Shown here: piece by piece, positions 1 through 64,000 of the stretch | How positions within the stretch are numbered: position 1 is the first letter of the stretch | Layout: every line of letters begins with the position of its first letter | DNA from: Bacteroidota bacterium | GTDB lineage: Bacteria > Bacteroidota > Bacteroidia > Chitinophagales > Chitinophagaceae | Assembly (NCBI GenBank): GCA_018267725.1 | Contig: JAFDXY010000018.1 | Span: 62,001 to 126,000 of the forward strand | Direction: 5' to 3' | Length of the DNA: 64,000 nucleotides | The notes under the pieces: model-generated | The model's database searches: none | What the model saw: only the letters and a program-made list of their open reading frames with translations | Told to the model about the DNA's origin: nothing | Translations under genes and position numbers: made by a program

Positions 1-669
1 GCTGCAAAAGAAATAGAAGAAGCTGGCGGCAAGGCTTTGCCATTACAAGTTGATATTAGGTTTGAAGAACAAATTGAAAACGCTGTAAACAAAACTGTTG
101 AAGCTTTTGGTGGAATAGATGTTGTTATTAATAATGCATCTGCCATTCAATTAACCAACACCGAACAAACAGAAGCCAAACGTTTTGATTTAATGCATAA
201 TATTAATGTTCGCGGAACATTTTTAGTAACTAAGCATTGTATTCCGCATTTAAAAAAATCTACTAACGCACATATTCTTACTTTATCTCCACCAATAAAT
301 ATTACAGCTAAATGGTTGGCACAACATGTGGCTTATACTATGAGTAAATTTAATATGAGTATGATGGCTTTAGGTTGGGCAGAAGAGTTTAAAAAAGATA
401 AAATTGCAAGCAATGCATTGTGGCCCAGAACAACTATTGATACTGCAGCCGTAAGAAATATTTTAGGAGGTGAAGCATTAGCTAAAATGAGCCGTACTGT
501 TGATATACTTGCCGATGCAGCTTATTATATTTTAAATAAAGAAAATTTACAATACACCGGAAACACTTTTATTGATGAAGAAATATTAGCTAAAGAAGGA
601 ATTACAGATTTATTAAAATATTCTGTTGTATCCGGAGGAAAATTATTTACCGATTTATTTGTTGATTGA
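1..669 (+). CDS. SDR family oxidoreductase, 5' end outside window
   Basis: Frame 1 is open from the first base, so the N-terminal part, including the glycine-rich NAD(P) motif, lies upstream of the window. What is visible is a classical short-chain dehydrogenase: an NNAS motif (counterpart of NNAG) and the catalytic Y-x3-K as YTMSK. The run into a long C-terminal part with WPRTTI resembles the HSDL2-like/SDR family C group, whose substrates are poorly defined. It is probably a cytosolic NAD(P)-dependent oxidoreductase. The stop lies 2 bp from the stop of the convergent carboxypeptidase gene, and I see no terminator between them. Family is confident; substrate is not known. Confidence 0.85.
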   Translation, partial: AAKEIEEAGGKALPLQVDIRFEEQIENAVNKTVEAFGGIDVVINNASAIQLTNTEQTEAKRFDLMHNINVRGTFLVTKHCIPHLKKSTNAHILTLSPPINITAKWLAQHVAYTMSKFNMSMMALGWAEEFKKDKIASNALWPRTTIDTAAVRNILGGEALAKMSRTVDILADAAYYILNKENLQYTGNTFIDEEILAKEGITDLLKYSVVSGGKLFTDLFVD

Positions 670-671
670 GT

Positions 672-1982
672 TTAGTATTTATTAATAATTTCTGTAATAA
701 ATTTTTCAAACCCTTTTCTAATATTACTTGCCGATGTTTGATGCGAATTAACCAACAATGAAAAAATATATTGTTTACCCTTGTTGGTTATAATGTATCC
801 GCTTAAAGCTACAACACCACTTAATGTACCTGTTTTAGCATAAATTTTTCCTGCATAATTTTTATACAAACCTGCTAATGTGCCTTGGTTGCCTGTTTGT
901 AAAATAGAAGTTATTCTGTTCCAATTAAATTCTTGTTTCATTTTATTTAATACAAAAACAAAATCTTGCGGTGTTACTAAATCGTATCTGCTTAAGCCGC
1001 TTCCATCTACCCAGCGTGGCTTTTGGGGCATAGCTGCATAATCTGTTTTTAAAATAGTATCTATTATTTTTCTATCATTCATATAATCCAACCTTTCATT
1101 ACTTACCATTAATAAAGTTTGTTCTGCAAAAAAATTATCGCTTCTGTGCATCATAATTTTTAATAAAGAATCTGTTGGTTGAGAGTATAAATTTTTCCAA
1201 CCAATATTTTTTACTTCTGCATCAATGGCTGTAATATCATTATGCAAACTATCTTGTAATAATTTTATTCCTAAATCAAAAGAGGTAATAAAAGGAATTT
1301 CTGCACCATTAAACTTTGTGTTGCTTGCTTTTACTGTAAAGTTGTTTGCGTTTTCATCTCTTACAATTTTAAAATTATTTTGCCTTGTATCTGCCAACAT
1401 TAACAAAGAGTCTTGAAATATTTTGGGCATGGCAGTAATTGCATTACTTTTTTTAGAAAACCTAACAGTGTTGCCATATACAGGCATTGCACTTCTTTCG
1501 GGCATATAATCTGCATCGTAATCGTTCCAAGCCCAGCCAGAGCCGTATTTTGCAGTTTCCCAATCAGCAGGAATTACAGTTATATTATCATGATTTTTTT
1601 TAAAGAAATCATAAACAGGATGTTGTTTAAAATCAGGATGCAATAATGTTGGATCTCCTGTAAACTTTACGGTGTATTCGTTTTCATCGTTTATATATTT
1701 TAATCCAACCAAACTATCTCCTAAATATTTCATGGCCACATAGCAAGTAAGTAATTTGGTATTGCTTGCCGGAACAAAATATTTATTGCTTTGATAATTG
1801 TAAACGTATTGTTGTTTTTCTACATCAAACAATGCAATGCCAACATGTGCAGCAGAAAAATTACTATCACTTAAAATAGATTGTTGTGCTTGTTTTGAAA
1901 TTTGTTTTTGAACAGAACAAGAATAAAATAACAAACAGCCTGCAACAAGTTTTATAAAAGAATTAAAGTATTCTCGTTTCAT
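672..1982 (-). CDS. dacB: D-alanyl-D-alanine carboxypeptidase/endopeptidase (PBP4, peptidase S13)
   Basis: Penicillin-binding protein of the PBP4/S13 family, trimming peptidoglycan cross-links in the periplasm. All three active-site motifs are present: SNTK at residues 73-76 (Ser73 nucleophile, Lys76), SDN at 281-283 and KTG at 383-385. The family segments GDPTL (109-113) and WVDGSGLSR (324-332) are also visible. The N-terminus is a hydrophobic segment ending in YSC near residue 22, which suggests a lipoprotein. At 436 aa it is somewhat shorter than E. coli DacB (477 aa), as is usual in Bacteroidota. It is convergent with the SDR gene. Confident on family; whether it acts mainly as carboxypeptidase or endopeptidase cannot be told. 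Confidence 0.93.
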   Translation of the reverse strand: MKREYFNSFIKLVAGCLLFYSCSVQKQISKQAQQSILSDSNFSAAHVGIALFDVEKQQYVYNYQSNKYFVPASNTKLLTCYVAMKYLGDSLVGLKYINDENEYTVKFTGDPTLLHPDFKQHPVYDFFKKNHDNITVIPADWETAKYGSGWAWNDYDADYMPERSAMPVYGNTVRFSKKSNAITAMPKIFQDSLLMLADTRQNNFKIVRDENANNFTVKASNTKFNGAEIPFITSFDLGIKLLQDSLHNDITAIDAEVKNIGWKNLYSQPTDSLLKIMMHRSDNFFAEQTLLMVSNERLDYMNDRKIIDTILKTDYAAMPQKPRWVDGSGLSRYDLVTPQDFVFVLNKMKQEFNWNRITSILQTGNQGTLAGLYKNYAGKIYAKTGTLSGVVALSGYIITNKGKQYIFSLLVNSHQTSASNIRKGFEKFITEIINKY

Positions 1983-2149
1983 ATAAATTTTTTATTTCTG
2001 CTTTTAGCTTAATACAAAAATGAGGTAAAAAATTAATGCAGAAAGGTATTCTTTTTTATTGCAAACAAACTAAAAGAGCACCATTCACCTAAAAAACTAA
2101 AGTTATAATCATCAAACCATTAATTTCATTATCCTTAAAATTAACTGAG

Positions 2150-4201
2150 ATGAAAATACAACATCACTTACTTATTGCTTCTGTTTTATTAAGCAGTATA
2201 ACTTATGCTGCAGATGGTGGAAAAAATAAAAAAACACCGCCGCCTGAAAAGAAAAAATACATTGATAAAGCCAATATGGATTTATCTGCAAAACCAGGCG
2301 ATAATTTTTATCAATATGCTAATGGCACTTGGGTAAAAAATAATCCTGTTCCTGCATCAAGAACACGTTGGGGCAGTTTTGATGAATTGCGTCAAGAAAG
2401 TTCAAAACGCTTACAAAATTTATTAGAAGGTGCAACCAAAACAACAAACCCCGATAGAAAAACAAAAATTATTGGTGATTTATATAAAAGCGGAATGGAT
2501 AGTTTAGCTATTGAAGCTAAAGGATATCAGCCCATTAAAAATGATATAGAAAAAATATATAATATTTCAAGCGTTGCCGATATTGTTCATGAAGTAATAT
2601 ATATGCGTGTAAACGGATTGGGTAGTGCTTTATTTGGAATGAATGTTGGACCAGATAGAAAAAATGTTATGGTTTATATTCCTTCCATTAGCCAAGGCGG
2701 AACAAGTTTGCCCGATAGAGATTATTATTTGAAAGATGATGCCCGCAGTAAAAAAATTCGTGATGCATATAAATTGTATGTACAAAAAATGTTTTCTTTA
2801 ATTGGCCAAGATGCTACTACTGCAGCCGCAAGTGCAACCTCTGTTTTAAAAATTGAAACTGCTTTGGCAAATGCACAAATGAGCCGTATAGAAATGCGAG
2901 ACCCCAATAAAACTTATCACAAATTTGCCGTAAATGATTTAAGTGCAACTACAGCAAACCTAAACTGGGCTTCTATTTTAAGCGAAGCAAAAATAAAAGG
3001 TGTCGATAGTGTGTTGGCAAGTAACCCTGAATTTTTGAAGAAAGTAAACGCAATGTTGAATGAAGTTCCTTTAAACGATTGGAAAAATTATTTGTGTTGG
3101 CATTTAATTAGAAGTGCTGCTCCTTATTTAAGTCATGATTTTGTTGATGCAGATTTTGAATTTAATAGAGTACAAACCGGACAAAAAGTTCCAACTCCGC
3201 GTTGGGAAAAAATGAGTAGTTTAATTGATAGAATGTTGGGCGATTTAATAGGGCAACTTTATGTAGAAAAATATTTTAAGCCCGAAGCAAAAGCTTACAT
3301 GGTAGATTTAGTAAACAACATGCAAACAACATTTGCCGATAGAATTAAACGTTTAGATTGGATGAGTGAAGCCACCAAACAAAAAGCATTAGAAAAATTA
3401 AACGCTATTGTTAAAAAAATTGCATATCCTGATAAATGGAGAACTTATGATGGCATAGAAATTTCTGATGGAGATTTTTATAAAAATGTTCGTAGTTGCA
3501 GTGTTTGGTTTTATAATTTTAATGTAAACAAAATGGGCAAACCTGTTGATAGAACTGAAATGGGAATGACACCTCCAACCATTAATGCCTCTTATAATCC
3601 ATCTACAAACGATATTACCTTTCCTGCAGGAATTTTACAATTCCCTTTCTTTGATTTTGGTGCAGATGATGCAGTAAATTATGGTGGCATTGCTGCTGTT
3701 ATTGGTCATGAAATGACACACGGTTTTGATGACCAAGGAAGACAATTTGATGCAGTAGGTAATTTAAAAGATTGGTGGCAAAAAGAAGATGCCGATAAAT
3801 TTAAAGCTAAAGCAGATGAAGTAGTAAAACAATATGATGCTTTAACTGTACAAGATTCTATTCATGTGCAAGGAAGATTAACATTGGGAGAAAACCTTGC
3901 AGACTTAGGTGGATTAAGCATTGCCTATGAAGCCTTTACTAAAACCAAACAATTTAAAGAAGGTAAAAAAATAGATGGTTTTACACCACAACAGCGTTTC
4001 TTTTTAAGTTGGGCACAAGTTTGGAGAAACAATACTTTAGCTGATACTGAAGCACAATTAATTAAAACAGATCCCCACTCTCCCGGTATTCACAGAACTA
4101 ATGCACCTATTACCAATATTGATGCATGGTATGAAGCATTTAATATTAAAACTGGAGATAAAATGTATAAAGCACCTGAACAAAGAACACATATTTGGTA
4201 A
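2150..4201 (+). CDS. M13 family zinc metallopeptidase (neprilysin/PepO-like)
   Basis: Secreted or periplasmic zinc endopeptidase of the M13 (neprilysin, PepO) family. The N-terminus is a Sec signal peptide with probable cleavage after TYA near residue 21. Zinc site: HEMTH at residues 520-524 (His520, His524 ligands, Glu521 catalytic) and third ligand Glu581 in ENLAD (581-585). The substrate-binding motif NASYN and the C-terminal HSPGIHR segment are conserved, and the protein ends in W as family members often do. At 683 aa it has full family length. The gene is monocistronic, closed by a hairpin shared with the next, convergent gene. Natural substrate (peptides under about 40 residues is the family rule) cannot be read from sequence. 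Confidence 0.95.
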   Translation: MKIQHHLLIASVLLSSITYAADGGKNKKTPPPEKKKYIDKANMDLSAKPGDNFYQYANGTWVKNNPVPASRTRWGSFDELRQESSKRLQNLLEGATKTTNPDRKTKIIGDLYKSGMDSLAIEAKGYQPIKNDIEKIYNISSVADIVHEVIYMRVNGLGSALFGMNVGPDRKNVMVYIPSISQGGTSLPDRDYYLKDDARSKKIRDAYKLYVQKMFSLIGQDATTAAASATSVLKIETALANAQMSRIEMRDPNKTYHKFAVNDLSATTANLNWASILSEAKIKGVDSVLASNPEFLKKVNAMLNEVPLNDWKNYLCWHLIRSAAPYLSHDFVDADFEFNRVQTGQKVPTPRWEKMSSLIDRMLGDLIGQLYVEKYFKPEAKAYMVDLVNNMQTTFADRIKRLDWMSEATKQKALEKLNAIVKKIAYPDKWRTYDGIEISDGDFYKNVRSCSVWFYNFNVNKMGKPVDRTEMGMTPPTINASYNPSTNDITFPAGILQFPFFDFGADDAVNYGGIAAVIGHEMTHGFDDQGRQFDAVGNLKDWWQKEDADKFKAKADEVVKQYDALTVQDSIHVQGRLTLGENLADLGGLSIAYEAFTKTKQFKEGKKIDGFTPQQRFFLSWAQVWRNNTLADTEAQLIKTDPHSPGIHRTNAPITNIDAWYEAFNIKTGDKMYKAPEQRTHIW

Positions 4202-4227
4202 TAAATAATAATTAATCTATACAATAA

Positions 4228-4262
4228 CCCCCGAATAATTTACTCGGGGTTTATTATTTTAA
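4228..4262. terminator. Bidirectional rho-independent terminator
   Basis: CCCCGA (4229-4234) pairs with TCGGGG (4244-4249) around a 9-nt AT-rich loop, flanked by A/T-rich arms on both sides. It lies between two converging stop codons and partly overlaps the stop region of the minus-strand gene, so it can serve both genes. Confidence 0.75.
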
Positions 4263-5392
4263 TTTCTTTCTGCATAACGCATCCAACGTTCGGGTATTTC
4301 ATTACGAGAAGATAAGTAATAATCTCCTTTACTGCAAGCAAGCATTTTACCATCGTGTGTTTGCATCCACCACCTTCCTGTTTTTTTACTTTGTAAAAAA
4401 ACAGTATCAAAATCTGCAAGAGCTAATGTTACTTCATTAAAATTATCGCGTTGTTCTATACTACTTTCTTTTTTTCCTTTATGAATACCATCCATTAAAT
4501 ACCAAAGCATGTGTGCAATTTGTGTAGCGGTTAAATTATTTTCATCTTGCTCATGCAAAAAATTATAAATACCTACACTACAAGGGTTGGTACTCATGCC
4601 AGCATATTGCATTAAAGTGCAAGCTTCTTCTCCATTAAAACCATTTGGTGTTAAATAATTTGCAGGTGCATGTGCATGTTGAATAGAACATATATCAAAA
4701 GAAAATAATGATGCGTTACGAATAGCAGGCTCTATTTCTTCAATGGCTTCTTTTACTTTTCCTACACGCCAACAATCAAAACGCAACTTATCAATGGTTT
4801 CTAACATTTGCGGATGCACATAATAACTTTGAAAACCAATATGGTTGTAGTGTTTTATAAAATTTGGTTCGCCGGTAAGCATTTCCATTAAAAATTTATC
4901 GGCAGGCAATGCACTGTCCATATCTAAATCAATTTTTGCATCTACACAAACTGCTTCAATAATTTGTTGTTGTTGCACATAAGCATTGTATTGTGCCAAC
5001 GTAACATCATGCGAGCCACCAACAATTACAACACGTTTGCCTGCTTCAATTAATTCTGTAACAACTGTTTTAACTGCTGCGTAACTATCTTGCAAACTTG
5101 CTCCTTGTTTTATATTACCAATATCTGCAACCGTAACATCTTTATGCCAATGATATAAATTGTAAAAAGTTTTTCTTACGGCATCGGCACTTCCTGTTTT
5201 GGCATTAAAATTTCCTGAGCCTCTGTATTCTTCACAACCCATAATAATTAAATCTGCATTGGTAATATCGGGGAAAACAGTTTCATATACTTCTACATGT
5301 TTTCCTAATTGTGTATCTCTGTAACCTTCGTCGTTAGAAATAACAGAAAGATTAATGGGATTTAAAAAATCTATAATTGTATGCAAACTCAT
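4259..5392 (-). CDS. Arginase-superfamily (ureohydrolase) protein, formimidoylglutamase-like
   Basis: The fold-defining segments of the arginase/agmatinase/formimidoylglutamase superfamily are present: GGSHD (canonical GGDHS), DAKID (canonical DAHxD) and SFDICSIQHAHAP (canonical SFDxDxxDP). Relative to the canonical binuclear manganese site, the second His of DAHxD is Lys and the second Asp of SFDxD is Cys, so part of the metal site is missing. Related Bacteroidota proteins are often annotated as formimidoylglutamase; from memory, similar losses occur in that clade. There are no histidine-degradation genes nearby. A -7-like element lies 17-24 bp upstream. Superfamily is confident; enzymatic activity is uncertain and it may not be a normal Mn-dependent ureohydrolase. 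Confidence 0.8.
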   Translation of the reverse strand: MSLHTIIDFLNPINLSVISNDEGYRDTQLGKHVEVYETVFPDITNADLIIMGCEEYRGSGNFNAKTGSADAVRKTFYNLYHWHKDVTVADIGNIKQGASLQDSYAAVKTVVTELIEAGKRVVIVGGSHDVTLAQYNAYVQQQQIIEAVCVDAKIDLDMDSALPADKFLMEMLTGEPNFIKHYNHIGFQSYYVHPQMLETIDKLRFDCWRVGKVKEAIEEIEPAIRNASLFSFDICSIQHAHAPANYLTPNGFNGEEACTLMQYAGMSTNPCSVGIYNFLHEQDENNLTATQIAHMLWYLMDGIHKGKKESSIEQRDNFNEVTLALADFDTVFLQSKKTGRWWMQTHDGKMLACSKGDYYLSSRNEIPERWMRYAERN

Positions 5393-5408
5393 GTACAGTT
5401 GTTTATAA

Positions 5409-5416
5409 CAAACTTA
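5409..5416 (-). promoter_or_regulatory. Putative Bacteroidota -7 element for the ureohydrolase gene
   Basis: Reads TAAGTTTG on the minus strand, an exact match to TAnnTTTG, 17-24 bp before the start codon at 5392. No convincing TTTG element at the expected distance was found, so this rests on the -7 box alone. Confidence 0.4.
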
Positions 5417-5488
5417 AATTATTTGCAATGGAAATAAATGCTGTATGTGATTTTGTTAATAAAAGAAATTGTGTTGAAGAATTATTGA

Positions 5489-6190
5489 CTATTTGGTGAA
5501 TTTATAACCTGCACCACGCACCGAATGAAAGTGTTGCGGGTTGCGACTATCAACCTCAAAATATTTTCTGAAAGAGAGAATAAAATTATCTATGGTTCTT
5601 GTTGTTGGATAAACATTGTAACCCCAAACAACTTGTAAAATTTTTTCGCGTGTTACAACTTCTCCTTCGTTTTCTATTAACAGCTTTAACAGCATGGTTT
5701 CTTTTTTGCTTAGTGCAATTTCTTTTCCGTTAATGGTTGCTATTTGTGCTTTAAAATCTATTGTATAATTATTGAAGGAATAAATATTTGCAACGGTTTG
5801 TTTTTCTTGCAGCTTTCTATTTTTATCAATCATTTTTTCAACACGCAACAATAATTCTTCCAAATTAAAAGGCTTGGTTAAATAATCGTCTGCACCTTTT
5901 TTTAAACCTAAAATTTTATCTGCTCCGCTATTTTTTGCACTTAAAATTAAAATAGGAACATCGTTATTAGAAACTCTAATGGTTTCTGTAACGCTTATGC
6001 CGTCTATTTCCGGCAGCATTACATCCATAATAATTAAATCAAAATATTCTTCTTGTACGGCTTTTAATGCAGCACTTCCTGTAAAAGCAGAAGTAACATC
6101 GTACCCTTCTAACTTTAAATTTAATTTTAATGTTTCATGAAGGTTTTCTTCATCTTCAACCAATAATATATTGTATTTTTTTTCTTGCAT
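5489..6190 (-). CDS. OmpR-family response regulator
   Basis: Two-component response regulator: receiver domain at about residues 6-120 followed by a winged-helix DNA-binding domain at about 135-233. The acidic pocket (E12/D13), phosphoacceptor Asp56 in MDVMLP and Lys106 in LTKPF are present. The C-terminus carries the recognition-helix region TTRTIDNFILSFRKYF and the terminal wing RGAGYKF. The cognate kinase lies 6 bp upstream in the same operon, together with gldH and yicC. This 233-aa length is typical. Target genes are unknown; the operon's link with a gliding motility lipoprotein hints at envelope or motility control, but that is inference. Confidence 0.93.
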   Translation of the reverse strand: MQEKKYNILLVEDEENLHETLKLNLKLEGYDVTSAFTGSAALKAVQEEYFDLIIMDVMLPEIDGISVTETIRVSNNDVPILILSAKNSGADKILGLKKGADDYLTKPFNLEELLLRVEKMIDKNRKLQEKQTVANIYSFNNYTIDFKAQIATINGKEIALSKKETMLLKLLIENEGEVVTREKILQVVWGYNVYPTTRTIDNFILSFRKYFEVDSRNPQHFHSVRGAGYKFTK

Positions 6191-6196
6191 TATGTA

Positions 6197-7165
6197 TTAA
6201 AATATTACTGTAAAAATACTTCCGCATGGTTTATTATCGGTAAGTGAAATACTGCCTTTATGCATTTTTACAATTTTATGGCAAAGATATAAACCCAAGC
6301 CTGTGCCTTTTGTATTACGTGTGTTTTCGTTACCGGAGCGATAAAATTTTTCAAACACTTTTTTCTTTTCATCGTGTTTTATTCCAATGCCTTCATCTGC
6401 AACGCTTAATAATATTTTATTATTTTTTTGCTGAAGTGAAATAGTTACAGTTGTGTTTTTAAGAGAATATTTAATAGCGTTTTCAATTAAATTGTTTAAT
6501 AACATTTGTAATAAAAGCTCTTCTCCGTTAATACAAACATCTTCGCAAATGCTTGATGTAAAAGGCTTTTGCGGAAACCGAACTGAAAAATTATGAATAG
6601 TTTTTTGTAATAAATTACTTAACGCCACTTCTTGAAAATGGTAATGGTATTTACCTTCATCTAACTTGGCAGAAAATAATATGTTGTTGCATAAATTATT
6701 TAATCTGTTTGCTTCTTGCAAAGTATTGGTTAATAATTTTTGTTTTGTTTCATTATCTAACTTATGTTTTTGTAAAGTTTCTAAATTTAGTTGTGTTATG
6801 GCAATTGGTGTTTTTAGTTCGTGTGTTACTGCCATCATAAAATTTTGTTGTTGCTTAGATGCTTTTAATTGTTTTCTTACAATTCTGTAAACAAAGCCGG
6901 CAACTAAAAGTATAAGCAATAAAAACGTAATGCCCTCGCTAATATATTGTATTGTTTTTCGGTGTTGCTCTTTTTGAATTTTTGCAACGCTATCTAAAAA
7001 ATTTGGAGCATCTTTTTTAAGTTCTAATAATTTGTAATAAGCCATTGCATTGTTTTGGTTATTTAGTTCTATAAACCACCACAACAAAGCAGCTATCATA
7101 TATAATAATAAAAACCAATATGCTATAGAAACAATTGCTAACTGATGTTTTTTAAAAAATTTCAT
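6197..7165 (-). CDS. Sensor histidine kinase
   Basis: Membrane histidine kinase with two transmembrane segments (about residues 9-33 and 77-97) enclosing a short sensor loop of about 45 residues, and no recognisable HAMP domain. The H box VTHELKTP has phosphoacceptor His115; N box NLIENAIKYS (Asn229), G1 box DEGIG (257-261) and G2 box GTGLGL (287-292) follow. Its start codon overlaps the gldH stop as TAATG, so translation is probably coupled to gldH; the response regulator follows 6 bp after its stop. The tiny extracytoplasmic loop suggests it senses a membrane or protein partner rather than a bound small ligand (inference). Confidence 0.93.
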   Translation of the reverse strand: MKFFKKHQLAIVSIAYWFLLLYMIAALLWWFIELNNQNNAMAYYKLLELKKDAPNFLDSVAKIQKEQHRKTIQYISEGITFLLLILLVAGFVYRIVRKQLKASKQQQNFMMAVTHELKTPIAITQLNLETLQKHKLDNETKQKLLTNTLQEANRLNNLCNNILFSAKLDEGKYHYHFQEVALSNLLQKTIHNFSVRFPQKPFTSSICEDVCINGEELLLQMLLNNLIENAIKYSLKNTTVTISLQQKNNKILLSVADEGIGIKHDEKKKVFEKFYRSGNENTRNTKGTGLGLYLCHKIVKMHKGSISLTDNKPCGSIFTVIF

Positions 7166-7620
7166 TACTGTTGTTTTTCAACACGAATGCCAGCGTTTAA
7201 TACATGTTGCAACGGATCTTCACGCATAGCTTGTTGCAAAGTAAAAGTGTAATTTCCTTTTTTTAATTTGGTTGGTGTTGCATTAAAATTTAATCTGTGT
7301 TCAACTATATCATCCATTTCAGAACCTAACCAATGTTTATTATCTGCTAATTGAAATTCTCTTTTTATAGTGTATGATGAATCGGAATCTTTTACATGAA
7401 TATTTAACCAAATATTCTTAAACCCATAAGCATCTTGATGCCTTAATATAATGTATAAATTATACAATGCAGCAGTATCTTCAATAGTAAAATTAAAAGA
7501 GGTTGTGTCTGTAGATTTCCAAGTGTGTTGCGGAAAGAAAACAGTTTTTTCGTACACACCCATTGTGTTACAAGAAATAATAACAAGAGAAAATATTGCC
7601 GTTATAAAAAATAATTTCAT
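7165..7620 (-). CDS. gldH: Gliding motility lipoprotein GldH
   Basis: A 151-aa lipoprotein: signal peptide with lipobox IISC (Cys17), followed by a beta-rich domain. The segment LYNLYIILRHQDAYGFKNIW, with a later LGSEMDDIVEHR, matches the GldH family as I know it. GldH was defined as needed for gliding in Flavobacterium johnsoniae, but it also occurs in non-gliding Bacteroidota, so motility cannot be assumed. Here it sits 18 bp after yicC and its stop overlaps the start of a histidine kinase (TAATG), an arrangement that ties it to a two-component system. No other gld gene is in the window. Confidence 0.85.
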   Translation of the reverse strand: MKLFFITAIFSLVIISCNTMGVYEKTVFFPQHTWKSTDTTSFNFTIEDTAALYNLYIILRHQDAYGFKNIWLNIHVKDSDSSYTIKREFQLADNKHWLGSEMDDIVEHRLNFNATPTKLKKGNYTFTLQQAMREDPLQHVLNAGIRVEKQQ

Positions 7621-7638
7621 AGTTTTTTTTCGAATAAA

Positions 7639-8514
7639 TTATAAAACATTTAAAACTTGTTCTTTAGCTTTTTCTAATTCATCTTTCATTAATACTACAC
7701 ATTTTTGAATTTCGGCATCATAAGCTTTAGAGCCTGTGGTGTTAATTTCTCTGCCAAATTCTTGTAAAATAAAAGATAGTTTTTTGCCTTTGCTTTTTTC
7801 TTTTCCGTCTAAAATTGATTTAAAATAATTACAATGATTTTTTAACCGAACTTGCTCTTCACTTATATCAATTTTTTCTATGTAATAAATTAATTCTTGT
7901 TCTAAACGGTTAGCATCGTATTTATCTGTTCCAACATTTTCTTCTAAAACTTTTTTTAATCCGTCTTTTATTTTTTGCCTTCTTTTGGGTTCTAATATTA
8001 TTATGGCTTCTTGCTGTGTGTTAATATTATTAAGCCTTTCCAATAAATCTGTTTCTAAAGTTTTGCCTTCTTCTGCACGGTGTTTGTTTAATAAATTAAT
8101 TGCTTCTTTTAATATTTTTTCAAGTTCTATCCAATCGTTTTCGTTTAATATTTCGGTTGAGTTTACTACTACTTCTGGTAGGCGTAAAACTGCTGCCAAC
8201 AAATCATTTACTGGGGCATTAATTTCTTTGGCAACATCTGTAACAGATTGGTAATAAGCTTTTAATAAATCTGTATTAATAGTAACAGGTTTTGCCGAGC
8301 CACTTTGTTTAATGTTAATAAAACACTCTACACTGCCGCGTTCTAAACCTTCATTTAAAATATTTCTAATATCAAATTCGTATGGTTTTAATAAAGCTGG
8401 TATTAATAACCGTAAATCAAATTGTTTTCCGTTTAAAGAACGTACTTCTATTAAAAAGGTTTTCTCTCCAATTGTTTTTTCTACTCTTCCATAGCCCGTC
8501 ATTGAATATAACAT
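7639..8514 (-). CDS. yicC: YicC/YloC family endoribonuclease
   Basis: Full-length (291 aa) YicC-like protein beginning MLYSMTGYGR, the family hallmark, with EVRSLNGK(Q) soon after and the conserved C-terminal block KLSFILQEFGREINTTGSKA. E. coli YicC has been described as an endoribonuclease involved in small-RNA turnover; in Bacteroidota the role is less studied. First gene of a minus-strand run with gldH, the kinase and the regulator (gap to gldH 18 bp). The region upstream, toward the starch operon, has that operon's terminator and a TACATTGC element close to the -7 pattern. Confidence 0.92.
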   Translation of the reverse strand: MLYSMTGYGRVEKTIGEKTFLIEVRSLNGKQFDLRLLIPALLKPYEFDIRNILNEGLERGSVECFINIKQSGSAKPVTINTDLLKAYYQSVTDVAKEINAPVNDLLAAVLRLPEVVVNSTEILNENDWIELEKILKEAINLLNKHRAEEGKTLETDLLERLNNINTQQEAIIILEPKRRQKIKDGLKKVLEENVGTDKYDANRLEQELIYYIEKIDISEEQVRLKNHCNYFKSILDGKEKSKGKKLSFILQEFGREINTTGSKAYDAEIQKCVVLMKDELEKAKEQVLNVL

Positions 8515-8561
8515 ATAGATTATTTATTGTTGCAATGTAATGAATGTTTGTTTGAGAATGC

Positions 8562-8594
8562 ACATAAAAAGAAGGGCAGCACTAATGCTGCCCT
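8562..8594 (-). terminator. Rho-independent terminator of the starch operon
   Basis: Perfect 9-bp stem: AGGGCAGCA (8573-8581) and TGCTGCCCT (8586-8594) with a CTAA loop. In the minus-strand sense it is followed by a T-rich run, and it starts about 30 bp after the stop of the last Sus gene. It also insulates yicC from the operon. Confidence 0.88.
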
Positions 8595-8625
8595 ATAAAA
8601 AACACATACTAAAAACTACAACTTA

Positions 8626-10035
8626 TTATTGAATACTATAAGTATAATAACCCGAATTACTTAGATTTATTGTAACGGTTTTGGTTCCTGCTGTTAATGC
8701 ACTGTTTTTGGTTGCATCACCAATATTATTTCCTCCATAAGATAGTGTACCAATTGCAGAACCGCCAGCATCTCCTAAATTAATTGTCCAATCATTGTTT
8801 GCACGAATTTTAAATTGGTCTCCTGCTGCTACGGTAATGGTTCCAGTCCATGTGTTTGAAGATGCGTTGTATGTCATAGGAATATCTGTACTCCAACCAC
8901 TGGCAGCAAAACTTCCAATTAAACTCCAGCTTATTTGAGTGGCCGACCATTTATTGGTATTAGTGTTAGCTGTTAAATAATAATAGCCTGCAGTTGCTAC
9001 ATTTAAATTACCTCCGCTTGTACTTAAATTACCTCCGCCGGCATCTCCGTAATTAGTGCCACTCCATGTAGGAGTGCTTGTTAATTTAAATCCACCGGTT
9101 GTTGTTATATTAAAATATCCTTCATATTTACCATCATTATTTACAGATGCAATGGCTCCTGCATTAGCAGGATTCCATCCTTGATAATCTCCGGGAACAT
9201 ATAATAATCCGAATACTTTTACAGGTACTACCGAAAATTTTCCTTTTTGAAAATCAACAGTTATAGTGTACATACCGGTTGCTGCAGGTGCAGGAATATT
9301 GCTTCCGCCAGAAGTATAAAATCCAAAATCTCCACCGGCACTTAAACCTGTTACACTTGCATCTGCTACTGCATATTTACTACTCCAATCTCCGTTTACG
9401 GGTAATAGTAAATATTGTTTTCCGCCGTTTAAATAAAATGTTCCTTGATAGGTTGTGGTATTTAATTGTGTAAATTGTTGTGTTGGTACAGGTACCGGAT
9501 TATTCCATCCGCCGGCAGATGCATCTCCTACTATAAATAATTTTCCGGAAGAAGGTACTTGTACTTTAGGAGGCACCAAATAGGTTTTAAAATTAATTAC
9601 AAGTGTGTTTGATTTTAATTGCTCGTTATTATTGCCTTGAGATGATGTAATTCTAACATCAATATTATAAGCAGTATTGTAAGCAAAACCATAATTTAAT
9701 AAAATAGTATTTATTTGTTTAGCCGTAAAAGAAGCAGTGCGTGTACCAATTACTATGGTAGTAGTTTCTTTGGCAAAATTTCTTCCCGAAGAATCTATTT
9801 CAATAATATATTTTACGGTAGAAGAATCAACTGAATAATTTGGATTACTCCAAGTTAAGGTTAATGCTACTTTGTCTGAATCTGAAACAGCAGGGGCAAT
9901 AGTAGTGGCCGAAGCAGCTAAAGTTACTGCTGTGCCATTGCTATACACCTGTAAATCGCCAATCTTTTTTTCGCAGGCTACAAAAAATATTGTTGCCAGA
10001 AATGCGAAGGTTAATAATTTAAAAATATTTTTCAT
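8626..10035 (-). CDS. SusE/SusF-type starch-binding outer-membrane lipoprotein
   Basis: Lipoprotein (FFVAC, Cys21) with an N-terminal SusE immunoglobulin-like domain at about residues 30-150, then three carbohydrate-binding-like beta domains. The first (about 165-275) has the GWNNPVPVPTQQF pattern shared with the neighbouring lipoprotein; the second begins LLYVPGDYQGWNPA; the third begins WSLIGSFAASGW. Repeated GDAGG loops and exposed Trp residues suit starch binding. In Bacteroides thetaiotaomicron SusE and SusF are surface starch-binding lipoproteins that help hold glucan near SusCD; the same role is inferred here. Last gene of the operon, 25 bp after its paralogue, followed by a strong terminator. 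The multi-domain layout is closer to SusF, the N-terminus to SusE. Confidence 0.88.
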   Translation of the reverse strand: MKNIFKLLTFAFLATIFFVACEKKIGDLQVYSNGTAVTLAASATTIAPAVSDSDKVALTLTWSNPNYSVDSSTVKYIIEIDSSGRNFAKETTTIVIGTRTASFTAKQINTILLNYGFAYNTAYNIDVRITSSQGNNNEQLKSNTLVINFKTYLVPPKVQVPSSGKLFIVGDASAGGWNNPVPVPTQQFTQLNTTTYQGTFYLNGGKQYLLLPVNGDWSSKYAVADASVTGLSAGGDFGFYTSGGSNIPAPAATGMYTITVDFQKGKFSVVPVKVFGLLYVPGDYQGWNPANAGAIASVNNDGKYEGYFNITTTGGFKLTSTPTWSGTNYGDAGGGNLSTSGGNLNVATAGYYYLTANTNTNKWSATQISWSLIGSFAASGWSTDIPMTYNASSNTWTGTITVAAGDQFKIRANNDWTINLGDAGGSAIGTLSYGGNNIGDATKNSALTAGTKTVTINLSNSGYYTYSIQ

Positions 10036-10060
10036 ATCTTATTATTTAAGTTTTGAGAAG

Positions 10061-10900
10061 TTATTGTTTGGTTACTATGAATTTGCCTCTCTGAAAATCT
10101 ACATCAATTTTGTAAGTTCCGTTTGTTGTTGGACCAGGGAAATTATCATTCCAATCATAACCAAAATCTCCACCAATATTTCCATCGGGAGGAGAGGTTG
10201 TTTTGTTGCAAGCAAACTTGTGTCCCCAATCTCCATTTAACGGAAGAAACAAATATTCTTGCCCACCAATAAGGGTAACGGTAATTGTATAAAACGTAGT
10301 ACTTACTTTGGTAAATTGTTGGCTTGGTACAGGTACCGGATTACTCCAACCACCGGCAGTTGCACTTCCAACTAAATATAAATTACCGGTTGTAGGTGGT
10401 GCTACTTTAGGAGGTATGGCATAAGGTGTTACTGTAAATTTTAAAACGTTTGAAACTAATTTAGTAGCAGTTGTATTATTAATAGTTGCCGTAACTCTTA
10501 TTTCAATGTTATGTGCCATTGTAGTGTTTAATAACAACTGGTTTAATAAATAATCATTTAAACTGCTTTGCGAAATTGATACACCTAAATCTTTGCTGAA
10601 TGAAAGCGTTTTTTTATTAGGATTGGTGAAGTTTGCCCCCGAAGTATCTATTTCAACTAAATAAGATACATCTTGTGAACTAATGCCCGATGCAAATTGA
10701 TATGCAGGATTTGTCCAAGAAAGTTTTACGGCTTCGTTGGCGGCAGTGCTATAAGCTAAAGGAATGGTTGTGCTTACAGAGGCGGTTAATACCGGAGCGG
10801 TACCACCCTGATATACATCCATTGCCTGATCTTTTTGGCAAGACCACAGCATACTTACTGTTGCACTTAGCAATAAGAGGTTGGTTAATAATTTTTTCAT
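10061..10900 (-). CDS. susE: SusE-type lipoprotein
   Basis: 279-aa lipoprotein (WSC, Cys21) with the SusE N-terminal domain and a single C-terminal carbohydrate-binding-like domain carrying GWSNPVPVPSQQF and GGDFGYDWNDN. It is a clear paralogue of the next gene: the shared domain aligns block by block and the DNA still carries a near-identical stretch around GGTACAGGTACCGG at about 10325 and 9484. It is 32 bp downstream of susD. The likely role is surface binding of starch or a related alpha-glucan alongside SusCD. The binding specificity is inferred from the adjacent GH13 enzyme, not shown. Confidence 0.88.
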   Translation of the reverse strand: MKKLLTNLLLLSATVSMLWSCQKDQAMDVYQGGTAPVLTASVSTTIPLAYSTAANEAVKLSWTNPAYQFASGISSQDVSYLVEIDTSGANFTNPNKKTLSFSKDLGVSISQSSLNDYLLNQLLLNTTMAHNIEIRVTATINNTTATKLVSNVLKFTVTPYAIPPKVAPPTTGNLYLVGSATAGGWSNPVPVPSQQFTKVSTTFYTITVTLIGGQEYLFLPLNGDWGHKFACNKTTSPPDGNIGGDFGYDWNDNFPGPTTNGTYKIDVDFQRGKFIVTKQ

Positions 10901-10932
10901 AATAATATTTTTAAAAATTTAATATTTTATTA

Positions 10933-12522
10933 TTAGTATCCGGTGTTTTGTTTAAGATTGGTGTTAGCAGATACATCTGCAGATGGTAAAGGATAAAGGT
11001 TTCTGAAATCGGCAACGGCAGCACCATCTTTTACTCCACCTTTCCAAGGCCATAAATAAGCATTGGTTGTAAATTTTCCGTATCGAATTAAATCTGTACG
11101 GCGAAAACCTTCCCAATACAATTCTCTTGAGCGTTCATCTAAAATAAAATCTGTAGTAAGTTGTATGCCTGTAATGTTGCCAGATGCATTGCCATAAGCT
11201 CTTTGCCTAATTGCATTTATATAACCAAGTGCTGTTGCAATATCTCCACCTGCTCCGCCGCGTAAAACAGCTTCTGCATAAATAAAATACATTTCGGGTA
11301 ATCTAAATAAAGGCATATCAATATCAACAAAAGTTAAGTTAGATCCTGTAACTCCACCTCTTGTTTTGTTTATAAATTTAGTTACCGCATAACCATCTGT
11401 AAATACGGTTAAATCATTAATATCTATGTTTTGCCCGCTGGTATAGAATTGAGAACGTTTATCGGCAGTGCCTGTAACATCTGGAAATAATTGCGGTAGT
11501 TTTTTTGTACAACGAATACCGCCCCAACCACCATCAATACCATAGTTTGATGCAGTCATAGAACCACCAACGGCTGCATGTGTTAAGAAGGTAGTACCTC
11601 CGTATGTTTGTGTTTTAGTTCCATCGTAATTAATTGTAAAAATAAATTCGTTGGTATTTAAATTATTATCGGCTAACATTAACCAATTATAATTAGGTGT
11701 TAAAGTATATCCGGCATTAATAACTTTTGAAGCATAGGTTATAGCGTCTGTCCATCTTGCGGTACCTGTATATACTTGTGCATTTAAATAAATTCTTGCT
11801 AACAAAGCCCATTCTGCTGCTTTATCTGCACGGCCATATTCGTTAGTTTTGGGTGCTAATAAATCTGCATCAATAGCTTTTAATTCACTTTCTATATATG
11901 TAAATAAATCTGCACGTTTAATTTGTTTTGGAAGAAAAGTACCTATTGCATCGTTTTCTGTTGCAAAAGGTGGGTTTCCAAATAAATCCATTAAGATAGA
12001 GTATTGATAGGCTCTTAAAAATCTTGCTTCGGCTTTGTATTTGCGAATGGCATCGGCATCTGTTCCTATTATACCTCTGCTTGCCAAATTTGCATCGGAG
12101 CATTGATTAATAAAATCATTACATAAAGTAATTTGATAAGATGAACGATAGTAAACTCCTTTTAACATTGGGTTATCAGAAGTCCAATTCATTTTATGAA
12201 AATCTTGAATGCCGGGGTCTCCCCATGCAACAACTGCTTCATCTGTACTTAACTCTTGTGCTTTCCAGTATAAACGGAAAAAATCAGAAGTACCTTCATC
12301 AATTCCTTGAACATCTCCATTGCCTGCCGGGCCTGCATTTCCTGTTAGTGCAAAGCTTCCGTAAACTTTGGCAAAAGCTTGTTTGTACCCTGCCGGTGTA
12401 CTGTAAACAATGGCAGCAGTAACATCGTTGGTTGGTGCTAAGTCAAGGTTTTTCTGACAAGAAACTAATAGCCCTGCCATTAGCCCTGTAACTAACCATT
12501 TTTTTATAATATTATTTTTCAT
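10933..12522 (-). CDS. susD: SusD/RagB family nutrient-binding outer-membrane lipoprotein
   Basis: 529-aa SusD homologue: lipobox LLVSC (Cys22), then the alpha-helical TPR scaffold. Typical family blocks are visible: AEARFLRAYQYSILMDLFG, AAEWALLARIYL, and the C-terminal ILDERSRELYWEGFRRTDLIRYGKF with YPLP near the end. SusD caps the SusC transporter on the cell surface and hands over oligosaccharides. It follows susC by 29 bp and precedes susE by 32 bp. Ligand predicted to be an alpha-glucan because a GH13 enzyme shares the operon; this is an inference from context. Confidence 0.96.
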   Translation of the reverse strand: MKNNIIKKWLVTGLMAGLLVSCQKNLDLAPTNDVTAAIVYSTPAGYKQAFAKVYGSFALTGNAGPAGNGDVQGIDEGTSDFFRLYWKAQELSTDEAVVAWGDPGIQDFHKMNWTSDNPMLKGVYYRSSYQITLCNDFINQCSDANLASRGIIGTDADAIRKYKAEARFLRAYQYSILMDLFGNPPFATENDAIGTFLPKQIKRADLFTYIESELKAIDADLLAPKTNEYGRADKAAEWALLARIYLNAQVYTGTARWTDAITYASKVINAGYTLTPNYNWLMLADNNLNTNEFIFTINYDGTKTQTYGGTTFLTHAAVGGSMTASNYGIDGGWGGIRCTKKLPQLFPDVTGTADKRSQFYTSGQNIDINDLTVFTDGYAVTKFINKTRGGVTGSNLTFVDIDMPLFRLPEMYFIYAEAVLRGGAGGDIATALGYINAIRQRAYGNASGNITGIQLTTDFILDERSRELYWEGFRRTDLIRYGKFTTNAYLWPWKGGVKDGAAVADFRNLYPLPSADVSANTNLKQNTGY

Positions 12523-12551
12523 AATTATTTTATTTAATGTGTTTTACTGAA

Positions 12552-15551
12552 TTAAAAATCAATATTTGCACTTAAAGCAAATATTCTTGGACGTGGATAA
12601 AAGTTGTTATCTATACCTCCATTAATTTCAGGATCAACACCTTTGTAATTGGTAATAACAAATGCATTTTGAACAAAAGCACCTATTCTTAAATTAGCTT
12701 TATTGTTTAATACTTTACCAAAATTGTAGTTAATGTTTATGTTATCCATTCTTAAGAATGAAGCATTTTGTACATAATAATCTGATAAGAAGTATTGTGA
12801 ACCGTTTCCGCTAAAATTTGTTTTTAATAAATCGGTTGAGCCATTAGCTAAAAAACCAAGTGGGTTTAAAATATTTCTTGAAACACCAGTGCTTGATGCA
12901 ACGTTGTTATACATATAGTTACCAATATTTGCCCTCAGTACAAAACCACCACTCCATTGTTTATATGCAATGGTTGAATTAACACCTAAAAATACAGTTG
13001 GGTCTGGGCTTTTGTATTTGTATAAATCTTTATCATTTACAATTCCGTCTCGGTTTCTATCGGCAAATAAATTATCAATTGGGTTTCCTGCTTTATCATA
13101 TACTTGTTGATATACATAGAATGAATTGCGTGGAAAACCAACTGCATTAATTTGTATGGTATTACCTGTACCACCGGCAATTCCTCCTGTTAAAGCTCCG
13201 GGATAATTAGGATCGTTTGAAACGGTTAGCTTAGTTATTTTATTTTCATTGTAGGTAATGTTAAAACCAAAATCCCATCTTACATCTTTTGTTAGAACAG
13301 GGGTTGTATTTAATGTAAACTCTACTCCTCTGTTTTCCATGCTTCCAATGTTTGCAACAATAGTATTAGAGAAGTTTGATAATGCAGGTTGTGTAACAGC
13401 ATTTAATAAATCGGTTGTGTTTTTATAATAAACTTCTATGGTGCCGTTTATTCTGTTATTTAATATTCCAAAATCTAAAGCTGCATTATAGGTTTCTGTT
13501 TGCTCCCATTTGCGGTTGGCATAATACCCGCCGGGTCTATACATTTGGTAGAATGTATTTCCTAATTGATATTGAGCTGTTGTATTACTTAAACTGTAAT
13601 AAGAAATATAATCGTAATTACCAATGCCATCTTGCTGGCCGGTAATACCATAACCTAAACGAAGTTTTAAATCACTTATCAGTTTTGAATTCTTCATAAA
13701 AGATTCTTCTTTTATATTCCAAGCAAGTGCAGCCGAAGGGAAGTTTGCAAATCTATAAGCAGGACTAAATCTTGAAGAGCCATCTCTACGAATAGTTGCA
13801 GTTAGCATATATTTATTTTTATATGCATAAAACAATCTTCCAAAATAAGAGATAATAGTATTGCGTGGTTCGTTGTAAGGATAAGTTGGGTCTGAATTTT
13901 TTACTTTAGTACCATCTGCAAAATAATCTGCATAATTATAATTGGTACTTAAATAATCATTGTATTCATAACCACCTGTAATATCAATACGGCTGTTGAT
14001 TGATTTAAGATCTTTTGTATAATTTAAATAAGCTTGTAAAAATTTGTTAGAAGTTATTTGTTTGTATTGTGTGTTCTGACCGCTTTTGTAAGTATTGCTT
14101 GCATCTTGTGCACGGTAGTAAGAACTTGCTGCACTATCTGAAACATACACGGTTCCTTCTCCTTTAGATAAATCATACATCACATTTACTTTAGCGTGTA
14201 AGTCTGGTAAGAAATGAAATTTATAATCTATTTGTGCACTACCTACACTTCTTTGCACGGTGCTTTTATCGTTACGCAACATTAAAAGGCTTAAAGGGTT
14301 TCTTGGTGTTAAACTTTTTAAACCAGATGCTGTTGTGGGGTCAAGCCATTCCCAATAACCACCATATCTTTTATTGCCTGAATATACAGGTTGTGTGGGG
14401 TCAAACGTTACGGCTGCACCAATTGCTCCTTCGTTAGCAAATCTGTTATTACTTACTGCTCCTAACAAACTTAAATTAACAGTTAAATGGTCATCAAAAA
14501 ATTTTGGCGAAACGTTTATTGATAAAGTTGTACGTTGAATATTTCCTGTTTTTAAAATTCCATCTTGATTTAAAAAACCACCTGAAATACGGTAGGGCAT
14601 TTTAATTGATTTTATGGTGCCCGATACACTTAAATTATTATCGCTGGCAAATGCTGATTGATAAATTTGATTTTGCCAATCTGTACTTGCATTTCCCATT
14701 AATGCTTTTAAAGCATTTGAACCTGTAGCGTTTACATAACTACGAAATTGATCTGCACTTAATACATCTACTTTTTTTGCTAAAGTTGAAAGGCTTGCCT
14801 GAGTTGAAAAATTAAAAACAGGCTTTCCGCTTTTCCCTTTTTTAGTTGTAATAATTATTACACCGTTTGAGCCTCTTGCACCATAAATGGCAGTTGCAGA
14901 TGCATCTTTTAATATATTAAAACTTTCTATATCATTTGGATTGATTAATGATAAAGGATTAGCTACACCACTAATTCCATTGTTGCTTAATGGAACACCA
15001 TCAACCACAATTAACGGAGAGTTGCTGGCAGATAATGAAGAGCCGCCTCTAATACGAATGGTGCTACCACTACCCGGAGCTCCGCTGTTTGAAGTAACTT
15101 GTACACCTGCAACTTTTCCTGAAATTAATTGCTCGGGTGTTGATATAACACCTTTGTTAAAATCTTTTGTAGTTACAACTGCAACAGAACCTGTTAAATC
15201 TTTTTTGCGAGCAGTACCATATCCAATAACTACTACTTCATTTAAATTTGAACTTACTTCTTCAAGCATTACATTAACAGACCCCGAGCCAATAGCAACT
15301 TCTTTATTGGCATAACCAATAGATGAAATAACTAATGTTTTTGCTGTTGATGGGGTTTTTAACGTAAAAGAACCATCGGTAGTTGTTGATGTTCCTAATT
15401 TAGTTCCTTTTACTAATACAGAAGCTCCTGCAATTGGGCTTCCGGTTTTTAAATCAGTTACTTTTCCTGTAACTGTTTTTTCTTGTGCAAAAGTGGCTAT
15501 ACTAAAACATAGTAGCGGCAACACTAATGCAAGCAGTCGTTTTACATTCAT
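12552..15551 (-). CDS. susC: SusC/RagA family TonB-dependent transporter
   Basis: 999-aa outer-membrane transporter: signal peptide (cut after TFA near residue 22), CarboxypepD_reg-like domain at about 27-105 (VTGKVTDLKTGSPIAGASV), TonB-box-like EVVVIGYGT at about 105-113, plug domain with TPEQLISGKVAGVQV and IRGGSSLS, and SusC signature KDASATAIYGARGSNGVIII. The rest is the 22-strand barrel, ending in aromatic-rich strands with a final IDF. It imports oligosaccharides across the outer membrane using TonB energy (TonB/ExbBD not in the window). It is 60 bp downstream of the GH13 gene and directly before susD, the standard SusCD order. Confidence 0.97.
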   Translation of the reverse strand: MNVKRLLALVLPLLCFSIATFAQEKTVTGKVTDLKTGSPIAGASVLVKGTKLGTSTTTDGSFTLKTPSTAKTLVISSIGYANKEVAIGSGSVNVMLEEVSSNLNEVVVIGYGTARKKDLTGSVAVVTTKDFNKGVISTPEQLISGKVAGVQVTSNSGAPGSGSTIRIRGGSSLSASNSPLIVVDGVPLSNNGISGVANPLSLINPNDIESFNILKDASATAIYGARGSNGVIIITTKKGKSGKPVFNFSTQASLSTLAKKVDVLSADQFRSYVNATGSNALKALMGNASTDWQNQIYQSAFASDNNLSVSGTIKSIKMPYRISGGFLNQDGILKTGNIQRTTLSINVSPKFFDDHLTVNLSLLGAVSNNRFANEGAIGAAVTFDPTQPVYSGNKRYGGYWEWLDPTTASGLKSLTPRNPLSLLMLRNDKSTVQRSVGSAQIDYKFHFLPDLHAKVNVMYDLSKGEGTVYVSDSAASSYYRAQDASNTYKSGQNTQYKQITSNKFLQAYLNYTKDLKSINSRIDITGGYEYNDYLSTNYNYADYFADGTKVKNSDPTYPYNEPRNTIISYFGRLFYAYKNKYMLTATIRRDGSSRFSPAYRFANFPSAALAWNIKEESFMKNSKLISDLKLRLGYGITGQQDGIGNYDYISYYSLSNTTAQYQLGNTFYQMYRPGGYYANRKWEQTETYNAALDFGILNNRINGTIEVYYKNTTDLLNAVTQPALSNFSNTIVANIGSMENRGVEFTLNTTPVLTKDVRWDFGFNITYNENKITKLTVSNDPNYPGALTGGIAGGTGNTIQINAVGFPRNSFYVYQQVYDKAGNPIDNLFADRNRDGIVNDKDLYKYKSPDPTVFLGVNSTIAYKQWSGGFVLRANIGNYMYNNVASSTGVSRNILNPLGFLANGSTDLLKTNFSGNGSQYFLSDYYVQNASFLRMDNININYNFGKVLNNKANLRIGAFVQNAFVITNYKGVDPEINGGIDNNFYPRPRIFALSANIDF

Positions 15552-15611
15552 AATTGTTGTGTTTACTGGTTTACAAGTAAAAAGTTTAATATATTAAATA
15601 GTTAGTTGTTT

Positions 15612-18503
15612 TTATTTTGCTATCATAAATTTTTCTGTTTTTTTAATTCCGTTTATTGTTAATTCTAACAAATACAATCCGCTACTTAATGTTTGTGCTG
15701 CAAAACCATTTGTGTTTAAACTAATGGTTTGTGTTCCTTTGGGTTTGAAAGAATTAACTAATGTTGCTATATTATTTCCGTTAAAATTTTTTATACTTAT
15801 TGTTACATTACCACTTTGTGGAATGGTGTATTGAATATTGGCATTATTATAAATAAGGTTGGGAGTAATATTTAGTTGTATGTTGTTTTCTGTTGTTGAA
15901 GGTGTATTGTTAATAGCTGTAACAACTGAATTATTAATATTTCTGTTTGTATAAACATAATATTCTCCGGGTTGTAGTGTTATGTTTTCTGCATTGCCTG
16001 TTGCTGTACGGCTTGTGTTACCTAAATAACTATAGTAAGTACCCGATGTAGGAAATGTAACAGAACCTGTTTGAGTGGTTACATCAAAATTTCCTATTAC
16101 AACAACTTTTAATGAATCATCATTTAATATTAATGATTTGAATAAACCTGAAGTATTCCATGTAACATTATTAGTTGTAAATGCAGTAAAATAATTTGGT
16201 GTTAGTTTTAGTTTAATAAGTTTTGTATAAACATCAAACAATGCTTTTCGGTTTGTGTTGTTATAAAAATCCCACCGTATGGGTTTTGCATCTGTTCTAC
16301 AATTAGTATTTATAGATAAATCTGCACAAGTGTTTATAGAATAATGATAACCTAATTCTCCAAATTGCCATAACATTTTTGGGCCGGGTATTATTGCCCA
16401 AAACGCTGTTGCCATAGCATTTCTATTTAATGCAGTAACGGTATCTTTTATATTGTATGAACCATTGCTGTTGCCATAGTTTATATTTTTATACATTAAT
16501 CTTTCTTCATCGTGGCTTTCTTGATAGGTAACTAAAAACGGATTAGTCCATCCTCTGTTTTTTGAAATTCCATCACTAATATCAGAACCGCTTGCATAAC
16601 CCATTGTACTTTGGTTAAAACTGTAATTGCTGTTTCCCCATAATAACATGCCGTAATTAGATAATTCTATTTCTTCGGAATTGGCTGCAAAATGTTCTAA
16701 TATGCAAATTGAGTTTAAAGAAACGGCTTGCATGGTATCATAAATTCTTTTCCAAATAGCTATTCGGCTTGCATCGTAAGCACTCCATGCATTTACATCG
16801 GTTGGGTTGTTGGTTTGTGTAAATCCTTTTGATAAATCCCATCTAAAACCATCTAATTTATAATTGGTTAACCAATGCCTTACAACTCTGGCAACTAAAT
16901 CTTTGGTAGCTTGTGCTTCGTGATTAAAGTCGTTACCTACATTGTATGGATGTGTTGCCGTAACATTTAACCACGGGTTGTTTGCTGCCGGGCGGTTGTT
17001 GGCTGTATCCCAATACATTTGAGCTTGTGGTGCACTGTTCATGCAATGGTTCATTACTAAATCCATAATTACCGCCATACCTTGTTTGTGGCATTCATCT
17101 ATAAATTGTTTAACGGCTGTTTCGGTGCCATAATATTTATCGGGTGCAAAAAAGAAATTAGGATTGTAGCCCCAACTTATATTTCCTTCAAATTCACTGA
17201 AAGGCATTATTTCTATAGCATTAACACCTAAGCGTTTTAAATAAGTAAGTGTATCTTTTAATGTTTGAAAATTGTGTGCAGCAACAAAGTCTCTTACTAA
17301 TAATTCATATATAACTAAATTTTTTTTATTAGGGCGTGTATATGATGTGGCTGTCCATGTATAAGTTGGTTTTGCAGTTTGTAAAATACTTACTATGCCT
17401 ATTGCTTTCCCTGCCGGATATGCTTTTAATGACGGATAAGTTGAAGAAGGAATATAACTATCATTGTATGAGTCTAATATTTTTTCAGTATTGTAATCTG
17501 CTACTTTTAAACTATTGTCAATATAGTATTGATAGGCATATTCTGTACCCGGAGTAAGCCCTGTAATTCTTACCCAAAAACGGCTGCCATCGGGTGTTTT
17601 ATTCATTTGTGTGGCAAGCGTTTCAGCCCAATTATTAAAATCTCCTATTACCGAAATTTTATTTTTGTTAGGTGCATATAAAACCAGTGTAACAGAAGTA
17701 TCGCCACTTTCGTAATTAATACCATCTTTTACGTTTGGTGGTAAAGCAGCAATATTTGTTCCGCCACTTACTAAAAAACTAACAGTATCTCTTGAAACAA
17801 TTGTACCGTTATTGGATTCTGCAATAATTTGTTGTGTACCTATTGTTGTAATAGTTGTATTAGCAGATATTGTTGATGCACTACTTGCTGTATTTATTTG
17901 TGTGCCGTTAAAATAAATTTTTAAGGTAGAAGATTGGCTTGCGTTGGCGGTAATATTAATATTATCGGTTAAATTTTTAGTAATGGTTTCGGGAGATAAT
18001 ATATAGTTGGGTTGGCGAAGTGGGTTATCTATTCTAACATATAATCCGTTATCATAAACAGGAATGTACATATCACTTCCATCTGTATTTGCTAACTTTT
18101 TGGTACCAGCTCCGTTACGAAACAGAATAGCAATTTTTAAAATTTTTTCTGATGAATTTGTAATTCCAAAAAAACTTCTTAAACCACCCGTAATAGTAAA
18201 CTTCCATTGGTTAGCACCCGCAGAAGTACATTGTGCTAATGTATTGTTAGTACCCCATACACAATAAGCAGGTACATATTTCCAGTCTGACGCACTGCTA
18301 CTTAAAGAAGTAATTACACCTATATGAACATAAACATCTGTAACGGGCGTATAATTATTTAAACCCTGATTGCCTTTTGTAGCATCTGCTGTAATAGTAA
18401 TAGTTGAAGAGGTTTCTTGAATAAATGTAGGAGACCAATTTAATAACTGGGCATTTACTTGCAGTAAACAACAACCGAAAATAATTGTAAGAATAAATCT
18501 CAT
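15612..18503 (-). CDS. GH13 alpha-amylase-family enzyme with type IX secretion sorting domain
   Basis: 963-aa secreted enzyme. Signal peptide (about 1-18), N-terminal beta domains, a CBM48/E-set-like module around 265-360 (ISVIGDFNNWAE), then the GH13 catalytic barrel from about 390. The four GH13 regions are intact: DLVMNH (Asp481-His486), GFRWD with nucleophile Asp556, ILEHF with acid/base Glu603, and SHDEE with Asp665. The last 80 or so residues form a T9SS type A sorting domain (LSSGLYLLELT, ending in KTEKFMIAK), so the enzyme should be exported through PorSS and attached or released at the surface. It is the first gene of the starch operon. It probably hydrolyses starch, glycogen or pullulan; exact bond specificity is not decided by the motifs. 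Confidence 0.93.
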   Translation of the reverse strand: MRFILTIIFGCCLLQVNAQLLNWSPTFIQETSSTITITADATKGNQGLNNYTPVTDVYVHIGVITSLSSSASDWKYVPAYCVWGTNNTLAQCTSAGANQWKFTITGGLRSFFGITNSSEKILKIAILFRNGAGTKKLANTDGSDMYIPVYDNGLYVRIDNPLRQPNYILSPETITKNLTDNINITANASQSSTLKIYFNGTQINTASSASTISANTTITTIGTQQIIAESNNGTIVSRDTVSFLVSGGTNIAALPPNVKDGINYESGDTSVTLVLYAPNKNKISVIGDFNNWAETLATQMNKTPDGSRFWVRITGLTPGTEYAYQYYIDNSLKVADYNTEKILDSYNDSYIPSSTYPSLKAYPAGKAIGIVSILQTAKPTYTWTATSYTRPNKKNLVIYELLVRDFVAAHNFQTLKDTLTYLKRLGVNAIEIMPFSEFEGNISWGYNPNFFFAPDKYYGTETAVKQFIDECHKQGMAVIMDLVMNHCMNSAPQAQMYWDTANNRPAANNPWLNVTATHPYNVGNDFNHEAQATKDLVARVVRHWLTNYKLDGFRWDLSKGFTQTNNPTDVNAWSAYDASRIAIWKRIYDTMQAVSLNSICILEHFAANSEEIELSNYGMLLWGNSNYSFNQSTMGYASGSDISDGISKNRGWTNPFLVTYQESHDEERLMYKNINYGNSNGSYNIKDTVTALNRNAMATAFWAIIPGPKMLWQFGELGYHYSINTCADLSINTNCRTDAKPIRWDFYNNTNRKALFDVYTKLIKLKLTPNYFTAFTTNNVTWNTSGLFKSLILNDDSLKVVVIGNFDVTTQTGSVTFPTSGTYYSYLGNTSRTATGNAENITLQPGEYYVYTNRNINNSVVTAINNTPSTTENNIQLNITPNLIYNNANIQYTIPQSGNVTISIKNFNGNNIATLVNSFKPKGTQTISLNTNGFAAQTLSSGLYLLELTINGIKKTEKFMIAK

Positions 18504-18517
18504 ACAATGAAGTGGGA

Positions 18518-18532
18518 TTGCAAACGTTACAA
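18518..18532. promoter_or_regulatory. Possible LacI-type operator half-conserved site
   Basis: TTGCAAACGTTACAA, 15-29 bp before the GH13 start. The core GCAAACGTT matches one half and the centre of LacI/GalR-family operators of the TGCAAACGTTTGCA type, but the second half is imperfect. Weak on its own; listed because it sits in the leader of a sugar-use operon. Confidence 0.25.
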
Positions 18533-18535
18533 CAA

Positions 18536-18582
18536 TGTGTAATTTTTACACATTACTTACAAAGATGTGTTTTTTTTACACA
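18536..18582. promoter_or_regulatory. Paired TGTGT-N7-ACACA dyads before the starch operon
   Basis: Two 17-bp dyads, 18536-18552 and 18566-18582, each TGTGT-N7-ACACA, identical at 15 of 17 positions and spaced exactly 30 bp start to start. Between and partly overlapping them, the minus strand reads CATCTTTG (18560-18567), one mismatch from TAnnTTTG. The arrangement suits a dimeric regulator binding on one face of the DNA around the promoter. No starch-operon regulator gene is in the window. Confidence 0.5.
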
Positions 18583-18656
18583 AAAGAAAAATTTTTTGCC
18601 TACTTTTTTTTAGTGCATAAACTTCTTACAAAACAAACAGAAAAAACAAGGAAACA

Positions 18657-19508
18657 TTAATATGCGGCAGCTTGCAAAAATTTAGAAATATTATTATTAA
18701 GTTTTACCACATCGCTATGTTTGTTTTTGCTGTGCAGAAAAACAATTCGGTTGGTATTTAATTGCTGTTGTGTAACAGCATCTTCTTCGGCAAACAAATA
18801 AGGCCAGCCCCAAGCTTTTATATCTGTTATTAAATTTTTTGAGTTTTGAAGTGTGCCACCACTATCTGTATAAATATTTATAAATTTTGAAGTTGGGTGC
18901 ATTTGCAAATTCATGGCAAATTTTTCTATTTCTCCATACAAAGCATCAAACAATATAACGCCCTTACAATTATATTTTGAGTGAAGTAATAAATAACTCA
19001 TTACTCTGTATGCACCACTATGCCCTGCATAAATAATATTGTTTTTTACATGCGAGGTAATTAATTTTTCTTTTAAAAGAAATTGTTCAACATCTTTCAT
19101 AAAAAAATTAAATGTATCGGGCTTCTCAAATTTACCACCGTAACTGTCAGGAGCGTTTTTGGGCCCTTCGGGAAAAACAAAAACAGCATTTATATGAGCC
19201 ATATAAAATTGCTCTTGTACTTTATATTCTTTTAAAGCAGAATCAATATTATTACCCCAACCATGAAACCATAATACATAAGTAAAAGGTTTGTGTTTAT
19301 CAAAATAATCGGGTACAAAAATGTAAACACTACTATCGCTATAATGCTCGGTTGCTTTATAAGTTTTATTATCGTACACTCTTGGTTCATTGTTTCTTAA
19401 CGAATCGGGAAACATTGCGTGTGTTGATGTTATACGAAAAGGTTTGCCCTGTTGAGCCATAATATGCCAGCAACTAAAACTTAATAGTAAGGTTATTATA
19501 ATTTTCAT
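18657..19508 (-). CDS. Secreted alpha/beta-hydrolase (esterase-like), function unknown
   Basis: 283-aa protein with a signal peptide (cut after IMA, about residue 18). It has an alpha/beta-hydrolase look: YVLWFHGWGNN (oxyanion-hole HG), nucleophile elbow GHSGA, and a C-terminal SKNKHSD that can supply the catalytic His. The pattern resembles extracellular esterase/PHB depolymerase-like proteins, but I do not recognise a specific family. It lies 153 bp upstream of the starch operon on the same strand and is divergent from ispG. A role in polysaccharide deacylation is possible from the setting but not supported by the sequence itself. Confidence 0.65.
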   Translation of the reverse strand: MKIIITLLLSFSCWHIMAQQGKPFRITSTHAMFPDSLRNNEPRVYDNKTYKATEHYSDSSVYIFVPDYFDKHKPFTYVLWFHGWGNNIDSALKEYKVQEQFYMAHINAVFVFPEGPKNAPDSYGGKFEKPDTFNFFMKDVEQFLLKEKLITSHVKNNIIYAGHSGAYRVMSYLLLHSKYNCKGVILFDALYGEIEKFAMNLQMHPTSKFINIYTDSGGTLQNSKNLITDIKAWGWPYLFAEEDAVTQQQLNTNRIVFLHSKNKHSDVVKLNNNISKFLQAAAY

Positions 19509-19574
19509 AGCAATTAAATTATTTACAGTATTTTATTTTTAGCCAACTTTGCAATTTTAATTCTAAAATTATAC

Positions 19575-21614
19575 ATGCAACTCTATTGTAACTCATTAAC
19601 GCAATATAGCCGTTTAAAAACACGTGAAGTAAAAGTAGGAGATTTATTGTTGGGAAATTTTAATCCTATTCGGGTACAAACAATGACTACTACCGATACC
19701 ATGAACACTATTGCAACTGTAGAGCAAAGTATTCGTTGTATAGAAGCAGGTGCAGAGCTAATACGCATTACAGCCCCAAGTAAAACAGAAGCAGAAAATT
19801 TACTAAATATAAAAAATGAATTACGCAAACGAGGTTACAATACACCCATAGTTGCCGATATTCATTTTACACCCAATGCTGCAGAAATTGCTGCACGTAT
19901 TATTGAAAAAGTAAGAGTTAATCCCGGTAATTATGTTGATAAGAAAAAGTTTGAACAAATTGAATATACCGATGCAGAATATGTAGAAGAAATTGAACGC
20001 ATTCGTGAACGTTTTACTCCGTTAGTAAAAATTTGCAAAGAGTATGGAACGGCTATGCGTATTGGCACCAATCATGGAAGTTTAAGCGATAGAATTATGA
20101 GCCGTTACGGAGATACACCTAACGGTATGGTTGAAAGTGCTATGGAGTTTTTGCGTATTGCAAGAAATGAATCATATTATAATATTGTTTTAAGTATGAA
20201 AGCCAGCAATCCGCAAGTAATGGTGCAGGCTTATCGGTTATTAATACAACAAATGGATGCAGAGTTTGGAGAAATTTATCCTTTGCATTTAGGTGTTACC
20301 GAAGCAGGAGATGGTGAAGATGGAAGAGTAAAAAGTGCCGCAGGTATTGGAACTTTATTAGAAGATGGAATTGGAGATACCATAAGAGTTTCGCTTACCG
20401 AAGATCCTGAATTTGAAATTCCTGTTTGTAAAGATTTAGTAAAGAGGTATTCAGTCCATAGTCAGCAGCCCATAATCGATAGTAAAATTCCAAAACTTGC
20501 GATTCACGATTCACGATTCACAATTCCATATTCTCCCTTCAATTATAAAAAAAGAAAAACTTTTGCAATTGATAATATTGGCGAAAACCACGTACCTGTT
20601 GTAATTGCAGATTTAAGTAAAGTTGAAAATATTACACCGCAAACACTGCAAAGTATTGGTTATACATACAACGAAGTGTTAGATAAATGGAATATTGCAG
20701 ACACAGCCGCCGATTATATTTTTACAGGTAAAGCAGCATTAAACTTCGCATTGCCCGGCACATTAAAAGTTATTACTTGGCCCGATTATGCAATACAAGC
20801 AAAAGATATTAATAAATATTTTCCTATATATGATGCAAAAGGTTTTGTTGAAGCAAACAACCATCACCCTGCTATAAATTTTGTAATGCTTGATTGTTTT
20901 AGTGATGATACAACTATTAACGATTTTACTTATTTAGATGAATTAGCCAACAACAAATCTGTTGTGTTGTGTTTATCATCAACCAATAAAAATGCAATGC
21001 AATCTGTAAGAAGAATGTTTATAGAATTAATAAACAGAAATATTGAAAACCCTGTTATCATAACTGTAGATAGTAATTGGCAAACTGCCGATGAGCATTT
21101 AATACATTATGCAACAGAAGCAGGAGCTTTATTTTTAGATGGATTTGGCAATGGTGTTTGCTTTGGTATGTCGAAAGAAAGTTATAATCAATCAACAATC
21201 AATAGCCAACAATCAATTGCAGGAAGAAATTATTTACAGAATAATTCTATTGAACAATTTATTAATAACACTGCCTTTAGTATTCTTCAAGCAACACGTA
21301 CCAGAATTTCAAAAACAGAATATATAAGTTGCCCAAGTTGTGGTAGAACGTTGTTTGATTTACAAGAAACAACAGCAAAAATTCGCAATAAAACCAATCA
21401 TTTAAAAGGTGTAAAAATTGCTATAATGGGTTGTATTGTAAATGGCCCCGGCGAAATGGCCGATGCAGATTTTGGTTATGTAGGCAGCGGTGTTGGAAAA
21501 ATAACATTATACAAAGGCAAAGAAATTGTAAAGAAAAATATTGATAGTGAAATTGCCGTAAACGAGTTAATTAATTTATTAAAAGAAAATAATGCGTGGG
21601 TAGAACCTGCTTAG
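19575..21614 (+). CDS. ispG: 4-hydroxy-3-methylbut-2-enyl-diphosphate synthase, long (three-domain) form
   Basis: IspG/GcpE, the [4Fe-4S] enzyme making HMBPP in the MEP isoprenoid pathway. At 679 aa it is the long form, with an extra domain between the TIM barrel (about 1-290) and the cluster domain, as known for Bacteroidota and plants. Cluster ligands: Cys586 and Cys589 (SCPSCGRT), Cys620 (MGCIVNGPGE) and Glu627. Two low-complexity stretches, at about residues 293-323 and 538-549, coincide with heptanucleotide repeat tracts in the DNA and are probably surface-loop insertions. The next gene encodes an NFU-type Fe-S carrier, a sensible partner. Start chosen at the ATG giving the conserved YSRLKTREVKVG N-terminus. 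Confidence 0.96.
   Translation: MQLYCNSLTQYSRLKTREVKVGDLLLGNFNPIRVQTMTTTDTMNTIATVEQSIRCIEAGAELIRITAPSKTEAENLLNIKNELRKRGYNTPIVADIHFTPNAAEIAARIIEKVRVNPGNYVDKKKFEQIEYTDAEYVEEIERIRERFTPLVKICKEYGTAMRIGTNHGSLSDRIMSRYGDTPNGMVESAMEFLRIARNESYYNIVLSMKASNPQVMVQAYRLLIQQMDAEFGEIYPLHLGVTEAGDGEDGRVKSAAGIGTLLEDGIGDTIRVSLTEDPEFEIPVCKDLVKRYSVHSQQPIIDSKIPKLAIHDSRFTIPYSPFNYKKRKTFAIDNIGENHVPVVIADLSKVENITPQTLQSIGYTYNEVLDKWNIADTAADYIFTGKAALNFALPGTLKVITWPDYAIQAKDINKYFPIYDAKGFVEANNHHPAINFVMLDCFSDDTTINDFTYLDELANNKSVVLCLSSTNKNAMQSVRRMFIELINRNIENPVIITVDSNWQTADEHLIHYATEAGALFLDGFGNGVCFGMSKESYNQSTINSQQSIAGRNYLQNNSIEQFINNTAFSILQATRTRISKTEYISCPSCGRTLFDLQETTAKIRNKTNHLKGVKIAIMGCIVNGPGEMADADFGYVGSGVGKITLYKGKEIVKKNIDSEIAVNELINLLKENNAWVEPA
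20453..20543 (+). repeat. Degenerate heptanucleotide tract inside ispG (tract 1)
   Basis: The 91 bp can be cut into 13 heptamers in one register: AGTCCAT, AGTCAGC, AGCCCAT, AATCGAT at the start and ATTCACG, ATTCACG, ATTCACA, ATTCCAT, ATTCTCC near the end. GATTCAC occurs three times in tandem (20501-20521). The tract is in frame and encodes a linker-like stretch with no IspG family motif. Confidence 0.75.
21186..21220 (+). repeat. Heptanucleotide tract inside ispG (tract 2)
   Basis: Five heptamers: AATCAAT, CAACAAT, CAATAGC, CAACAAT, CAATTGC. The last four form a 14-bp direct repeat (21193-21206 and 21207-21220) with 13 of 14 positions identical. In frame; encodes a Gln/Ser/Asn-rich loop just before the cluster domain. 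Confidence 0.7.
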
Positions 21615-21669
21615 TATTTCGATAAACGAAAAATCAAGCTTAACAATACTTTCAGCCCAAGCAAAACTT

Positions 21670-21677
21670 TATTTTTG
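21670..21677 (+). promoter_or_regulatory. Putative -7 element for the NFU gene
   Basis: TATTTTTG, exact match to TAnnTTTG, 23 bp before the NFU start codon in the 85-bp ispG-NFU gap. No good TTTG element upstream. Confidence 0.4.
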
Positions 21678-21699
21678 CAATTGAATAAACAGATGTACT

Positions 21700-22299
21700 A
21701 TGATTAAAACAGGCAACCCAATTATTAGTATTTATACTGAAATGACACCCAATCCCGAAACAATGAAATTTGTTGCCAACAAATTATTGTATCCGGGAAA
21801 GAGTATAGATTTTCAAGATGAAAGTACAGCCAACCCATCTCCTTTAGCAAAAGAACTATTTAGTTTCCCGTTTATAAAAAGTGTTTTTATTGCCAGCAAT
21901 TTTGTTACACTTACCAAAACAAGTGATATTGAAGATTGGCAAGATGTTATTCCCAACATAAAACAATTTTTAAAAGATTATTTAGAAAACGGAGGCATTG
22001 TAATTAATGAAGAAGAAGTTGCCAAAGTAAAACACGAAGCAAGCAATATAATTTCTGCCGATGATGGAGATGTTGTAAAACGCGTAAAAGAATTATTAGA
22101 AAATTATGTAAAGCCTGCTGTTGAAATGGATGGTGGTGCCATACAATTTAAAAGTTATAACGATGGCGTTGTAAACCTAATGCTACAAGGCAGTTGCAGC
22201 GGTTGCCCTTCATCTATGATTACTTTAAAAGCAGGTATTGAAGGTATGATGAAAAGAATGATACCCGAAGTAAAAGAAGTTGTTGCCGAAGCAGAATAA
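21700..22299 (+). CDS. NFU-type iron-sulfur cluster scaffold/carrier protein
   Basis: 199-aa two-domain NFU protein: N-terminal Nfu_N domain at about 10-97 (YTEMTPNPETMKFVANK) and C-terminal NifU-like domain at about 120-195 with EMDGGAIQF and the cluster-binding CxxC (Cys166, Cys169 in GSCSGCPS). Such proteins carry [4Fe-4S] clusters to apo-enzymes. Its place directly after ispG, whose product needs a [4Fe-4S] cluster, is suggestive, though it probably has its own promoter. A strong hairpin terminator follows 24 bp after the stop. Confidence 0.93.
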   Translation: MIKTGNPIISIYTEMTPNPETMKFVANKLLYPGKSIDFQDESTANPSPLAKELFSFPFIKSVFIASNFVTLTKTSDIEDWQDVIPNIKQFLKDYLENGGIVINEEEVAKVKHEASNIISADDGDVVKRVKELLENYVKPAVEMDGGAIQFKSYNDGVVNLMLQGSCSGCPSSMITLKAGIEGMMKRMIPEVKEVVAEAE

Positions 22300-22323
22300 T
22301 TATTTTATAAATTATACAACCAA

Positions 22324-22353
22324 AGCATCATGTAAATACATGGTGCTTTTTTA
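22324..22353 (+). terminator. Rho-independent terminator after the NFU gene
   Basis: AGCATCATGT/ACATGGTGCT hairpin (22324-22347, one G-U pair, small AT loop) followed directly by a run of T. It lies between the NFU stop and the LytTR start and argues against an upstream start for the LytTR gene. Confidence 0.88.
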
Positions 22354-22393
22354 TTTAACGCTTTATTACCGATATCATTATTATTTTTATAAA

Positions 22394-22744
22394 ATGACAG
22401 ATGCAACCAAAACAACAATACACAGAGATTTTTTATTTGTAAAATCGGAATATAAATTAATAAAAATAATTTTAGGAGATGTTTTGTTTTTATCGGGTTT
22501 AAGAGATTACACACAAATTTATATTAAAGGGAAAAACACACCTTTAACCACTTTACAAAACTTAAAAGAATTTGAATCGAAACTTTCAGCTAATGAATTT
22601 ATTAGAGTGCATCGTTCCTATATTGTTTCTATAAAACAAATAGATACTATAACCAGAAGTGAAATAATTATTGGTAATCACAGAATACCAATTGGTATAT
22701 CGTATAAACCTGCGTTAGATGAAATGATAGAAAAAAACTCTTAG
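22394..22744 (+). CDS. Stand-alone LytTR DNA-binding protein
   Basis: 116-aa protein made almost wholly of one LytTR DNA-binding domain (about residues 12-112): DFLFVKSEYKLIKI, FLSGLRDYTQIYI, EFIRVHRSYIVSI. In Bacteroidota this domain normally follows a receiver domain, and the N-terminal sequence here looks like the domain after such a linker; no receiver is present. The start at 22394 is chosen because the longer reading frame runs through the NFU terminator. The stop codon lies inside the next terminator hairpin. Probable transcription regulator controlled by expression or partner binding instead of phosphorylation; targets unknown. Confidence 0.85.
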   Translation: MTDATKTTIHRDFLFVKSEYKLIKIILGDVLFLSGLRDYTQIYIKGKNTPLTTLQNLKEFESKLSANEFIRVHRSYIVSIKQIDTITRSEIIIGNHRIPIGISYKPALDEMIEKNS

Positions 22745-22764
22745 CAAGTGCTAAGAGTTTTTTT
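22733..22764. terminator. Bidirectional terminator containing the LytTR stop codon
   Basis: Perfect 10-bp stem AACTCTTAGC (22736-22745)/GCTAAGAGTT (22750-22759), loop AAGT, flanked by an A run on the left and a T run on the right. The TAG stop (22742-22744) of the LytTR gene is part of the stem. It also ends the convergent DUF4907 gene. Confidence 0.92.
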
Positions 22765-22765
22765 G

Positions 22766-23158
22766 TTAATGTGTTATATGTAAACTATCAATTTCGGCGG
22801 GTGTTACAGAGGGAAACTGCATTTTGCCTTCCGTCATTTTTTTTATTACGTAATCTCCTAATCGTTTCGCTTCTTCTTCACTTACAAAACCTTTCCTTCC
22901 TGCAATTGCAGGAATATAATCTTGCCTAATAAAAGGCTCGTGGTTTTTGTAAATTTCATATCCATAACCAAAATCTGTTTTAATAATTTTTAGTTCAACA
23001 TAAACGCTATCGCTTTTTTTTGCTTTATCCATTTGTTGTTTTGCAACAGCATCGGCAGGTAAAACATTTTTTGTTTCTTCCTGTTTAGGTTGGTTGCACG
23101 ATAAAGCAAGAACAACAGCAATGCCTACTACACTTATTTTAAATAATTGATTAATCAT
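22766..23158 (-). CDS. DUF4907 family lipoprotein
   Basis: 130-aa lipoprotein (LALSC, Cys21) with the DUF4907 pattern: FGYGYEIYKNHEPFIRQDYI, then PAIAGRKGFVSEEEAKRLGDY and a closing FPSVTPAEIDSL. Function of the family is unknown. Its start overlaps the end of the Kelch gene by 8 bp (ATGATTAA), so the two are probably co-translated. It ends against a bidirectional terminator. The pair may work together at the cell envelope; this is inferred from the overlap alone. Confidence 0.82.
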   Translation of the reverse strand: MINQLFKISVVGIAVVLALSCNQPKQEETKNVLPADAVAKQQMDKAKKSDSVYVELKIIKTDFGYGYEIYKNHEPFIRQDYIPAIAGRKGFVSEEEAKRLGDYVIKKMTEGKMQFPSVTPAEIDSLHITH

Positions 23159-24227
23159 TTACATCGTAAGTTGCTGCAGGTAAAAATTCATCTAAATCAT
23201 CTAAATAATAACTGCTATTGCTGCCTAAGGCTACAAAACCTCTGCCTTTAACTGCAAAGGCAACAGCACCGCCGCGTTCAGCTCTTTCATAAGTTGTTTT
23301 GCGTGTCCATAAATCGGTAGCAAAATCATACTCCCAAGTTTTTTTGGTATATCCACCATTTTGCCCGCAGGCTAAATATCCTTTTGCTACTCCGTTATTA
23401 TTAATTACAAATGCAACTGCATTGTTTCTTACAATGTCGGTATAGTCATCATCATAAGTATCGCTGCTGGTATTGGTAATATTTCTTAATTGAGTCCAAG
23501 GGCCTGTAGAAGAATTAATTTGAGAAGGATCAAATACCCAACCATCATTTACTGTGGTTACTTGTCCGTTGTTAATACCTGTAAATAAATAGGCTTTGTT
23601 ATTATAAACAAATGCAATTCCTTGAGAGCGTTTTGTTCCTCCATTACTTACAACAGAAACCCATGTATTTGTTGATGGAGTAAATTGCCAAATATCTTTT
23701 AAATATCCTCCGTTAAAACCTGAATAAACATAACCTGAATTTCCTATACCAAAACCAACTGCATCATATCTTGCACCACTACCAACAGGTGCATTTGCAG
23801 GATCTGGTAATGAGGCTTTTGCTGCCCATGAATTGGTAGCTTGGTTATATTCCCAATTGTCTTGTAATCTGTTTACGCCATCGTAACCGGTTGTTATATA
23901 ACTTTTGGTTCCTACGGTAAATGCTACGGCACTATTACGTGCAGCTCCGGGAAATTGTGCTCTTTGTGTCCAAAAGTTTTTATTTTGGTCGTAAGCCCAA
24001 ACATCTTGATAACGAATATTGCTTCCATCAACTCCTGTTGCTATGTAAGCGGTATCGCCAATTACAAAAGAAACAGCTTCTGTGCGTGCATTACAATCAC
24101 ATTCTGCACGTTTAACCCAGTTACCACTTGATTCTGTTGGATCTTGTGTTGAAGAAGGGTTACATGACGTAAATGTAAATAAGCAGATAGCTACAGGAAG
24201 AAAAAATAAGTACTTTACTTGCTTCAT
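23151..24227 (-). CDS. Kelch-repeat beta-propeller lipoprotein
   Basis: 358-aa protein if started at the ATG at 24227, which gives a clean lipoprotein signal (FTFTSC, Cys21); an in-frame ATG 72 bp upstream lacks a plausible signal and runs back toward the promoter. Six or so Kelch-type blades can be counted from repeated units such as AVAFTVGTKSYITTGYDG, AVGFGIGNSGYVYSGFNGG, GIAFVYNNKAYLFTGINNG and WEYDFATDLWTRK. Kelch propellers bind proteins or sugars; no catalytic signature was seen. Co-transcribed with the DUF4907 lipoprotein by an 8-bp overlap. Divergent from the DUF4270 gene with matching -7 elements in the shared upstream region. Confidence 0.88.
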   Translation of the reverse strand: MKQVKYLFFLPVAICLFTFTSCNPSSTQDPTESSGNWVKRAECDCNARTEAVSFVIGDTAYIATGVDGSNIRYQDVWAYDQNKNFWTQRAQFPGAARNSAVAFTVGTKSYITTGYDGVNRLQDNWEYNQATNSWAAKASLPDPANAPVGSGARYDAVGFGIGNSGYVYSGFNGGYLKDIWQFTPSTNTWVSVVSNGGTKRSQGIAFVYNNKAYLFTGINNGQVTTVNDGWVFDPSQINSSTGPWTQLRNITNTSSDTYDDDYTDIVRNNAVAFVINNNGVAKGYLACGQNGGYTKKTWEYDFATDLWTRKTTYERAERGGAVAFAVKGRGFVALGSNSSYYLDDLDEFLPAATYDVND

Positions 24228-24337
24228 CTTTTTTAAAATTTTGCCCAAATTATTTGTATAGGTTGTCTGAAAATCGTTAAAATGGATTTTCAGTCTCATT
24301 TGCCTGACGAATATTTATTTTTTGTCTGCAAAAGAGA

Positions 24338-24349
24338 GCGGCAAATATA
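24338..24349 (-). promoter_or_regulatory. Putative promoter of the Kelch/DUF4907 operon
   Basis: The minus strand reads TATATTTGCCGC; the first eight bases fit TAnnTTTG exactly. A TTTTG lies about 16 bp upstream on the minus strand. The 12-mer is the exact inverse of the one at 24420-24431. Confidence 0.5.
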
Positions 24350-24419
24350 GGGGGCTTCTCTCAAACAAAAATAGAAGTTAAAATATTTTACAAATGAATT
24401 AATTTGATAGGTACATAAA

Positions 24420-24431
24420 TATATTTGCCGC
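24420..24431 (+). promoter_or_regulatory. Putative promoter of the DUF4270 operon
   Basis: TATATTTGCCGC, exact -7 match, 46 bp before the DUF4270 start. A TTTG at 24403-24406 is only 13 bp upstream, shorter than usual. Confidence 0.48.
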
Positions 24432-24476
24432 ACTTGAACAGAAAAGACTAACCTTTTCTGAATACTGATTGACTTT

Positions 24477-25808
24477 ATGCAGAAAATATTTTACCTGAGT
24501 TTGCTTGCAGCAATAATTATGGCAGCAACTGCTTGCAACAAAACCGATATTACTTTTGGAGATACGTATATAGACAACGGTGCCACACAAATTATTCGTA
24601 CAGATACATTTGGTGTAAATCTATCTACGGTATATACAGATTCATTTATTACTTCTTCTAAAGGTGTTACATTAGTTGGTGGATACACCGATCCGTATTT
24701 TGGAAAAATTCAAGCTCAAACATTTTTAGAAGTAGCAGCACCGGCTTATACAGATATTTATCAATACACTTCTTTCGATTCTATATCATTAATATTAAAA
24801 CTTAAAAAAGGAACAAACTATTACGGAGACTCTACACAAAGTTTGCATATTGATGTAAACCAACTTACAGAAAATATTCTTCCTTGGGATAACGGAAATT
24901 ATTTATATAATGTTGATAAATTTAATTATAACTCAACACCATTAGGCTCTACAGATGTTATTGTAAGGCCAAATTATACAGATACAATTGCTATACGTTT
25001 AAATGATGCATTAGGTATGCAATTATTTGGTATGCTGCAAAGAGGTAGTGATACTATTAAAACAGCAAGTGTATTTTTAAATTATTTTAAAGGGTTAAGA
25101 TTAGGTGGAGGAATAAATAATAAAATGATATTAGGGCTTGCAGATAGTTTAACCATGAGAATTAATTATAAAAAAGCAGGTGTTATAACTAATAATATGC
25201 AGGTAGATTTTAAACTTGCAAACACATCACATCATTTTACTAATGTAACTGCCGATAGAACCGGAACACCAATTGCAGCCTTAAGTTCAGCTTTACACGA
25301 AATAAATAGCACATTAACAGGAAATGCTGCTTATACGCAAACTTCAACAGGTATAACGGCTAAAATTACTTTTCCAAGCATAAGAGATATTTTAAAAATT
25401 CCTAATTATGCAAAACTTTTGCAAGCGGTATTAATTGTAAGACCTCAAACTTCAACATTCGGCCCTATTTATTATTTGCCACAACAAATGCGTTTATCTA
25501 CAACAAATATTTTAAACCTATTAGGTCCAGATGTATTTGTGCTGTTACCTAATGGTACAACTTCTACGCAATACGGCAATTTAGTAACCGATTATATATA
25601 TGGACAGAGCACAACTTATACTTATGATGTTAGTACTTATATAAAATCTATACTTGCAGACCCAACCATTAATGTAAGCAACAATGGTGTTTTATTTGCT
25701 CCGCCATACGGTGCATACGAAACACAATTTAGCAGAGTAGTTCTTGCAAATAAAAATAACGGCACTAATAGTATTTCTCTTCAAATAACGTTTGTAGCAA
25801 TTCAATAG
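24477..25808 (+). CDS. DUF4270 family lipoprotein
   Basis: 443-aa protein with lipoprotein signal (ATAC, Cys20) and the DUF4270 pattern: GDTYIDNGATQIIRTDTF early, SSKGVTLVGGYTDPYFGKI, and a C-terminal half rich in beta strands ending QITFVAI. DUF4270 proteins are common Bacteroidota surface lipoproteins of unknown function. The next gene, 10 bp away, encodes an outer-membrane barrel, and the pair is probably an operon. Divergent from the Kelch operon. Confidence 0.83.
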   Translation: MQKIFYLSLLAAIIMAATACNKTDITFGDTYIDNGATQIIRTDTFGVNLSTVYTDSFITSSKGVTLVGGYTDPYFGKIQAQTFLEVAAPAYTDIYQYTSFDSISLILKLKKGTNYYGDSTQSLHIDVNQLTENILPWDNGNYLYNVDKFNYNSTPLGSTDVIVRPNYTDTIAIRLNDALGMQLFGMLQRGSDTIKTASVFLNYFKGLRLGGGINNKMILGLADSLTMRINYKKAGVITNNMQVDFKLANTSHHFTNVTADRTGTPIAALSSALHEINSTLTGNAAYTQTSTGITAKITFPSIRDILKIPNYAKLLQAVLIVRPQTSTFGPIYYLPQQMRLSTTNILNLLGPDVFVLLPNGTTSTQYGNLVTDYIYGQSTTYTYDVSTYIKSILADPTINVSNNGVLFAPPYGAYETQFSRVVLANKNNGTNSISLQITFVAIQ

Positions 25809-25818
25809 TAATTTAAAA

Positions 25819-27093
25819 ATGAAAAAAAATATTTTATCATATATTGTTTTATTATGTTGCATTAGCCATTATGCAACGGCACAACAAAACAATTCGCCCT
25901 ATTCAATAATTGGTATTGGTGATATTGAAAAAAGTTATTTTGATAGAACAACGGGAATGGGTTATACCGGCATTGCATTGTCTTCATACAGATACATGTA
26001 CACAGCCAATCCTGCCGCTAATGCAGCATTAGAATATCATTATTTTAATATGGAAGTTTCTGCAAGGTTTAAAAGTGTAAACTACGCAGGTAAGCCGGTA
26101 TCTTCTGCATCGCAAACCAATTCATCAGATCTTCAATTTAGAAAATTATTATTAGCCGTAAAACCTAAATCATATTGGGCAACTACATTAGGGTTACTTC
26201 CTTTTAGTACTGCAAAATATTCTATGTATGGTTTAAAAAGCGTTCAGGGTACACCTTTAAGCACACCTGTATATTATCAGGGAGATGGCGGATTAAATAA
26301 TTTCTTTTTAACCAATAGCTTTAGAATTGATTCAAATTTTTCAGTTGGTGTTCAAGCATCCTATTTATTTGGTCACATGAATGAAACTGAATCTGTTTTA
26401 GGAAATGTAGGAGACAGTTCTCTTACTTCTACTCGTTATATAACTATTTCAAATCCGTATTTTAAATTTGGGGCACAGTATAAAACAAACAGAAAAAAGA
26501 AATGGAATTACGCAGCAGGTATTACGGGGTCTTACCAAACTAAATTAAGTGCAGATTATAGTTTGTTGGTTACAGATGGAAATACAACTTTACAAAACGA
26601 TAATATATACAGAAAATCATATTTTACATTACCTGTAATGTATGGGGCAGGCGTGGCCGCTACTTTAAACAACAAATTAACTTTTGCTGCCGATTATAAT
26701 TACGAAGGCTGGAGCAGTTTAAATTATAAAGGCATTAGTTATGGTTTAGTAAACAGCAGCAAATATTCTTTAGGATTTGAGTATTCAAAAAAAATAAATT
26801 TTAGAGATGTATCGGGCAATACGGTTGCATCAATTGAAAAAAGTTATTTTCAAGCAGGGCTTTTTTATAAAACTTCATATTTAAGAATAAACGGTTATCA
26901 AATTGATGAGGTAGGTGGTACAATAGGAGCAGGCTTACAGGTTTCGGCATTCTTTGCTGTTAATGCAGCATTAGAAGTTGGAAGAAGAGGCACAACAGAT
27001 AATGGTTTAATAAGAGAAAATTTTACACAATTAACTGTTTCATTTAGTTATAGAGATTTGTGGCGTTCAAAAAAATTAATCAGATACGATTAA
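25819..27093 (+). CDS. Outer-membrane beta-barrel protein, function unknown
   Basis: 424-aa protein: signal peptide (cut after ATA, about residue 21), then a mature N-terminus QQNNSPYSIIGIGDIE with GMGYTGIALSS, a pattern seen in many Bacteroidota barrel proteins distantly like PorV/FadL. Alternating hydrophobic strands continue to the end. Co-transcribed with the DUF4270 lipoprotein (10-bp gap) and closed by a perfect terminator. Transport or a structural role at the outer membrane is likely; no substrate can be named. Confidence 0.7.
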   Translation: MKKNILSYIVLLCCISHYATAQQNNSPYSIIGIGDIEKSYFDRTTGMGYTGIALSSYRYMYTANPAANAALEYHYFNMEVSARFKSVNYAGKPVSSASQTNSSDLQFRKLLLAVKPKSYWATTLGLLPFSTAKYSMYGLKSVQGTPLSTPVYYQGDGGLNNFFLTNSFRIDSNFSVGVQASYLFGHMNETESVLGNVGDSSLTSTRYITISNPYFKFGAQYKTNRKKKWNYAAGITGSYQTKLSADYSLLVTDGNTTLQNDNIYRKSYFTLPVMYGAGVAATLNNKLTFAADYNYEGWSSLNYKGISYGLVNSSKYSLGFEYSKKINFRDVSGNTVASIEKSYFQAGLFYKTSYLRINGYQIDEVGGTIGAGLQVSAFFAVNAALEVGRRGTTDNGLIRENFTQLTVSFSYRDLWRSKKLIRYD

Positions 27094-27120
27094 CCACTTG
27101 TAAAATATTTTAGTAAAACG

Positions 27121-27155
27121 ATAATGGGGTGTTTATGCATCCCATTATTTTTTTA
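27121..27155 (+). terminator. Rho-independent terminator after the barrel gene
   Basis: Perfect 8-bp stem ATAATGGG (27121-27128)/CCCATTAT (27141-27148), 12-nt loop, seven T in a row. Its position shows that the following amidase starts at 27169, not at an in-frame ATG within the hairpin. Confidence 0.87.
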
Positions 27156-27168
27156 TTACTTTCATGCA

Positions 27169-28362
27169 ATGAATAAAATTATAATTCTTATTACTTGCGT
27201 TGCATTTGCTATTAGTGTAAAAGCACAAGAAGATACTGCTGCCAAACATTATTGGTTAGCAAAAACAAAAGGTAAATTACCATCGTTAGCTTATGGTTTG
27301 GGAGATGATAGATTAGGCGGTGCCAAACTTGGTTATATTGATACAAATGTTTTATTAAAAGTAATTGACTCAACGGGGCATTTATACCATGTTCAATTGT
27401 CAAAAAACCATACTGCTTTTATAGATAAATCATATATACAAAAAGATACTACTGTAAAAGAAAAGCCTTTTTATTTAACTAATTCTTGGAAAGCAAACGG
27501 AACAGATAGTTGTTATGATATTCTTGCCATAAGTGTTGATGAACGGTTGCCTTATAAAAGTTGGATGGAAATTAATCCGTCAAAAATAATGTTACAGATA
27601 TATGGAGTGCAAAGCAACACTAATTGGATAACGCAACTACAATCTCTTAAAGAAATAAGAAACGTTTATTATAAACAAATAGAAGATGATGTTGTTGAAA
27701 TAACTATTGATTTAAAACACCAACAACATTGGGGTTACAGCATTGCGTATAAAGGAAAACATTTAATAATAAAAGTAAAACACCAACCAGAAAATTTAAG
27801 TTTGAAAAAATTAGTAGTAGCTATTGATGCAGGGCACGGTGGAAACAATTTGGGTACAGATGGCATAAACACTAAAGAACTTGAAAAAACATTAACACTT
27901 GTTTTTGCAAAAGCTGTACAAAAAATATTAAAAGCCAATGGTATTAAAACTATTATGACCAGAACTACTGATACAAGTTTTGATATAAAAGACAGAGTAT
28001 TGTTTTTGCAAGAAAAAAATCCGGATGTGCTAATAAGTTTACATTTAAATTCTTCAAGCAATGCGGCAATAAATGGAAGCAGCACTTATTATAAACATAT
28101 TGGTTTTAGAACATTATCTCAAAATATTTTAAAACGAATGCTTGAAATAAAAATGAATGAATTTGGTAATGTAGGCAATTTTAATTTTACATTAAATGCT
28201 CCAACAGATTTTGTAAATGCTTTACTTGAAATTGGTTTTTTTAGCAATATTGATGATGAAAAGAAAATTGTTACTTCTAAATTTCAAACAAAAGTTGCCC
28301 AGCAAGTTTACAAAGCGTTAAATGATTGGGTAAAGCAAATAAAAGCACAAAAATTAAATTAA
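27169..28362 (+). CDS. N-acetylmuramoyl-L-alanine amidase (Amidase_3)
   Basis: 397-aa secreted amidase: signal peptide ending SVKA (about residue 17), an N-terminal region of about 200 residues resembling an AMIN-like/SH3-like binding part, then the Amidase_3 zinc domain from about residue 220. Zinc ligands and catalytic residues are visible as DAGHGG (His), TKELEKTL (Glu), SLHLNS (His) and LLEIGFFSN (Glu). It cleaves the amide between N-acetylmuramic acid and L-Ala in peptidoglycan, for instance in daughter-cell separation. The start is set by the upstream terminator. Convergent with birA. Confidence 0.92.
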   Translation: MNKIIILITCVAFAISVKAQEDTAAKHYWLAKTKGKLPSLAYGLGDDRLGGAKLGYIDTNVLLKVIDSTGHLYHVQLSKNHTAFIDKSYIQKDTTVKEKPFYLTNSWKANGTDSCYDILAISVDERLPYKSWMEINPSKIMLQIYGVQSNTNWITQLQSLKEIRNVYYKQIEDDVVEITIDLKHQQHWGYSIAYKGKHLIIKVKHQPENLSLKKLVVAIDAGHGGNNLGTDGINTKELEKTLTLVFAKAVQKILKANGIKTIMTRTTDTSFDIKDRVLFLQEKNPDVLISLHLNSSSNAAINGSSTYYKHIGFRTLSQNILKRMLEIKMNEFGNVGNFNFTLNAPTDFVNALLEIGFFSNIDDEKKIVTSKFQTKVAQQVYKALNDWVKQIKAQKLN

Positions 28363-28369
28363 AAATATT

Positions 28370-29155
28370 TTATATAACCCATTCTACTTCGTGTAAATTA
28401 AAACTTTCATAAACAGAATGTTGTACTAACAGTTTCCCATATTCATTAACACCTTTAATAACACAATTAAAAATAACTTGCTCTTTTTTTAGTTTAACCG
28501 TTTCATTTTGTTTAAATAAAATTTTATTTAACTCTATTAGTTGTTGTGTTTGTTTATCATTTTGTAAACGCACATATTCATCATTTATACAAGTGCATAA
28601 TTCTTTTGCTAAATCAACAACATTAAATTGCTTGCCTGTAATTTGTTTTAATGATACAGGATTTTTTACTCCTTCGCTAAAAACAGTTTGATTAATATTA
28701 ATCCCAATACCAACTACTGCAAACCTTTTTTTGCCCCACTCTCCATTTTCCATTTTCCATTTTTTACTATTCAATGTTTCAATTAAAATACCTCCTGCTT
28801 TTCTTTCTCTCCAATAAATATCATTCGGCCATTTTATTGTAGTTTCTTCACCAGCGTATTTGCAAAAAAATTTATAACAACCCAAAGCAACCATTACACT
28901 TATGCAAAACTGATTATTGATTGGAATAAAAGACACATCAATTGCTAAGGATAATATAATATTTTGGCAGGGCTCGCTCTTCCAAACCTTACCCATTTGC
29001 CCTTTTCCGGCAGTTTGTTCATCGGCAAAAACAGCCGTGCCGTGTGCAGCCAAATTGCTCCGTAATTTGTCCAATAAAAAAGTATTGCTGCTTTCAACAG
29101 TATTTAAGTGTATAAATGGCAGACCAATAGTATTGAAGGTAGTAGAAGATGACAA
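28370..29155 (-). CDS. birA: Biotin--[acetyl-CoA-carboxylase] ligase
   Basis: 261-aa BirA/BPL ligase without an N-terminal helix-turn-helix, so a plain ligase and not a repressor. Motifs: GKGQMGKVW (variant of the GRGRxGR/W biotinyl-AMP loop), KWPNDIYW and AGGILIE, then VVGIGININ and a small C-terminal domain. Attaches biotin to carboxylase subunits in the cytosol. Between ILIETL and VVGIGIN lies an inserted KKWKMENGEWGKKR stretch encoded by a heptanucleotide repeat tract; most ligases have only a short loop here. Divergent from rsfS, convergent with the amidase gene. Confidence 0.94.
   Translation of the reverse strand: MSSSTTFNTIGLPFIHLNTVESSNTFLLDKLRSNLAAHGTAVFADEQTAGKGQMGKVWKSEPCQNIILSLAIDVSFIPINNQFCISVMVALGCYKFFCKYAGEETTIKWPNDIYWRERKAGGILIETLNSKKWKMENGEWGKKRFAVVGIGININQTVFSEGVKNPVSLKQITGKQFNVVDLAKELCTCINDEYVRLQNDKQTQQLIELNKILFKQNETVKLKKEQVIFNCVIKGVNEYGKLLVQHSVYESFNLHEVEWVI
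28734..28761 (-). repeat. Heptanucleotide tract inside birA (tract 3)
   Basis: Four tandem heptamers; in the coding sense AATGGAA, AATGGAA, AATGGAG, AGTGGGG. The tract is in frame and encodes the Met/Glu/Trp-rich loop inserted in the ligase catalytic domain. Confidence 0.75.
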
Positions 29156-29263
29156 AAGAGTGTTACTTTTGGCGAAGATAGAGAAGCAAGTAAAAATGGT
29201 ACAATATTTATACTGCTTTTTCGTCTATAAAAATATATCAATTACAAATCAAAGTTTAATTTA

Positions 29264-29671
29264 TTGGCAACACCAGTTTCAGTTTTAAGCAATCGCAAAA
29301 AAAATAGCGTAATACGGTTAAATCGTAATTCAAAAATTTTCAAAACAATTATAAAAGCCATTCAAGAAAAAAAAGGTGAAAATATTGTAAGCCTTGATTT
29401 ACGTAAAATTCACGAAGCCGTAGCAGATTTTTTTATTGTTTGCCAAGCAAGCAGCACAACACAGGTTAAAGCAATTAGCGATTTTGTGCAACATGAAGTT
29501 TTAAAACATTGTGGTGAAAATCCGTATAAACATGAAGGTTACCAACAATCGCATTGGATACTGATAGATTATGTAAACATTGTAATACACGTAATGCAGC
29601 CCGATGCCAGAAAATTTTATAAATTAGAAGAAATGTGGAATGATGCTGAAGCAACAGGCCACAATGAATAA
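29264..29671 (+). CDS. rsfS: Ribosome silencing factor RsfS (Iojap/DUF143)
   Basis: 135-aa RsfS: KTIIKAIQEKKGENIVSLDLR, VADFFIVCQASSTTQVKAI, YKHEGYQQSHWILIDYVNIVIHVM are the family blocks. It binds ribosomal protein uL14 and blocks subunit joining. The reading frame contains no ATG upstream of the conserved domain; the only usable start after the in-frame stop at 29228 is TTG at 29264. A TACTTTTG element (29164-29171) fits the -7 pattern. It begins a run rsfS-ftsH-LUD-lpxH-mscS, the rsfS-ftsH order being common in Bacteroidota. Confidence 0.92.
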   Translation: MATPVSVLSNRKKNSVIRLNRNSKIFKTIIKAIQEKKGENIVSLDLRKIHEAVADFFIVCQASSTTQVKAISDFVQHEVLKHCGENPYKHEGYQQSHWILIDYVNIVIHVMQPDARKFYKLEEMWNDAEATGHNE

Positions 29672-29739
29672 ATAAAAACTTTTATCTGAAAAAATAAATA
29701 AGTTATTTGCAGAGAAAAGTAGAAAACAACAAACAAATT

Positions 29740-31833
29740 ATGCAACCCGAACAACAACAAGATAAAAAATCAAAAATCCCTTTTATGGGAGGAGGCGATT
29801 CTAATAACGATAATAAACCGCAGCGTAAACTTCCAAAATTTAATATTTACTGGATTTATATTATCATTTTTGCAGCACTATTGGGTTCTACTTTTTTAAA
29901 ATTTACTCCCGAAACCAATACCGTTAGCGAGCAAGAAGTTTTTCAAAAAATGATATTACCTGGTGATGTAGATCATTTATTACAAGTTACCAATAAACAA
30001 GTAGTTAGGGTTTTTATGAAACCCGATAGCATTACCAAAGCTTGGTACGAAGAAAGGTTTAAAATGAAATTTGAGCCGGCAAAAGTAAAAGGCGTTCCGT
30101 TGTTTGAATTTCAGGTAGTAGATTGGAAAGTTTTTAGCGATAATCTTTCAAGCTTTTATAGAAACAATCAAATTCCCGATAACAAACAAGTTCCTGTTGT
30201 TACAAAACAAGATCCCGATTGGTTTGGCCCAATTAGCAGCACCATTTTTTCAATGGTAGTAATAGTTGTTATTTGGATTTTATTAATGCGTAAAATGGGC
30301 GGCGGCGGTGCTGGTGGTGGTGCTGGTGGTATTTTCAGCATAGGAAAATCAAAAGCACAGTTGTTTGATAAAGGCACTAAAGTAAACATAACTTTTGCCG
30401 ATGTTGCAGGTTTAGATGAAGCCAAAGTAGAAGTAATGGAAATTGTAGATTTTTTAAAACAGCCTAAAAAATATACTGCTCTCGGTGGTAAAATTCCTAA
30501 AGGTGCTTTATTAGTTGGCCCTCCGGGCACAGGTAAAACATTGTTGGCAAAAGCAATGGCTGGCGAAGCTCAAGTACCTTTTTTTAGTTTAAGCGGAAGT
30601 GATTTTGTAGAAATGTTTGTAGGCGTTGGTGCAAGCCGTGTAAGAGATTTATTTAAACAAGCCAGAGAAAAAGCACCATGTATAATTTTTATTGATGAAA
30701 TAGATGCCATAGGCAGAGCAAGAGGAAGAAATGCAATAATGAGTAATGATGAAAGAGAAAACACATTAAACCAATTATTAGTTGAAATGGATGGCTTTGG
30801 TGGAGATAGCGGCATTATTATTTTAGCTGCCACCAACAGGCCCGATGTTTTAGATAGTGCCTTACTACGCCCCGGAAGATTTGATAGACAAATAAGTATA
30901 GATAAACCAGATGTTAAAGGAAGAGAAGCAATATTTAAAGTACATCTTGCACCAATAAAAGTTTCTGAAACTTTAGACATTCATAAATTGGCAGAACAAA
31001 CGCCGGGTTTTGCAGGTGCCGATATTGCTAATGTTTGTAACGAAGCAGCTTTAATTGCTGCACGTAACAACAAAGAAGGTGTAGATATGAAAGATTTTCA
31101 AGATGCTATTGATAGAGTAATTGGCGGATTAGAAAAGAAAAACAAAATCATTGCTCCGCACGAAAAAGCAATTATTGCTTATCACGAAGCAGGCCATGCA
31201 ATTTGTGGTTGGTTTTTAGAACATGCTTATCCTTTATTAAAAGTTACCATAGTACCAAGAGGTACAGCTGCATTGGGTTACGCACAATACACACCTAAAG
31301 AACAATACTTATACAACACCGATCAATTAATGGATCAAATTTGTATGACTTTAGGTGGAAGAGCCAGCGAAGAAATTTTCTTCGGAAAAATTTCAACAGG
31401 TGCAAGCAACGATTTACAACAAATAACACGCATAGCATACAGCATGGTTACTGTGTATGGTATGAATAGCAAAGTTGGCAACGTAAGTTTTTACGATCCT
31501 TCTCAAGAAAATACTTTTACCAAACCCTATAGCGAAGAAACAGGAAAATTAATAGACAACGAAGTAAGAGCTATTATTGAAGAAGCATATAAAAGAACAT
31601 TGACTTTATTAACTGAAAAAAAGAAAGAAGTAGAACTGTTAGCAAAACAATTATTAGATAAAGAAGTTTTATTACAAAGCGATGTAGAAGAATTAATTGG
31701 TAAAAGACCTTTTGAAGAAAAGAAAATTTTAGAAGTAGAAAACGAAGACACAGAAAATAAATCAACCGATGGTTCAATAGATGCAGGCGTTCCGCCATAC
31801 GATAGCAAACAACCTGTGCCACCATTAAATTAA
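29740..31833 (+). CDS. ftsH: ATP-dependent zinc metalloprotease FtsH
   Basis: 697-aa FtsH from ATG 29740 (a TTG start 33 bp upstream is less likely). Two membrane segments (about residues 35-55 and 167-187) enclose a periplasmic domain; a Gly-rich linker follows. AAA+ domain: Walker A GPPGTGKT (260-267), Walker B FIDEID, second region of homology [18 protein letters not shown]. Zinc protease site HEAGH at 482-486 (His482, Glu483, His486). It degrades membrane and short-lived cytosolic proteins and often controls LPS synthesis enzymes, fitting with lpxH two genes on. Downstream gap to the LUD gene is 10 bp. Confidence 0.97.
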
Positions 31834-31843
31834 TTTTTTTGTA

Positions 31844-32479
31844 ATGAATGTTTCGGCATCAAAAGAAAACATATTAAAAAAAATAAGGCAAGCATTATCA
31901 CATCCAACAAATTTGCCATTTCCTGCAAGTGAAGGTGTTGATAGTGTTTTTAAACCATCTCAACAAGAATTAGAATTTGAGTTTGCAGAACGGTTTACCA
32001 AATTACAAGGGCGTTTTTCTTTTTGCGAAAATCAACAACAATTAACAGAACAACTAAACACATTAATTACAGCACGCAATTGGAAAAATATTTTTTGCAA
32101 AGAAGATATATTAAAACAAAATTTAATTAAAAACGGATTTACAAATTTTAATGCAACAGACTTACATAGTTGTGATGCATCTGTAACCGGTTGTGAACAA
32201 TTAATTGCCCGAACAGGAAGTATTGTAATGAGTACTGCACTACAAAGCGGAAGAACTGTTAGTGTATATGCACCTGTACATATTTGCATTGCCTACACTA
32301 ATCAATTAGTTTATGATATTAAAGATGCCATAACAAACGTAAAAGAAAAATATGCTGAGGCATTACCTTCATTAATAACATTAGCAACAGGCCCAAGCCG
32401 TACTGCAGATATTGAAAAAACATTAGTGGTTGGTGTGCATGGTCCCAAAGAAGTTTTTTGTTTTTTAGTTGAAGAATAA
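31844..32479 (+). CDS. LUD-domain protein (LutC/YkgG-like)
   Basis: 211-aa protein with an LUD domain: TGCEQLIARTGSIVMS, then GPSRTADIEKTLVVGVHGPKE, the family signature. In Bacillus, LutC acts with LutA and LutB in lactate oxidation; neither partner is in this window, and in Bacteroidota LUD proteins are often found beside ftsH without them. No cysteine cluster or membrane segment. Sits between ftsH (10 bp) and lpxH (19 bp) in an apparent operon. Biochemical role unknown. Confidence 0.85.
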   Translation: MNVSASKENILKKIRQALSHPTNLPFPASEGVDSVFKPSQQELEFEFAERFTKLQGRFSFCENQQQLTEQLNTLITARNWKNIFCKEDILKQNLIKNGFTNFNATDLHSCDASVTGCEQLIARTGSIVMSTALQSGRTVSVYAPVHICIAYTNQLVYDIKDAITNVKEKYAEALPSLITLATGPSRTADIEKTLVVGVHGPKEVFCFLVEE

Positions 32480-32498
32480 ATTACTAGAAAATTTTACA

Positions 32499-33257
32499 AT
32501 GCAAGCAACAGCAACACACCCAATATATTTTCTTTCAGATTTTCATTTAGGAGCACCCGATTATGAAAACAGTTTGTTGCGAGAAAAAAAAATTGTTTCA
32601 TTCTTAGATTCAATAAAGCAAAACGCTTCAACCATTTTTATTTTAGGAGATATGTTTGATTTTTGGTACGAGTATAAAAAAGTAGTGCCCAAAGGTTTTG
32701 TAAGATTGCTTGGAAAATTAGCCGAATTAACAGATGCAGGAATTGAAATTCATTTTTTTGTAGGTAATCATGATATGTGGATGGTTGATTATTTTCAGAA
32801 AGAATTAAATATTAAAGTTTATTTTCATCCAACAACTTTTCAAATAAACAATAAAAAATTTTTTATTGGTCATGGAGATGGTTTAGGTCCCGGAGATCAT
32901 GGTTATAAATTCATTAAAAAAATATTTCGTAATAAAATTTGCCAATGGCTGTTTGGGCAATTGCATCCAACATTTGGTATTGGTTTAGCAAATTATTTCA
33001 GTAGAAAAAGTAGAGAAAAAACAGGCAGTAGCGATGAAGTTTTTTTAGGAGAAGAAAATGAATGGTTGGTTGTTTACTGCAAAAAAATTTTACAACAAGA
33101 ACAATTTGATTATTTCGTTTTTGGGCACAGGCATTTGCCTTTAACCATTCAATTAAATGCAAACAGCAAATACATTAACCTTGGAGATTGGATAAGAAAT
33201 TTTACTTATGCTGTTTTTGATGGAAACGGTATGCAGTTAAAAAAATTAGAAGAATAA
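32499..33257 (+). CDS. lpxH: UDP-2,3-diacylglucosamine diphosphatase
   Basis: 252-aa metallophosphoesterase; start at ATG 32499 chosen over an in-frame TTG 30 bp upstream that overlaps the LUD gene. Metal-binding motifs: SDFHLG (Asp14, His16), GDMFDFW (Asp51), GNHDMW (Asn90, His91), GHGDGLGPGD and GHRH near the C-terminus. It makes lipid X in lipid A synthesis at the inner face of the cytoplasmic membrane. The large helical insertion (FIKKIFRNKICQWLFGQLHP) typical of LpxH is present. The neighbour FtsH is a known regulator of lipid A enzymes in other bacteria. Confidence 0.93.
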   Translation: MQATATHPIYFLSDFHLGAPDYENSLLREKKIVSFLDSIKQNASTIFILGDMFDFWYEYKKVVPKGFVRLLGKLAELTDAGIEIHFFVGNHDMWMVDYFQKELNIKVYFHPTTFQINNKKFFIGHGDGLGPGDHGYKFIKKIFRNKICQWLFGQLHPTFGIGLANYFSRKSREKTGSSDEVFLGEENEWLVVYCKKILQQEQFDYFVFGHRHLPLTIQLNANSKYINLGDWIRNFTYAVFDGNGMQLKKLEE

Positions 33258-33270
33258 TTAACTTGCACGT

Positions 33271-34365
33271 ATGCAAAAAATTTTACAACAAGTTTTTTTA
33301 GATAATACTATTAAGAGTTACTTAATTGTTTTTGCATGTATATTATTTGCGTTTCTTGTTAAACGGTTTATTTCAAAATATTTTGCAAGAATATTATACA
33401 AAGTATTTTCTAAAAAAGGGAAAGCTTTGCATAAAGATGCTTTTGTTAATTTAATTATTCCACCTTTAGAATTATTCTTATTAATTTTTATTTCGTTTAT
33501 AGCTTTTGATAAACTCTATTTCCCATCAGATATTGATTTTAAAATTTATAAAATTACACTGCGTGTTTTATTAGATAGTTTATCAAATGCAATAATGGTT
33601 TGGGTTTTTATTTGGCTTTGTTTACGTGCCATAGATTTTGCTGCAATGATATTAGAAGAAAAAGCTAATCAAACGGCCGACCAATCAGAAAATCAACTCA
33701 TTGTTTTTTTTAAAGATTTTTTTAAAGTAATACTTGTATTAATTGGTGTATTATTAATACTTCGTTTTTCATTCAATAAAAATATTAGTAATATATTAAC
33801 CGGCTTAAGCATTGTTGGTGCAGCCATTGCATTAAGTTTAAGAGAAAGTTTAGAAAATTTAATTGCATCGTTTGTTATATTTTTTGATAAACCTTTTATA
33901 ACCGGCGATACTGTTAAAGTACAAAGTTTTACAGGCACTATAGAAAAAATTGGATTGCGTAGCACAAGGGTAAGAACAGATTCTAAAACATATTTATCTG
34001 TTCCTAATAAACAAATGGTTGATACAATTATTGATAATATTACATTACGCACACAACGCAAAACAGAATTAAGAATTGAACTTTCAATTTCAACAACAGC
34101 AAAACAATTAAAACAATTTTTATTTGCAGTTAAAGAAGAAATAAACGAAGAAAATATTATTGAAAAATATAACGTGTATTTAATGGATACAGGCAAAAAT
34201 GCACATATAGTTGCGGTAGATTATTTTTCTGCTATGCCACATGATATTGATGATTATTATGTTTTGCGAGAAAGAATTAATTTAAAAATAATTGATATTT
34301 TGGCTCAACAAAATTTACAATTGGCAGCCGCTAATACAGAAGTAGTTGTAACCAATAAACAATAA
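33271..34365 (+). CDS. MscS-family mechanosensitive ion channel
   Basis: 364-aa channel with three to four hydrophobic segments in the first 190 residues (about 17-35, 68-88, 105-130, 147-165), then the pore-lining helix and beta domain of MscS: NILTGLSIVGAAIALSLRES, FVIFFDKPFITGDTVKV, GTIEKIGLRSTRVRT, YLSVPNKQMVDTIIDN. Releases solutes upon osmotic downshock. Last gene of the rsfS-ftsH-LUD-lpxH run (13 bp after lpxH), converging with the thioredoxin-like gene with no gap. A decayed copy of its last 205 bp is found at 48.6 kb. Confidence 0.93.
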   Translation: MQKILQQVFLDNTIKSYLIVFACILFAFLVKRFISKYFARILYKVFSKKGKALHKDAFVNLIIPPLELFLLIFISFIAFDKLYFPSDIDFKIYKITLRVLLDSLSNAIMVWVFIWLCLRAIDFAAMILEEKANQTADQSENQLIVFFKDFFKVILVLIGVLLILRFSFNKNISNILTGLSIVGAAIALSLRESLENLIASFVIFFDKPFITGDTVKVQSFTGTIEKIGLRSTRVRTDSKTYLSVPNKQMVDTIIDNITLRTQRKTELRIELSISTTAKQLKQFLFAVKEEINEENIIEKYNVYLMDTGKNAHIVAVDYFSAMPHDIDDYYVLRERINLKIIDILAQQNLQLAAANTEVVVTNKQ

Positions 34366-34872
34366 TTACAATTTAGAAACAATCTCTCCTAATTCTTTAT
34401 TAACTAATCCGTATTTACCGTATTCAACTACACGACCAACTTCTTTACCGTTTTTTAATACAATAAAAGTAGGCACACTTATTATTGCATATTTAGTATG
34501 TAAATTATTTACGGTATGCTTATTTTCATCAACAGCTAATAATGTAATATTTTTTTCGGAGTAATGACTTTCATCAATTAATTTATAAAATTGTGGCAAT
34601 AAAAATTGTGTATCGTGGCACCAAGTTCCGCCAAAAACAATAAGCGTAAACTTATTTTTATTTTTGCTGAAAGCCTTAATGGCGTTGGTATCTATTTGTC
34701 CCAACTTCATATTTTCTTTAAACCATTTAAAAGAAGAATCGGTTTCAATTACTTTACGGTTAATATATCCTGTTAATATTTTTTCTTCTCCATTTTGTGT
34801 TGTTTGATAAGCAACTTTATGTTGTGTTGTGCAAGAAAAAAGTAAGACAACAAAAACTAAATATTTTTTCAT
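34366..34872 (-). CDS. Thioredoxin-fold lipoprotein with a single active-site Cys
   Basis: 168-aa lipoprotein (LLFSC, Cys14) with a thioredoxin fold: LIVFGGTWCHDTQFLLPQF, LLAVDEN and the cis-Pro ISVPTF. The usual CxxC is CHDT (Cys85 with Thr88), so it cannot do a normal dithiol exchange; it may act as a monothiol reductase or isomerase, or bind a ligand. The start overlaps the stop of the upstream MerR gene by 4 bp (ATGA). Converges with mscS. Confidence 0.83.
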   Translation of the reverse strand: MKKYLVFVVLLFSCTTQHKVAYQTTQNGEEKILTGYINRKVIETDSSFKWFKENMKLGQIDTNAIKAFSKNKNKFTLIVFGGTWCHDTQFLLPQFYKLIDESHYSEKNITLLAVDENKHTVNNLHTKYAIISVPTFIVLKNGKEVGRVVEYGKYGLVNKELGEIVSKL

Positions 34873-35405
34873 GAATTCAAATTCGCTTTCAGTTCTAATA
34901 AAAATGCTTTGCAGTTGTTTAATGTTGCGGTAAGTTGCTGGTGTAAGGTTGCAGTAGTTTTATTATTTTTTAAATAGTCTTTTGCACCTTCAATACTGTA
35001 TTTTTTATTTCGAAGTAAATAATATATCAACACTAAATTTTTAATATCTTCTTTTCTAAACAATCTATCTCCTTTTTTATTTTTACGTGGTTGTAAAATT
35101 GTAAACTCACTTTCCCAAAAACGCAGTAATGATGGGTTTACTCTAAACCACTCTGCTACTTCACTTATAGAATAATATAATTTTTTATCAAGTGTTTCAT
35201 CATCGGGAACATTAATTAAGTCGGCACTATTATACATTTCTTTGTAAGACTTTCTACCACGTTTACTTTTTTCTTTTGGTTTAATTTCTTCAACAATAAT
35301 TTCTTCTTTTATAACAATAGGTTTAACAGCAGGCTTAACCTTTTTTGTTTTTACAACAGGTTTAGGTATCTCGTAGCCAAATAAATCTAATTGTTCTAAT
35401 GCCAT
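34869..35405 (-). CDS. MerR-family transcription regulator with long N-terminal extension
   Basis: 178 aa: a charged, Lys-rich extension of about 75 residues, then a MerR winged helix at about 77-145 (YYSISEVAEWFRVNPSLLRFWESEF, LFRKEDIKNLVLIYYLL). The C-terminal part is a short coiled segment with no metal-binding cysteines. This variant, beginning LEQLDLFGYEIP, is common in Bacteroidota; targets are unknown. Co-transcribed with the thioredoxin-like lipoprotein (4-bp overlap). Divergent from the hydroxyacyl-CoA dehydrogenase gene across 39 bp. Confidence 0.88.
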   Translation of the reverse strand: MALEQLDLFGYEIPKPVVKTKKVKPAVKPIVIKEEIIVEEIKPKEKSKRGRKSYKEMYNSADLINVPDDETLDKKLYYSISEVAEWFRVNPSLLRFWESEFTILQPRKNKKGDRLFRKEDIKNLVLIYYLLRNKKYSIEGAKDYLKNNKTTATLHQQLTATLNNCKAFLLELKANLNS

Positions 35406-35444
35406 ATTGTAAAAATAATATTTAATTACAACTATCTTGCAACT

Positions 35445-36293
35445 ATGTTAGTAATTAAAAAAATAGCAGTTTGCGGTGCAGGTACAATGGGCAGCGGCAT
35501 TGCTCAAATTATAGCACAACATGGGTTTGAAACAGTTTTGTTTGATTTGAATGAAGAAGTATTAAATAAAAGCAAACAGTTAATAGAAAGTAGTTTGCAA
35601 ACATTGGTTTTGAAAAATAAAATTACTAAAGAAGAAGAACAGCAAACACTTAGTAATATACAATTTACTTCTAATATTAATAATTGTAAGGCTCATTTGA
35701 TAATAGAGGCAATAATTGAAAATAAAGAAGCTAAATTGAATTTATTTAAACAAGTAGAAAAAATAAATAGTAAAGAAACTATTATAGCCAGTAATACATC
35801 TTCAATTTCAATAAGCCAATTAGCGGCTGAAATACAGCACCCACAAAAGTTTGTAGGAATGCATTTTTTTAACCCTGCTACAATTATGAAGTTGGTTGAA
35901 ATAATTAAAACCAATGCTACAAATAATATTGTTATTGAACAATTATGTTTATTAAGTAAAGCATTGGGTAAAACTGCGGTTGTTTGTAACGATGCTCCGG
36001 GTTTTATTGTAAACAGAGTTGCAAGGCATTATTATTTAGAAGCAATGAAGTTGGTAGAATTAAACTTAGCAACTATTGAAAATGTAGATGCAATTATGCA
36101 AGCAAGTGGCTTTAAAATGGGTCCGTTTAAACTAATGGATTTAATTGGTATGGATATTAATTACAACGTTAGTAATATTGTTTGGAACGATTTAGGGAAA
36201 CCCGAAAGATTAAAACCTTCTATTATTCAACAACAAAAAGTTGAAGCGAAACAATTAGGAAAGAAAACAGGAAAAGGTTTTTATAATTATTAA
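35445..36293 (+). CDS. 3-hydroxyacyl-CoA (3-hydroxybutyryl-CoA) dehydrogenase
   Basis: 282-aa single-function dehydrogenase. Rossmann motif CGAGTMGSG (10-18), ASNTSS (115-120), catalytic His140 in GMHFFNPA and partner Glu152. The C-terminal helical domain has PGFIVNRVARHYY and the closing GKKTGKGFYNY. Converts 3-hydroxyacyl-CoA to 3-oxoacyl-CoA with NAD(P), in fatty-acid, butyrate or phenylacetate metabolism; chain length and pathway are not fixed by the sequence. 15 bp before the glycosyltransferase gene, perhaps one transcript without a functional tie. Confidence 0.92.
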   Translation: MLVIKKIAVCGAGTMGSGIAQIIAQHGFETVLFDLNEEVLNKSKQLIESSLQTLVLKNKITKEEEQQTLSNIQFTSNINNCKAHLIIEAIIENKEAKLNLFKQVEKINSKETIIASNTSSISISQLAAEIQHPQKFVGMHFFNPATIMKLVEIIKTNATNNIVIEQLCLLSKALGKTAVVCNDAPGFIVNRVARHYYLEAMKLVELNLATIENVDAIMQASGFKMGPFKLMDLIGMDINYNVSNIVWNDLGKPERLKPSIIQQQKVEAKQLGKKTGKGFYNY

Positions 36294-36308
36294 GCAAACG
36301 AGTTTTAA

Positions 36309-37433
36309 ATGCGAATTGCAGTAAACACTATTTTTTTACAGAAAAATAATTTAGAAGGCTACGGATATTTTGTACAAGAAATATTTAAACGGTTAGCTGT
36401 AAAATATTTGGAGCATGAATTTATTTTTTTGTTTGATAGAGATTTTGATAAGCAATTTATTTTCTCTTCAAACATAAAACCAGTTATTATTAAACCCAAA
36501 GCGAGGCATGCATTGGCATTTAAGTTTTGGTACGATGTAAAACTTACGCTGGTATTGCGTTCTATTAAACCAGATATTGTTATACAACCTTATGGCTTTT
36601 GCAGTTTAACAACTAAATTTCCGCAATTATTGGTGCTGCACGATTTAGCTTTTTTGCACTACCCAAAATTTATTTCTAAACAACACTTATTATATTATAA
36701 AAAATTTACACCTAAATTTTTAAAAAAAGCAAAACATATTGCAACTGTTTCAGAATTTTCAAAACAAGATATTAGTAATCAATATAAAACTTCTTCAGAA
36801 AAAATTAGCGTAGTGTATAGTGCAGCAAAGCCTGTGTTTGCAACTATTCCCTATGTATTACAATCTGCCGTAAAAGAAAAATATACAGATGGTTGCGAGT
36901 ATTTTTTATTTACCGGCGGTATTCATCCAAGAAAAAATTTACTAACCTTATTAAAAGCATTTTCTGTTTTTAAAAAACGGCAACAAAGCAATATGAAGTT
37001 AGTAGTTGCAGGAAGGTTAGCATGGAAAAACAACGATTTACTTGATAAATTAGAAACCTACAAATACAGAAACGATGTTGTGTTATTAGGTTATGTAAAA
37101 GAAGAGGAGTTGGTAAATATAACAGCATCTGCATACGCATTAATTTTTCCTTCTTTCTTTGAAGGCTTTGGTGTACCACCTTTAGAAGCCATGCAATGCA
37201 ACGTTCCGGTAATAACAAGTAATGTAAGTAGTATGCCCGAAATATGCGGTGCTGCTGCATTGTATGCCAACCCGAATAGTTACAATGAACTTGCAGAAAA
37301 AATGATGCAGTTGTATAAAGATGAAACTTTACGCAATAAAATTATTGACGAAGGAAAAGAACAATGCAAAAAATTTAATTGGAACACAACAGCCGATTTA
37401 ATGTGGCAAACTATTTTAAAAACAGTTGGCTAA
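36309..37433 (+). CDS. Glycosyltransferase family 4
   Basis: 374-aa retaining GT-B enzyme: N-terminal acceptor domain (about 1-185) and C-terminal nucleotide-sugar domain with FTGGIHPRKNLLTLLKAF, LVVAGRLAW and the E-x7-E motif in FFEGFGVPPLEA (Glu285, Glu293). No signal or membrane segment; probably acts at the cytosolic membrane face on a polysaccharide or lipid precursor. There is no polysaccharide gene cluster around it, so acceptor and sugar are unknown. Confidence 0.92.
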   Translation: MRIAVNTIFLQKNNLEGYGYFVQEIFKRLAVKYLEHEFIFLFDRDFDKQFIFSSNIKPVIIKPKARHALAFKFWYDVKLTLVLRSIKPDIVIQPYGFCSLTTKFPQLLVLHDLAFLHYPKFISKQHLLYYKKFTPKFLKKAKHIATVSEFSKQDISNQYKTSSEKISVVYSAAKPVFATIPYVLQSAVKEKYTDGCEYFLFTGGIHPRKNLLTLLKAFSVFKKRQQSNMKLVVAGRLAWKNNDLLDKLETYKYRNDVVLLGYVKEEELVNITASAYALIFPSFFEGFGVPPLEAMQCNVPVITSNVSSMPEICGAAALYANPNSYNELAEKMMQLYKDETLRNKIIDEGKEQCKKFNWNTTADLMWQTILKTVG

Positions 37434-37452
37434 TTTTTTTTCTTTAAAAACA

Positions 37453-37845
37453 TTAATGGTCGCAATCATCTTTATGTGCATGATTGTGTTTTCTGCAAGA
37501 TTTATAATTTAATAAATGTGCATATACAATAAATACAACAGCCGGAATTAAAAACACTAATTGAAGGTTATGCCAAACTTGCTTTCCAACTAATAATAAT
37601 ATTCCAACAGAAAAAATTATTAATGGCACAAAACTATGATGGTGTTTTTTCCATCCGTGGTATAATGAATAAGCACCCACTAAAAATGCTAATGCAATCA
37701 TTCCGTATTCAAAAGAAACATTATCAATTATTTCAACACCAAATAATGGCAAACTGGTTAGCACCAAAGGCAATATGGCACAATGTATGGCACATGCTAA
37801 CGATGTTGCAATACCAAAAGCATCCCAATTAATTTTGCGAAACAT
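37453..37845 (-). CDS. MerC-domain membrane protein with His-rich tail
   Basis: 130-aa protein with four predicted transmembrane segments (about 14-34, 45-63, 71-87, 93-110). CAIHC (Cys18, Cys22) in the first helix is the MerC metal motif. The tail CRKHNHAHKDDCDH is metal-binding in character. In mercury operons MerC is a mercury uptake protein, but no mer genes occur here; a promoter with an overlapping dyad next to a Fur-family gene suggests control by, and perhaps transport of, an essential metal such as zinc (inference). Confidence 0.82.
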   Translation of the reverse strand: MFRKINWDAFGIATSLACAIHCAILPLVLTSLPLFGVEIIDNVSFEYGMIALAFLVGAYSLYHGWKKHHHSFVPLIIFSVGILLLVGKQVWHNLQLVFLIPAVVFIVYAHLLNYKSCRKHNHAHKDDCDH

Positions 37846-37849
37846 TTTG

Positions 37850-37880
37850 CAAATATAATATCTTGCAACATTGTTGCAAA
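37850..37880 (-). promoter_or_regulatory. Promoter of the MerC-like gene with overlapping operator
   Basis: On the minus strand TTTG (37877-37880) and TATATTTG (37850-37857) are 19 bp apart, an ideal Bacteroidota promoter. The spacer and the -33 box hold a perfect dyad, TTGCAACA-T-TGTTGCAA (37863-37879). A repressor on this dyad would block polymerase. The nearby Fur-family protein is the natural candidate. Confidence 0.7.
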
Positions 37881-37906
37881 TTATAAAACAAGTATTTTAA
37901 TATCTC

Positions 37907-37934
37907 TTGCTTGGTTTTGCAATAACTAAATTTG
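37907..37934 (+). promoter_or_regulatory. Putative promoter of the SCO-fur operon
   Basis: TTG (37907-37909), 17 bp, then TAAATTTG (37927-37934), an exact -7 match, 19 bp before the SCO start. The dyad at 37863-37879 lies about 28 bp upstream of this -33 element. Confidence 0.5.
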
Positions 37935-37952
37935 CATTTTAATTTTTTAGAA

Positions 37953-38579
37953 ATGAATAAGAAGAAGTTGTTGTACTATTTATTATTTTTTATTGCATTA
38001 ACTATTGCCTTTCAAGTTTTTATTTTTAAAGGAACAGATTTTTTTAATAAAAGTCCTTTATCTAAAAGAAGTAAAGTAGAAAATTTTTCATTCATAAATC
38101 AAGATGGAGTGCCGTTTACCAATACTAATATGGAAGGGAAAGTATGCGTTGTAAATTATTTTTTTACAACCTGCAAAGGCATTTGCCCCAAAATGAATAA
38201 TAACATGAAATTAATTTATGAAGCATTTAAAAACGAACCCGATTTTTTAATTGTATCAAGCACTTGTAATCCGAGCACAGATTCTGTTTCGGTTATAAAA
38301 CATTATGCCGATTCGTTAAAAGTTGATACAAAAAAATGGGTTTTCTTAACAGGAAAAAAAGATAGTTTATACAATATTGCAAGAAATAGTTATGGTATAG
38401 ACGACCCCAAACGTGCACTTGCCAATATTGATGATGATTTTATTCATACACAATTTTTTGCATTGGTAGATAAAAACGGAAATGTACGCGGCGGCGTGTA
38501 TGATGGTTTAAAAAAAGATGAAATAGAAAAACTAAAAAAAGATATAAAAGGTTTATTAGCAGAAAAACAAATCTACTAA
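37953..38579 (+). CDS. SCO1/SenC family protein
   Basis: 208 aa from ATG 37953; a TTG 21 bp upstream lies in the promoter and is rejected. One N-terminal membrane anchor (about 6-26) and a thioredoxin-like domain with copper-binding CKGIC (Cys74, Cys78) and distal His165 in IHTQFF. SCO proteins deliver copper to the CuA site of cytochrome c oxidase or act as thiol oxidoreductases. No oxidase genes are in the window. 33 bp before the Fur-family gene on the same strand, so probably co-transcribed. Confidence 0.92.
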   Translation: MNKKKLLYYLLFFIALTIAFQVFIFKGTDFFNKSPLSKRSKVENFSFINQDGVPFTNTNMEGKVCVVNYFFTTCKGICPKMNNNMKLIYEAFKNEPDFLIVSSTCNPSTDSVSVIKHYADSLKVDTKKWVFLTGKKDSLYNIARNSYGIDDPKRALANIDDDFIHTQFFALVDKNGNVRGGVYDGLKKDEIEKLKKDIKGLLAEKQIY

Positions 38580-38612
38580 ACGGTATTTTAAAAATTTATT
38601 TACACCAGTGAA

Positions 38613-39035
38613 ATGAAAAGTGAAATTGCCGAAATATTAAAAAAAAATCAACTAAGTGTTACGGGTAGCAGAACAGCTATTTTAGAAATGTTTAAAAAAA
38701 GTAACGGAGCATTGGCACATGCCGATATAGAAAAAAAATCTACCGAACAATTTGATAGAGTTACCATTTACAGAACCTTACAAACATTTGTAGAAAAAGG
38801 AATTATTCATACCATTCCTACAACAGATAATTCTGTTTTATATGCATTGTGTATAAACAATTGCACACAAAATCATCATCACGATAATCATGCACATTTT
38901 ATTTGCGATGTATGCGATATTACTTTTTGTTTAAACCATGTTACCATACCCGAAGTAAATTTACCCGAAGGCTTTAAGAAAAAACGTGCAGATATAGTAT
39001 TAAGCGGCGTATGTAAAAACTGTAGCAACAAATAA
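38613..39035 (+). CDS. Fur-family metal-responsive regulator
   Basis: 140-aa Fur-like repressor: winged helix at about 1-75 (DRVTIYRTLQTFVEKGIIH) and dimerisation domain with the HHHDNHAHFICDVC metal region plus a second CxxC (CKNC) at the C-terminus, the structural zinc site. Fur, Zur and PerR cannot be told apart by motif alone. The neighbouring MerC-like gene, whose promoter carries a perfect dyad, and the SCO protein suggest a zinc or copper-linked regulon; Zur is my preferred guess. Confidence 0.88.
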   Translation: MKSEIAEILKKNQLSVTGSRTAILEMFKKSNGALAHADIEKKSTEQFDRVTIYRTLQTFVEKGIIHTIPTTDNSVLYALCINNCTQNHHHDNHAHFICDVCDITFCLNHVTIPEVNLPEGFKKKRADIVLSGVCKNCSNK

Positions 39036-39044
39036 ATATTCATT

Positions 39045-40016
39045 ATGATTTTAGTTACCGGCGGCTCTGGTTTAGTAGGTTCTCATTTAATAAAACAACT
39101 TGTTGCCAATGGCAATATTGTTAAAGCAATATATCATTCTACAGAGCCATCGTTTAAACACAATAACGTTCAATGGGTAAAAGGAAATATTTTAAATGTA
39201 ATTGATTTAGAAGAAATAATGAATAATGTAACGCATGTGTATCATTGTGCTGCTACGGTTTCATTCAATCCAAAAAATAAAAAACAATTATATCAAACCA
39301 ATGTAGAAGGTACAACCAATATTGTAAATGCTTGTATTGATGCTAATGTGAAAAAATTAGTATATGTAAGTTCTGTTGCTGCTTTAGGAAGAATAAGAGA
39401 AAATGGAATGATTACCGAAGAAATGAAATGGTCTGAAACTACAAGTAATAGTGAATACGGAAAAACAAAATATTTAGCTGAAATGCAAGTGTGGCGTGGT
39501 ATTGCTGAAGGGTTGAATGCTGTAATAATTAATCCTACCATTATTTTAGGTGCAGGAGATTGGAGTAAAGGCTCATCAGAAATATTTCAATCTGCTTATA
39601 ATGAATTCCCTTGGTACACAGAGGGCATTAGTGGTTTTGTAGATGTTGAAGACGTTGTAAATGCAATGATTGTTTTAATGGAAAGTAATATTAGTGAAGA
39701 ACAATTTATTGTTAGCGGGCACAATGTTTCCTACAAAAAAATATTTACACTTATTGCAGAAAACTTTAATAAAAAACCACCACATAAAAAAGTAACACCT
39801 ATAATTGCTGCAATAGTTTGGCGGTTAGAAGCTATTAAAGGAAAACTTACAGGTAAAGAACCATTGCTTACAAAAGAAACTGCAAAAACAGCACAAGCAA
39901 AAGTAAATTTTGATAATAGTAAATTATTGAAAGTGTTGCCCAACTTTAAATACACAACGTTAGAAGAAACTATTAAACGCGTTTGTAACGAGCTAAAACA
40001 AAAATATAATTTGTAA
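39045..40016 (+). CDS. NAD(P)-dependent epimerase/dehydratase (extended SDR)
   Basis: 323-aa extended SDR: TGGSGLVGSHL at the N-terminus, HCAATVSF, catalytic Tyr/Lys in EYGKTKYLAE, and IINPTIILGAGDW. The pattern resembles the dihydroflavonol-reductase/3-beta-HSD-like group that is common in Bacteroidota. Cytosolic. Starts 9 bp after the Fur-family gene, so may share its transcript. Substrate unknown. Confidence 0.88.
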   Translation: MILVTGGSGLVGSHLIKQLVANGNIVKAIYHSTEPSFKHNNVQWVKGNILNVIDLEEIMNNVTHVYHCAATVSFNPKNKKQLYQTNVEGTTNIVNACIDANVKKLVYVSSVAALGRIRENGMITEEMKWSETTSNSEYGKTKYLAEMQVWRGIAEGLNAVIINPTIILGAGDWSKGSSEIFQSAYNEFPWYTEGISGFVDVEDVVNAMIVLMESNISEEQFIVSGHNVSYKKIFTLIAENFNKKPPHKKVTPIIAAIVWRLEAIKGKLTGKEPLLTKETAKTAQAKVNFDNSKLLKVLPNFKYTTLEETIKRVCNELKQKYNL

Positions 40017-40036
40017 TCTTCAGTTATATTTTTTAA

Positions 40037-40984
40037 TTATCCTTCCATAACTTTTTTCCATAATTCAGGAATACGTTTTATCCAAACCAATTCTCTTCTT
40101 TTAATTGAAGCATCTTCTGCCGGATAACCAAAATAAGTTTTATCTCCTTTTAATGATGAAGGCACACCGCTTTGTGCCAACACAACTGCATTAGCACCAA
40201 TGGTTAAAGTTTTGCTTACACCAACTTGCCCCCATAATGTTACACCATCTTCAATTGTTGTTGCACCTGCAATACCAACTTGTGCAGCAAACAAACAATT
40301 TTTACCAACAACAGTATCGTGGCCAATGTGTACCATATTATCTATAATAGTTCCTTTACCAATTTTTGTTTCATGTGTTACACCTCTATCAATAGTGCAG
40401 CTAGCACCAATTTCAACATTATCTTCAATTATAACAGTTCCGCAACTTTTCATTTTTTTAAACCAAACATCTCTGTTTTTTTTGCTGTTATAATAAAATG
40501 CATCACTGCCAATTACAGTGCCGGCTTGTATTACAACATTATTTCCCAACACACAATAATCCATAATAGTTACATTAGGATGAATAATACAATTATTGCC
40601 AATAGTTACATTATGCCCAATAAATACATTTGGCATAATAACAGTATTTTCTCCAATAGTTGCAGTATCGCTAATTTGTTTTGTGTACGGAATAAAAGGT
40701 CTAAAGTGTTCAACAATTTTTAAATAGGCTTCAAAAGGTTGCTCTGTAATTAGCAATGCTTTGCCTGTTGGTACAACAACATTTTTTGTATTAATAATAA
40801 TAAATGTTGCATTACTGTTTAAACATGTATCGTAATATTTTGGATGATCAACAAAAGCTAAATCACCTTCTTCAACTTTATGAATTTCATTTATACCTAA
40901 TGCATTAGCAGTTGTATTGCCAATTAATTCTGCATTAATTAATTCTGATAACCATTGTAATGAAACGGGTGAAGGAAACTTCAT
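40037..40984 (-). CDS. lpxD: LpxD-like UDP-3-O-acylglucosamine N-acyltransferase
   Basis: 315 aa: N-terminal LpxD uridine-binding domain (about 1-95, EIHKVEEGDLAFVDHPKY) and a left-handed beta helix of hexapeptide repeats (about 105-270), with GSDAFYY, IGASCTIDRG, DNMVHIGHD (position of the catalytic His) and GKNCLFAAQVGIAG. C-terminal helices carry FGYPAEDA. LpxD transfers a hydroxyacyl chain in lipid A synthesis. It is about 30 residues shorter than E. coli LpxD, and Bacteroidota often have two LpxD-type genes, so this could be the paralogue rather than the essential enzyme. Confidence 0.88.
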   Translation of the reverse strand: MKFPSPVSLQWLSELINAELIGNTTANALGINEIHKVEEGDLAFVDHPKYYDTCLNSNATFIIINTKNVVVPTGKALLITEQPFEAYLKIVEHFRPFIPYTKQISDTATIGENTVIMPNVFIGHNVTIGNNCIIHPNVTIMDYCVLGNNVVIQAGTVIGSDAFYYNSKKNRDVWFKKMKSCGTVIIEDNVEIGASCTIDRGVTHETKIGKGTIIDNMVHIGHDTVVGKNCLFAAQVGIAGATTIEDGVTLWGQVGVSKTLTIGANAVVLAQSGVPSSLKGDKTYFGYPAEDASIKRRELVWIKRIPELWKKVMEG

Positions 40985-41006
40985 ACAACTATATTTTTTA
41001 TTGCAT

Positions 41007-41014
41007 CAAAGGTA
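41007..41014 (-). promoter_or_regulatory. Putative -7 element for the lpxD-like gene
   Basis: Minus strand reads TACCTTTG, an exact TAnnTTTG match, 23-30 bp before the start codon at 40984. No clear -33 element. Confidence 0.45.
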
Positions 41015-41224
41015 ATAGCAATGTGTTGCACTAAAATTTTTTGTTGTGTTGAATAATACTTTGAAATAAATTTTTACCATAAAAAAATGAAATAAAAAAT
41101 AGCATAACACATAAAACAAAAAATAAACAACATGCTGAAAACCTTTATTCATAATTGTTTCAGAAGAATGAATAAATTATTTTTATAACTAACTATTGCA
41201 ATGTTTAGCAATAAACAATTTAAA

Positions 41225-41356
41225 ATGAAGAGAAAAACAAAACCGCAATTCACATATTATTTTAAAATGTTAATAAAATTCTTTCTGTTTTTTTTTGAGT
41301 TGGTAAAAACTATTTATAATATTGTGATGGAAACGAAAGTTTCCGGTACTTACTAA
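41225..41356 (+). CDS. Candidate 43-aa small membrane protein
   Basis: Short reading frame in the 450-bp gap between the lpxD-like gene and GNAT. It encodes a basic N-terminus (MKRKTKPQF), a hydrophobic/aromatic segment of about 20 residues (FKMLIKFFLFFFELVKTIY) and a polar tail ending KVSGTY. The stop is 15 bp before a strong terminator, as expected of a real transcription unit. Against it: AT-rich DNA yields such Phe/Lys/Ile-rich frames by chance, and a good promoter lies inside it, suggesting the transcript may instead be an sRNA. I recognise no family. The remainder of the gap (40985-41224) shows only the lpxD-like promoter. Confidence 0.3.
   Translation: MKRKTKPQFTYYFKMLIKFFLFFFELVKTIYNIVMETKVSGTY
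41294..41324 (+). promoter_or_regulatory. Promoter-like element before the sRNA candidate
   Basis: TTTG (41294-41297), exactly 19 bp, then TAATATTG (41317-41324), one mismatch from TAnnTTTG. Predicted start about 41329-41332. Confidence 0.42.
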
Positions 41357-41397
41357 CCCATCCATATACAAAGCTTCGCTTCTGCGAGGCTTTTTTA
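41329..41397 (+). ncRNA. Candidate small RNA or leader ending in a terminator
   Basis: From the predicted start the RNA opens with a perfect hairpin GGAAAC-GAAA-GTTTCC (41329-41344; a GNRA tetraloop), a 26-nt unpaired stretch, then a terminator (41371-41397): about 68 nt in all. GATGG (41326-41330) could alternatively pair with CCATC downstream. The next start codon (GNAT) is 39 bp after the T run, so it may be a 5' attenuator of GNAT or an independent sRNA. No known RNA family was recognised. Confidence 0.35.
41371..41397 (+). terminator. Rho-independent terminator in the lpxD-GNAT gap
   Basis: AAGCTTCGC (41371-41379)/GCGAGGCTT (41384-41392), one G-U pair, loop TTCT, then a run of T. It is unusually GC-rich for this gap and does not follow any annotated long gene. 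Confidence 0.85.
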
Positions 41398-41435
41398 TTA
41401 TCTGTTTTTTATCTTCACTTAATAAAAAATTTTCA

Positions 41436-41891
41436 ATGAAAATTTACCAAGCAATACATACCGATTATATTATAACAACCAATAAAAATAAAATTGATAT
41501 TAGTGTTGTACATAATTATTTATCTAATAAATCTTATTGGGCAAAAAATATTCCGTTGCATGTTGTGCAACGTTCAATAGAAAATTCATATTGTTTTGCA
41601 TTATTATATAAGCAAGAGCAAGTTGGCTTTGCAAGGTTAATTACCGATTATGCAACCTTTGCTTATTTGGCAGATGTGTTTATTGTAGAAGCACATAGGG
41701 GTAAGGGTTTAAGCAAACTACTAATGCAATTTATTCATAACAACGCCGAAGTACAAGGATTAAGAAGATGGCTATTAGGAACAAGAGATGCACATGAATT
41801 GTATAAACAATTTGGTTGGAAAAATTTTAATGAAGAGCAAGCCAAACGTTTTATGCAATTGCATAATCCAAATGTGTACAATGAAATTTAA
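41436..41891 (+). CDS. GNAT family N-acetyltransferase
   Basis: 151-aa acetyltransferase: strands around CFALLYKQEQVGFARLITDYATFAYLADVFIVEAHRG, with the acetyl-CoA-binding RGKGLSK (R-x-x-G-x-G/A type) and GLRRWLLGTRDAHELYKQFGW. The set YLADVF, GTRDAH and YKQFGW matches a widespread GNAT subgroup of unknown substrate. Cytosolic. A terminator lies just 39 bp upstream of its start, so expression needs a very short promoter region or readthrough. Converges with the PLP enzyme gene (8-bp gap). Confidence 0.9.
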   Translation: MKIYQAIHTDYIITTNKNKIDISVVHNYLSNKSYWAKNIPLHVVQRSIENSYCFALLYKQEQVGFARLITDYATFAYLADVFIVEAHRGKGLSKLLMQFIHNNAEVQGLRRWLLGTRDAHELYKQFGWKNFNEEQAKRFMQLHNPNVYNEI

Positions 41892-41899
41892 ATACTTTG

Positions 41900-43039
41900 T
41901 TACCCAATAGCTTGTTGTAAATCTGCAATTAAATCATCTGCATCTTCAATACCTACACTTAACCTAATTAAAGAATCACTTAACCCATTTTTAATTCTTT
42001 CTTCTTTGGGTATAGAAGCATGCGTCATACTTGCAGGATGATTAATTAAACTTTCAACACCGCCTAAACTTTCTGCTAATGAGAATAAATGTGTGGATGA
42101 TAAAACACGTTTTGCTTCTTCAACAGAATCGTTTTTCAATTCAAAACTTATCATTCCACCAAAACCTTGCATTTGATTTTTTGCAACTGTATGGCCTGCT
42201 GCATCTTCAAAACCGGGCCAATACACTTTTGCAACTTTATTATTGTTGCGAAGCCAATGAGCAATTTTTTCTCCATTCTCGCAATGGCGTTGCATACGCA
42301 CATGCAAAGTTTTTATTCCACGCAAAACCAAAAAACAATCTTGCGGACCAGGTACTGCACCACAACTTTTTTGTATAAAATATAATTGTTCACGCAAAGC
42401 AACATCATTCATTACTAAACAACCTTGTATAACATCACTATGTCCGCCTAAATATTTGGTTGCACTGTGCATTACAATATCTGCACCTAAGTTTAAAGGA
42501 TTTTGTAAGTAAGGAGAAGCAAATGTATTATCAACACAAAGCGATACATTGTGTTTTTTTGCAATATTTGAAACAGCAGCAATATCAACAATATTCATTA
42601 ACGGATTGGTTGGTGTTTCTGCCCAAATTAATTTAGTGTTGTTGTTAATTAATGCTTCAATATTATTAATATTTTGCATGTTTATATAATGAAACTTAAT
42701 GCCAAATTTTTCATATATTTTAGTGAATAATCTGTAAGTACCGCCATACATATCGTTTCCGCAAATAACCTCATTACCGGGTTGTAATAATTTCATTACA
42801 GCATCTGTTGCGGCAACACCGCTACTAAAAGCTAAACCAAATTTTCCGTTTTCAATTTGTGCATAAGCATCTTCTAAAGCTTTACGTGTGGGGTTTTGGC
42901 TGCGTGCATATTCATATCCTTTATTTATACCCGGAGCTTGTTGCACATAAGTTGATGTTTGAAAAATAGGAGTCATTATTGCACCAGTTGATGGGTCTGG
43001 TTCTGCACCCGCATGTATATACTTAGTTGCTATTTTCAT
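41900..43039 (-). CDS. Cystathionine gamma-synthase/lyase family PLP enzyme
   Basis: 379-aa Cys/Met-metabolism PLP enzyme. Landmarks: YEYARSQNPTRKALE, SSGVAATDAVM, AETPTNPLMNI, VDNTFASPY and the PLP lysine Lys195 in SATKYLGGHSD; C-terminal SLGGVESLINHPASMTHA and RLSVGIED. These place it in the MetB/MetC/CGL group; cystathionine gamma-synthase, gamma-lyase and beta-lyase are not separable by eye. 31 bp downstream of cdsA, possibly co-transcribed. No other methionine genes are close. Confidence 0.93.
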   Translation of the reverse strand: MKIATKYIHAGAEPDPSTGAIMTPIFQTSTYVQQAPGINKGYEYARSQNPTRKALEDAYAQIENGKFGLAFSSGVAATDAVMKLLQPGNEVICGNDMYGGTYRLFTKIYEKFGIKFHYINMQNINNIEALINNNTKLIWAETPTNPLMNIVDIAAVSNIAKKHNVSLCVDNTFASPYLQNPLNLGADIVMHSATKYLGGHSDVIQGCLVMNDVALREQLYFIQKSCGAVPGPQDCFLVLRGIKTLHVRMQRHCENGEKIAHWLRNNNKVAKVYWPGFEDAAGHTVAKNQMQGFGGMISFELKNDSVEEAKRVLSSTHLFSLAESLGGVESLINHPASMTHASIPKEERIKNGLSDSLIRLSVGIEDADDLIADLQQAIG

Positions 43040-43070
43040 ATTTATATTTTTTTAATTAATTTGAATTTTT

Positions 43071-43946
43071 TTACGCAAAGAAAAAAACAAATAACCAAAC
43101 AAAAGGTGTTGCTAATAATAAAGAATCAAACCTATCTAAAAAACCGCCATGCCCAGGCATAAAGTTGCCACTATCTTTTACATTAGCTAAACGTTTTAAT
43201 TTACTTTCTAATAAATCTCCCGCAGTACCCATAATTGCTGCAATTGCAGAAACGCCAATACATAGTTGTAAAGAAATATGTAAAGCATAATAACCAACTA
43301 ATGAAACAACTATAACACATAATAAAGAACCGCCTACAGTACCTTCCCAAGTTTTTTTAGGAGATATTTTGCTGAAAGGTGTTTTACCAATTAATGAGCC
43401 TACAATATATTGCATGGTATCATTAATCCAAATAGAAGCAACTAATAAAATGGGAACAACAAAACCTAATTCTTTTACAAAATTTTTTGTTTCAATTAAA
43501 TTAGTAACACTTCTTAATCCAATCATTAATCCCCAACTTAATGAAATATACAGCAACCCAAAAATGGAATGAGCAATTAACTTAACATTCAAATTTTTCT
43601 TAAATACAATTTCAAACAAACAAAAAATAATAATTAATATTAGAATGCCGTATTCACCAATTCCTTTCAAACTAAAATTTCCTATTTTATACATCCCGCC
43701 ACACATATATAGCATAAAGCACCAACCAATTAGCATAATACAATTTCTGTGAAAAGATGTAATACTTAAATAATTTTTATCAATTATGCCTATTAGTTTT
43801 TGATATTCTATCCAACAACCAAAATGGATAACAGAAAATAAAATAAAAAAACTCCAGTGGTTGTATAACAAACCTGTTAGCATTACTACTGCAAAAATTA
43901 TTGCAGTTAATGTGCGTGTTTTAAATGTTTGAATATTAAAAGCCAT
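43071..43946 (-). CDS. cdsA: Phosphatidate cytidylyltransferase
   Basis: 291-aa integral membrane enzyme with about eight transmembrane segments making CDP-diacylglycerol from phosphatidate and CTP. The C-terminal CDS signature is present as KISPKKTWEGTVGG, then KDSGNFMPGHGGFLDRFDS. First step to phosphatidylethanolamine and other phospholipids. Lies 4 bp after the DUF2007 gene in an operon CPBP-DUF2007-cdsA. Confidence 0.95.
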   Translation of the reverse strand: MAFNIQTFKTRTLTAIIFAVVMLTGLLYNHWSFFILFSVIHFGCWIEYQKLIGIIDKNYLSITSFHRNCIMLIGWCFMLYMCGGMYKIGNFSLKGIGEYGILILIIIFCLFEIVFKKNLNVKLIAHSIFGLLYISLSWGLMIGLRSVTNLIETKNFVKELGFVVPILLVASIWINDTMQYIVGSLIGKTPFSKISPKKTWEGTVGGSLLCVIVVSLVGYYALHISLQLCIGVSAIAAIMGTAGDLLESKLKRLANVKDSGNFMPGHGGFLDRFDSLLLATPFVWLFVFFFA

Positions 43947-43950
43947 TGTA

Positions 43951-44160
43951 TTAATTAAGTAATGCTTTGTTTAAAACATTATTGGCAACTTCTTTAAAAT
44001 AATCGGGGACATAAATTTCAATATCGCCGAAGTTAAGATAGCTGCTATCTTGTTTGTTTAATAGTTGAACGGGTATATCGTTTTCTTGCAGTAAACCTTT
44101 TACAATATTTGCTTCTGCAATGTTGCGAGTGCTTTTTAATAAATACCATGATGCTTGCAT
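43951..44160 (-). CDS. DUF2007 family small protein
   Basis: 69 aa: WYLLKSTRNIAEANIVKGLL, then IPVQLLNKQDSSY and IEIYVPDYFKEVANNVL, the DUF2007 (putative signal-transducing protein) pattern. No signal or membrane segment. Its start overlaps the CPBP stop as TAATG and cdsA follows 4 bp later, a tight operon. Function unknown. Confidence 0.88.
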   Translation of the reverse strand: MQASWYLLKSTRNIAEANIVKGLLQENDIPVQLLNKQDSSYLNFGDIEIYVPDYFKEVANNVLNKALLN

Positions 44161-45125
44161 TATGCCTGTATATTTTGTTTAGCAGTTTCTTTTTTTAATA
44201 ATTGAAATAAATAAATAATAACCAATAATGCAACCGCACCAATCCACAAAGGATAAGTGTCATCGTTTAAAGAATCTTTGGTTACTTTTTCTTTTTTCAT
44301 AACAAAAAATAATCCTGTTATAGCAATACCATTATTTATAAAATGCATTAAAATATTTAACCACAAACTTTTTGTTTCATAAAAAATAAAACCTAATACA
44401 ATGCCCAACATGGCTCTTGATAAAAAACCGTAGTAACTAAAATGAATGGCACTAAATATAATGCTTGTAATAATAATGCCTACCCATGCATTTTTTGTCC
44501 ATTTTACTAATATGTTTTGTAAGCCGCCTCTAAATAAAGTTTCTTCAACAATTGCAGGGGCTAAGGCTATTACAAGTAATGAAAACAAATAATCTCCAAT
44601 AGTTTTCATGTTAGCCATTATTAAAACTTGCTCACTGTATTTATCTTCCATTTGTTTAAAGTAAGTACTCAAGTTTTTTGATATAGGAATTATTTCGTTT
44701 AAACGTGCCAATGCACCACTTAAATACAAACCAGCAAATGCAATAGCTATTACAATAAATATTTGTTTTATACTAATATGTTTATTAAAACCAAGTTGCT
44801 TAAACGGATTTTTATTTACAATGCGAGCATAAAAAAATGCAGGAACAAAAAATATTACAACAGAACCTATTAATTGTGCAATTTTAGAAGCATTGGCATA
44901 AGCAGGGTTTGCCATTGCTTTTTCTAAATCAAAAAAACTGGTATGCGTTAAACCAACAAAAACAATTCCGGCAATTAAAGAACCAATAATTAATGCAACA
45001 CCCAACAAACCAATTAAAATACCCAATTGCCCTGCATAACTTATGGCAGTGGTTGTTGTTTTCTTATTAAAAAATTGTTGGAAATGTTCCGAATCTTCAA
45101 AACTTTGTTGTTGTTCTTCATTCAT
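44160..45125 (-). CDS. CPBP family intramembrane metalloprotease
   Basis: 321-aa membrane protein with about eight transmembrane segments. CPBP/Abi motifs: EETLFRGGLQN (EExxxR), a following FSAIHFSYYGF (FxxxH) and a last-motif HFINNGIA (HxxxN/B type). Family members include CAAX prenyl proteases, bacteriocin-immunity proteins and proteases of unknown substrate. First gene of the operon with DUF2007 and cdsA; divergent from dusB across 56 bp. Confidence 0.92.
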   Translation of the reverse strand: MNEEQQQSFEDSEHFQQFFNKKTTTTAISYAGQLGILIGLLGVALIIGSLIAGIVFVGLTHTSFFDLEKAMANPAYANASKIAQLIGSVVIFFVPAFFYARIVNKNPFKQLGFNKHISIKQIFIVIAIAFAGLYLSGALARLNEIIPISKNLSTYFKQMEDKYSEQVLIMANMKTIGDYLFSLLVIALAPAIVEETLFRGGLQNILVKWTKNAWVGIIITSIIFSAIHFSYYGFLSRAMLGIVLGFIFYETKSLWLNILMHFINNGIAITGLFFVMKKEKVTKDSLNDDTYPLWIGAVALLVIIYLFQLLKKETAKQNIQA

Positions 45126-45150
45126 AACTAATCATTAAAAAATCAAACTG

Positions 45151-45158
45151 TAAATTTG
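45151..45158 (+). promoter_or_regulatory. Putative -7 element for dusB
   Basis: TAAATTTG, exact TAnnTTTG match, 23-30 bp before the TTG start. The upstream -33 region shows no TTTG. Confidence 0.45.
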
Positions 45159-45181
45159 CAGGCTAAGATAATAGAAGCATT

Positions 45182-46219
45182 TTGATTAAAATACATAACA
45201 TACAATTACCTGAGTTTCCATTGCTACTTGCACCAATGGAAGATGTGAGTGATCCACCGTTTCGTTCGGTGTGTAAAGACAATGGTGCAGACTTAATGTA
45301 CACCGAATTTATTAGTAGCGAAGGCTTAATTAGAGATGCCATTAAAAGCCGTAAAAAGCTTGATATATTTGAAGAAGAACGCCCCGTGGGTATTCAAATT
45401 TTTGGTGGAGATGAAGAAGCAATGGCATTAAGTGCTAAAATTGTTGAAACCGTAAATCCAGATTTAGTTGATATAAATTTTGGTTGCCCCGTAAAAAAAG
45501 TAGTTAGCAAAGGTGCAGGTGCAGGCGTGTTGAAAGATGTTGATTTAATGGTTAAGTTAACTAATGCTGTTGTAAAATCAACCTCATTACCTGTAACCGT
45601 TAAAACACGTTTGGGTTGGGATGATAATAGTAAAAATATTGAAGAAGTTGCCGAGCGTTTACAAGATACAGGCATTAAAGCATTAAGCATTCATGGTCGT
45701 ACACGTAGCCAAATGTATAAAGGCGAGGCAGATTGGAGTTTAATAGCCAAAGTAAAAAATAATCCACGCATTCATATTCCCATTTTTGGAAATGGAGATA
45801 TTGATTCTCCACAAAAAGCATTAACCTATAAAAACCGTTATGGTGTTGATGGTATTATGATAGGAAGAGCAGCAATAGGTTACCCTTGGATATTTAATGA
45901 AATAAAATATTTTATTAAAACAGGCGAAATGCTTGCTCCGCCTAATATTCAGCAACGCATAGCAGTTATAAAAAAGCATTTGCATAAAAGTATTGAATGG
46001 AAAAAGGGTGTGTTGGGAATTTTAGAAATGAGAAGTCATTATGCTAATTACCTTAAAGGATTTCCTAATATAAAAGAATTTCGTAATAGATTGGTGCAAA
46101 TAAAAGAAGTAGAAGAAATAGAAGCCGTACTTACCGAAATAGAAAATTATTATAATGGATATGAAGTAGAAAGAACACCTATTGAATTAATTAACTATCA
46201 CGAAAAATGTGCAGTATAG
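45182..46219 (+). CDS. dusB: tRNA-dihydrouridine synthase
   Basis: 345-aa FMN enzyme reducing uridines in tRNA. Landmarks: LLAPMEDVSDPPFR, INFGCPVKKV with the catalytic Cys, GAGVLKD, TVKTRLGWDD, IHGRTRSQMYKGEADW, IFGNGDI and DGIMIGRAAIGYPWIF, the DusB pattern. The in-frame stop at 45164 leaves only ATT 45179 or TTG 45182 as start; TTG is chosen. A -7 box sits just upstream. Converges with chrA (2-bp gap). Confidence 0.95.
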   Translation: MIKIHNIQLPEFPLLLAPMEDVSDPPFRSVCKDNGADLMYTEFISSEGLIRDAIKSRKKLDIFEEERPVGIQIFGGDEEAMALSAKIVETVNPDLVDINFGCPVKKVVSKGAGAGVLKDVDLMVKLTNAVVKSTSLPVTVKTRLGWDDNSKNIEEVAERLQDTGIKALSIHGRTRSQMYKGEADWSLIAKVKNNPRIHIPIFGNGDIDSPQKALTYKNRYGVDGIMIGRAAIGYPWIFNEIKYFIKTGEMLAPPNIQQRIAVIKKHLHKSIEWKKGVLGILEMRSHYANYLKGFPNIKEFRNRLVQIKEVEEIEAVLTEIENYYNGYEVERTPIELINYHEKCAV

Positions 46220-46221
46220 TT

Positions 46222-47481
46222 TTAAAATAAAAAACCTAAAAGCAAGCATCCTATAACTATAAACGGAGCTCTTACAGAAGTGTATTTTAATAATAAAAAA
46301 GTTGCTGCAATGATAACCACATCACTAATTCCGGTAAAAACATTTGTAGCAAACTGCGGAAACACAATGGTGTTTAATAAAAATAAAACAGTACCAATCA
46401 TTATTCCAACTATAGAAGCATTAATACCTTCTAACGATCTATAAATAACTGCATACTTTTTTAAATTATTCCATACGGGGAAAAAAAATAAAATTAATAA
46501 TGCACTGGGTAAAAATATTCCAATACCTCCTAACACGCAACCTAATAATTGAGCAGTAGTATTATTTTCATTTCGTAAAGCAATGCCGCCAGCAAAAGCA
46601 CCAATTGAAAACACAGGACCTGGTATAGCTCTAACAATTCCGCTTCCAGCAAAAAAATCATCTTGCTTTATGCTTAATACATCTCGTTTATTTTGTTGTA
46701 TATGTTTGGTTTGCGGCCTAACAACATATTGGTTATACATTAAAGAAATTAATACATCTCCTCCGCCAAAAACAATGCTTCCAAAACGATAATTATTTTC
46801 AAACACATTAAATAATTTTCTGTTCTTCCAATTTTCTTTACTTGCTGTTTCAGATAAATATCCTGCAATTGCAAATAGTGAAATAAATATTAATATGTTT
46901 CCCCATTTAATTTTTTTAGGAGGAATTTCTTTTTGAGGAATACGTTTGCTGCTAAAATTAGTTGCAATGCCTGCTGCTAAAATTAATAACGGAATTGTCC
47001 ACGGAGTTTTAAAACCCAATAATGTTATTAATGCAGTAATAACAACAATAGTTTGGGTAATAGTATTATTAACGGCAATACCAAAAGTTTTAACGGCAGA
47101 ATAAATTATAAATCCAATTACCATAGGTTGAATAAACTTGAATGATTGAACGGTAATTTTCATATCATCAAAATAATCTAACAAAAAAGAAAAAGCACCC
47201 ATTAAAGTACATGCCGGAAAAATCCAAATTAATAAAGTAAGAATAGCCAATGGTATGCCACCACGTTTATAACCAATTAATGTAATGGTTTGTGTTGATG
47301 ATGCACCGGGCAACATATTACAAAAACTTACATATTCTAATAATTCGGCTTCGGTAACATCTCTTCTTTTTTCTACAAAAGTTTTCACCATCATACCATA
47401 ATGCCCTTGTGGCCCGCCAAAAGCAGTGGTGCTGTACCACAATACAGAACGCAGAAAAGGAATATGCCTATATAGCGACAT
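46222..47481 (-). CDS. chrA: Chromate efflux transporter ChrA (two-domain)
   Basis: 419-aa membrane protein with two CHR domains. N-terminal half: [29 protein letters not shown] and [10 protein letters not shown]-terminal half: [17 protein letters not shown] and [19 protein letters not shown]. About ten transmembrane segments. ChrA proteins export chromate with proton exchange; many homologues have unknown natural anions. No chromate regulator nearby. Shares with the divergent DUF3089 gene an upstream region bearing a 13-bp inverted repeat. Confidence 0.92.
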
Positions 47482-47484
47482 TTA

Positions 47485-47570
47485 TTACCGATGGTTTATA
47501 AAACATAAAGTAAATAAATTATTACATAAGTACACAGAAACAATATTTATAAAATAAAAACTATCGGTAA
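47485..47570. repeat. 13-bp inverted repeat in the chrA/DUF3089 divergent promoter region
   Basis: TTACCGATGGTTT (47485-47497) and AAACTATCGGTAA (47558-47570) are inverse copies at 12 of 13 positions, 60 bp apart, each close to one of the two divergent starts. Possible shared operator. Confidence 0.45.
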
Positions 47571-47589
47571 AATATTGCAACTTTATTAT

Positions 47590-48624
47590 ATGAAGGCATG
47601 TAGCATTATAACAACTTTATTTATTTTTATTCTTACTGCTTGCAATAATAAATATCAGCAGCATATTAAAGATTATACTTTTCATGCTATCAACGGAAAG
47701 CCAGATTATAACAATTTGAATTATTGGGCTGCACATCCTTATAAACACGATGCATCAGATAGTGTTCCCAAACCATTAAGAAAAAATTATCATCCAGATT
47801 CTGTAGTTGATATTTTTTTTATTTACCCCACCACTTATACCGATAAAGAAAAAATTTTAGGTTGGAATGCACCTGTTGATGATGCAACTTTAAATGCCAA
47901 AACAGATTATACTTCTATTTTATTTCAGGCAAGTATTTTTAATGAAGCAGGAAGAGTGTTTTCCCCACGTTATAGGCAGGCAAACTATTACAGCTATTTT
48001 CCGCAAACTAAAGATGATACTTTAAAAGCTGTTGCTGCTTTTGATACAGCCTATGCCGATGTTAAAACTGCATTTGAATTTTACTTAAAACATTGGAATA
48101 ATGGCAGACCAATTATTATTGCATCGCACAGTCAAGGCACCACACATGCAAAAAAATTATTACATGATTTTTTTGAAAACACAAATCTTCAAAACAAATT
48201 AGTAGTGGCTTATTTGGTGGGCATACCTGTAGAACCCAATTATTTTAAAGAATTAAAACCTTGCGAAAACCCTAACCAAACCGGTTGTTATTGTAGTTGG
48301 CGTACTTTACAACAAGGCTATAAACCCAATTATATTTTGAATGAAAAATACATTGCTGTTGTAACCAACCCATTAACTTGGGATAGCTTGAAACCCAATG
48401 CCGATAGACATTTGAACGAAGGTTCTATTTTATTGAATTTTAATAAATTATACAAACATGTAGCTGCTGCAAATATTGATAGCGGCGTTTTATTTACACC
48501 CAAACCAAAATTTTTTGGCAGTATGTTTTTAAAAACAAAAAACTACCATATTGCCGATTATAATTTTTATTATTTAAGTGTAAGAAAAAATGTACAGCAA
48601 AGAATTAATGCTTTTTGGAAATAG
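47590..48624 (+). CDS. DUF3089 alpha/beta-hydrolase-like lipoprotein
   Basis: 344 aa from ATG 47590 (a TTG 15 bp upstream is less likely), lipoprotein signal FILTAC (Cys17). DUF3089 pattern: VDIFFIYPTTYTD, AYADVKTAFEFYLKHWNNGRPIIIASHSQGT (nucleophile Ser in SHSQG) and NPLTWDSLKPNADRH. Likely an exported serine hydrolase of unknown substrate. Its end abuts the mscS pseudogene fragment, so that debris lies between it and the next gene. Confidence 0.85.
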   Translation: MKACSIITTLFIFILTACNNKYQQHIKDYTFHAINGKPDYNNLNYWAAHPYKHDASDSVPKPLRKNYHPDSVVDIFFIYPTTYTDKEKILGWNAPVDDATLNAKTDYTSILFQASIFNEAGRVFSPRYRQANYYSYFPQTKDDTLKAVAAFDTAYADVKTAFEFYLKHWNNGRPIIIASHSQGTTHAKKLLHDFFENTNLQNKLVVAYLVGIPVEPNYFKELKPCENPNQTGCYCSWRTLQQGYKPNYILNEKYIAVVTNPLTWDSLKPNADRHLNEGSILLNFNKLYKHVAAANIDSGVLFTPKPKFFGSMFLKTKNYHIADYNFYYLSVRKNVQQRINAFWK

Positions 48625-48632
48625 AACCTACT

Positions 48633-48837
48633 GTAGAAAAATATTATGTGTACTTAATGGATACGAAAAAAATGCACCTATAGTTGCTATAGATTATTTA
48701 TCTGCCTGCCACAAGATATTGATGATTATTTTGCTTTAAGATAAAGAGTTAATTTAAAAATAATTGATATTTTAACTCAACAAAATTTACAATTAGCTAC
48801 TGCAAATACCAAAGTTGTAATAACCAATAAACAATAA
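48633..48837 (+). pseudogene. Decayed 3' fragment of an mscS-family gene
   Basis: About 205 bp clearly homologous to the last part of the intact channel gene (about 34158-34365). Translating piecewise gives VEKYYVYLMDT, then KNAPIVAIDYLSA, DIDDYFALR and NLKIIDILTQQNLQLATAN, ending TNKQ-stop as the parent does. Lesions: a 1-nt deletion after ATACG, a second 1-nt deletion in the region matching GCTATGCCA, and an in-frame TAA at 48742-48744 where the parent has GAA. In my hand alignment the last 126 bp differ at about 18 positions. Similarity runs up to the convergent gene's stop codon, as at the parent locus. Confidence 0.9.
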
Positions 48838-50322
48838 TTACTTTTTCAATTTACTTTCTTCATCTGCTAAATGTTGTAAATAATAACAATAAATCAATTG
48901 TCCTTTACGAATACTTGAAAGCCTGAAAAATTCATTGGAAGCATGCCACTTTTCGTCAGGTTGTTCAAAGCCTAATGAATATGGATAAATTTTCAAGATT
49001 TCTTTTATATCAATTAATGGTCCAACGCTACCACCTGTGGCAATTTGTAATGGTTGTTTACCATAAATTTTAAATAGAGCTTCAGATACATAATTATAAG
49101 CTTTAGTGTTTGCTGGAAATTTTATAGGAGTTGCATAGCCATTACTAAATTTATAAGTTGCCGTTGCCCCAATAGGAAGATTTTTGTTGATATGCTTTAC
49201 AATCAAATCTATAATTTCTTTTCCTGATTGATTATTTACTAACCTGCAAGTAATTCTTGCCATTGCATTACTGGGAATAATATTTGCATGTCCTTCTGCT
49301 GCGGTATAACCACTTTGCATACCCACTATTTCAAGCGTAGGGCGATACCAGATTCGTTCCAATGGCGAATAACTTGTATCACCCACTTCTGCAGTTGTAC
49401 CCAACAATTTCATATCATCATATTTATTATAAGGAACTTTTTTTATCATTTCTTTTTCTGCAGCAGTGGTGGGCACTACTTTATCATAAAATCCATCTAC
49501 TGCAACATTTCCTTCTTTTGTATAAAATGAAGAAATGATTTGAGACATGATAACTGCGGCGTTAGGAGTTTTGCCACCAAATTGCCCTGAATGAGCATCA
49601 ATGTTGGCTGTTTTTATATTGAACTCTAAAATTGCAGCACCTCTTAAACTCATTAAAATTTCTGGGGTAGTTTCGTTATATTGAGTCCCATCGGCATTTA
49701 AAGCAAAATCAGCTTTTAATAATTCTTTATTCTTATCAAGAAAGCTTTTAAAACTTGGGCTGCCCTTTTCTTCTTCGCCATCAAAAATAAATTTTACGTT
49801 CACAGGTAATTTTCCATCTGTATGCAACATGGCTTCAATTGCCCAAATAGTTATCATTACCCCGCTTTTATCATCGCTTGCTCCACGACCAAATATTTTA
49901 CCGTCTTTTATTATTGGAGCAAAAGGAGGGTTATTCCATTCTGATTCTTTAACCGGTTGCACATCATAATGAGCGTAAATTAACACGGTTGGTTTGCCCG
50001 GTGCTTTGTCCCAACTTCCATATACATAAGGGTTTCCATCGCTTGGCAATGTTTGTGCCGTTGTCATTCCAATGGCTTTTAATTTATTTACTATCCACGC
50101 AGCAGCTTTGTCAATATCGGTTTTGTGTGATGGAATAGAAGATATACTTGGAATAGAAATTAATTCCATAAATTCTTTTAAGTGTGCGTTATTATTTTCA
50201 TCAATATACTTTTCATAAGATGATAAAGATGGTTTTGTTTGAGCTATTGAATTTGTATTAATTAATAAATTCAATCCGAAAAAAATTGAAACAACTAAAA
50301 TTTTTGAGTTTATCATTATCAT
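48838..50322 (-). CDS. Secreted M20 family metallopeptidase (dipeptidase)
   Basis: 494 aa with signal peptide (cut near SIA, about residue 27). M20 zinc site: YAHYDVQP (His118, Asp120 near the active site), GRGASDDKSG (bridging Asp of ASDD), DGEEEKGSP (catalytic and ligand Glu at 183-184), and the C-terminal QPDEKWHASNEF His. The insertion dimerisation domain contains DAHSGQFGG. Closest in pattern to bacterial and eukaryotic cytosolic-type dipeptidases (CNDP-like), here exported. Start overlaps the stop of the serine hydrolase gene (TAATG), so the pair is co-translated. Confidence 0.93.
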   Translation of the reverse strand: MIMINSKILVVSIFFGLNLLINTNSIAQTKPSLSSYEKYIDENNNAHLKEFMELISIPSISSIPSHKTDIDKAAAWIVNKLKAIGMTTAQTLPSDGNPYVYGSWDKAPGKPTVLIYAHYDVQPVKESEWNNPPFAPIIKDGKIFGRGASDDKSGVMITIWAIEAMLHTDGKLPVNVKFIFDGEEEKGSPSFKSFLDKNKELLKADFALNADGTQYNETTPEILMSLRGAAILEFNIKTANIDAHSGQFGGKTPNAAVIMSQIISSFYTKEGNVAVDGFYDKVVPTTAAEKEMIKKVPYNKYDDMKLLGTTAEVGDTSYSPLERIWYRPTLEIVGMQSGYTAAEGHANIIPSNAMARITCRLVNNQSGKEIIDLIVKHINKNLPIGATATYKFSNGYATPIKFPANTKAYNYVSEALFKIYGKQPLQIATGGSVGPLIDIKEILKIYPYSLGFEQPDEKWHASNEFFRLSSIRKGQLIYCYYLQHLADEESKLKK

Positions 50323-51863
50323 TATTTTTTTATTAATTTAATATGATACTCTTGTATTAACGCAGGATTTTCAGGTGTTAAGGTAAAACTTATTTCAATA
50401 TTATTGTTGGCACATTCTATTATAAAACTTCCGCGTAAATTATTTTCGGGTATCATATTTTTTACTTGTAATATTTTCCCTGCTTTATTAAAAATAGTAG
50501 TTGCTTCTTTTTGTAAACTATCAATAAAATAATCTAAGAAAAAATTATCGGCAAAAATGTTAGTTGCTTCTGCATTATTCCAATTGGGTAATAAAGTAAG
50601 CAGTTGTTGTTTTCTTTCTTCTAAAATAGAAGATGGCTTTAATTGCCTTGGTTGTAATTGTGCAACAGCAATTAGTGTATCTAAAACTTGTGTGTTTATA
50701 TATGCAGTTGATGCATACGTTGCATTAGCAAATAATATAACACCAATTCCATAGTCTGGCAATATATTCCAGTTGCTGCCAAAGCCGGGCAAGCCGCCTG
50801 TATGCCCAATGCTTACTCTGCCTTCTCCATCTTTACTCCAACGCAAACCATAGCCGTAAGCCGTAGCCAAAGGTGTTGCCCTGCCTGTTGCGTATTTAAA
50901 ACTTGCATTTAAAGTATTAAAATTCCATGCGTGGTGCATTTCTCTAACACTACTTCTTTTTGCAGGACCAATTTCTTTATTGTTATTTGGCGGCCATGCA
51001 GATAAATTAAAAATAACATATTTGCTAAAATCTTCAACTGTTGTAATCATTCCTCCCATTGCTCCAAAAGCACCATCGTGTAATAAAGGTTGTTCAACAT
51101 AATTATTATTCAACCATCTGTATCCGTGTACCAAATTATTTGTAGAAACATTGTTGTATTCCCAATAAGTATGGTTCATGCCAAGTGATTGCAAAATATT
51201 TTTTGTTATATAATTTTCATAACTTAATCCGGTAACTTTTTTTATAATATATCCTAATAAAGTAAAACCAAGATTGCTGTATTCATAAGCAACACCTGCG
51301 TTGTTTGAGAAAGATAATTTTTTATTAAGTAGTTGCATTAACTCATTATCGGTTCGGGCTAATTGCCTGTCGCCCCAAGGGTTATCTTCCGGAAAACCAG
51401 CCATATGTGTAAGCAAATGTCTAATAGTAATAGGCGGTGCATCTTTAGTGGTGTAGAATTGATTTTTTAATTCAGGAATATATTTACTTGCCGCATCATC
51501 TAACTGTAATTTTCCTTCATCTCGCAATTTTAAAATTGCCATTGCAGTAAAACTTTTTGTCATAGAAGCAATGCGATAGGCCGATTGATTATTGGCATTT
51601 ATTTTCTTTTCAATATTTATAAAACCAACATAGTTTGTATGAATTAATTTTCCATCAACCACAATACCATAAGCTATAGAAGGAAAATGATTTTGTTGAG
51701 CATATTCGGTATAAATTTTATCAATTAGAGGCAATGCTGTTTTTATTTTTTCTAACCTTATACTACTATCTGCAAAATAAGGTGGGTAGTAAGTTACAGG
51801 CTGTTGTGCTTTAATAGAATAAGCAATAAAAGTAGTAGTAATAATGCCTAATAAAAATTTCAT
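50322..51863 (-). CDS. Beta-lactamase-family serine hydrolase (class C/S12-like)
   Basis: 513 aa, signal peptide ending SIKA (about residue 19). Active-site motifs of the AmpC/S12 fold: SMTK (Ser100, Lys103), YSN (Tyr195-Asn197) and HTGG in the KTG position. The last 110 or so residues form a small beta-rich domain (DUF3471-like in position). Likely an exported D-amino-acid peptidase or esterase and not a resistance beta-lactamase. Coupled by a 1-bp overlap to the M20 peptidase, which suggests joint peptide breakdown in the periplasm (inference). Confidence 0.9.
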   Translation of the reverse strand: MKFLLGIITTTFIAYSIKAQQPVTYYPPYFADSSIRLEKIKTALPLIDKIYTEYAQQNHFPSIAYGIVVDGKLIHTNYVGFINIEKKINANNQSAYRIASMTKSFTAMAILKLRDEGKLQLDDAASKYIPELKNQFYTTKDAPPITIRHLLTHMAGFPEDNPWGDRQLARTDNELMQLLNKKLSFSNNAGVAYEYSNLGFTLLGYIIKKVTGLSYENYITKNILQSLGMNHTYWEYNNVSTNNLVHGYRWLNNNYVEQPLLHDGAFGAMGGMITTVEDFSKYVIFNLSAWPPNNNKEIGPAKRSSVREMHHAWNFNTLNASFKYATGRATPLATAYGYGLRWSKDGEGRVSIGHTGGLPGFGSNWNILPDYGIGVILFANATYASTAYINTQVLDTLIAVAQLQPRQLKPSSILEERKQQLLTLLPNWNNAEATNIFADNFFLDYFIDSLQKEATTIFNKAGKILQVKNMIPENNLRGSFIIECANNNIEISFTLTPENPALIQEYHIKLIKK

Positions 51864-52003
51864 AGTAGTTAGTTTAAGAAGTTTTCTAAATTACAAATGT
51901 TTGCCCTGCTAAAAGTTTTTTTCACCGAAAAAACAGTAAATGATTTCTTTCTTCAAAGTAATTGTTTAGCTTTCACATCCCGATTAAATTAAACCAAAAC
52001 AAT

Positions 52004-55000
52004 ATGAGAAAAATTAAACTCTTGTTATCTGGGTTATTGGCAGTTGTATTGCTGCATGCTCAGGAAACATTTCCGGTAAATGGCGTTGCCGATAAACGAA
52101 CCGGCAGTTATGCTTTTATTAATGCAACCATTGTAAAAGATGCACAAACCACTTTACAAAATGCAACATTAATTATTAAAGAAGGAAAAATTGTTGCAGT
52201 AGGTGTTGGGCTTGCTGCACCCAAAGATGCTGTTGTAATTGATTGTAAAGACAAATACATTTATCCTTCGTTTATTGATATTTATTCTGATTATGGTATT
52301 ACAGCACCACAACGCCAACAAGGTGGCGGATTTAATTTTAATCAACCTTCACAAATTACTTCTAATACAAAAGGTGCTTATAATTGGAACCAAGCCATAA
52401 AACCTGAAACAGATGCATATAAACAATTTAATGTAGATGATGCTAAGGCAAAACCCTTACGCGATGCAGGTTTTGGCACTGTATTAACACATGTAAAAGA
52501 TGGTATTGCACGTGGCACAGGTACTGTAGTTACTTTAGCCAATACAAAAGATAATTTTGTTATAGTAAAAGAAAAAGCATCAGCACATTATTCATTAAGC
52601 AAAGGCACTTCTACGCAAAGTTATCCAAGTAGTGTAATGGGTAGCATTGCATTATTACGCCAAACATATTTAGATGCACAATGGTATAAAAACAAACCTG
52701 CTACCGAAGGCACTAATATTTCTTTAGAAGCATTTAACGAAACACAATCATTACCACAAATTTTTGAAGGAAACGATAAATGGACTGATTTGCGTGGGTA
52801 CCGTATTGGAAAAGAATTTGGTGTACAATATGTAATAAAAGCCGGTGGAAACGAATACCAACGCATTAATGAATTAGCTGCTACAAAAGCAACATTTATT
52901 TTGTCTTTAAATTATCCGCAAGCTATGGATGTTGAAGATCCTAACGATGCCCGTGCCGTTTCTTTAGCAGATATGAAAAATTGGGAATTAGCACCAACCA
53001 ATGCAGCAACTTTTGAAAAAGCAAATATTCCTTTTTGCTTAACTACTGCCGATTTGCGTGATACAAAAACCTTTATGACCAATTTGCGTAAAGCAATGGA
53101 TATGGGTTTAAGTGAAACAAAAGCTTTTGAAGCATTAACTAAAACACCTGCTACATTATTAAATGTTTATGATAAAGTAGGAAGTTTAGAAGCAGGTAAA
53201 TTAGCAAACTTTGTTATTACTTCTGCACCCATATTTAAAGAAGGAACAACCATTTACAGCAATTGGGTACAAGGAGAAAAATATGCAGTTAATGAAAGTG
53301 CATGGAATGATATTAAAGGAATTTATAATTTAACAATTACTACTTCTACAGGAACAAATAATTATACGGTTGATGTAAAAAGTTCAAGCTCTGCAAGTGT
53401 TATAGCAAAAGATACTTTAAACACACGCATTTCTTTTGATGGAAAAGTTGTTAAACTAAACTTCAATAATACAGCAACACAACGCAACAGCGGCTTTGGT
53501 GGTGGCTTTGGTGGAAGAGGCGGTGCAGGAAATGCAGGAGCGTTAAACGGAAAACAATTTCGCTTAACAGGTTTTGTAAGTGGTGATAGTTGGAATGGTT
53601 ATGGAGAAGATACTGCTGGAAATAAAATAACATGGACAGCTTCATTTGTAAAACCTATTGCAATAACCGAAACAGCAAACAGAAGAACAACACCAACAGC
53701 TAAACCTTTAGGAAAAGTTACTTATCCGTTTGATGGTTATGGAAACGAAGAATTACCAAAACAAGAAGATATATTAATAAAAAATGCAACTGTTTGGACT
53801 AATGAAAAAGAAGGCATTCTTCACAATACAGATGTATTGGTTAAAAACGGAAAGATTGCAAAAGTTGGTAAAAATCTTTCAGCTGCCGGAGCAAAAGAAA
53901 TTGATGGTACAGGAAAACATTTAACTCCAGGAATAATAGATGAACACTCTCATATTGCGGTATCTTCTATAAACGAAGGCGGACAATCTGTAACATCTGA
54001 AGTAAGAATTGCAGATAATTTAAATCCAGAAGATATTAATATTTATCGTCAATTAAGTGGCGGCGTTACTTCATCACATATTCTTCATGGCTCTGCCAAT
54101 ACCATTGGTGGGCAAACACAATTAATAAAATTACGTTGGGGTGCAGATGATGAAGGTTTGAAATTTAAAAATTGGGATCCGTTTATAAAATTTGCTTTGG
54201 GCGAAAACGTTAAACGCACCACTTCACAAAACAATAATCGTTTTCCTGATACACGTATGGGCGTTGAAGAAGTATTGAATGATGCTTTTGCCCGTGCAAG
54301 AGATTATGAAAATGCAATGAAACTTGACCCTACACACACTCGTAGAGATTTAGAATTAGATGCATTAGTTGAAATATTAAATAAAAAAAGATTTATTACT
54401 TGCCACTCTTATGTGCAAAGTGAAATTACAGCAGCCATGCGTGTTGCAGAAAAATATGGTTTCAGATTCAACACATTCACTCACATTTTAGAAGGCTATA
54501 AAGTTGCCGATAAATTAAAAGCACACGGAGCCAATGCTTCTACTTTTTCAGATTGGTGGTATTATAAAGTTGAAGTAACAGATGCAATTGCATACAATGC
54601 AGCCATTATGCACAAAGCAGGTTTAAATGTTTGTATAAATTCTGATGATGCAGAAATGGCTCGCCGCTTAAATCAAGAAGCTGCTAAAACAATAAAATAC
54701 GGTGGCGTTACAGAAGAAGATGCTTTAAAAATGGTTACCCTTAATCCTGCAAAAGCATTACATGTTGCTGATAGAGTAGGAAGTATTAAAGAAGGAAAAG
54801 ATGCAGACCTTGTTTTGTGGAGCAACAATCCGTTAAGTATTTATGCAATGAGTTTATATACTATTGTTGATGGTACTATTTATTTCTCTCGCGATAAAGA
54901 TTTAGAACAACGCAAAAAAATAGCTGCAGAAAAAGAAAGATTAATTCAAAAATTAATTGCCGAAAAACGTGTTGTTGGTCCGGGTGGTGTACGCCCTGCA

Positions 55001-55111
55001 GAACCAAGCTGGCAAATAATTTTAAGCTGCGGAGACCATGCAGAACATAACGGATTATTTACAGTAGATATTCAAGAAGGAGGAGAAGAAACAACAAGCG
55101 GTAACAAATAA
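52004..55111 (+). CDS. Tandem-domain secreted amidohydrolase, N-terminal half degenerate
   Basis: 1035 aa from ATG 52004 (a TTG 42 bp upstream lacks a signal). Signal peptide ends LLHA (about 19). Two amidohydrolase modules: residues about 40-440 and 580-990. The second has the metal site: HSH (His648, His650) in IIDEHSHIAV, ITCHSYVQSE, FTHILEGY and NSDDAEM. In the first, the HxH position reads IDIYSDYG, so it should not bind metal the same way, although the end piece KVGSLEAGKLANFVI is kept. A Gly/Asn/Arg-rich linker lies near 500-515. Family relation is to imidazolonepropionase-like hydrolases; substrate unknown. Operon with the next gene (12-bp gap). Confidence 0.9.
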   Translation: MRKIKLLLSGLLAVVLLHAQETFPVNGVADKRTGSYAFINATIVKDAQTTLQNATLIIKEGKIVAVGVGLAAPKDAVVIDCKDKYIYPSFIDIYSDYGITAPQRQQGGGFNFNQPSQITSNTKGAYNWNQAIKPETDAYKQFNVDDAKAKPLRDAGFGTVLTHVKDGIARGTGTVVTLANTKDNFVIVKEKASAHYSLSKGTSTQSYPSSVMGSIALLRQTYLDAQWYKNKPATEGTNISLEAFNETQSLPQIFEGNDKWTDLRGYRIGKEFGVQYVIKAGGNEYQRINELAATKATFILSLNYPQAMDVEDPNDARAVSLADMKNWELAPTNAATFEKANIPFCLTTADLRDTKTFMTNLRKAMDMGLSETKAFEALTKTPATLLNVYDKVGSLEAGKLANFVITSAPIFKEGTTIYSNWVQGEKYAVNESAWNDIKGIYNLTITTSTGTNNYTVDVKSSSSASVIAKDTLNTRISFDGKVVKLNFNNTATQRNSGFGGGFGGRGGAGNAGALNGKQFRLTGFVSGDSWNGYGEDTAGNKITWTASFVKPIAITETANRRTTPTAKPLGKVTYPFDGYGNEELPKQEDILIKNATVWTNEKEGILHNTDVLVKNGKIAKVGKNLSAAGAKEIDGTGKHLTPGIIDEHSHIAVSSINEGGQSVTSEVRIADNLNPEDINIYRQLSGGVTSSHILHGSANTIGGQTQLIKLRWGADDEGLKFKNWDPFIKFALGENVKRTTSQNNNRFPDTRMGVEEVLNDAFARARDYENAMKLDPTHTRRDLELDALVEILNKKRFITCHSYVQSEITAAMRVAEKYGFRFNTFTHILEGYKVADKLKAHGANASTFSDWWYYKVEVTDAIAYNAAIMHKAGLNVCINSDDAEMARRLNQEAAKTIKYGGVTEEDALKMVTLNPAKALHVADRVGSIKEGKDADLVLWSNNPLSIYAMSLYTIVDGTIYFSRDKDLEQRKKIAAEKERLIQKLIAEKRVVGPGGVRPAEPSWQIILSCGDHAEHNGLFTVDIQEGGEETTSGNK

Positions 55112-55123
55112 AAAAATTTAGTA

Positions 55124-56473
55124 ATGAAAAAAATATTCATAAATATATCAGCATTGTTGTTGATGGTATCAATAACAAAAGCACAGGAAACCATTTATCC
55201 TGCACCTGCCAATAAAGGAAAGTTTTATATTAAAAACGGAACCGTACATATTGGTAACGGGCAAGTTTTAGAAAATGCAACCATTGAAGTAAGCAACGGA
55301 AAAATTGTAAGTGTTGGCACAAACATTAATCCAGCAAGTGGTGCTGAAGTGTTTGATGCAACAGGTAAACAAGTATATCCGGGTTTAATACTTCCTTCAT
55401 CAGATTTAGGATTAAAAGAAATTGCCAATGGTGTTCGTGGAAGTAATGACCATACAGAAATAGGAGATTACAATCCAAGCATTCGCTCAATAACTGCATA
55501 CAATACAGATTCAAGAGTTATAAGAACATTATTAGCTAACGGAATTTTATTAGCCAATATTGCACCCGAAGGTGGCACTATTAGCGGTTCATCTTCTGTT
55601 GTGCAATTAGATGCATGGAATTGGGAAGATGCAGCCTATAAAATGGAAAATGGAATTCATTTACGTTTACCAAGTTTTGTTGCACGTTTTGGCAGAAGAG
55701 GTGGCTTTACTCTGCCTGCAAATCTTCCTCCCGATATTGCTGCAAGATTTGGTTTAGGTGGTGGCGGTGCAGATGCCGGCAAACAAGCATTAGATAAATT
55801 AGAAGAAATTAAATCTTTCTTCCGCCAAGCAAAAGCTTATTTAGCAGAAACTTCACACAAAGAAACCAACTTAAAATTTGAAGCAGTAAAAGGTTTATTC
55901 GATAAAAAACAAAAACTGTTTATACATGGAGATCAAGTAAAACAAATGTTAGCAGCTATTGATATTGCCAAAGAATTTGGTTTTGATGTAGTAATGGTTG
56001 GTGCAAGCGAAAGTTATCATATTGCAGATTTATTAAAAGCAAACAATATTGCCGTAATATTAAATCAGGAACACGCTTTGCCCGCAACAGAAGATGATGA
56101 TATTGACCAACCGTTTAAAACTCCGGCAGCCTTACAAAAAGCAGGTGTATTATTTGCACTGAATGATGCTTTTGATGAAGCTCGTTATCGTAATCTTTCT
56201 TTTAATGCAGGCACAGCAGCAACTTACGGTTTAACTAAAGAAGAAGCTTTGCAAGCTATTACACTAAACAGTGCAAAAATTTTAGGTGTAGATGCTACAA
56301 CCGGAAGTATTGAAGCAGGTAAAGATGCTAATATTATAATTGCCGATGGAGATATTTTAGATATGAAAACAAGCAATGTATCAACTGCATTTATACAAGG
56401 TAGAAAAGTAAGTTTAGATAATAAACAAAAAGAGTTGTACGAAAAATATAAATACAAATATGGAATAAAATAA
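55124..56473 (+). CDS. Secreted amidohydrolase-like protein lacking the HxH motif
   Basis: 449 aa, signal peptide ending ITKA (about 20). The amidohydrolase scaffold is clear at both ends (FYIKNGTVHIGNGQVLENAT; GSIEAGKDANIIIADGDI). The expected HxH after the first sandwich is replaced by LILPSSDLGL. Later motifs are partly kept (KLFIHGDQ, FALNDAFDEA). It is therefore probably not a normal metal-dependent hydrolase; it may partner the larger neighbour, whose own N-terminal half has lost the same motif. A Gly-rich loop (FGLGGGGADAG) lies near 210. Followed by a strong terminator. Confidence 0.88.
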   Translation: MKKIFINISALLLMVSITKAQETIYPAPANKGKFYIKNGTVHIGNGQVLENATIEVSNGKIVSVGTNINPASGAEVFDATGKQVYPGLILPSSDLGLKEIANGVRGSNDHTEIGDYNPSIRSITAYNTDSRVIRTLLANGILLANIAPEGGTISGSSSVVQLDAWNWEDAAYKMENGIHLRLPSFVARFGRRGGFTLPANLPPDIAARFGLGGGGADAGKQALDKLEEIKSFFRQAKAYLAETSHKETNLKFEAVKGLFDKKQKLFIHGDQVKQMLAAIDIAKEFGFDVVMVGASESYHIADLLKANNIAVILNQEHALPATEDDDIDQPFKTPAALQKAGVLFALNDAFDEARYRNLSFNAGTAATYGLTKEEALQAITLNSAKILGVDATTGSIEAGKDANIIIADGDILDMKTSNVSTAFIQGRKVSLDNKQKELYEKYKYKYGIK

Positions 56474-56499
56474 ATACATTTCTCTCTGTTTATTTTCCT

Positions 56500-56532
56500 G
56501 ATAGCCTCAAAAATTTTGGGGCTATCTTGTTT
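56500..56532 (+). terminator. Rho-independent terminator after the amidohydrolase operon
   Basis: GATAGCCTCAAAA (56500-56512) pairs with TTTTGGGGCTATC (56514-56526) with one G-T pair, the A-T pairs next to the loop opening; a T-rich run follows. The rest of the 215-bp gap before polA holds only a TAAGTTTA sequence near the -7 pattern. Confidence 0.9.
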
Positions 56533-56688
56533 TAAAGCCGCTCATCAAGTTTTAGCTTTTACCCATTTATCAAGTAAGATTTCTCCGTAAAAATTATTTA
56601 CTATTTAGATTATCTAAGTTTAAAGAAAAAGAAATAAAACAAACAAATTCAACTTGTATAAGTTTAGGCACATGCTTACTTTTACTTC

Positions 56689-59526
56689 ATGCAAAAAAAA
56701 TTATTTTTATTAGATGCGTATGCATTAATCTTCAGAGCTTATTATGCATTAATTCGTAACCCTCGTCTAACAGCAAACGGAAAAAATACCAACGCACAAT
56801 TTGGTTTTACCAATACATTGGTTGAATTAATTAATAAAGAAAAACCAACACATATGGCTGTTTGCTTTGATGTTGGCGGAAGCGTTGCAAGAGAAACAGA
56901 CTTTGCAGATTATAAAGCCAACAGGCAAGAAACACCCGAAGATTTATTAGCTGCTGTACCCGATATTAAAAAAATTATTGAAGGATTTAATATTCCCGTT
57001 ATTGGTGTAGAAGGTTATGAAGCAGATGATGTTATTGGAACTTTAGCATGGGAAGCACATGATGCAGGTTATGAAGTTTTTATGGTAACGCCCGATAAAG
57101 ATTATGGTCAATTAGTTCGTGATGGAATAAATATTTATAAACCTGCTTACCAAGGTGGAGATGTTGAAATAATGGGACCTAAAGAAGTTTGTGCAAAATG
57201 GGATATTGAAAAAGTAGAACAAGTAATTGATATACTTGGTTTAATGGGAGATGCGGTAGATAATATTCCCGGAATAAAAGGTGTTGGAGAAAAAACTGCA
57301 GCAAAACTTTTAAAAGAATATGGTACACTTGAAAATGTTTTGGCTAATGCAGAAAACATTAAAGGATCGTTAGGAGAAAAAATAAGAGCAGGGAAAGAAG
57401 ATGCTGTGTTAAGTAAAAAATTAGCAACCATTATAACCAAAGTTCCGGTTGAGTTTCACGAAGAAAATTTTTCTTTAAAAGAATTAAATAAAGAAGCATT
57501 AACAGAAATTTTTGCTGAATTAGAATTTAAAACTTTAGGTAAAAGAATTTTAGGAGAAAGTTTTAATGTATTCAATCAAGTTCCTGCCGGAGTGCAAACA
57601 GATTTGTTTGGAAATATTGTTGATGAAAAACAAAAAACAAAAATAAAAATTGAAAAAATAAAAGAAGAAACAGAAAATGAAATTTCAACAACTTCTTTCA
57701 ACTTGCAAACAATTCATACAGTTAAACATAATTACCAATTAGTTCAAACAGAAAAAGATATTCAACAACTTGTTTTAAAACTTCAACAACAAACAGAAAT
57801 TTGTTTTGATACAGAAACAACAGGCATTGATGCCAACGAAGCAGAATTAGTTGGGATAAGTTTTTCTTTTACACCACACGAAGCTTATTATGTTCCTTGC
57901 CCCGCTAATAAAAATGAAACATTAAGCATCCTCAATCATTTTAATGTTCTATTTAATCAACCAACTATTACATGGATTGGACAAAACATAAAATACGATA
58001 TGTTAGTATTAAAATGGTATGATATAGAATTAAAAGGAAATATATATGATACCATGTTGGCACATTATGTAATTGAGCCAGAAGGTAAGCGTAGCATGGA
58101 TTTGCTAAGTACACAATATTTGCAATATGAGCCTGTGCATATTGAAGAATTAATTGGGAAAAAAGGAAAAACGCAAGGCACTATGCGTGATGTTGAAGTT
58201 GAAAAAATAAAAGATTATGCAGCAGAAGATGCTGATATTACTTTACAATTAAAACAAACACTTCATCCATTATTAAAAGAAAAAGAAGTAGAAAAAGTTT
58301 TTTATGAAGTAGAAAACCCGTTGGTAAAAGTATTAACCGATATGGAGTTTGAAGGTGTTAAGATTGATGAAAATTTTTTAAAAGATTACAGCAAAGTTTT
58401 AGATACTGATGCAAAACAAGCAGAAGAAAATGTATATAAAGCAGCAGAAGTTCGTTTCAATTTGGCATCTCCAAAACAATTAGGAGAAGTATTATTTGAA
58501 AAATTAAAATTAGATTCTTCTGCAAAAAAAACAAAAACAGGTCAATACCAAACCGGAGAAGATGTGTTACTAAAACTTTCTGCAAAAGGGCATACAATAG
58601 TTGATGATATTTTAACATATAGAGAATTAACCAAGTTAAAATCTACCTATGTAGATGCATTGCCTTTAATGATTAATTCTAAAACAGGAAGAGTGCATAC
58701 ATCTTACGCACAAGCTGTTGCCGTAACAGGAAGGTTAAGCAGCAACAACCCTAACCTGCAAAATATTCCCATAAGAACAGAAAGAGGAAAAGAAATTAGA
58801 AAAGCATTTATTCCTAAAGAAAAAAATAGAATTTTAGTTAGTGCAGATTATTCTCAAATAGAATTAAGAATTGTTGCTGCTATTAGTGGAGATGAAAATA
58901 TGTGCCAAGCATTTCAACAAGGAAAAGATATTCATACCGCAACCGCAGCAAAAGTATATAATGTAGAGGAGGCAAGCGTTACAAAAGAAATGCGATATAA
59001 AGCAAAAAGTGTAAACTTTGGAATTATATACGGACAAGGTGCTTTTGGTTTAGCAGATAATTTAGGAATAAGCAGAACAGAAGCTAAAGAAATTATTGAT
59101 AATTATAAACGTGAGTTTTCGGGTATTCAAAAATATATGGATGATACTATAAACTTTGCAAGGGAGTATGGTTATGTACAAACATTAATGGGAAGAAAAC
59201 GTTGGCTTAGAGATATTAATTCATCAAACTTTACGGTACGTGGTTTTGCAGAAAGAAATGCTATTAATTCTCCCATACAAGGCACAGCAGCCGATATGAT
59301 TAAATTGGCTATGATAAAAATTCATCATGCAATTAAAAAAGAAAAACTACAAAGCAAAATGATTTTGCAAGTACACGATGAATTGGTTTTTGATGCAGTT
59401 GAAACAGAATTAAATATTTTAAAACCATTAATTTTAGAAAATATGAAAACTGCATTGCTGTTGCCAAACAATGTTCCTGTAGAAGCCGAAATTGGCGTTG
59501 GAAAAAATTGGTTAGAAGCACATTAA
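56689..59526 (+). CDS. polA: DNA polymerase I
   Basis: 945-aa three-domain Pol I. 5' nuclease domain (about 1-290): LLDAYALIFRAYYAL, YEADDVIGTLA, TPDKDYGQLV, GDAVDNIPGIKGVGEKTA. 3'-5' proofreading domain: FDTETTG with Asp374 and Glu376, GQNIKYD and AAEDAD, so proofreading looks intact. Polymerase domain: motif A SADYSQIELR (Asp720), motif B RYKAKSVNFGIIYGQG, motif C QVHDELV (His896-Asp897-Glu898). A charged linker (about 305-335) separates the 5' nuclease from the Klenow part. Does Okazaki-fragment processing and repair. Monocistronic, after a strong terminator. Confidence 0.97.
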   Translation: MQKKLFLLDAYALIFRAYYALIRNPRLTANGKNTNAQFGFTNTLVELINKEKPTHMAVCFDVGGSVARETDFADYKANRQETPEDLLAAVPDIKKIIEGFNIPVIGVEGYEADDVIGTLAWEAHDAGYEVFMVTPDKDYGQLVRDGINIYKPAYQGGDVEIMGPKEVCAKWDIEKVEQVIDILGLMGDAVDNIPGIKGVGEKTAAKLLKEYGTLENVLANAENIKGSLGEKIRAGKEDAVLSKKLATIITKVPVEFHEENFSLKELNKEALTEIFAELEFKTLGKRILGESFNVFNQVPAGVQTDLFGNIVDEKQKTKIKIEKIKEETENEISTTSFNLQTIHTVKHNYQLVQTEKDIQQLVLKLQQQTEICFDTETTGIDANEAELVGISFSFTPHEAYYVPCPANKNETLSILNHFNVLFNQPTITWIGQNIKYDMLVLKWYDIELKGNIYDTMLAHYVIEPEGKRSMDLLSTQYLQYEPVHIEELIGKKGKTQGTMRDVEVEKIKDYAAEDADITLQLKQTLHPLLKEKEVEKVFYEVENPLVKVLTDMEFEGVKIDENFLKDYSKVLDTDAKQAEENVYKAAEVRFNLASPKQLGEVLFEKLKLDSSAKKTKTGQYQTGEDVLLKLSAKGHTIVDDILTYRELTKLKSTYVDALPLMINSKTGRVHTSYAQAVAVTGRLSSNNPNLQNIPIRTERGKEIRKAFIPKEKNRILVSADYSQIELRIVAAISGDENMCQAFQQGKDIHTATAAKVYNVEEASVTKEMRYKAKSVNFGIIYGQGAFGLADNLGISRTEAKEIIDNYKREFSGIQKYMDDTINFAREYGYVQTLMGRKRWLRDINSSNFTVRGFAERNAINSPIQGTAADMIKLAMIKIHHAIKKEKLQSKMILQVHDELVFDAVETELNILKPLILENMKTALLLPNNVPVEAEIGVGKNWLEAH

Positions 59527-59695
59527 TTTTTAAAAATAATTTTACTTAATTGTAAACACAATCTTGCTATTTTAATTTTTAGCAAAAATTCCCCTATTCT
59601 CTTTGGCCATTCATCCATCTCATGCAAACATTCAGCAAAAAATCCTATTATCTTTAATCAAATTTTAATCTTAGTAGTAAATACAAACTTCATCA

Positions 59696-60760
59696 ATGAA
59701 AATAAACCAACTGCTACCAAGTATTCTTCTGTTTTCTTTTATAACTTCTTGCGGCAGCAAAAAAAACGATAAAACTATTAATGCCAAAAAGCAAGATGCA
59801 CCAGCTATTGTAGATGTAATGGTAGCAACACAAAAAAGTATTACTAATAATGTTGTAACCAACGGAACCGTTGTGGCTAATGAATATGTAGAACTGCATC
59901 CTGAAATTAATGGAAGACTTACTTACTTAAATGTACCCGAAGGAAGTTTTGTAAAACAAGGAACAATAATTGCCAAAGTGTACGATGCAGATTTACAAGC
60001 ACAACTTAATAAAAGCAAAGTACAGCTTGACCTTGCACAAAAAACAGAAGAGCGATTAAAAAAACTTTTAACAGTAAACGGCGTAAACCAATCAGATTAC
60101 GATAACGCTTTAAATGCAGTAAACGGATACAAAGCCGATATTCAATACACACAATCTCTTATAGAAAAAACAATATTAAAAGCACCCTTTAGCGGCGTAT
60201 TAGGTTTAAAACAAATTAGCCCCGGAGCTTTTGTTACACCCGCAACCATTATTGCAACCTTACAACAAGTAGATAAAATTAAAATAGATTTTACTGTTCC
60301 CGAGCAATACACTTATCTAATTCAAAAAGGCAAAACAGTTAATGTAGCAATAGATGCCACCAACCAAAAAGCAGTAAAAGCAACTATAATTGCAACAGAA
60401 CCTCAAATCAATCAAAACTCACGCAACTTAAAAGTAAGAGCAATTTTAAATGAAGGAAAAATAAATCCCGGCACATTTGTAAAAGTAACTTTATTGGCAG
60501 GCACAGATTCCAAAGCCATACTGATACCTACAGGCTGCATAATTCCCGATGATAAAAACAAAATAATAATTATAGTAAAACAAGGCAAAGCCAATTTTAC
60601 AAAAATAGAAACCGGTGTTAGAGAGGCAGCATTTGCAGAAGTAACAAAAGGCTTAAACGTAGGAGATTCGGTTGTGGTAACAGGCGTATTATTTGCAAGA
60701 CCAAATGCACCCGTAAAAATTCGCAGCGTAAAAACATTAAATCAATTAAGTAATCAATAA
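59696..60760 (+). CDS. RND efflux periplasmic adaptor (membrane fusion protein)
   Basis: 354-aa lipoprotein (FITSC, Cys19) of the AcrA/MexA type: barrel-sandwich lipoyl halves around LHPEINGRLTYLNVPEGSFVKQG and ILKAPFSGVLGLKQISPGAFV, a short helical hairpin between them (AQLNKSKVQLDLAQKTEERLKK), beta-barrel from about 190 and a C-terminal membrane-proximal domain ending FARPNAPVKIR. Links the inner-membrane pump to an outer-membrane TolC-type channel. The pump gene is 114 bp downstream. The 169-bp gap upstream shows only a weak hairpin after polA and a TATCTTTA near the -7 pattern. Confidence 0.94.
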   Translation: MKINQLLPSILLFSFITSCGSKKNDKTINAKKQDAPAIVDVMVATQKSITNNVVTNGTVVANEYVELHPEINGRLTYLNVPEGSFVKQGTIIAKVYDADLQAQLNKSKVQLDLAQKTEERLKKLLTVNGVNQSDYDNALNAVNGYKADIQYTQSLIEKTILKAPFSGVLGLKQISPGAFVTPATIIATLQQVDKIKIDFTVPEQYTYLIQKGKTVNVAIDATNQKAVKATIIATEPQINQNSRNLKVRAILNEGKINPGTFVKVTLLAGTDSKAILIPTGCIIPDDKNKIIIIVKQGKANFTKIETGVREAAFAEVTKGLNVGDSVVVTGVLFARPNAPVKIRSVKTLNQLSNQ

Positions 60761-60773
60761 TTTTTGGTTACAA

Positions 60774-60819
60774 ACAATTGTACTAATAGCATCGTTCCTT
60801 GCGTCGCACACTTGTACAA
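60774..60819. other. Palindrome-rich intergenic element between the RND genes
   Basis: 46 bp, more GC-rich in its centre than its surroundings, bounded by ACAATTGT (60774-60781) and TTGTACAA (60812-60819); TTGTAC at 60778-60783 is repeated as TTGTAC within the right palindrome. May be an interspersed repeat or a regulator site; nothing decides it here. Confidence 0.3.
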
Positions 60820-60874
60820 CATAACATTACGCAACATTAAAAATAAAATTAATACTGGTTATTAAGAACATATT

Positions 60875-63800
60875 ATGAATATTTCAGAACTATCTCTTAA
60901 ACGCCCCGTACTTGCTACCGTAATGAATTTGGCAATTATATTATTTGGTGTAGTAGGTTATACATTTTTAGCAGTAAGAGGTTATCCTGCAATAGATCCT
61001 CCTGTAATTTCTATAAGCACCAGTTATACCGGAGCCAATCCAGATATTATTGAAAGCCAAATAACAGAACCCTTAGAAAAACAAATCAATGGTATTCCGG
61101 GCATTCGTTCCATAACATCATCAAGCTCTTTAGGCAGCAGTTCCATATCAGTTGAGTTTGATTTAGGTGTAGATCTTGAAGCCGCCGCCAGTGATGTAAG
61201 AGATAAAGTAGGTCAGGCACAACGCTCACTACCGCAAGATATAGATGCACCACCGGTTGTATCAAAGTCCGATGCTAATAGTGATCCTATTTTAATTCTT
61301 GCAGTACAAAGCCGTACCAAAAGTTTATTAGAGTTAAGCGACTATGCCGAAAACGTATTACAACAACAATTACAAACTATTAAAGATGTAAGTTCTGTAT
61401 TCATATTCGGGCAAAAACGCTATGCCATGCGTATTTGGTTGCAACCCGATAAAATGAATTCTTACAACGTAGCATATACAGATATTTCTTCTTCCTTAAA
61501 TAAAGAAAATATAGAACTGCCACCCGGAAAAATATACGGAAACAATACAGAACTAACCATTCGTGCATTAGGAAGATTAACCACCGAACAACAATTTAGA
61601 GATTTAATTATTAAAGAAGATGCTAACGGAATTGTAAGATTAAGTGATGTTGCTAAAATTGAATTAGGCCCCGAAGCATTAGAACAAACTTGGAAATTAA
61701 ATGGCTTAAATGCAGTAGGGCTTGGCATAGTACCACAACCCGGAGCTAACAATATAGTAATTGCCAATGCCTTTAATAAAAAATTAGCTCAAATACAACA
61801 AGCAAGTAAAAATGATATTGAAACACGTGTGTTAATAGATAATACTATAAATATTCGGCAATCTTTAGAAGAAGTAGGAGAAACATTAATGATTTCATTT
61901 GGGTTGGTAGTATTGGTTATATTTTTATTTTTTAGAAATTGGTTAGTTGCATTAAGGCCATTAATAGATATTCCTATTTCATTAATAGCAACATTCTTTA
62001 TAATGTATGTGGCAGGTTTTTCAATTAATATATTAACCTTGTTAGGCATTGTGTTAGCAACAGGTTTAGTGGTTGATGATGGTATTGTTGTTACCGAAAA
62101 TATTTTCAGAAAAATTGAAGAAGGCTTACCCATTCGCAAAGCTGCGTTAGAAGGCAGTAAAGAAATTTTCTTTGCCGTAATATCTACCTCACTCACATTG
62201 GCTGTTGTATTTATGCCCGTAATTTTTTTAGAAGGGTTTATAGGAAGATTGTTTAGAGAATTTGGTGTTACATTGGCAGCGGCCGTTTTAATTTCTGCAT
62301 TCGTATCATTAACCATAACACCTGTTTTAAATGTTTACTTAACTACCAAACACGCCAAAGAAGGTTGGTTTTATAAAAAAACAGAACCGTTTTTTGTTGG
62401 AATGGAAAATGGGTATAAAAAATTATTAAAATCGTTTATAAAAATAAGATGGATGGCATGGGTAATTGTTGCGGCTTGCATAGGAATAATTTATTTTATT
62501 CTACAAAATTTACAAAGTGAATTAGCACCCTTAGAAGATAGAAGCAGTGTACGGTTTACTGTTACAGCACCCGAAGGCACCAGCTATAATTTCATGCAAA
62601 AATTTGCTGATAGCTTAACAGATTATTTATACGATTCTGTACCCGAAAGAGATTTTGTTTATGCACGCACTCCCGCAGGTTTTGGTGGAGTAGGCGGTTC
62701 TGCTAACACTATACAACCACGTATTGGGTTGGTTGATCCTCAATACAGAAAACGCTCTCAAACAGAAATAGCTAATGATCTTCAAAAAAAATTATTAAAG
62801 TTTAATGATGCAAGAATTTTTACCATTCAAGAACAAACTATTGCCGTAGGCTTAGGTTCCAGAGCTTCTTTGCCCGTTCAGTTTATTTTACAAAATCAAG
62901 ATTTAAATAAACTAAAAGATATTATTCCTAAATTTTTAGATGAAGCCAGAAAAGATAAAACATTTGCCAATGTTGATGTAAATCTGAAGTTTAATAAACC
63001 CGAAGTACAAATGACGGTTGATAGAATGAAAGTAAAAGATTTGGGTTTAACTACACAAGATGTTGTAAGTGCATTACAAGCTGCATTTAGCGGCGGAAGA
63101 TTAGCTTATTTTATTATGAACGGATATCAATACCAAGTAATTGCACAAGTTGAAAGAGCTGATAGAGATGTTCCAAATGATATAAAAATGTTATATGTAA
63201 GAAACAATATGGGAGAAAATATTCCTTTAGATGCAGTTGTACATATAGAAGAAAGTAGCAATCCATCAACATTATATCATTTCAACCGTTATAAAGCAGC
63301 AACTATTTCTGCCTCACTTGCTGAAGGAAAAACAATTGGAGATGGCATTAAAGCAATGAGAGTAATTGCCAATAAATTATTAGACCCAAGTTTTCAAACA
63401 GCATTAAACGGTCCGTCAAGAGATTATGATGATAGCTCCTCAAACATTCTCTTTGCATTTGGCTTAGCACTCATATTAATTTATTTGGTATTGGCTGCAC
63501 AGTTTGAAAGTTTTTTAGATCCATTTACTATAATGATTACAGTACCATTAGCTTTGGCAGGTGCATTACTTAGTTTATACGTATTTAAACAAACATTAAA
63601 TATTTTTTCTGAAATAGGAATGATTATGCTTATTGGTTTAGTAACCAAAAACGGAATTTTAATTGTAGAATTTGCCAACCAAAAAAGAGAACATGGCTTT
63701 AACAAATTTGAAGGCGTAATAGAAGCAGCACAACAAAGGCTAAGACCAATTTTAATGACAAGCCTTGCAACCTCTTTAGGTGCATTGCCTATTGCATTAA

Positions 63801-63955
63801 GTTTAGGTGCAGCATCTACCAGCCGTATTCCTTTAGGTATAGTAATAGTAGGAGGTTTATTATTTTCTTTAATATTAACCTTATTTGTAATTCCGGCAGT
63901 ATATACTTATATATCAGGTAAACATAAAGCCAAAACAATTCATATAACAGAATAA
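60875..63955 (+). CDS. RND family multidrug efflux pump (HAE1 type)
   Basis: 1026-aa inner-membrane proton-driven exporter of the AcrB/MexB group, complete with 12 predicted membrane helices and two large periplasmic loops. Family blocks: KRPVLATVMNLAIILFG at the N-terminus, GYPAIDPPVISISTSYTGA, and TM4 GLVVDDGIVV with proton-relay Asp401/Asp402. The second half has GLALILIYLVLAAQFESF, GLVTKNGILIVEFAN and RLRPILMTSLAT. Pairs with the adaptor 114 bp upstream. The outer-membrane channel gene, if in the operon, would lie beyond the window; the last 45 bp hold no gene start that I can support. Confidence 0.96.
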   Translation: MNISELSLKRPVLATVMNLAIILFGVVGYTFLAVRGYPAIDPPVISISTSYTGANPDIIESQITEPLEKQINGIPGIRSITSSSSLGSSSISVEFDLGVDLEAAASDVRDKVGQAQRSLPQDIDAPPVVSKSDANSDPILILAVQSRTKSLLELSDYAENVLQQQLQTIKDVSSVFIFGQKRYAMRIWLQPDKMNSYNVAYTDISSSLNKENIELPPGKIYGNNTELTIRALGRLTTEQQFRDLIIKEDANGIVRLSDVAKIELGPEALEQTWKLNGLNAVGLGIVPQPGANNIVIANAFNKKLAQIQQASKNDIETRVLIDNTINIRQSLEEVGETLMISFGLVVLVIFLFFRNWLVALRPLIDIPISLIATFFIMYVAGFSINILTLLGIVLATGLVVDDGIVVTENIFRKIEEGLPIRKAALEGSKEIFFAVISTSLTLAVVFMPVIFLEGFIGRLFREFGVTLAAAVLISAFVSLTITPVLNVYLTTKHAKEGWFYKKTEPFFVGMENGYKKLLKSFIKIRWMAWVIVAACIGIIYFILQNLQSELAPLEDRSSVRFTVTAPEGTSYNFMQKFADSLTDYLYDSVPERDFVYARTPAGFGGVGGSANTIQPRIGLVDPQYRKRSQTEIANDLQKKLLKFNDARIFTIQEQTIAVGLGSRASLPVQFILQNQDLNKLKDIIPKFLDEARKDKTFANVDVNLKFNKPEVQMTVDRMKVKDLGLTTQDVVSALQAAFSGGRLAYFIMNGYQYQVIAQVERADRDVPNDIKMLYVRNNMGENIPLDAVVHIEESSNPSTLYHFNRYKAATISASLAEGKTIGDGIKAMRVIANKLLDPSFQTALNGPSRDYDDSSSNILFAFGLALILIYLVLAAQFESFLDPFTIMITVPLALAGALLSLYVFKQTLNIFSEIGMIMLIGLVTKNGILIVEFANQKREHGFNKFEGVIEAAQQRLRPILMTSLATSLGALPIALSLGAASTSRIPLGIVIVGGLLFSLILTLFVIPAVYTYISGKHKAKTIHITE

Positions 63956-64000
63956 AACAAATACACATATAAATTGTATGTTTATATGTTATGCGTTATA

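Follow-up and report, generated by a model that had tools for sequence, protein, structure and literature searches.

RNA sponges, complementary pairs of small RNAs (sRNAs) such as CrfA/SisA, and cell-cycle sRNAs are already known. SroC and ChbBC are mRNA-derived decoys, that is, UTR-derived sponges. The two elements described here, A and B, recall them in that B-type tags at the 3′ ends of recA and bacilliredoxin genes resemble 3′UTR ligands of an sRNA. They differ in that such tags sit on different genes in several genera and in that the universal partner, B, is a separate short gene. Another sponge system is CrfA/SisA-D of Caulobacter crescentus, whose CrfA and SisA were recovered with Hfq (PMC12559287). 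As proposed for A and B, two kinds of trans-encoded sRNAs pair and one inactivates the other. Unlike CrfA/SisA, A and B occur in a Bacteroidota host, in a family with no Hfq above the search cut-off in 21 relatives, and have a nearly invariant, family-wide stretch of 15 complementary nt and DnaA-box-like promoters.

The cell-cycle sRNAs EcpR1 (PMC4414408) and CcnA (PMC8959179) act on the mRNAs of cell-cycle regulators. A and B are likewise small RNAs with a link to replication or cell-cycle control, but here the link consists only of DnaA-box-like promoter sites and closeness to repair genes. Riboregulation in Bacteroidota is poorly charted; GibS of Bacteroides thetaiotaomicron (PMC7366714) is an sRNA of the same phylum but belongs to another order, and in the draws searched A was confined to Chitinophagaceae. 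Neither Rfam nor the literature searched contained a pair that spans a family, matches over 15 nearly invariant bp, has DnaA-box-like promoters, and recurs as tags on recA.

Results and discussion

Architecture of element A

The window, a 64,000-nt stretch of a Chitinophagaceae genome (hereafter the host genome), contains a gap for which a sequence-only reading had offered three options: an sRNA of about 68 nt, a small membrane protein, or an attenuator of the neighboring GNAT gene. The features from which that reading started are all present (Table 1), namely a strong terminator, a promoter-like pair at 19-nt spacing, a GNRA-capped hairpin at the predicted start, and a 43-codon frame overlapping the unit. 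The sRNA option is strongly supported, with promoter, 5′ hairpin, invariant strand, and terminator kept family-wide; the protein and the attenuator did not stand.

Table 1. Coordinates of element A and its surroundings in the window, with element B of the same genome
Feature	Position	Strand	Remarks
Small RNA A (predicted), ~68 nt	41330..41397	+	ends deduced from promoter/terminator geometry; conservation; folding z = −5.0
−33 element TTTG	41294..41297	+	19 nt 5′ of TAATATTG; T-rich conserved position in relatives
−7 element TAATATTG	41317..41324	+	alignments of relatives; Bacteroidota type
5′ hairpin GGAAAC-GAAA-GTTTCC	41329..41344	+	pairing preserved among relatives
Invariant single strand TACTTACTAACCCAT	41347..41361	+	perfect complement of ATGGGTTAGTAAGTA in element B, G000:C31:373869-373883
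Intrinsic terminator of A	41370..41396	+	10-bp stem 41370-41393, then T run
Upstream box 1, CAATTCACA	41246..41254	+	degenerate here; TTATCCACA/TTATTCACA in most relatives
Upstream box 2, TGTTAATAA	41268..41276	−	TTATTAACA on − strand; one mismatch from TTATNCACA; TGTGAATAA in most relatives
43-aa frame, judged non-coding	41225..41356	+	open in 11/137 relatives
lpxD-like gene	40037..40984	−	divergent neighbor of A, context only
GNAT gene	41436..41891	+	variable neighbor, outside the A unit
Element B, 5′ of radA	L228:1520-1617 = G000:C31:373817-373914		second conserved small RNA unit

The Bacteroidota −7 consensus is TAnnTTTG, and promoters of this type lie outside the coverage of the sigma-70 consensus scan that was run on the region. 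The −7 element is kept in all BLAST-found relatives of the A alignment, which were not selected for it. Positions 41324–41398 fold with −25.1 kcal/mol versus −11.2 ± 2.8 kcal/mol in shuffles (z = −5.0), and the region holds four terminator-like sites versus 1.1 in shuffles. Alignments were made of 27 sequences and of 137 loci. The aligned relatives have in common the two DnaA-box-like sites, a T-rich stretch (TTTG in many), TAATATTGTG, the 5′ hairpin with its pairing kept and its sequence variable, the single strand TACTTACTAACCCATC, and a hairpin with T run of variable sequence at the terminator position. The most conserved part of the block is the unpaired segment 41347–41361, and the block is single copy in the host genome.

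RNAalifold on a MAFFT alignment returned no structure, the hairpin being misaligned, and per-sequence folding was used instead. A 5′ hairpin of at least 5 bp was found in 94 of 99 distinct relatives versus 33% of shuffles, with two-sided stem changes (for example GGGAAA/TTTCCC, AGGAAA/TTTCCT, TGAGAAAT/GTTTCTCA, and GGGAAT/ATTCCC). A combines the sequence features of an intergenic sRNA gene, namely a predicted promoter, a non-coding body, conserved structure, and an intrinsic terminator, and on these grounds it is almost certainly an sRNA.

The other two options of the earlier reading can be weighed against the same relatives. A 43-aa membrane protein would account for an open frame with a hydrophobic segment, and the frame is open also in the sister genomes L010 and, over most of its length, L011. 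Against it, the frame is open in only the 11 of 137 relatives given above, its start is unconserved, the promoter lies inside it, and conservation tracks promoter, hairpin, seed, and terminator rather than codons; the protein reading is contradicted by the alignment, and we give it almost no weight. Hairpins acting as an attenuator of the GNAT gene would agree with the host genome, where the A terminator ends about 40 nt 5′ of the GNAT start. The gene 3′ of A is variable, however, with a GNAT relative in 16 of 102 loci and elsewhere a gene of ~196 aa or YicC, so that conserved linkage is absent; synteny contradicts attenuation, to which we assign an equally negligible chance. On the other side of A, at 85 of 90 loci (24 of 26 in a smaller set), an lpxD-like gene starts off in the divergent direction no more than 800 nt away. 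It should be noted that radA, lpxD, GNAT, YicC, recA, and bacilliredoxin were named by eye from sequence rather than by profile search, with the RecA C-terminus and, for bacilliredoxin, MYPAEIV... as cues.

Distribution of element A

A profile of A matched 85 of 85 Chitinophagaceae genomes among 299 genomes drawn from the order. No strong match was obtained in the other families of that draw, and a 395-genome draw of the phylum gave no convincing match outside Chitinophagaceae. The exact A pattern occurs on at least 119 contigs of GTDB genomes, and named isolates with the pattern include Chitinophaga, Niabella, Niastella, Sediminibacterium, Flavitalea, and others, with taxonomy checked for two genera among them. 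One match labeled Sphingobacterium is a metagenome-assembled genome and is probably mislabeled. Searched with 4227 Rfam models, the window held nothing at or above gathering threshold, and a relaxed search yielded only chance matches well below it.

Element B

In the host genome, B is laid out as TTTTG, 18 nt, and TAATTTAG, followed by GAATTTAATGGGTTAGTAAGTAA and a terminator hairpin, and its core GAAUUUAAUGGGUUAGUAAGUA lies between a promoter-like site and a terminator. The RNA predicted from this layout is about 55-60 nt long. The invariant GAATTTAATGGGTTAGTAAGT includes a possible two-codon frame, AUG GGU UAG UAA. About 30 of 37 genomes of the same family have a conserved B. Of the 85 genomes with A, 83 also contain B; it was undetected in G211 and G278 (L386, L481; L482), two 2.3-Mb genomes of genus g61 that keep A. 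In 28 of 29 loci a co-oriented radA gene lies 3′ of B, at a distance that varies from about 40 to 300 nt (the B terminator ends ~50 nt before the radA start in the host genome), and G006 has B alone without radA. In genus g33 (L358-L360; G035, G264, G241), B lies within a hairpin, ACTTAC-GATGGGTTA-GTAAGT, and the promoter region is different.

Complementarity, co-occurrence, and compensatory change in A and B

When the host genome was searched, with G-U pairs allowed, for sequence complementary to the invariant strand of A, the 14-mer had one exact match besides A, and this match lies in B. Family genomes contain about two copies of the 15-mer, one belonging to A and the other to B, and a reversed control occurs in none of the 37 genomes. 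In a larger draw the 14-mer was found in 134 of 149 family genomes, with control matches amounting in total to only a handful. The 15-nt perfect complement is mostly unpaired in the folds of both A and B. The predicted duplex energy is −33.5 kcal/mol and the interaction gain −19.8 kcal/mol; energy alone proves little, because 4 of 3000 random 61-mers gave a lower raw duplex energy. Since the exposed 15-mer of A is the exact complement of B, the two are probably kept to bind each other.

Among 52 genomes with both A and B sequences, 36 have the canonical 15-bp pairing. G366 carries CATTTACTAACCCAT in A and ATGGGTTAGTAAATG in B, and its duplex is still perfect through compensatory double substitutions at two of the 15 bp (U-A to C-G and C-G to U-A); it is the one genome with full Watson-Crick compensation. 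Differences in G015, G017, G030, G182, and G295 are confined to G-U pairs. One or two mismatches are found in G012, G032, genus g33, G115, G372, G378, and genus g20, and in the last (G022, G304; L354/L366, L355/L367) both A and B changed at the central pair 12, to A.A, which is no compensation. Perfect pairing is not strictly required, because several genera carry mismatches; as far as the sequences tell, pairing is favored, not absolute. The sequence features expected of a sponge pair were found: an accessible complement, co-occurrence (85 of 85 for A, 83 of 85 for B), and the compensation in G366, together with the mismatches of some genera. The support for A-B pairing comes from complementarity, co-occurrence, and compensatory changes, and on this basis A and B have very likely been selected to pair.

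Both strands are nearly invariant, which points to a constraint over and above the pairing of A with B, namely other targets. A scan of the host genome for mRNA targets, using the seed with at most two mismatches plus G-U pairs, found no excess (184 matches versus 224 for the reversed control), and we therefore claim no mRNA targets.

DnaA-box-like sites at both promoters

The DnaA-box consensus is TTATNCACA. The conserved DNA of A reaches upstream to a pair of sites resembling this consensus (41246–41276), and the positions of such sites are fixed relative to the A and B promoters. Across 119 non-redundant relatives, the commonest plus-strand box position at A is −71 from TAATATTG, and a minus-strand match is found at −49 in 87. 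The relaxed pattern TTWTNNACA occurs 5′ of A in 118 of these 119 (14.6 in shuffles) and the strict TTATNCACA in 86 (0.7 in shuffles). For B, the relaxed pattern is present upstream in 45 of 71 (6.0 in shuffles) and absent in 26, and the strict consensus is present in 24 of 71 (0.5 in shuffles). A strict inverted box pair was found in three of ten genomes, at four places, three of them at A. The boxes of the host genome are degenerate or weak at A, and none was seen at its B. Boxes of the TTATNCACA type near the promoter, the sequence hallmark expected of DnaA regulation, were found at both A and B, and DnaA control of both promoters seems reasonably likely. An origin of replication, which such sites might also suggest, was rejected: with coarse sampling, A lies away from the GC-skew minimum (minimum at ~690 kb versus A at 966 kb in G026, and at 3.25-3.5 Mb versus 3.89 Mb in G008).

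B-type tags on other genes

The B-type 14-mer lies between the recA stop codon and the terminator in G006, G023, G266, G355, G268, and G246, and farther from recA in G007. The recA 3′ tags (L417, L418, L419, L426, L433, L445) were apparently gained more than once. In G260, G341, G322, G246, G359, G189, G020, and G129, the 14-mer follows the stop codon of a bacilliredoxin-like gene and precedes the terminator of that gene (L422, L428, L431, L435, L436, L444, L451, L456). G182, G335, and G353 contain free-standing units of the B type. The extra copies suggest a portable pairing tag.

A proposed sponge pair and its alternatives

We consider it likely that A is a stand-alone small non-coding RNA with a 5′ hairpin, an exposed invariant segment of about 15-22 nt, and an intrinsic terminator, which would act in trans by base pairing, its universal partner being B, a short RNA encoded 5′ of radA. 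Judged from sequence, A and B are probably related as sRNA and anti-sRNA (sponge) throughout the family, with a possible tie to DnaA. In the cell, the two would titrate and inactivate each other by forming a 15-bp duplex, and the ratio of A to B would set the amount of free A available for weaker mRNA targets. Titration would most likely proceed without Hfq; none was found above cut-off in 21 relatives, which is in line with long perfect pairing rather than chaperone-aided short seeds. Both promoters may be under DnaA or another TTATNCACA-binding protein, and control by DnaA would couple the switch to replication or to DNA stress. Through the B-type tags 5′ of their terminators, the recA and bacilliredoxin mRNAs would be additional ligands of A.

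The main alternative is that B is a radA leader acting as an attenuator and that A is a trans antisense RNA, which pairs before the leader terminator and alters read-through into radA. The near-constant position of radA behind B and the short distance from the B terminator to the radA start in the host genome speak for it, as does the location of the A-binding site directly 5′ of the terminator stem; in many relatives, TTTTACTTT after the T run could even extend the B stem into AAGTAA of the pairing site. Against it speak the B of G006, which stands without radA, the variable distance between B and radA, the free-standing B-type copies, and the 3′-terminal B-type tags on other genes. We regard the leader as rather unlikely and lean slightly toward a sponge or mutual titration instead. 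Pairing might also block the two-codon frame of B, in which case B would work by having a Met-Gly mini-gene translated and A would turn this translation off. On the 5′ side, the invariant block of B indeed runs past the pairing region (GAATTTA), and AUG-GGU-UAG-UAA is present in nearly all sequences. Yet CUG replaces AUG in G372, genus g20 has AUG AGU, and the B2 tags in 3′ UTRs lack the GAATTTA context, which makes a mini-gene improbable. Slightly more improbable still is that a sequence-specific protein recognizes the shared 15-mer as DNA at two loci and that the RNAs are incidental. The co-change in G366 would also be expected from such a site, but with respect to promoter and terminator the motif has opposite orientations at the two loci, and it lies within the transcript, shortly 5′ of a terminator. 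In addition, G-U pairs are common among the variants, the non-complementary co-change of g20 does not fit one shared site, and the exact motif is otherwise absent from the host genome.

The sponge pair can be extended, tentatively, to a fuller model in which an RNA pairing switch reads out DnaA activity throughout the family, probably without Hfq, and has A and B as its two universal nodes. The two RNAs would be expressed from DnaA-box promoters and annihilate each other through the nearly invariant 15-bp duplex, and individual lineages would add repair or redox mRNAs (recA and bacilliredoxin, with B itself beside radA) by growing the same 15-nt tag before their terminators. If the link among recA, radA, and DnaA is true, RNA pairing would connect replication initiation to recombination; if the DnaA-reading switch is true, the tag would be a modular, portable RNA address that joins replication initiation to recombination and repair. 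With ~100 genera sampled, A-B appears to be a core RNA pair of the whole family, and it is directly testable, in soil strains that grow easily, through its predicted contacts, compensatory evolution, and candidate upstream regulator.

Copies of the A type are found as well, 5′ of terminators in G005, G033, G246, and G272. In two genera (L447, L448), an A-type sequence with a terminator lies in the 3′ UTR of a TonB-receptor-like gene.
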